A stretch of DNA of 16,713 bases from Desulfocapsa sp. (GTDB lineage Bacteria; Desulfobacterota; Desulfobulbia; Desulfobulbales; Desulfocapsaceae), in assembly GCA_030635405.1 (NCBI GenBank), contig DAOVZA010000007.1, positions 1 to 16,713 of the forward strand, written 5' to 3'. The position numbers and the translations under genes were made by a program. Under the pieces are notes generated by a model that was not told where the DNA came from, made no database searches, and saw nothing but the letters and a program-made list of their open reading frames with translations. Of this stretch, positions 1 through 16,713 are shown one piece after another. Positions within the stretch are counted from its first letter, which is position 1. The number at the start of each line of letters is the position of its first letter.

Positions 1-32
1 CATCGTACGCACAAATATTATTTTAGGGCAGC

Positions 33-1622
33 ATGAACAATTTCCCCAAATTCCCCAAATATTTTCTTTCCATACTCCTACCCTGGGCTATTGCGCTGTT
101 TATTTTCTTTGCGTATTTTTATCTATCCCAGGCCGCAAAGTTAGATAGTCTCGTTCTTGAACGTGAACATCTCAATATTCGCATGGGCCAAAGGGCAATC
201 CATCAAGAATTCCAAACCGTTATGTCTGATGTTCTCTATCTTGCAAAACATAGTGTATTCCAAAATAATAAGCTGTTTCTCTCCACTGATGACCGACAGG
301 ACTTACAATCTGACTTCGTACGTTTTGCCGAAATTAAAGGAGTATACGATCAGGTCCGTTTTCTCGACGTTAAAGGACAGGAAGTTATCCGGGTCAATTA
401 TAGTCAGAGAAAGGCACATCCTGTGTCAAAAGACTTATTACAAAATAAAAGCAGCCGTTACTATTTTTATGAATCATTAAAAACAGATCGATCAATGGTC
501 TACGTTTCTCCTCTGGATCTCAATAAGGAGAATGGAGAAATAGAAAAACCCCATAAGCCAATGATTCGTTTTGGTACACCGGTGTTCAACGCTCAAGGTG
601 AAGAAATTGGAGTGCTCCTTCTAAATTATCTGGCTGAACGTCTACTGGATAATTTCTCGAATGCAGTGGCAAATATCGATGACCACATATCAATTGTAAA
701 TGACGAAGGATACTGGCTTAAACATCCTCAACCAGACAAGGAATGGGGGTTTATGTTTAACAAGACGAACAATAATATTAAATCTTCACACCCTGCAGAA
801 TGGGAAAAAATTCTTGCCGAAGAATCTGGCCAGTTCAGGAACAAAGAAGGGATATTTACCTTTACAACAATTCACCTTTTCCAGGCGCTGCAACTGAATA
901 CTGAGCTGGGAACAACAGAGAAACAATATTCAACAGAAAACGAATACAGTTGGAAAGCTGTTTCTCATATAACTTCCAATATGATAAAAACTGAGAGTAA
1001 ATCAAGACTGATGACTCTCGTAAATATTATCACTCCTGTTTTTCTACTGGTAATGCTGTTCAGCTGGAGACTTGCTCGTGCCAGAATCAAAAGTGAAGAG
1101 GATGAAAATTTACTCAAGCACCAGGCCACCATCGACACGTTAACAAACTTACCCAATCGACACCTTTTTAATGATCGCTTGTCTCGCTGTCTGCTGCACA
1201 GCAACCGATTGAAGAGCCAGTTTGCCCTGCTTTTTATTGATCTTGATAGATTTAAAAAGGTTAATGACACTCTGGGTCATGCTGCAGGAGATCAACTACT
1301 TCAGCAAGTCGCTGACAGACTACAACAAATCATACGAGAATCTGACACGGTCGCTCGTATTGGCGGTGACGAATTCACTATTATTCTTAATGCGATATCT
1401 AAGAGTAGTGATGTGGTCAGAGTCGCCCAGCTTATTGTCGAAATTCTTTCAGAACCATTCTTCCTCAACGAAGAACAGGCCAATATTGGTGCAAGTGTCG
1501 GCATTGCAATCTACCCGCAGGACGCTACAGAAATAACCAACTTGATGCAGAATGCCGATACTGCAATGTACCAGGCCAAAGAGAACGGAAGAAATTGTTA
1601 TTGTTTTTTTGATACTTTATAG
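33..1622 (+). CDS. Membrane-anchored diguanylate cyclase (periplasmic sensor + GGDEF)
   Basis: The protein probably makes cyclic di-GMP from two GTP in response to a periplasmic signal. It has 529 residues: a first membrane segment at about 12-33, a large extracytoplasmic region at about 34-327 that looks like a Cache-type sensor, a second membrane segment at about 328-348, then a complete GGDEF domain. The signature GGDEF is intact at residues 444-448. An RESD motif at 435-438 lies exactly five residues before it, which matches the RxxD inhibitory I-site, so product feedback is expected. No EAL or HD-GYP domain follows. The start ATG has an AGGG four bases upstream, a short spacing. It is the first gene of a same-strand run with the PhnD-like lipoprotein and the histidine kinase, so it may be an output or co-sensor of that system. 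The cyclase call is secure from the motifs. The sensor class is only inferred from topology. Confidence 0.93.
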   Translation: MNNFPKFPKYFLSILLPWAIALFIFFAYFYLSQAAKLDSLVLEREHLNIRMGQRAIHQEFQTVMSDVLYLAKHSVFQNNKLFLSTDDRQDLQSDFVRFAEIKGVYDQVRFLDVKGQEVIRVNYSQRKAHPVSKDLLQNKSSRYYFYESLKTDRSMVYVSPLDLNKENGEIEKPHKPMIRFGTPVFNAQGEEIGVLLLNYLAERLLDNFSNAVANIDDHISIVNDEGYWLKHPQPDKEWGFMFNKTNNNIKSSHPAEWEKILAEESGQFRNKEGIFTFTTIHLFQALQLNTELGTTEKQYSTENEYSWKAVSHITSNMIKTESKSRLMTLVNIITPVFLLVMLFSWRLARARIKSEEDENLLKHQATIDTLTNLPNRHLFNDRLSRCLLHSNRLKSQFALLFIDLDRFKKVNDTLGHAAGDQLLQQVADRLQQIIRESDTVARIGGDEFTIILNAISKSSDVVRVAQLIVEILSEPFFLNEEQANIGASVGIAIYPQDATEITNLMQNADTAMYQAKENGRNCYCFFDTL

Positions 1623-1661
1623 AACAGCTCTATTAAAAAACATGTCCTAACACGAACAGTA

Positions 1662-2582
1662 ATGAAATATAATATCAAACGCTTCACAATACAGCTCTTT
1701 GGTGGCTTCTTTTTTTTAATTCTGTTTTCTGCCTGCCAGCAGGTAGAGCAAGACGATAAATATCCGACATTCAGTCGCGATTTCCCCGGCAATACCTCAG
1801 AATACACTTTCGGTATACACCCACTCCACAATCCACAACGCTTGTTTGAAGTTTTTGGTCCTCTAATTGACTACCTGTCTCATAATATTCCAGGTACTCA
1901 CTTTAAGCTTGAGGCCTCTCGTAACTACGAAACATTCGATCAAAAATTGTATTCACACAAGTTTCATTTTGCCCTCCCTAACCCGTTTCAGACGATTAAC
2001 GCCATAGATAAGGGATATTCAGTTTTCGCCAAAATGGGAGACGATCATAACTTTAGAGGAATAATACTTGTACGAAAAGATAATAATATAAAAGAAGTCA
2101 CAGATCTTAAGGGAAAGGCTGTGAGTTATCCTGCGCCAACAGCACTTGCAGCTACCATGATGCCCCAATACTACCTTCAATCTCATGGTGTGGATGTTAT
2201 TGACGATTTAGACAATAGATATGTCGGTTCGCAGGAATCTTCCATCATGAACGTGTATTTAGGCCAAACCATAGCAGGGGCCACATGGCCTCCTCCCTGG
2301 AATGCTTTTCGTAAAGAACGTCCTGAAGTTTCTGATCAACTCGAAGTAAAGTGGCAGACTGATTCATTACCCAATAACGGTCTTGTAGTATTACCTGATG
2401 TGGATCAGATAATAGTAAATCAGGTACAAGAGCTTCTTACACATCTCCATGAAACATCCGAAGGCTCAAAGATACTTAAAACGATGGAGCTATCTCGTTT
2501 TGAACCTGCGACAAATACTAGCTACGCTTCTGTCAGATCTTTTGTTGCTAAATTTTCAAAAGAAGTTCGTCCCTTAAACTGA
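1662..2582 (+). CDS. PhnD-like periplasmic solute-binding lipoprotein
   Basis: This 306-residue protein resembles the phosphate/phosphonate ABC-transporter binding-protein family (PhnD-like). It starts with a lipoprotein signal peptide whose lipobox LFSAC places the acylated cysteine at residue 25. The mature part contains the family's phrases: a mature start reading TFGIHPLHNPQRLFEVFGPL, a mid segment GIILVRKDNNIKEVTDLKGK, and a hinge region with NVYLGQTIAGATWPPPW. No permease or ATPase gene is nearby. Instead the gene is followed after 11 bases by a histidine kinase. In many bacteria such proteins act as periplasmic ligand sensors for a kinase rather than in uptake, and that role is inferred here. 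No strong ribosome-binding site precedes the ATG, so translation may depend on the upstream gene, which ends 39 bases before. The ligand cannot be told from the sequence and need not be a phosphonate. Confidence 0.85.
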   Translation: MKYNIKRFTIQLFGGFFFLILFSACQQVEQDDKYPTFSRDFPGNTSEYTFGIHPLHNPQRLFEVFGPLIDYLSHNIPGTHFKLEASRNYETFDQKLYSHKFHFALPNPFQTINAIDKGYSVFAKMGDDHNFRGIILVRKDNNIKEVTDLKGKAVSYPAPTALAATMMPQYYLQSHGVDVIDDLDNRYVGSQESSIMNVYLGQTIAGATWPPPWNAFRKERPEVSDQLEVKWQTDSLPNNGLVVLPDVDQIIVNQVQELLTHLHETSEGSKILKTMELSRFEPATNTSYASVRSFVAKFSKEVRPLN

Positions 2583-2593
2583 CACTCTTCATC

Positions 2594-4858
2594 ATGAAAA
2601 ATAAATTCTATCGCTTCTGGACAGCCTCTCTTTCGCGGCAACTTATGATAGGCATAGCTCTTGTCCATGCTGTTCTTATGTCTATCTTTGTCTTTGATCT
2701 TGTAGACAGAGAACAGGATTTTATGCTTAGCCAGAGTAGTGATGGGGCCATTGGTCTTGCGCACACTCTCGCAGCAAATGGCTCTTCATGGATACTGGCC
2801 AATGATTTTGTTGGTATCGAGGAAGTAATACAATCCCAAAATAGTTTCCCTGGATTAGTATACGCCATGTTTCTTGATATGAATGGCAAGGTGCTTGGAT
2901 TTACTGATCGTAATAAAGTTGGCCAATATATTGATGATCCGCTAAGTCTTCAGCTCCTCCATGCCAGCCCAACGAAACAAATCCTTATTGACACCTCCGA
3001 ACTTATCGATATTGCCGTACCAATAAATGTAAAGTCCCGCCAGGTAGGTTGGGCACGTATACGCCTCGATCGATCAGAAATCTCCAACAACCTCAAGATT
3101 GTTACCTTGAATGGTCTTACTTACACTGCTTTTGCCATCTCGATTGGGTTACTTTTTGCCTGGTTTATGGCAAAAAGAATGACCCATGACCTTCGTACTC
3201 TGGAAAAAAAGGCCAATCAGGTCTCCAAGGGGAAAACTGATATTAATTTTAAGCTCGAAAGAGCTGACGAGATAGGAAAACTTTCCATTCATTTTGACAA
3301 TATGGTGAAAAAACGGGAAAACCTATTGTCAAGAACCCATCAAAAGTTAGTTCTTAGTGAAGAACGTCTACAGCTTGCACTAGATGGCTCTAATGACGGC
3401 CTGTGGGATTGGAACATGAAGACCAATGATGTCTATTTCTCTCCCCGTTGGAAAAATATGCTTGGCTACGAAGACCATGAATTACAAAATAACTTTAAGA
3501 CGTGGGAGGACAATCTCCACCCAGAAGATAAGTCGAGGGCTTACGATGAGGTGATGGCCGTTGTTAATGGTTCGAAACCATCTCTTGAAACAATTTACAG
3601 GTTAAAACACAAAGATGGCAGCTATCGTTGGATCCTGGATCGCGGTAAAATTGTATCAGATAATAATGGCTCTGCGACTCGAATGGTTGGTACACATGTT
3701 GATATAACAAAACGCATAACTGCTGAAATTGAGTTGCAGGAAAGCAAAGACCAGTGGATGGAAACCTTTGATGCCTTAACCGATATCATCACCATTCAGG
3801 ACAAGGATATGAATATTATCCGAGCCAATAAAGCTGCATATGAGTTCTTTGATGAAAAACCGGGAAGTCTCCTTGGTAAATCGTGTTTTCATGTTTTACG
3901 AGGTAATACAGAGCCATGTATCGGCTGTCCACTCTCTAACACCATGCTTGACACTAAAAGTCATACAGAAATTATCCACCACCAGCACTTGTATAAAACT
4001 TTTATGGTCTCCTCTTCAGCTATTCTTGATAAGCAGGGAAATATTCAACATTTAGTGCATATTGCAAAGGACATTACCGAGCACAGGGAACAGGAGCAAC
4101 AGCTCTTAAAAATGAGCGTTGATAACGAGCAGTTAAAACACATCGAAAGCCTGCAAACCATGGCTGGAGCGATAGCTCACCGTTTTAATAACGCAATGAC
4201 TGCGGTACGCGGCAATCTGGATCTCATAACATTCTCTTTGAGTAAAAGTTCCAATGAATATCAGATGGCAGTCGATGCTGCGAATGCTGCTAAAGGAGCA
4301 TCTCGGGTGGGTACATTGTTGCTGAGTTACGTTGGACAGCAATCTTTTAAACTTGAGGAAACAGTTTTCTCAAAACTGGTCAAAGAAATAACAGTTACCC
4401 TCGGAAAACAGTGGCGAAATACAGTTTCACTTCAATTCACGGCACCAGATCAACCGCTCACCTGTATGATAGATGGAGAACATATAAAAGAGGTCATTGA
4501 AAATATACTTGTTAATGCTGTTGAGTCTCTTGAAGAAAACGAAGGAACAATTGAGATAACGCTTGGTTCTGAATACTTGTCAGCAGACGTGTTTCCTATA
4601 TCATTTCAGAATGATACTCTTAAGGATCGCGAATACTTATTTTGCCAGATAAAAGATACAGGACATGGCATTACACCTGAAGATATGCCACGAATTTTTG
4701 AACCTTTCTATACAACCAGATTTGTTGGACGAGGACTTGGTCTCGCCATGACCGTAGGGATTATGCGTACACATAACGGGGCGATTACTGTTGAGAGTAT
4801 TCCCGGTGACGGTACCACTGTAAGAGTAATTTTACCGGCTATGAATTCGGCATTTTAG
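2594..4858 (+). CDS. Membrane sensor histidine kinase with HAMP and two PAS domains
   Basis: A 754-residue histidine kinase. Domains in order: membrane segment at about 15-37, extracytoplasmic sensor at about 39-170, second membrane segment at about 173-192, HAMP at about 193-250, PAS-PAC at about 255-375, second PAS at about 380-495, a short coiled region, the phosphoacceptor helix with His529 in the motif AHRFNN, then the ATPase domain. The ATPase boxes are intact: N box with ENILVNAVESL from residue 636, G1 DTGHGI from 688, F box FEPFYTT, and G2 GRGLGLA from 712. There is no receiver domain, so a separate response regulator is required, and none lies in this window. The second PAS carries Cys431 and a Cys442-x-x-Cys445 pair, as in a common PAS subtype that may bind metal or sense redox state. 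The gene lies 11 bases after the PhnD-like lipoprotein, its likely periplasmic partner. No clear Shine-Dalgarno sequence precedes the start. Confidence 0.93.
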   Translation: MKNKFYRFWTASLSRQLMIGIALVHAVLMSIFVFDLVDREQDFMLSQSSDGAIGLAHTLAANGSSWILANDFVGIEEVIQSQNSFPGLVYAMFLDMNGKVLGFTDRNKVGQYIDDPLSLQLLHASPTKQILIDTSELIDIAVPINVKSRQVGWARIRLDRSEISNNLKIVTLNGLTYTAFAISIGLLFAWFMAKRMTHDLRTLEKKANQVSKGKTDINFKLERADEIGKLSIHFDNMVKKRENLLSRTHQKLVLSEERLQLALDGSNDGLWDWNMKTNDVYFSPRWKNMLGYEDHELQNNFKTWEDNLHPEDKSRAYDEVMAVVNGSKPSLETIYRLKHKDGSYRWILDRGKIVSDNNGSATRMVGTHVDITKRITAEIELQESKDQWMETFDALTDIITIQDKDMNIIRANKAAYEFFDEKPGSLLGKSCFHVLRGNTEPCIGCPLSNTMLDTKSHTEIIHHQHLYKTFMVSSSAILDKQGNIQHLVHIAKDITEHREQEQQLLKMSVDNEQLKHIESLQTMAGAIAHRFNNAMTAVRGNLDLITFSLSKSSNEYQMAVDAANAAKGASRVGTLLLSYVGQQSFKLEETVFSKLVKEITVTLGKQWRNTVSLQFTAPDQPLTCMIDGEHIKEVIENILVNAVESLEENEGTIEITLGSEYLSADVFPISFQNDTLKDREYLFCQIKDTGHGITPEDMPRIFEPFYTTRFVGRGLGLAMTVGIMRTHNGAITVESIPGDGTTVRVILPAMNSAF

Positions 4859-4892
4859 CGATAATTAATCATCCGTGATTGGCAAAAAAGTA

Positions 4893-4928
4893 GGTATCAG
4901 ACTTCCTGCCCTTTAAAAATCTGATACC
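4893..4928. terminator. Stem-loop between convergent genes, candidate bidirectional terminator
   Basis: A perfect 9-bp inverted repeat (GGTATCAGA at 4893-4901, TCTGATACC at 4920-4928) encloses an 18-base loop. It lies between the stop of the kinase gene (4858) and the stop of the barrel gene (4954). On the minus strand the stem is followed after three bases by six T's, as in an intrinsic terminator. On the plus strand the following bases, ATTATTTCTT, are a weaker T tract. Confidence 0.7.
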
Positions 4929-4953
4929 ATTATTTCTTGTAAAACGAGAAGCC

Positions 4954-5478
4954 TTAAAAGAAGTGAAACTTTAATCCAATATTAGCTGTAACACCACTTA
5001 CATCCATATCCTCACCAGAGATATCATCAATATCACTGAAACGATAAAGAACCTCTCCGAAAAACTTAAACAGTGAACTTCCCAAATCAATATCTACTCC
5101 AGCGCCAAGATACGCGCCAAATTTTGAGTCAACATCAAGGTGCTCCGTATCGATATAATTATAAGAAATTCCGCCAAGTGCATATGGATCGAGTGGACTA
5201 TCCGGCAAAATATGTACCTGTAGGCCTAAGTCAATGGGTATAACTTTCAATGAATCGTTTCCAAGGTCACTATCTTCAAAATAATGGGCCCTTCCATCGA
5301 TCCTGAGGTTATCAAGAATAAAGGGAAGACTCACACCCACACCTGCGCCCCAGGTACCATCAACATCTCCCTTGTCCCAATAACTGCCAAAGCCGTACAC
5401 ATCAATTGCATTAGCCTGTGAACTACAGCACAGTATGCTAAACAGTACTCCTGCCAATACCTTCTTCATTGCTTTCAT
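4954..5478 (-). CDS. Small outer-membrane beta-barrel protein (YfaZ/OmpW-like style)
   Basis: A 174-residue exported protein. The signal peptide ends in SSQANA at residue 24. The mature part alternates hydrophobic and polar residues in glycine-rich strands such as YGFGSYWDKGD, GAGVGVSLPF and FGAYLGAGVDIDLG. It ends in KFHFF, and a C-terminal phenylalanine is the usual signal for barrel insertion by the BAM complex. About eight strands would fit this length. The first ATG is favoured because AAGGAG lies five bases upstream. The gene sits 49 bases downstream of the large minus-strand gene ending at 5528 and could be cotranscribed with it, but its strong ribosome-binding site allows independent translation. 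Its function is unknown. The barrel class is well supported by the strand pattern, while the exact family is not. Confidence 0.82.
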   Translation of the reverse strand: MKAMKKVLAGVLFSILCCSSQANAIDVYGFGSYWDKGDVDGTWGAGVGVSLPFILDNLRIDGRAHYFEDSDLGNDSLKVIPIDLGLQVHILPDSPLDPYALGGISYNYIDTEHLDVDSKFGAYLGAGVDIDLGSSLFKFFGEVLYRFSDIDDISGEDMDVSGVTANIGLKFHFF

Positions 5479-5527
5479 TTTTACTCCTTTTTTATTTATT
5501 AATTCTTAAACTCTCTTAATAAAACTT

Positions 5528-7027
5528 TTATACATCATTCTTACCCACGATATCAATGGTATTAATCAAGGCCCTATACCGTTTTAAATATTGTTCCTGT
5601 TCACGGATACCTTGAAGAACTTCTTCAGTTTGCGCTTTTATTTTTTCCCGTAATGTCTTGAGCTTTTTTGGTTTTAGTGACGCAAGAGCATCTGTTGAAT
5701 AGAGATGGCTATACTCTTTTGAAAACAATTCACCTGGTCGGCCAAGGCAAGAATAGAGCGTCCTGTTTCGCGGAACTTTTGTTTTCTTTATTGCTTCAGC
5801 AAGTTGTCGAGTGGTGTAGTTCTTTAGTACTGCCTCTTCTGCAAGATCCTGTTTTTGTACCGGATCCGAAACAGGAAGCAATAACAACTTCTGGGATGTG
5901 TTCAATTGTCCAAGCGCTTGGACAGCTGAAAAGTCATGCTCCTGAATGACAAGATTTACAGCATTAAAAAGCCACGACTTTTTGGGAGAGTCTTCTTGCT
6001 GCTCTTGAAGATATTTGACAAGTTGAGTGTATGATAGTTCCTTTGTTGGCTTTTTCTGACGGGCAAGTTCAATGCTGCCATCATAAAATTTATCTATGAT
6101 ATACTGGCCTGCCTCCAACAATGCATTTTTATAATGAGCAAAAAATATACCAGCCAATCTTGCATGTGCTTCCTTTACAAGACCTGTATCTGCTCGTTCT
6201 TCAGGAACAGCAAAAGTATCTTCAGCTTTTATTGTTAACTCAAGTTCCTCTTTCTCTGTCTCAGAAGAGACTATTTTGTTATCACTAGTGTACTCAAGAT
6301 CTAATGGCTGTTCTCCACCTGTAAATATATCCAGTACTTTCGCCAAACAGTTGGCAGTATCCACAAGACTCTCGTAATCATCCTTAAGTAAGTTTTTACT
6401 TAATTCAAGATGAAAGGATGTTACACGTTTATCGGGACAATATCGTTCCTGTCTAAACAGTTGATTAAGATCAAATGGCTTCTCTGCACTAAAATGTAAC
6501 GAATTTGTGGAAAAAGAGGTAAATTTTTCACTTTTAAATGCATCGATTAAGCCTTGAACCTCTTCTTCTGTTGCAGTCAAACTCTCCTGATTATCGCCCG
6601 CTTCAGTTCTTTTACCGGAGCCAATAAGAACATCAACCCCCTTAGTATCGATTTCAGGAATACGCTTGCAGGCATTATTAAATAGTGAACTTGTCCCGCT
6701 ATGAATAAAAAAGATATATGGCTTCCCATCCCTGTCTATAATCTCCTGCTTTAAACGTACAATTGAACCAACAAACGCATTATACACACCAGGGATCTTC
6801 TTTTCGTATTCATCTATATTATTAAGGTTGCAAACCTTGTGTATTTCACTACATCGTGGTTTTTCTTTCCTTTTAGGCTTACGATACGTTTCATTAATTA
6901 CAGCAGAACAATCAAGATTCTGTTGAATCAGTTGCACAATAGTTCCTGTGTCGTCATCTCCTGAATACGCATGTGGGGCTACCAGGATAATATCCTTTGT
7001 GCCAGAAAATACTTCGAACTCATTCAT
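5528..7027 (-). CDS. Large protein: N-formylglutamate amidohydrolase-like N-terminus fused to helical DUF1016-like C-terminus
   Basis: A 499-residue cytosolic protein without signal peptide or membrane segment. The N-terminal 250 residues read like an N-formylglutamate amidohydrolase/poly-gamma-glutamate hydrolase fold: VAPHAYSGDDDTG with His19 and Asp24-26 near the start, a second strand FFIHSGTSSLFN, and TSFHLELSKNLL near the end of the domain. An acidic linker follows at about 255-300. The C-terminal half is helical and charged, with GQYIIDKFYDGS, KSWLFNAVNLV, LLLLPVSDPVQKQDLAEEA and TTRQLAEAI. This phrase pattern resembles DUF1016/ParB-type helical regions in which 'LL.v.d...r..la..A......vr.La..i' recurs. 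A coiled coil ends the protein. An ATG 21 codons upstream (7090) is in frame, but the ATG at 7027 has AGGG eight bases upstream and lies behind a good promoter at 7082-7110, so it was chosen. Both domain assignments are tentative. Catalytic activity is unproven. Confidence 0.6.
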   Translation of the reverse strand: MNEFEVFSGTKDIILVAPHAYSGDDDTGTIVQLIQQNLDCSAVINETYRKPKRKEKPRCSEIHKVCNLNNIDEYEKKIPGVYNAFVGSIVRLKQEIIDRDGKPYIFFIHSGTSSLFNNACKRIPEIDTKGVDVLIGSGKRTEAGDNQESLTATEEEVQGLIDAFKSEKFTSFSTNSLHFSAEKPFDLNQLFRQERYCPDKRVTSFHLELSKNLLKDDYESLVDTANCLAKVLDIFTGGEQPLDLEYTSDNKIVSSETEKEELELTIKAEDTFAVPEERADTGLVKEAHARLAGIFFAHYKNALLEAGQYIIDKFYDGSIELARQKKPTKELSYTQLVKYLQEQQEDSPKKSWLFNAVNLVIQEHDFSAVQALGQLNTSQKLLLLPVSDPVQKQDLAEEAVLKNYTTRQLAEAIKKTKVPRNRTLYSCLGRPGELFSKEYSHLYSTDALASLKPKKLKTLREKIKAQTEEVLQGIREQEQYLKRYRALINTIDIVGKNDV

Positions 7028-7081
7028 AGTACAAACCCTGTTTAAATTAATGAAAATGAGAAAGTAACACTTTAAAAGCTG

Positions 7082-7110
7082 ATAATACAAATATTTTATC
7101 TTCTATTCAA
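7082..7110 (-). promoter_or_regulatory. Sigma70-like promoter for the minus-strand fusion gene
   Basis: Read on the minus strand, TTGAAT (7110-7105) and TATTAT (7087-7082) are separated by 17 bases. Transcription would begin near 7075, downstream of the alternative start at 7090 and upstream of the chosen ATG at 7027. This supports the shorter protein. Confidence 0.5.
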
Positions 7111-7228
7111 TCTATGATATGTTTTCATGGTATATATCAGAAATCACACCTAATAACCGATCCAGTTAAATCGTTACCACTCTAACAAACTGTACCGGTC
7201 TAAATAAGAGAAAGAAATGATAATTAAT

Positions 7229-7257
7229 TTTACTTAGAAAAAGAGATCAAATATACT
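7229..7257 (+). promoter_or_regulatory. Sigma70-like promoter for lemA
   Basis: TTTACT (7229-7234) and TATACT (7252-7257) are separated by 17 bases, matching four of six and five of six consensus bases. Transcription would begin near 7264, leaving a leader of about 100 bases before the lemA ATG at 7366. Confidence 0.5.
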
Positions 7258-7273
7258 ATTGTACGCTACATTT

Positions 7274-7302
7274 GATAAGATTTTGTATTTTAGGATCTTA
7301 TC
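7274..7302. repeat. Inverted repeat in the lemA leader
   Basis: GATAAGAT (7274-7281) and ATCTTATC (7295-7302) are perfect reverse complements around a 13-base AT-rich spacer. It lies just downstream of the predicted start of transcription, so it could be an operator or a leader hairpin. It is too AT-rich and lacks the T-run of a typical terminator. Confidence 0.4.
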
Positions 7303-7365
7303 CCTACTCAATCTTGTGCTGACGTGCCAGTTACCGAAGCGAAAAGTTTACAAGGTACCACTACT

Positions 7366-7926
7366 ATGAATCCAGAAATACTTATCCCCTTATTATTTGT
7401 CACTTTCGTCACCACAACCATATTAGTAGGAAGTTACAATAAGTTTATTAAATATAGAAACAGGATAGAAGAAGCACTCAATAACATCGATGTGGCTCTT
7501 AAAAGACGAGCGAACCTGATACCTGGCCTGGTTAAGATTATTAAAGGTTATAGTGCTCATGAAGATAACATTTACCAGAGCAAAACCCGTCAACTCAGCA
7601 AAATATCCAATCCTGACCGAGTTGAAGAAGAACGTGAGATCACACATAATATCGGTGGCCTACTTGCCGTAGCTGAAGCCTACCCTGACCTCAAAGCCAG
7701 TGCTAACTTTCTTGATTTGCAAAACAGTCTTGATGAAATTGAGGAAGAAATCCAGAAGACACGTAACCGTTACAATAACTACATCTCCCGTTTTAATACC
7801 ATGGTCGAATCTTTTCCATCCTCCCTGATTGCCATGAAATTTGCTTTTAAAAGACAGGAATACCTAAATCTGGAGCTTGCCACAGAGCGTGGTATGCCTG
7901 ATGTCTCTTTTGATGCAAAGGATTAA
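7366..7926 (+). CDS. lemA: LemA family protein
   Basis: A 186-residue LemA-family protein: a single N-terminal membrane helix at about 5-22 followed by a long four-helix-type region in the periplasm or cytoplasm. The family signatures are clear: YNKFIKYRNRIEEALNNIDV, then LKRRANLIPGLV, then AVAEAYPDLKASANFLDLQ, RNRYNNYISRFNTMVESFPS and a final FKRQEYL. LemA proteins are widespread. Their biochemical role is not settled, although they often sit near membrane or envelope genes. A GTG at 7324 is also in frame, but the ATG at 7366 has AAGG ten bases upstream and begins directly at the membrane helix, so it is preferred. The next gene starts about 10 bases after the stop or overlaps the 3' end, which indicates one operon. 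Confidence 0.95.
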   Translation: MNPEILIPLLFVTFVTTTILVGSYNKFIKYRNRIEEALNNIDVALKRRANLIPGLVKIIKGYSAHEDNIYQSKTRQLSKISNPDRVEEEREITHNIGGLLAVAEAYPDLKASANFLDLQNSLDEIEEEIQKTRNRYNNYISRFNTMVESFPSSLIAMKFAFKRQEYLNLELATERGMPDVSFDAKD

Positions 7927-7936
7927 TAACCTGAGG

Positions 7937-9223
7937 ATGTTGAAACACATCGGATGGCTTCTTCTTATGGCCATCCTGTTCTGTGTCCCATTGTCTTCCA
8001 TTGCAAAAGATCTGCCTCTGCAGACAACATCATCAAAAACATCAGATTTAACAAAACTCTCATTCAAGGGAGAACTCCTTGCTCAAGAGCTTGCAAAGAC
8101 GACGGGAATTGCCCTGAATCCACTTCTCTGTATCTCTGCTCTTGGTGCTTATAACTATTACAGTAATGAAGAGAGTTCCCGTTCATCACTTCCCTGGCAT
8201 TCGTTACCAACTTTCTGGGGTCCCCTTGCCGTAATAATGGGGTTAATATTACTTAAAGAATCCTCTAAAATCGCCCTACCCAAAGTACTAACCATTCCAC
8301 TGGATGCTCTGGAAGTATTATTTGAGAAAAACACCAGTGCACTTATTGCTATTCCCGTTATATTTTCCTCAATAAACAGTGGTGAATTTGAACAGATGCA
8401 GATGCTTTCACAGCATGTATCCGATTTTCTTTTTCCAGTTGCCATGGCTGGTGAAAGCAGTGCTGCAGCCATCGGCTCATCTGGTTTCATGGCGACTTTC
8501 ATAACATCTGTTGTTCTATTTGTTCTTTACGTCGTTGTATGGGTGCTTTCACAGGGTTTTAATATCCTTATGTTACTTTGTCCCTTTTCCACCATAGATT
8601 TATTGCTTGCCACCGGTAAAAATGCACTCGTTGTAGCCATCCTTGGATTTAGTAATACCTACATTGGCCTTATCCTTTCACTATTTGTCATTCTTATCTC
8701 TTTTTACCTCTTCCCGAAGGCTTTGCGTCTTGTTATCTTTGGAACGATTATATCGTATGACATAATTCTCTTCCGTCTATTCAACAAACAAACGAAGGAG
8801 ATCACGGCAGGGCATGAGGTAGCTGCTTTTACGAGTTGTTATTTTTCAGATATTGCTCCTCTAAGCTATGGTACAATTCGACAGAACAGAGGTTCTATAA
8901 TATTTACCCACCGGCCTTTCTATTTGTTAAAAAAACAATCACTGAACCTAGGACTACACAACACAGATTGTCAACTTGCTGATACTTTTCTTTCTCCAGT
9001 TTTTAATAGAAAAAGTACCAATCAGAAACAGGAGTTACAACTATTCAGAATAAGACCAATGTATTGTGCTAAATATGATGATCTTGCTGAACTCCTTGGT
9101 GTAACACAGGAAAAAGAAACTTCGATCACTGAAAAATTTATAGATGGGTTTCGATGGTTTCTGTCTCTCCTCACAAAATCACCACGAATAGAAACAACGA
9201 GCCATGAACCTGAAAGTTCGTGA
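7937..9223 (+). CDS. Multi-pass membrane protein with DUF4126-like region
   Basis: A protein of about 428 residues with an N-terminal hydrophobic segment (5-23) that may be a signal peptide ending SSIA. Further hydrophobic stretches lie at about 56-72, 92-107, 134-146, 186-216, 218-234, 240-262 and 265-280. The segment TTGIALNPLLCISALGAYNY followed by FWGPLAVIMGLILLKESSKIALPKV resembles DUF4126 membrane proteins. From about residue 290 the protein is soluble, with GTIRQNRGSIIFTHRPFYLL, and I recognise no domain there. The start is uncertain. The ATG at 7937 has GAGG touching it, too close for a normal ribosome-binding site. An ATG at 7913 would overlap the end of lemA by 14 bases. Either choice suggests translational coupling to lemA. 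No function can be assigned. Transport or envelope maintenance with LemA is conjecture. Confidence 0.75.
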   Translation: MLKHIGWLLLMAILFCVPLSSIAKDLPLQTTSSKTSDLTKLSFKGELLAQELAKTTGIALNPLLCISALGAYNYYSNEESSRSSLPWHSLPTFWGPLAVIMGLILLKESSKIALPKVLTIPLDALEVLFEKNTSALIAIPVIFSSINSGEFEQMQMLSQHVSDFLFPVAMAGESSAAAIGSSGFMATFITSVVLFVLYVVVWVLSQGFNILMLLCPFSTIDLLLATGKNALVVAILGFSNTYIGLILSLFVILISFYLFPKALRLVIFGTIISYDIILFRLFNKQTKEITAGHEVAAFTSCYFSDIAPLSYGTIRQNRGSIIFTHRPFYLLKKQSLNLGLHNTDCQLADTFLSPVFNRKSTNQKQELQLFRIRPMYCAKYDDLAELLGVTQEKETSITEKFIDGFRWFLSLLTKSPRIETTSHEPESS

Positions 9224-9294
9224 AAAAACCAGTTTTTGAAAGTATGATATTGCTTTGTTAGCACCTACAATCACTACTATTCAAAAATACAAAT

Positions 9295-9311
9295 CTTATT
9301 CAAAATAAGGA
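9295..9311 (+). promoter_or_regulatory. Ribosome-binding site partly inside a leader hairpin
   Basis: CTTATT (9295-9300) and AATAAG (9304-9309) can pair across a three-base loop. The Shine-Dalgarno AAGGA (9307-9311) for the gene at 9321 begins inside the right arm. The stem is AT-rich and weak, so any effect on translation would be mild or temperature-dependent. Confidence 0.35.
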
Positions 9312-9320
9312 TACTTTATT

Positions 9321-9611
9321 ATGAAAAAAACACTCTTCACCGCAGTAACCGTTACATCACTTGTACTCTGGAGTCTCTATGCGACAGCTGGCCCAAAAGA
9401 CGTTATAGATCGGGACTGTACAGCAGCAAAAGCCGGGAAAAATGTTGCCATGAAAGCTACGATTGGCGTTGGTGGCCCCTGTGGTCCAGCCGATGCAGCC
9501 AAGGATACAGCTAAAAATGCTGCTGGTATAGAGGATAAAAAAGACAAAAAGACAAACAAGAAAAAGGGTAAAAAGAAGGATGAAAAGAAACTCAAAAAAG
9601 CACTAAAATAG
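9321..9611 (+). CDS. Small secreted protein with lysine-rich tail
   Basis: A 96-residue protein. The signal peptide has a hydrophobic core at about 5-20 and a likely cleavage after ATA at residue 23. The mature part has two cysteines, in RDCTAAKAG and GGPCGPADA, which could form a disulfide in the periplasm. An alanine/lysine segment with near-repeats (AAKAGKNVAMKAT, AAKDTAKNAAG) follows. The last 30 residues are almost entirely lysine with some aspartate and glutamate, hence very basic and probably disordered. AAGGA lies nine bases before the ATG. The gene starts 98 bases after the preceding stop and ends 35 bases before the glutamate-receptor-like gene, so it may be cotranscribed with that gene. 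The basic tail could bind polyanions such as lipopolysaccharide, nucleic acid or a membrane surface, but this is conjecture. I recognise no family. Confidence 0.8.
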   Translation: MKKTLFTAVTVTSLVLWSLYATAGPKDVIDRDCTAAKAGKNVAMKATIGVGGPCGPADAAKDTAKNAAGIEDKKDKKTNKKKGKKKDEKKLKKALK

Positions 9612-9646
9612 AGTAAAGACTTTATTGTGCATCAAAGAGTAAGACT

Positions 9647-10765
9647 ATGACAAAGCAACACCTGGTTTCATTATACCGAGTTCTGTTTAGAGGGATAACT
9701 TTCCTTCTCCTGGCTATTTTTATCGTTCCTGCTTTCTGCTATGCAGCAGACAAAACTCCGATAATTGCCGTTCACGAATGTGAACCCTTTGTCATTAAGG
9801 ATAATACAAGTGAAAAAGGATATACCGGTTTAAGCATCTATCTTTTGGATGAAATCACCAAAAACAATCAGCTTGATTATCAACTAAAAGGGTATACCCT
9901 GAGTGGAATGCTTGACGCGGTAAAGAAGGGTGAGGCCTTCGGTGCCGTGTCCTGCATCTCAATTACACCAGAACGCGAAAAAATTTTTGATTTTACTCAT
10001 TCATTTTATGAAACACACCTTGCCATTGCCACCAGGAAAGCAGGCCCGTTGAGCTACATATTTGAGATTTTAACAAGTAAAAAATTCCTCCTCGTGTTGG
10101 CAATAATCTTTGGAATCTCTTCTATTATCTCAATTTTCCTATGGTTTTTTGAGCATAAAGTAAACTCCAAATTATATACAGCAAAACATACTGGTGGGAA
10201 AGTCATTGAGGCGCTTATCCCCGGCCTTCTTTGTGTTACTAAAGGTCCACCATCGTATCATAATATGCACACTATCCCAAGTCGTCTTCTTGTGGTCGTA
10301 GGTTCCATAGGAAGTACATTTATTGTTGCCAGTATAACAGCTTTAATTGCCTCGTCTCTTACCACCCAACAACTGGCATATAAAATCAACGGTCCTCAGG
10401 ATTTGCATAATACAAATGTCGGGGCTTTGCATGGTTCAACCTCGTCACGCTATCTTGACAAAATTGAAGTCAGATATGAAGAGTATGAATCAGTGGAATC
10501 AATGTTAGTTGATCTTGAAAATGAGAAAATCGATGCAATAGTTGAAGACAATCCAGTTTTGCAATATCTCATCAAGAAAGGTCAGATGGAAAATAGATTT
10601 TCAGAAATTGTTATCCTTCCAGCTGTATTTGAGAAACAGAACTACGGTATGATTCTTCCTGAGAATCATAAATTACGGGAAAGCCTGAACCAGACACTAC
10701 TCGAAGCACGACGTGATCCGAAATGGCAGGCTCTCCAGGATAAATATCTCAAACAGTTAAAGTAA
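9647..10765 (+). CDS. Prokaryotic ionotropic glutamate receptor-like protein (S1-TM-pore loop-TM-S2)
   Basis: A 372-residue protein with the layout of GluR0-type receptors. A signal peptide (about 1-33, ending FCYA) leads to the first half of a type-II periplasmic binding domain (S1, about 38-140). A membrane helix (147-168, ending LWFFEHK), a re-entrant pore-like region (about 185-210) and a second membrane helix (about 213-240) follow. The second binding lobe (S2, about 245-372) ends the protein. Arg110 in SITPERE matches the arginine that grips the ligand carboxylate. Gly263-Ser264-Thr265 and Asp301 in S2 match ligand-contact positions. The helix motif SITALIASSLT at 229-239 aligns position by position with the SYTANLAAFLT gate motif of animal receptors. 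The usual TVGYG filter is absent: the matching place reads TKGPPS (198-203). It is therefore either a channel with another selectivity or a non-conducting sensor. GAG lies seven bases before the ATG. Confidence 0.85.
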   Translation: MTKQHLVSLYRVLFRGITFLLLAIFIVPAFCYAADKTPIIAVHECEPFVIKDNTSEKGYTGLSIYLLDEITKNNQLDYQLKGYTLSGMLDAVKKGEAFGAVSCISITPEREKIFDFTHSFYETHLAIATRKAGPLSYIFEILTSKKFLLVLAIIFGISSIISIFLWFFEHKVNSKLYTAKHTGGKVIEALIPGLLCVTKGPPSYHNMHTIPSRLLVVVGSIGSTFIVASITALIASSLTTQQLAYKINGPQDLHNTNVGALHGSTSSRYLDKIEVRYEEYESVESMLVDLENEKIDAIVEDNPVLQYLIKKGQMENRFSEIVILPAVFEKQNYGMILPENHKLRESLNQTLLEARRDPKWQALQDKYLKQLK

Positions 10766-10779
10766 ACTTAGAGATATTT

Positions 10780-11328
10780 TTACTCAGCGCAACGACGAAA
10801 AGCTGGCAAGTGTTGATTAAGTGATGCAGATTGAAGACTTTTAAAAACAGTTTGTACATCTGCATAGGCTCTTGTTCCGGCAAGTAATTCATCGTACAAA
10901 TCTGCATTTTCTATCTCAGCCTGCACTCCCAGACTACATGCCGCGGCAATACTTGCAGGTGCTGGAAGGCCACCAACTCTATCAGGAGGGACTGACATTC
11001 CATAGGTGTTGAATAAATTTACCACCATTGCAATGTGCTGTTCCTCTGCCCTCATAATATTGGGGAATGGACGAACCTCTCCAAATTTATTAATGATCTC
11101 AAGATACGTATCTCTTGCTCTGTATTCATCATTAATTGCAGCGGTAAGATAATAAGCAAGATCTGTTGACGCACTCTCTATTGTACTTCCGCCACTGCCA
11201 CCTGCTGTCCCGTCGTCGTCATCGCTACTGCTGTAACCTGTCAGGACTACTAATGATACAGTCATTAGAAATACATAAAATGATCCATATCCAAATTGCT
11301 TCTTTTTATTCACCGTTATTTTCTCCAT
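10780..11328 (-). CDS. DUF2202 ferritin-like protein, lipobox cysteine replaced by tyrosine
   Basis: A 182-residue exported or membrane-anchored protein with a DUF2202 four-helix domain at about 54-180. Candidate di-metal ligands sit where ferritin-like folds place them: Glu68 in NDEYRA, the Glu95-x-x-His98 pair in AEEQH, Glu138 in AEIENADLYD, and His173 in the closing NQHLPAF. DUF2202 proteins are of uncertain function; a metal or oxidative-stress role is usually guessed. The N-terminus looks exactly like a lipoprotein signal followed by a serine/aspartate linker, except that the LTGC cysteine is Tyr32 (codon TAC at 11235-11233). The protein is then either held by an uncleaved helix or processed otherwise. 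AGGT lies seven bases before the ATG. It converges with the receptor gene across a gap of only 14 bases, with no terminator visible between them. Confidence 0.85.
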   Translation of the reverse strand: MEKITVNKKKQFGYGSFYVFLMTVSLVVLTGYSSSDDDDGTAGGSGGSTIESASTDLAYYLTAAINDEYRARDTYLEIINKFGEVRPFPNIMRAEEQHIAMVVNLFNTYGMSVPPDRVGGLPAPASIAAACSLGVQAEIENADLYDELLAGTRAYADVQTVFKSLQSASLNQHLPAFRRCAE

Positions 11329-11381
11329 AATCTATACCTATTCTTTAAAAGAAACATCTTCACTACTCTTGATTTTTGAGA

Positions 11382-11819
11382 CTATTGAACAATTTTAAAT
11401 TTCTGTGATTCTATTTCAACTTCATCCAGATACAGTTTCACATTCCAACCGCCGTAAAATTTAGCTGAATATGACTCATTTGACAGTGTTGCACTCAAAG
11501 GTCCTTTTTTCTGTACTTTTATCCAGAAGAATGCACTGTATCCAGAGTCTGTTTTAAGAGAAAAAATGTGCCGATCCTGCCGTTGCACCTCTCCTAGCGG
11601 ATTATGCCAGACCACACCCATTTCATGCTCACCAGCAGGTAAATCATGACAAACTGTTTGCAGAAACACTTTGTCATGAATAAAAAAATGTACCTTCAGA
11701 GTGACAAATGCTTCACTTGAAAACAACTTTGTCCTGCAATTATATTCTGCACCATTACTTTCTTGAACAAGGAAACAAAAAAACAGTAGCAGAAACACGA
11801 CTGACTTGAATATACCCAT
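11382..11819 (-). CDS. Secreted protein of unknown function
   Basis: A 145-residue protein with a strongly hydrophobic signal peptide, MGIFKSVVFLLLFFCFLV, cleaved near SNGA. The mature part appears mostly beta: alternating strands such as AFVTLKVHFFIHD, SGYSAFFWIKVQKKG, and a closing GGWNVKLYLDEVEIESQKFKI. That ending resembles immunoglobulin-like or beta-sandwich domains in which a ligand value is added to a target. Two cysteines, in YNCRTK and TVCHDL, could form a disulfide. A GTG four codons upstream is in frame, but the ATG at 11819 has GTGAG seven bases upstream and is preferred. A perfect -10 hexamer lies 36 bases upstream of this start, so the gene probably has its own promoter. I recognise no family. 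A periplasmic location is inferred only from the signal peptide. Confidence 0.75.
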   Translation of the reverse strand: MGIFKSVVFLLLFFCFLVQESNGAEYNCRTKLFSSEAFVTLKVHFFIHDKVFLQTVCHDLPAGEHEMGVVWHNPLGEVQRQDRHIFSLKTDSGYSAFFWIKVQKKGPLSATLSNESYSAKFYGGWNVKLYLDEVEIESQKFKIVQ

Positions 11820-11854
11820 ATAATATCTCACAAATAGAGGTCGTTACCATTTAT

Positions 11855-11883
11855 ATTATAACTGGAAAGAAAGTGTTTGTTCA
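11855..11883 (-). promoter_or_regulatory. Sigma70-like promoter for the secreted protein gene
   Basis: Read on the minus strand, TGAACA (11883-11878) and a perfect TATAAT (11860-11855) are separated by 17 bases. Transcription would begin near 11848, giving a leader of about 29 bases before the ATG at 11819. Confidence 0.6.
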
Positions 11884-11989
11884 GAATATGCCAGAAGTGT
11901 GCCAGCACGGCCTGCACCGAGAATAATACTTAATAACAAGCAATTAGAATGGGCAAACAATTTTTATAGGGAGGAGTTTTTCTACAATA

Positions 11990-12023
11990 TTTTTCTAATT
12001 CGACAGGATTGTCGAGAGAAAAA
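11990..12023. repeat. Two-part inverted repeat downstream of the Lrp-type gene
   Basis: TCGACA (12000-12005) pairs with TGTCGA (12010-12015) around GGAT. Outside it, TTTTTCT (11990-11996) pairs with AGAAAAA (12017-12023) with a 3/1 internal loop. The T's precede and the A's follow the stem on both strands, the reverse of an intrinsic terminator. It may still end or stabilise the transcript of the regulator gene whose stop is at 12030. Confidence 0.45.
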
Positions 12024-12029
12024 CACTAT

Positions 12030-12512
12030 CTATTCAACGGGAATCGGAAGCTCTGTTTTATGGATAACCGTACTCAGAGTAAATGAAGAGTGAACACGCT
12101 GCACACCTGGCAGACTGGTTAGCTTCAAATGAATCTTTTTGTAATCATCATTATCTTTATAGATAATTCTCAGCATATAATCAGCGTCCCCCGACATCAG
12201 GTAGCACTCCATAACCTGCTCAATCCCAACGATTGCATTTTCAAAAGCCTGAAGTGTCACTTGCTGTTGCTCCTTAAGAGTAACACGGACAAATACTGTT
12301 CCTGAAAAACCGAGTACATTCTGGTTGAGTAGAAGAACAGATCGATCTACAATCCCACTTCTTTTGAGTGCTTTAACTCTTCTCAGACAAGCTGACTCAG
12401 ATAATCCTACTTTTTGAGCCAGTTGAACATTGGAAAGACTCACGTCATGCTGTAATGCGACAAGGATGGATCGATCAAGCTCATCAATCTGACTATTTGG
12501 TGTTTTCTGCAT
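12030..12512 (-). CDS. Lrp/AsnC family transcriptional regulator, probable regulator of ald
   Basis: A 160-residue Lrp/AsnC-type DNA-binding protein. The N-terminal winged helix-turn-helix is clear: IDELDRSILVALQHD, then NVQLAQKVGLSESACLRRVKALKRSGIV at about 28-55. The C-terminal RAM ligand-binding domain follows, with GFSGTVFVRVTL, VMECYLMSGDADYMLRI and GVQRVHSSFTLSTVIHKTELPI. Full length agrees with the family. AAGG lies six bases before the start. It is transcribed away from alanine dehydrogenase, whose start is 147 bases away. In several bacteria (for example AldR of mycobacteria) such a regulator activates ald in response to alanine. By that precedent it probably controls ald and itself, but the effector is not shown by the sequence. 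Confidence 0.93.
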   Translation of the reverse strand: MQKTPNSQIDELDRSILVALQHDVSLSNVQLAQKVGLSESACLRRVKALKRSGIVDRSVLLLNQNVLGFSGTVFVRVTLKEQQQVTLQAFENAIVGIEQVMECYLMSGDADYMLRIIYKDNDDYKKIHLKLTSLPGVQRVHSSFTLSTVIHKTELPIPVE

Positions 12513-12524
12513 ACATTACCTTAT

Positions 12525-12590
12525 AAATTGAAATTATCCTTCAGTGGTAACAGGAATATTCACTAAAAAGCAATCTTATTTCAAATTGAA
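12525..12590. promoter_or_regulatory. Candidate Lrp-type operator repeats between the regulator and ald
   Basis: AAATTGAA occurs twice in the same direction, at 12525-12532 and 12583-12590. The second copy is part of an 11-base palindrome TTCAAATTGAA (12580-12590) just upstream of the ald -10 box. AT-rich repeated sites in a divergent region are typical of Lrp-family binding, where several dimers wrap DNA. Binding is inferred. Confidence 0.35.
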
Positions 12591-12595
12591 TCCTG

Positions 12596-12601
12596 TATAA
12601 T
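12596..12601 (+). promoter_or_regulatory. -10 element of the ald promoter
   Basis: A perfect TATAAT lies 58 bases before the ald ATG. No good -35 hexamer is found at 16-18 bases upstream, which is consistent with a promoter that needs an activator such as the divergent Lrp-type protein. Confidence 0.5.
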
Positions 12602-12659
12602 AAAAACAGAAGAGATAAATATGTAAAGCCACCTCATCCACTCTAAAAAGAGACTTGCC

Positions 12660-13775
12660 ATGAAAATAGGAATCTTAAAAGAAATCAAAATTGAAGAAAG
12701 CAGGGTTTGTATGACTCCCGCTGGAACAGAGATTATGGTGCACAATGGTCATCAGGTTTTCGTAGAGAGAAATAGTGGTGCTGGCAGTGGATTCTCCGAT
12801 GCTGAATATATTGCCACAGGAGCTGAGATACTTGAGACAGCTGCAGAAGTATTCAAATCTTCTGATATGGTCATGCATGTTAAAGAGCCACAACCTGAAG
12901 AATATGAATTAATCAGGGAAGGGCAAATTGTATTTACCTATTTTCATTTTGCAGCATCAGAGGAACTAACACTGGCAATGATTGCCAGAAAGGCTGTTTG
13001 TATAGCCTATGAAACAATTCAGGACAGTGATGGCAGCTTACCCTTACTCACTCCCATGAGTGAAGTTGCTGGCAGAATGGCTACCCAGGAAGCTGCAAAA
13101 TATTTGGAACGCCCCCAAGGAGGACGTGGGATTCTTCTTGGTGGTGTTCCCGGAGTGGATCCCGGTACTGTTGTTGTTATCGGTGGTGGAGTGGTTGGCA
13201 CCAATGCTGCCCAGATGGCCTGCGGCCTTGGGGCAAAGGTTTATCTTCTCGACACCAGCTTACCAAGACTTCGCTACCTCTCTGAGGTAATGCCTAAAAA
13301 TTGTATCCCCATTATGTCATCTCCAGCCAAGCTTCGGGAACTCATTACCCAGGCAGATGCCGTTATTGGTGCTGTACTTCTTCATGGTGCCAAAGCTCCA
13401 AAACTCATTACAAGAGAAATGCTTGGCACAATGAAACCAGGAGCAGTGTTAGTCGATGTGGCTATTGATCAGGGAGGCTGCTTTGAAACCTCCAAAGCCA
13501 CCACTCACACCAACCCTGTCTATGAGGTTGATGGAATTATTCATTACTGCGTTGCCAATATGCCTGGTGCAGTTCCACTCACATCCACCATGGCACTAAC
13601 CAACGCCACTCTTCCATACGCTGTATCACTGGCTAATAAGGGATGGAAACGTTGCGCTCAGGAAAATCCGGCCATGAGGAAAGGACTCAACATTGTTGAG
13701 GGAAAGATACTGTATCGGGGTGTGGCTGAAGCTTTTGATATGGAGTATGTGCCTGTGGAAGAGGTACTCTCCTGA
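12660..13775 (+). CDS. ald: Alanine dehydrogenase
   Basis: Catalyses reversible NAD-dependent oxidative deamination of L-alanine to pyruvate and ammonium in the cytoplasm, usually as a hexamer. The 371-residue length matches the family. Arg15, Lys75 (in MHVKEP) and His96 (in YFHFA) fall at the known substrate and catalytic positions. The Rossmann motif VVVIGGGVVGTNAAQMA, preceded by GGVPGVDPG, binds NAD, and the following LLDTS supplies the ribose-binding aspartate. The conserved DVAIDQGGC segment with its catalytic aspartate is present. No change at a key residue was seen. The gene is divergent from the Lrp-type regulator. It converges with a phosphoribosyltransferase gene after four bases. 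It allows growth on alanine or assimilation of ammonium, depending on direction. Confidence 0.98.
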   Translation: MKIGILKEIKIEESRVCMTPAGTEIMVHNGHQVFVERNSGAGSGFSDAEYIATGAEILETAAEVFKSSDMVMHVKEPQPEEYELIREGQIVFTYFHFAASEELTLAMIARKAVCIAYETIQDSDGSLPLLTPMSEVAGRMATQEAAKYLERPQGGRGILLGGVPGVDPGTVVVIGGGVVGTNAAQMACGLGAKVYLLDTSLPRLRYLSEVMPKNCIPIMSSPAKLRELITQADAVIGAVLLHGAKAPKLITREMLGTMKPGAVLVDVAIDQGGCFETSKATTHTNPVYEVDGIIHYCVANMPGAVPLTSTMALTNATLPYAVSLANKGWKRCAQENPAMRKGLNIVEGKILYRGVAEAFDMEYVPVEEVLS

Positions 13776-13779
13776 AATA

Positions 13780-14346
13780 CTATTTCTTTACTAGATGATC
13801 CTTGAGAATTTCATAAATCGCAGGTCGTTTTGCCTGTATTTCCTCAACACTCAAGCCTTCCAGTGAATGAGGATATTTAAGCCAGGCTGTCGTTTCATGT
13901 ACTGTGTAATCCGGCGCTCTTCCTATCTGATTACGACTGGGCTTATAATAGGGAACAGCAATACGGATATCTTCCGGAGTATTCAGGCGTAACCTGCGAC
14001 CCAGTTCATTGATAATTGCTTCCACTGAGCGACCAGTATCAAATACGTCATCAACAATAAGCAGACTGTCACTGTGCTGCATATTTTTCACCAGATAATT
14101 CAGACCAAAAAGCTGAATTTCACGCGTCTGTTCATCAATTCCACTGTATGAAGAGGTTCTGATTGCTATATTATCGGACTGTATCCCATGAAAGGATAAA
14201 AACTCCTGAACAGCAATTCCGATTGGCACACCACCGCGCCAGACTGCAATAATGAATGTCGGCTTAAAGCCACTTTTAAGAATCTGTTGTGCCAGCTTAA
14301 AAGAATCTTCCAGTAAGCCCTGGGCAGTAAGGTATACTTTTTCCAT
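13780..14346 (-). CDS. Hypoxanthine-type phosphoribosyltransferase (paralog 1)
   Basis: A 188-residue type-I phosphoribosyltransferase. The PRPP-binding signature LLIVDDVFDTGRSVEAII is intact, and the upstream loop PTFIIAVWRGGVPIG matches the pyrophosphate-binding region. Enzymes of this class transfer the phosphoribosyl group of PRPP to a purine such as hypoxanthine, guanine or xanthine. The substrate here cannot be read from the sequence, and some family members act in other roles. An ATG five codons upstream is in frame, but AGGG lies six bases before the ATG at 14346, so this start is used. The gene converges with ald, with four bases between the stops, and is divergent from a clear paralog at 14487. 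The two share FKPTF/FRPTF, WRGG, SLL.VDDVF.TG and the D.T...TA/ED.W pattern. Confidence 0.9.
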   Translation of the reverse strand: MEKVYLTAQGLLEDSFKLAQQILKSGFKPTFIIAVWRGGVPIGIAVQEFLSFHGIQSDNIAIRTSSYSGIDEQTREIQLFGLNYLVKNMQHSDSLLIVDDVFDTGRSVEAIINELGRRLRLNTPEDIRIAVPYYKPSRNQIGRAPDYTVHETTAWLKYPHSLEGLSVEEIQAKRPAIYEILKDHLVKK

Positions 14347-14381
14347 TTTTAACCCTATCATTGTAGAAACGAGGTAAATTG

Positions 14382-14393
14382 AGAATATATTCT
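14382..14393. repeat. 12-bp perfect palindrome between the phosphoribosyltransferase genes
   Basis: AGAATATATTCT is fully self-complementary and lies 36 bases before the start of paralog 1. It could be an operator or overlap a promoter -10 region. Its AT-rich nature makes chance occurrence plausible. Confidence 0.35.
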
Positions 14394-14428
14394 ATACAAG
14401 TAATGTTCTATAAATGGTATCTTAAAAG

Positions 14429-14442
14429 AGACCATCTGGTCT
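14429..14442. repeat. 14-bp dyad AGACCA-TC-TGGTCT between the phosphoribosyltransferase genes
   Basis: AGACCA (14429-14434) and TGGTCT (14437-14442) are reverse complements around two bases, 45 bases before the start of paralog 2. It is the most GC-containing dyad in this gap. It is followed on the plus strand by AATAAAAAA rather than a T-run, so an operator is more likely than a terminator. Confidence 0.4.
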
Positions 14443-14486
14443 AATAAAAAAGACAACTCTCTCAAATTTAAATTACACGTACTATT

Positions 14487-15065
14487 ATGAAAAAAAGATT
14501 CCTTGATGAAGAAACCCTTATTTTAGATTCTTTCAAATTAGGGGTTAAAATTTTTGAAAGCAGTTTTCGTCCAACATTCATCGTAGGGATTTGGCGAGGC
14601 GGTAGCTCAGTTGGTATCTATGTCCAGGAATGCCTCCAGACACTTGGAGTAGAAACCAACCATATCTCACTGCGAACATCCTATCGCGGCGAGCCCTCTT
14701 ATCAGGAAATGGTGGCCTCTGCTGATGCTGAAATCAGGGTTCATGGCACACAGTATTTACTTGAGAACCTGAATGCTGATGATTCTCTGTTACTGGTCGA
14801 CGATGTCTTCAGTACCGGGAAAAGTGTGGATGCTGTCATCAAACGACTCAGTCGTCATCTCAAAAGAAACATGCCCAAACAGATCAAGATTGCGACATTA
14901 TGGCAACGCCCTTCCTATAAAGAAACTGAAATAGAACCGGACTTCACACTCTATAAATCAGAAGACTGGCTGGTGTTCCCCTATGAGATGAGCGGGTTAA
15001 CAATGGATGAAATTGAAGAGCATAAACCCTTCCTTGTTCCATACCTCAAAGGATGTAGCCTCTAA
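14487..15065 (+). CDS. Hypoxanthine-type phosphoribosyltransferase (paralog 2)
   Basis: A 192-residue type-I phosphoribosyltransferase, evidently duplicated from or related to the one at 13780-14346. Its PRPP motif is LLLVDDVFSTGKSVDAVI and its N-terminal loop is PTFIVGIWRGGSSVG. It differs from paralog 1 by an insertion around residues 68-76 (EPSYQEMVASADAE, in the flexible loop following RTSY) and by VWRGGVP changing to IWRGGSS. The flexible loop closes over the substrate in this family, so substrate preference may differ. No Shine-Dalgarno sequence precedes the ATG within 15 bases. It is divergent from paralog 1 across 140 bases and converges with the coiled-coil gene that ends at 15099. 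Confidence 0.9.
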   Translation: MKKRFLDEETLILDSFKLGVKIFESSFRPTFIVGIWRGGSSVGIYVQECLQTLGVETNHISLRTSYRGEPSYQEMVASADAEIRVHGTQYLLENLNADDSLLLVDDVFSTGKSVDAVIKRLSRHLKRNMPKQIKIATLWQRPSYKETEIEPDFTLYKSEDWLVFPYEMSGLTMDEIEEHKPFLVPYLKGCSL

Positions 15066-15098
15066 ACGCTCCAAACAAATCCCTGGGCTAAACGCATT

Positions 15099-15314
15099 TT
15101 AAAAACGGGAAGTCGGCTTATTCAAAGAAGCTTTTGACTGCTCCTTTCTTCCCTCCATTACTTTTAAGAGCTGCATTAGCTCTGCCTTCGCCTGACGCAA
15201 CTCCTCCTTCAAATCTTCCTGCACAGATGCTTTTGCCCCCAACAGTTGCTGCTCAAGATGTTCCACTTCTTTTTGACTTTTATACAAATCTCTTGCTAGT
15301 GCCGGAAGGTACAT
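15099..15314 (-). CDS. Small coiled-coil protein
   Basis: A 71-residue cytosolic protein with one continuous amphipathic helix, roughly residues 8-58. Its heptad-like leucines and strong charge appear in YKSQKEVEHLEQQLLGAKAS and ELRQAKAELMQLLKVMEG. It has no signal peptide or cysteine. The reading frame is supported by AGGG seven bases before the ATG and by helix-like composition through its length. It converges with paralog 2 of the phosphoribosyltransferases and is divergent from the DsrE-type gene. Small coiled-coil proteins often act as oligomerising partners, but I recognise no family and no partner. Confidence 0.7.
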   Translation of the reverse strand: MYLPALARDLYKSQKEVEHLEQQLLGAKASVQEDLKEELRQAKAELMQLLKVMEGRKEQSKASLNKPTSRF

Positions 15315-15315
15315 A

Positions 15316-15377
15316 TTGAATCCCTATTCAAATTGAAAAGCACTTGTGCTTTTATTAAACATATGTCAATAATTGAC
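15316..15377. promoter_or_regulatory. Cluster of four dyad symmetries between the coiled-coil and DsrE-type genes
   Basis: In 62 bases lie TTGAAT-4-ATTCAA (15316-15331), TTCAAATTGAA (15327-15337), AAAAGCAC-2-GTGCTTTT (15336-15353) and GTCAAT-1-ATTGAC (15365-15377), all perfect. On the minus strand the first dyad places the AGGG ribosome-binding site of the coiled-coil gene in the four-base loop. The set looks like an operator region for one or more dimeric regulators of the two divergent genes. The regulator cannot be named from the sequence. Confidence 0.5.
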
Positions 15378-15424
15378 GCAATAAATTCATTTTTCCTACC
15401 ATTCATCTCTCAGGAGGGCACACC

Positions 15425-15775
15425 ATGGCCGAATATCTCTTCATTTTACACACTGACGATAACGAAAAGGCAACTCGTTGCTTTCAATTTGCCAAAATTG
15501 CCCATGAAAAAGGACATGCCGTCAATATTTTCCTGGTGGATGATGGGGTTGAATGGGCAGTCAAAGGAAAGGACGGTAACAACACAACAACTACAGGTGA
15601 CTGCACAGCAGATTATCTTCCTTATCTTGAGGAAAAAGGAGTTACCACAGGTGTCTGTACTCCATGTGCGAAGGGAAGAAACCTTGAGGAAAAAACATTC
15701 TGCACAAATATGAAACTTGATACCGGTGGCAACCTGATCGATATGGCAGCCACGGCCAGCGTCTTTAATTTTTAA
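15425..15775 (+). CDS. DsrE family protein
   Basis: A 116-residue cytosolic protein of the DsrE/DsrF-like family, whose members bind and relay sulfur on cysteines in sulfur metabolism or tRNA thiolation. It begins with the family strand YLFILHTDDNEKATRCFQFA, continues with VNIFLVDDGVEWA, and ends with KLDTGGNLIDMAATASVFNF. Cysteines are at 19, 60, 78, 81 and 93. The Cys78-x-x-Cys81 pair in GVCTPCAKGR is the expected functional site. AGGAGG lies seven bases before the ATG, the strongest ribosome-binding site in the window. No dsr or tus genes are near it, so it acts alone or with distant partners. The gene is divergent from the small coiled-coil gene across a region rich in palindromes. Confidence 0.93.
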   Translation: MAEYLFILHTDDNEKATRCFQFAKIAHEKGHAVNIFLVDDGVEWAVKGKDGNNTTTTGDCTADYLPYLEEKGVTTGVCTPCAKGRNLEEKTFCTNMKLDTGGNLIDMAATASVFNF

Positions 15776-15800
15776 TATATTATGACAACCGGCTTATTAG

Positions 15801-15840
15801 AAAGAGCAATGATTACATAAAAATTGGATTATTGCTCTTT
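15801..15840. terminator. Stem-loop between the DsrE-type and lipoprotein genes, candidate bidirectional terminator
   Basis: AAAGAGCAAT (15801-15810) and ATTGCTCTTT (15831-15840) form a perfect 10-bp stem with a 20-base loop. On each strand the stem ends in three T's. It lies between convergent stops (15775 on the plus strand, 15829 on the minus strand) and overlaps the 3' end of the lipoprotein gene. Confidence 0.65.
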
Positions 15841-16224
15841 ATCAGCCGCAACCATTTGTGGTGCCCAAAAGATAACATCACGCTCAGAAACCTCTTTCCA
15901 AAATCCTTCTCCGTCCCATTCCTTAATCTGATCCTGATAGCCGTGATACATAATTCTAAGAGAAATCTTTTCCGCATCGCCTAACTCATTTTCACTAAAA
16001 CTCCTTACCCCCTGTAGTGGCGTATTACCAATAAATATCCACTGCCCCTGGCAAGAGATATCTTTGCCAACCACCTGATAGAGTACATACGCTCCCTTGG
16101 GCACAGAGTTAATTTTAAAATTAACAGTTTTTTTATTTGCACAACCCGATAAAACTGCAAGTGCAGCTATCAAAATGGCCATACAGCACACACTGGAAAT
16201 ACGATTTTTCATGAAACCCATCAT
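15829..16224 (-). CDS. Lipoprotein with PEGA-like domain (downstream of pair)
   Basis: A 131-residue lipoprotein. The lipobox LSGC puts the acylated cysteine at residue 28 of the longer form. The mature part begins FKINSVPKGAYVLYQV and continues to GQWIFIGNTPLQG, which fits the PEGA pattern: small surface beta-sandwich repeats with S.P.GA.V and G.TPL. A tryptophan-rich tail, EWDGEGFWKEV and VIFWAPQMV, follows. The ATG at 16224 directly abuts the stop codon of the upstream lipoprotein, with AGAGG six bases ahead, so translation is probably coupled. An internal ATG at 16212 is also possible. With two cysteines before the lipobox and Cys55 in the mature part, disulfide formation cannot be judged. 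The function is unknown. Confidence 0.85.
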   Translation of the reverse strand: MMGFMKNRISSVCCMAILIAALAVLSGCANKKTVNFKINSVPKGAYVLYQVVGKDISCQGQWIFIGNTPLQGVRSFSENELGDAEKISLRIMYHGYQDQIKEWDGEGFWKEVSERDVIFWAPQMVAADKEQ

Positions 16225-16575
16225 TTATTTCCTCTTTTTTAATTCAACTGTTACAGGCTGAGGTTCTCTGGTGGCTGCCTCTTTTGACTTATGACGCATC
16301 GTAACCCAAAATGACGTTATTTCTTCGACGTAACCTAACTTACGTAACTCTACAGTGGCATGTTTGGCCTCATCGTCACTGCTTTCCCACGTTACCAGAA
16401 GCGGGGTCATACCAAGATGTGTGTCATCTTTTAAGTTTATGACTTCAGCTCCAGGAGGGATCGACTCAATTTTAGCAACACCGTACATTGTTTGTCCACA
16501 GGCTGTCAGTGAACCCAACGCCAATATCAGTGTGAGTTTAAAAAAATATTTCTTAAAATTTTGACTCAATATCAT
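16225..16575 (-). CDS. Lipoprotein with PEGA domain (upstream of pair)
   Basis: A 116-residue lipoprotein whose lipobox SLTAC places the acylated cysteine at residue 26. The mature protein carries a recognisable PEGA repeat, AKIESIPPGAEVINLKDDTHLGMTPLLVTW, then an acidic stretch (ESSDDEAKHA), then VELRKLGYVEEITSFWV. It ends in a basic VTVELKKRK tail. A GTG three codons earlier (16584) is in frame, but the ATG at 16575 has AAAGTGA a few bases ahead and is preferred. The stop codon touches the start of the second lipoprotein, so the two form one unit. The two proteins share the S.P.GA.V / TPL pattern and look like diverged tandem copies. The function is unknown. Attachment to the outer membrane is inferred from the signal. 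Confidence 0.85.
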   Translation of the reverse strand: MILSQNFKKYFFKLTLILALGSLTACGQTMYGVAKIESIPPGAEVINLKDDTHLGMTPLLVTWESSDDEAKHATVELRKLGYVEEITSFWVTMRHKSKEAATREPQPVTVELKKRK

Positions 16576-16584
16576 ATATTTCAC

Positions 16585-16713
16585 TTTAATTATTAATTTT
16601 GACTGATTTCATCCCTAAACATGGGTAATTTTATTCTCTCTTTTACCTTTTCAGGAGGCCGGGGGTCAAGGCAAATCAGAAGTATCTATGAAACAAACAG
16701 GCAATAATATAGC
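16585..16713. other. End of window, no gene resolved
   Basis: This stretch lies upstream of the minus-strand lipoprotein pair. On the plus strand a purine-rich AGGAGG at about 16653 and an ATG at 16688 with AGAAG five bases ahead might begin a gene that leaves the window. Only nine codons are visible, so it cannot be called. Confidence 0.4.

Follow-up and report, generated by a model that had tools for sequence, protein, structure and literature searches.

A prokaryotic ionotropic glutamate receptor subunit from Desulfocapsa with a conserved basic, proline-containing loop at the filter position

Results

The locus encodes a subunit of the ionotropic glutamate receptor type

The window analysed here is a stretch of 16,713 nucleotides from Desulfocapsa sp. 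(contig DAOVZA010000007.1); coordinates refer to this window and, unless stated otherwise, to its forward strand. An open reading frame at 9647–10765 (+) starts with ATG and encodes a protein of 372 residues (P0001), and a putative Shine–Dalgarno-like AAAGAG was read from the sequence at 9634–9639, 7 nt upstream of the ATG. The AlphaFold2 model of this protein (pLDDT 90.4) shows, in succession, a signal sequence, the first half of a ligand-binding domain (S1), a membrane helix (M1), a re-entrant pore helix with its loop, a second membrane helix (M2) and the second half of the ligand-binding domain (S2). The hydrophobic signal sequence (approximately residues 1–33, 9647–9745) is predicted from a model helix at residues 3–25 and from inspection of the sequence. 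It is followed by S1 (approximately residues 36–133, 9752–10045), M1 (residues 145–169, 10079–10153), the pore helix (residues 182–198, 10190–10240), the filter-position loop TKGPPSY (residues 198–204, 10238–10258), M2 (residues 210–241, 10274–10369), which is the counterpart of M3 in animal ionotropic glutamate receptors (iGluRs), and S2 (approximately residues 245–370, 10379–10756), assigned from Pfam and structure comparison. The chain stops right after S2 and therefore has no third full membrane helix of the animal type (M4). The cytosolic parts of the model are short loops, with no cytoplasmic effector domain. This topology bears out the order of S1, helix, pore loop, helix and S2 in the original prediction, including the re-entrant element between the membrane helices that had been set beforehand as a test of a channel. 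The predicted gate motif, SITALIASSLT, was located by alignment at residues 229–239 (10331–10363) and is identical at 6 of 11 positions to SYTANLAAFLT, the comparison sequence of the original prediction.

Family assignment is consistent with this architecture. Pfam detects SBP_bac_3 across S1 and S2 (8.1e-18), Lig_chan-Glu_bd, the iGluR S1 model (1.1e-9), and Lig_chan at 5.9e-6, below its cut-off (26.6 versus 30.8 bits); a relative from Photobacterium that is 43% identical (P0019) clears the Lig_chan cut-off with 35.0 bits. In a whole-chain Foldseek search of the PDB, all 50 matches listed are iGluRs. As two membrane helices and a pore loop lie between S1 and S2 in the combined Pfam, AlphaFold2, Foldseek and VIA-align results, the product is, as modelled, a prokaryotic iGluR subunit. 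The TVGYG-like filter of the GluR0-type (Group 1) receptors is absent, as originally predicted, and residues 198–203 read TKGPPS. Judged by its description, the protein belongs instead to Group 2, whose members have the iGluR architecture and a P region other than a K+ filter. This topology class has been known since the survey of Ger et al. in 2010, a precedent that the original prediction missed; the survey lists ten prokaryotic iGluRs that lack a K+ filter, among them YP_204476 and YP_132561, and recognises no selectivity for their P regions (PMC2950845). Group 2 proteins share with the window protein the topology, the absent K+ filter and the conserved Arg and Asp of the ligand site.

The filter-position loop is a clade signature

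A protein search with the window protein returned 81 matches. In P0002–P0072, Gly200 and Pro201 are present in 71 of 71 sequences and Lys or Arg occupies position 199 in 69; P0073 carries the loop TVGYGD and P0074 another type. Relatives of this kind, here called TxGP, were found at 71 named loci in a genome scan, 70 of which were compared (L071 was omitted from the alignment): Pro201 occurs in all 70, Gly200 in 68 (Trp in the other two) and Lys or Arg199 in 66, with Ser or Thr at 199 in L002, L020, L023 and L066. A non-redundant set was obtained by reducing 144 rows to 79 at 90% identity, with rows of more than 40 gaps removed and L068 and L071 excluded beforehand. Among these 79 members, Pro201 and Arg213 are invariant, Thr198 and Tyr204 are each present in 78, Gly200 in 77 and Lys or Arg199 in 73.

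The mean entropy over residues 197–204 is 0.62 bits, versus 1.54 bits over residues 36–370, and this segment ranks 24 of 328 in conservation among the 79 rows; the most conserved segments of the protein lie in S1 around residues 115–129. Because the genome-scan patterns contained part of the loop, the rank was recomputed on the 54 homolog-search rows alone, which gave 22 of 328. The whole-gene dN/dS against L001, a Desulfocapsa metagenome-assembled genome (MAG) that is the nearest named relative at 72% identity, is 0.097 with dS near saturation (1.63). Over ten pairs, two with saturated dS, whole-gene dN/dS does not exceed 0.143, and the maximum for the short pore stretch is 0.193. By these comparisons the gene is under purifying selection, and the TKGPPSY loop is a signature of its clade, conserved far beyond chance, and not a product of decay. 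The original prediction had asked whether such loops are conserved among homologs; they are common to the whole clade and not random, which makes of the loop more than that prediction had seen in it.

A charge relationship between residues 199 and 203 was also considered. In the non-redundant set, the five members with Ser or Thr at 199 all have Arg203, and members with Lys or Arg at 199 carry Asn, Ser or Ala at 203, with one exception that has Arg. Charge compensation as a general rule was rejected: P0017, with Gln and Ser at these positions, breaks the pattern, and the Ser/Thr199 rows of the tree described below share one sub-branch, so the covariation may be a single event.

A basic residue is placed at or near the Q/R-site level

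Between the pore helix and M2, the TxGP clade can be aligned gap-free with the TVGYG relatives. When ten TxGP fragments and one TVGYG fragment were combined into a profile, it aligned to KcsA over 50 ungapped residues (E 3.5e-5), pairing Lys199 with T75, Gly200 with V76 and Pro201 with G77 in KcsA numbering. In this ungapped register, G77 is replaced by Pro, and G79 by Asn in 58, Ser in 14, Arg in 6 and Ala in 1 of the 79 members. As a control, P0073 was modelled from an alignment of 39 rows, six of them TxGP (pLDDT 84.6, pTM 0.62). Its pore helix, at residues 177–194, is equivalent to that of the window protein, and the distances from the Thr of its TVGYG to the downstream M2 (11 residues) and conserved Arg (14 residues) are identical to those from Lys199. 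On the basis of the KcsA alignment and this spacing, Lys199 is placed at the first filter position, the Q/R site of animal receptors, give or take about one residue. The end of the pore helix, used as the criterion instead, matches Thr198 to the filter Thr of P0073, and a single-sequence alignment to GluN2B gives a different, gapped register. That a Lys falls on the Q/R site, or at most one residue from it, was not part of the original prediction.

The loop also differs in its acidic residues. None of the 79 TxGP members has an acid in residues 198–205, versus 29 of 29 TVGYG rows and 8 of 19 rows with other loops at the matching level. Many iGluRs have an acidic residue about four positions past the Q/R site, and GluR0 has an equivalent Asp (PMC12226733).

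Loop types have changed several times

An unrooted tree was built with the loop columns removed, from 31 TxGP, 29 TVGYG and 19 other rows and without eukaryotic rows; 16 of the 95 rows collected, mostly plain K+ channels and fragments shorter than 280 residues, had been dropped first. A branch supported at 100/100, and recovered in 100% of 200 bootstrap trees, separates the 31 TxGP rows from all others. The three loop types require five changes on this tree, and for the TVGYG label at least three are imposed by well-supported branches, so the loop type has changed several times. The 19 rows with other loops do not form a single group.

The iGluR-like proteins of two sampled phyla also showed five or more additional loop classes other than TVGYG, which the original prediction did not anticipate. 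These include SG[VT]C[FL]G-type loops (L093, L098, L099 and L104, with relatives in L097), AAGSSSHKRL (L103, L107, L109), NGGFEER (L123, L125, L128), QADQ (L112, L113) and TQAGAAQN (L121). An open reading frame above threshold was obtained for 38 of the 40 loci L072–L111 (not L101 and L106) and for 29 of 29 in L112–L140. Separately, six IMG/VR contigs of 40–395 kb (L141–L146) hold GluR0-type proteins, the L143 and L146 proteins being the same, with the filter TVGYG or TTGYG in five loci and TVGLG in L141. The best match to the model of the window protein in a fold search of a viral library is BFVD E3T502 from Cafeteria roenbergensis virus (514 aa, E 2.7e-25), whose database name is 'putative ABC-type amino acid transporter'. 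Ligand-gated K+ channels of natural viral origin look likely.

The ligand site is retained, and S1 carries a clade-specific cysteine pair

The ligand clamp was found where originally predicted. Arg110 (9974–9976) is present in 78 of the 79 members and Asp301 (10547–10549) in all 79; by analogy with GluR0, as related in PMC2950845, they would contact the ligand α-carboxylate and α-amino groups, respectively. In the Gly-Ser-Thr stretch at residues 263–265 (10433–10441), position 264 is Ser or Thr in 79 of 79 and position 265 is Thr in 77, and position 263, which belongs to the pocket, is variable in the clade (entropy 2.7). Thr107 is kept in 77 members. Because Arg110, Asp301, Thr107 and Thr265 are retained, the ligand of the TxGP protein is likely an amino acid.

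Two cysteines in S1 set the clade apart. Cys45 (9779–9781) is present in 75 of the 79 members, the exceptions being two gaps, one Phe and one Met, and Cys103 (9953–9955) in all 79. Among the tree rows they occur in 28 and 31 of the 31 TxGP sequences, respectively, and in none of the 29 TVGYG or 19 other rows. In the model both lie just beyond the ends of S1 strands (residues 39–42 and 99–101), and a Cys45–Cys103 disulfide bond adjoining the ligand pocket is therefore plausible.

Distribution, copy number and gene neighbourhood

The named loci belong to Desulfocapsa, Desulfosarcina, Desulfosediminicola, Desulfogranum, Photobacterium, Vibrio, Aliivibrio, Moritella and Ferrimonas, and to MAGs labelled Alphaproteobacteria and Shewanellaceae. 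TxGP genes are present in the genomes of Aliivibrio fischeri (L027) and Photobacterium profundum (L012). YP_204476 and YP_132561 are presumably the proteins of Vibrio (Aliivibrio) fischeri and P. profundum, and because both species hold TxGP genes, these two Group 2 receptors probably belong to the TxGP clade. In the family of P. profundum (Vibrionaceae by organism name), profile A1 matched once in 65 of the 150 genomes sampled (E <1e-60); these are counts of profile matches, whatever the loop, and the profile includes two non-TxGP rows. Surveys with Pfam Lig_chan, a model that does not depend on the TxGP loop, gave matches above the cut-off in 19 of 395 genomes in the phylum of L051 (Desulfosediminicola) and 22 of 398 in that of P. 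profundum, counts that include TVGYG types, with 30 loci listed per query.

Of ten TxGP-bearing genomes, four have a single Lig_chan match (E 0.01) and six have two to six, some of them weak. Homotetramers are likely in the former four, since no other Lig_chan match occurs there, and an obligatory partner or heteromer is unsupported. Tandem TxGP paralogs, both with TKGPFNYY, were observed side by side at L083, in the genome of L067 (G005).

A conserved gene neighbourhood was sought by clustering the open reading frames around the 71 named loci and in the window and viewing the 25 largest clusters; neighbour lists were requested for 15 of the 72 sources, 14 of which gave rows, and L001 was read separately. 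The idea was rejected, as shared synteny was common only within genera, mainly Photobacterium. Across genera, only genes that by eye resemble generic sensor, LysR, chemotaxis-type and HU-like genes were seen, in varying positions. No ABC permease or ATPase family was found in the 17 other open reading frames of the window that were scanned, 6 of which have no Pfam family at all.

Several neighbours in the window were recorded. A small, secreted, Lys-rich protein with no Pfam match is encoded at 9321–9611 (+), its stop 35 nt from the receptor start, and in L001 a relative of it lies upstream of the receptor with an HU-like gene between. Close to the receptor, an amino-acid-related pair consists of an Lrp/AsnC-type regulator (12033–12512, −) divergent from alanine dehydrogenase (12660–13772, +). 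Two divergent phosphoribosyltransferase-domain genes (13783–14361, −; 14487–15062, +) look paralogous. At 33–4855 (+), a GGDEF sensor protein, a phosphonate-type binding protein and a PAS/HATPase kinase resemble a signalling operon.

Discussion

The window protein is probably, though with real reservation on our part, one subunit of an amino-acid-gated, homotetrameric, periplasm-facing channel of the iGluR/P-loop superfamily that is not K+-selective. In this mechanism, binding of an amino acid would close the S1/S2 clamp and pull M2 open. A ring of four Lys or Arg residues, located on or close to the Q/R-site level and lacking an acidic neighbour, would line the pore, which because of this ring and the missing acid would not select for K+. 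Of the three readings offered by the original prediction, the channel of different selectivity fits best.

The closest functional model may be GluA2(R), the homomer edited at the Q/R site, which resembles the TxGP protein in its basic residue at, or at most one residue from, the same pore level and in the probable homotetramer. According to PMC6754398, GluA2(R), in which every subunit has an Arg at its Q/R site, conducts at about 300 fS with P_Cl/P_Cs of 0.14 in the absence of auxiliary subunits, and with negligible Cl− flux in the presence of gamma-2. From these conductance and chloride data and the missing acid, the TxGP pore would be expected to show low conductance, weak divalent permeability and some chloride permeability, so that the channel is perhaps likewise low-conductance and chloride-tolerant. 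Periplasmic amino acids would then evoke a small depolarising or chloride current, in contrast to the K+ current of GluR0. The analogy has limits: additional domains and an M4 helix are present in the animal subunit, which acquires its Arg through RNA editing and keeps an acidic residue at +4 (PMC12226733).

Comparison with the prokaryotic receptors and K+ channels gives a similar picture. GluR0 of Synechocystis and NpGluR0 of Nostoc are likewise prokaryotic iGluRs, but GluR0 is K+-selective and has a K+-channel-type filter (PMC2950845), whereas the window protein has TKGPPSY, a basic residue with no nearby acid, and Cys45 and Cys103. KcsA and other P-loop K+ channels share the aligned pore helix, loop and inner helix; they differ in the replaced filter glycines and in their membrane orientation, which is opposite to that of all iGluRs according to the same source.

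An unlikely alternative, yet one that retains some weight, is the third of the original readings, a non-conducting amino-acid sensor, in which the ligand moves the helices, the Pro-containing basic loop seals the pore and the output passes to a partner protein. Replacement of both K+-filter glycines (G77 and G79 in the ungapped register) and the barrier that a four-fold Lys/Arg ring presents to cations are consistent with such a sensor. Against it, the model offers no cytoplasmic effector domain, the 25 largest neighbour clusters contain no receptor-specific family across genera, the gate motif and pore helix are retained, and GluA2(R) homomers conduct nonetheless (PMC6754398).

That the TxGP pore is an evolutionary intermediate between K+-selective GluR0-type and animal-type pores is very improbable and, as the second of the original readings, found no support. 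TVGYG is indeed absent, and Ger et al. report that more human iGluRs are recovered with their non-K+ Group 2 than with Group 1 (PMC2950845). The TxGP rows, however, form a separate clade with their own loop, and a mostly-TVGYG profile outscores a mostly-TxGP profile on animal iGluRs: GluD1 scores 127.9 bits with a mixed profile of 33 TVGYG and 6 TxGP rows and 109.1 bits with one of 50 TxGP and 2 other rows. The Gly-Pro and basic residue also differ from the animal loops, QQG in GluA2, whose loop, QQGCD, has no Pro, and NNS in GluN2B as read in the alignment. Lastly, a membrane-anchored amino-acid-binding protein of an ABC transporter, suggested by the database name 'transporter substrate-binding domain-containing protein', by SBP_bac_3 and GlnH similarity and by a ligand domain that ties structurally with glutamine-binding proteins, is hardly credible, since in the predicted topology M1, the pore helix and M2 split S1 from S2, the whole-chain Foldseek matches listed are iGluRs and P0019 passes the Lig_chan cut-off.

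A bolder but rather improbable reading is that the TxGP clade comprises natural amino-acid-gated, anion-permeable channels built on the P-loop fold, the Lys/Arg ring, invariant Pro and lack of acid having inverted the charge of the filter. To our knowledge, no natural anion-selective P-loop channel is known. A literature search found no measurement on any TxGP protein and no description of the TxGP clade or its T-[K/R]-G-P-x-x-Y signature, nor of its Q/R-site placement, loss of the acid or Cys45/Cys103 pair, and the main text of PMC2950845, as far as consulted, describes no such motif or clade. Within the literature searched, the clade, its basic filter and the cysteine pair thus look undescribed.

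The usual view of prokaryotic iGluRs is of GluR0-like K+ channels from which animal cation channels later arose. The conserved, charge-inverted filter of this widespread clade indicates that bacteria have tried alternative pores within one and the same gated framework. The TxGP protein may also serve as a compact, probably homomeric test of a basic Q/R-like site, and because members occur in tractable marine bacteria such as Aliivibrio fischeri, both its conductance and its physiological role are open to experiment.
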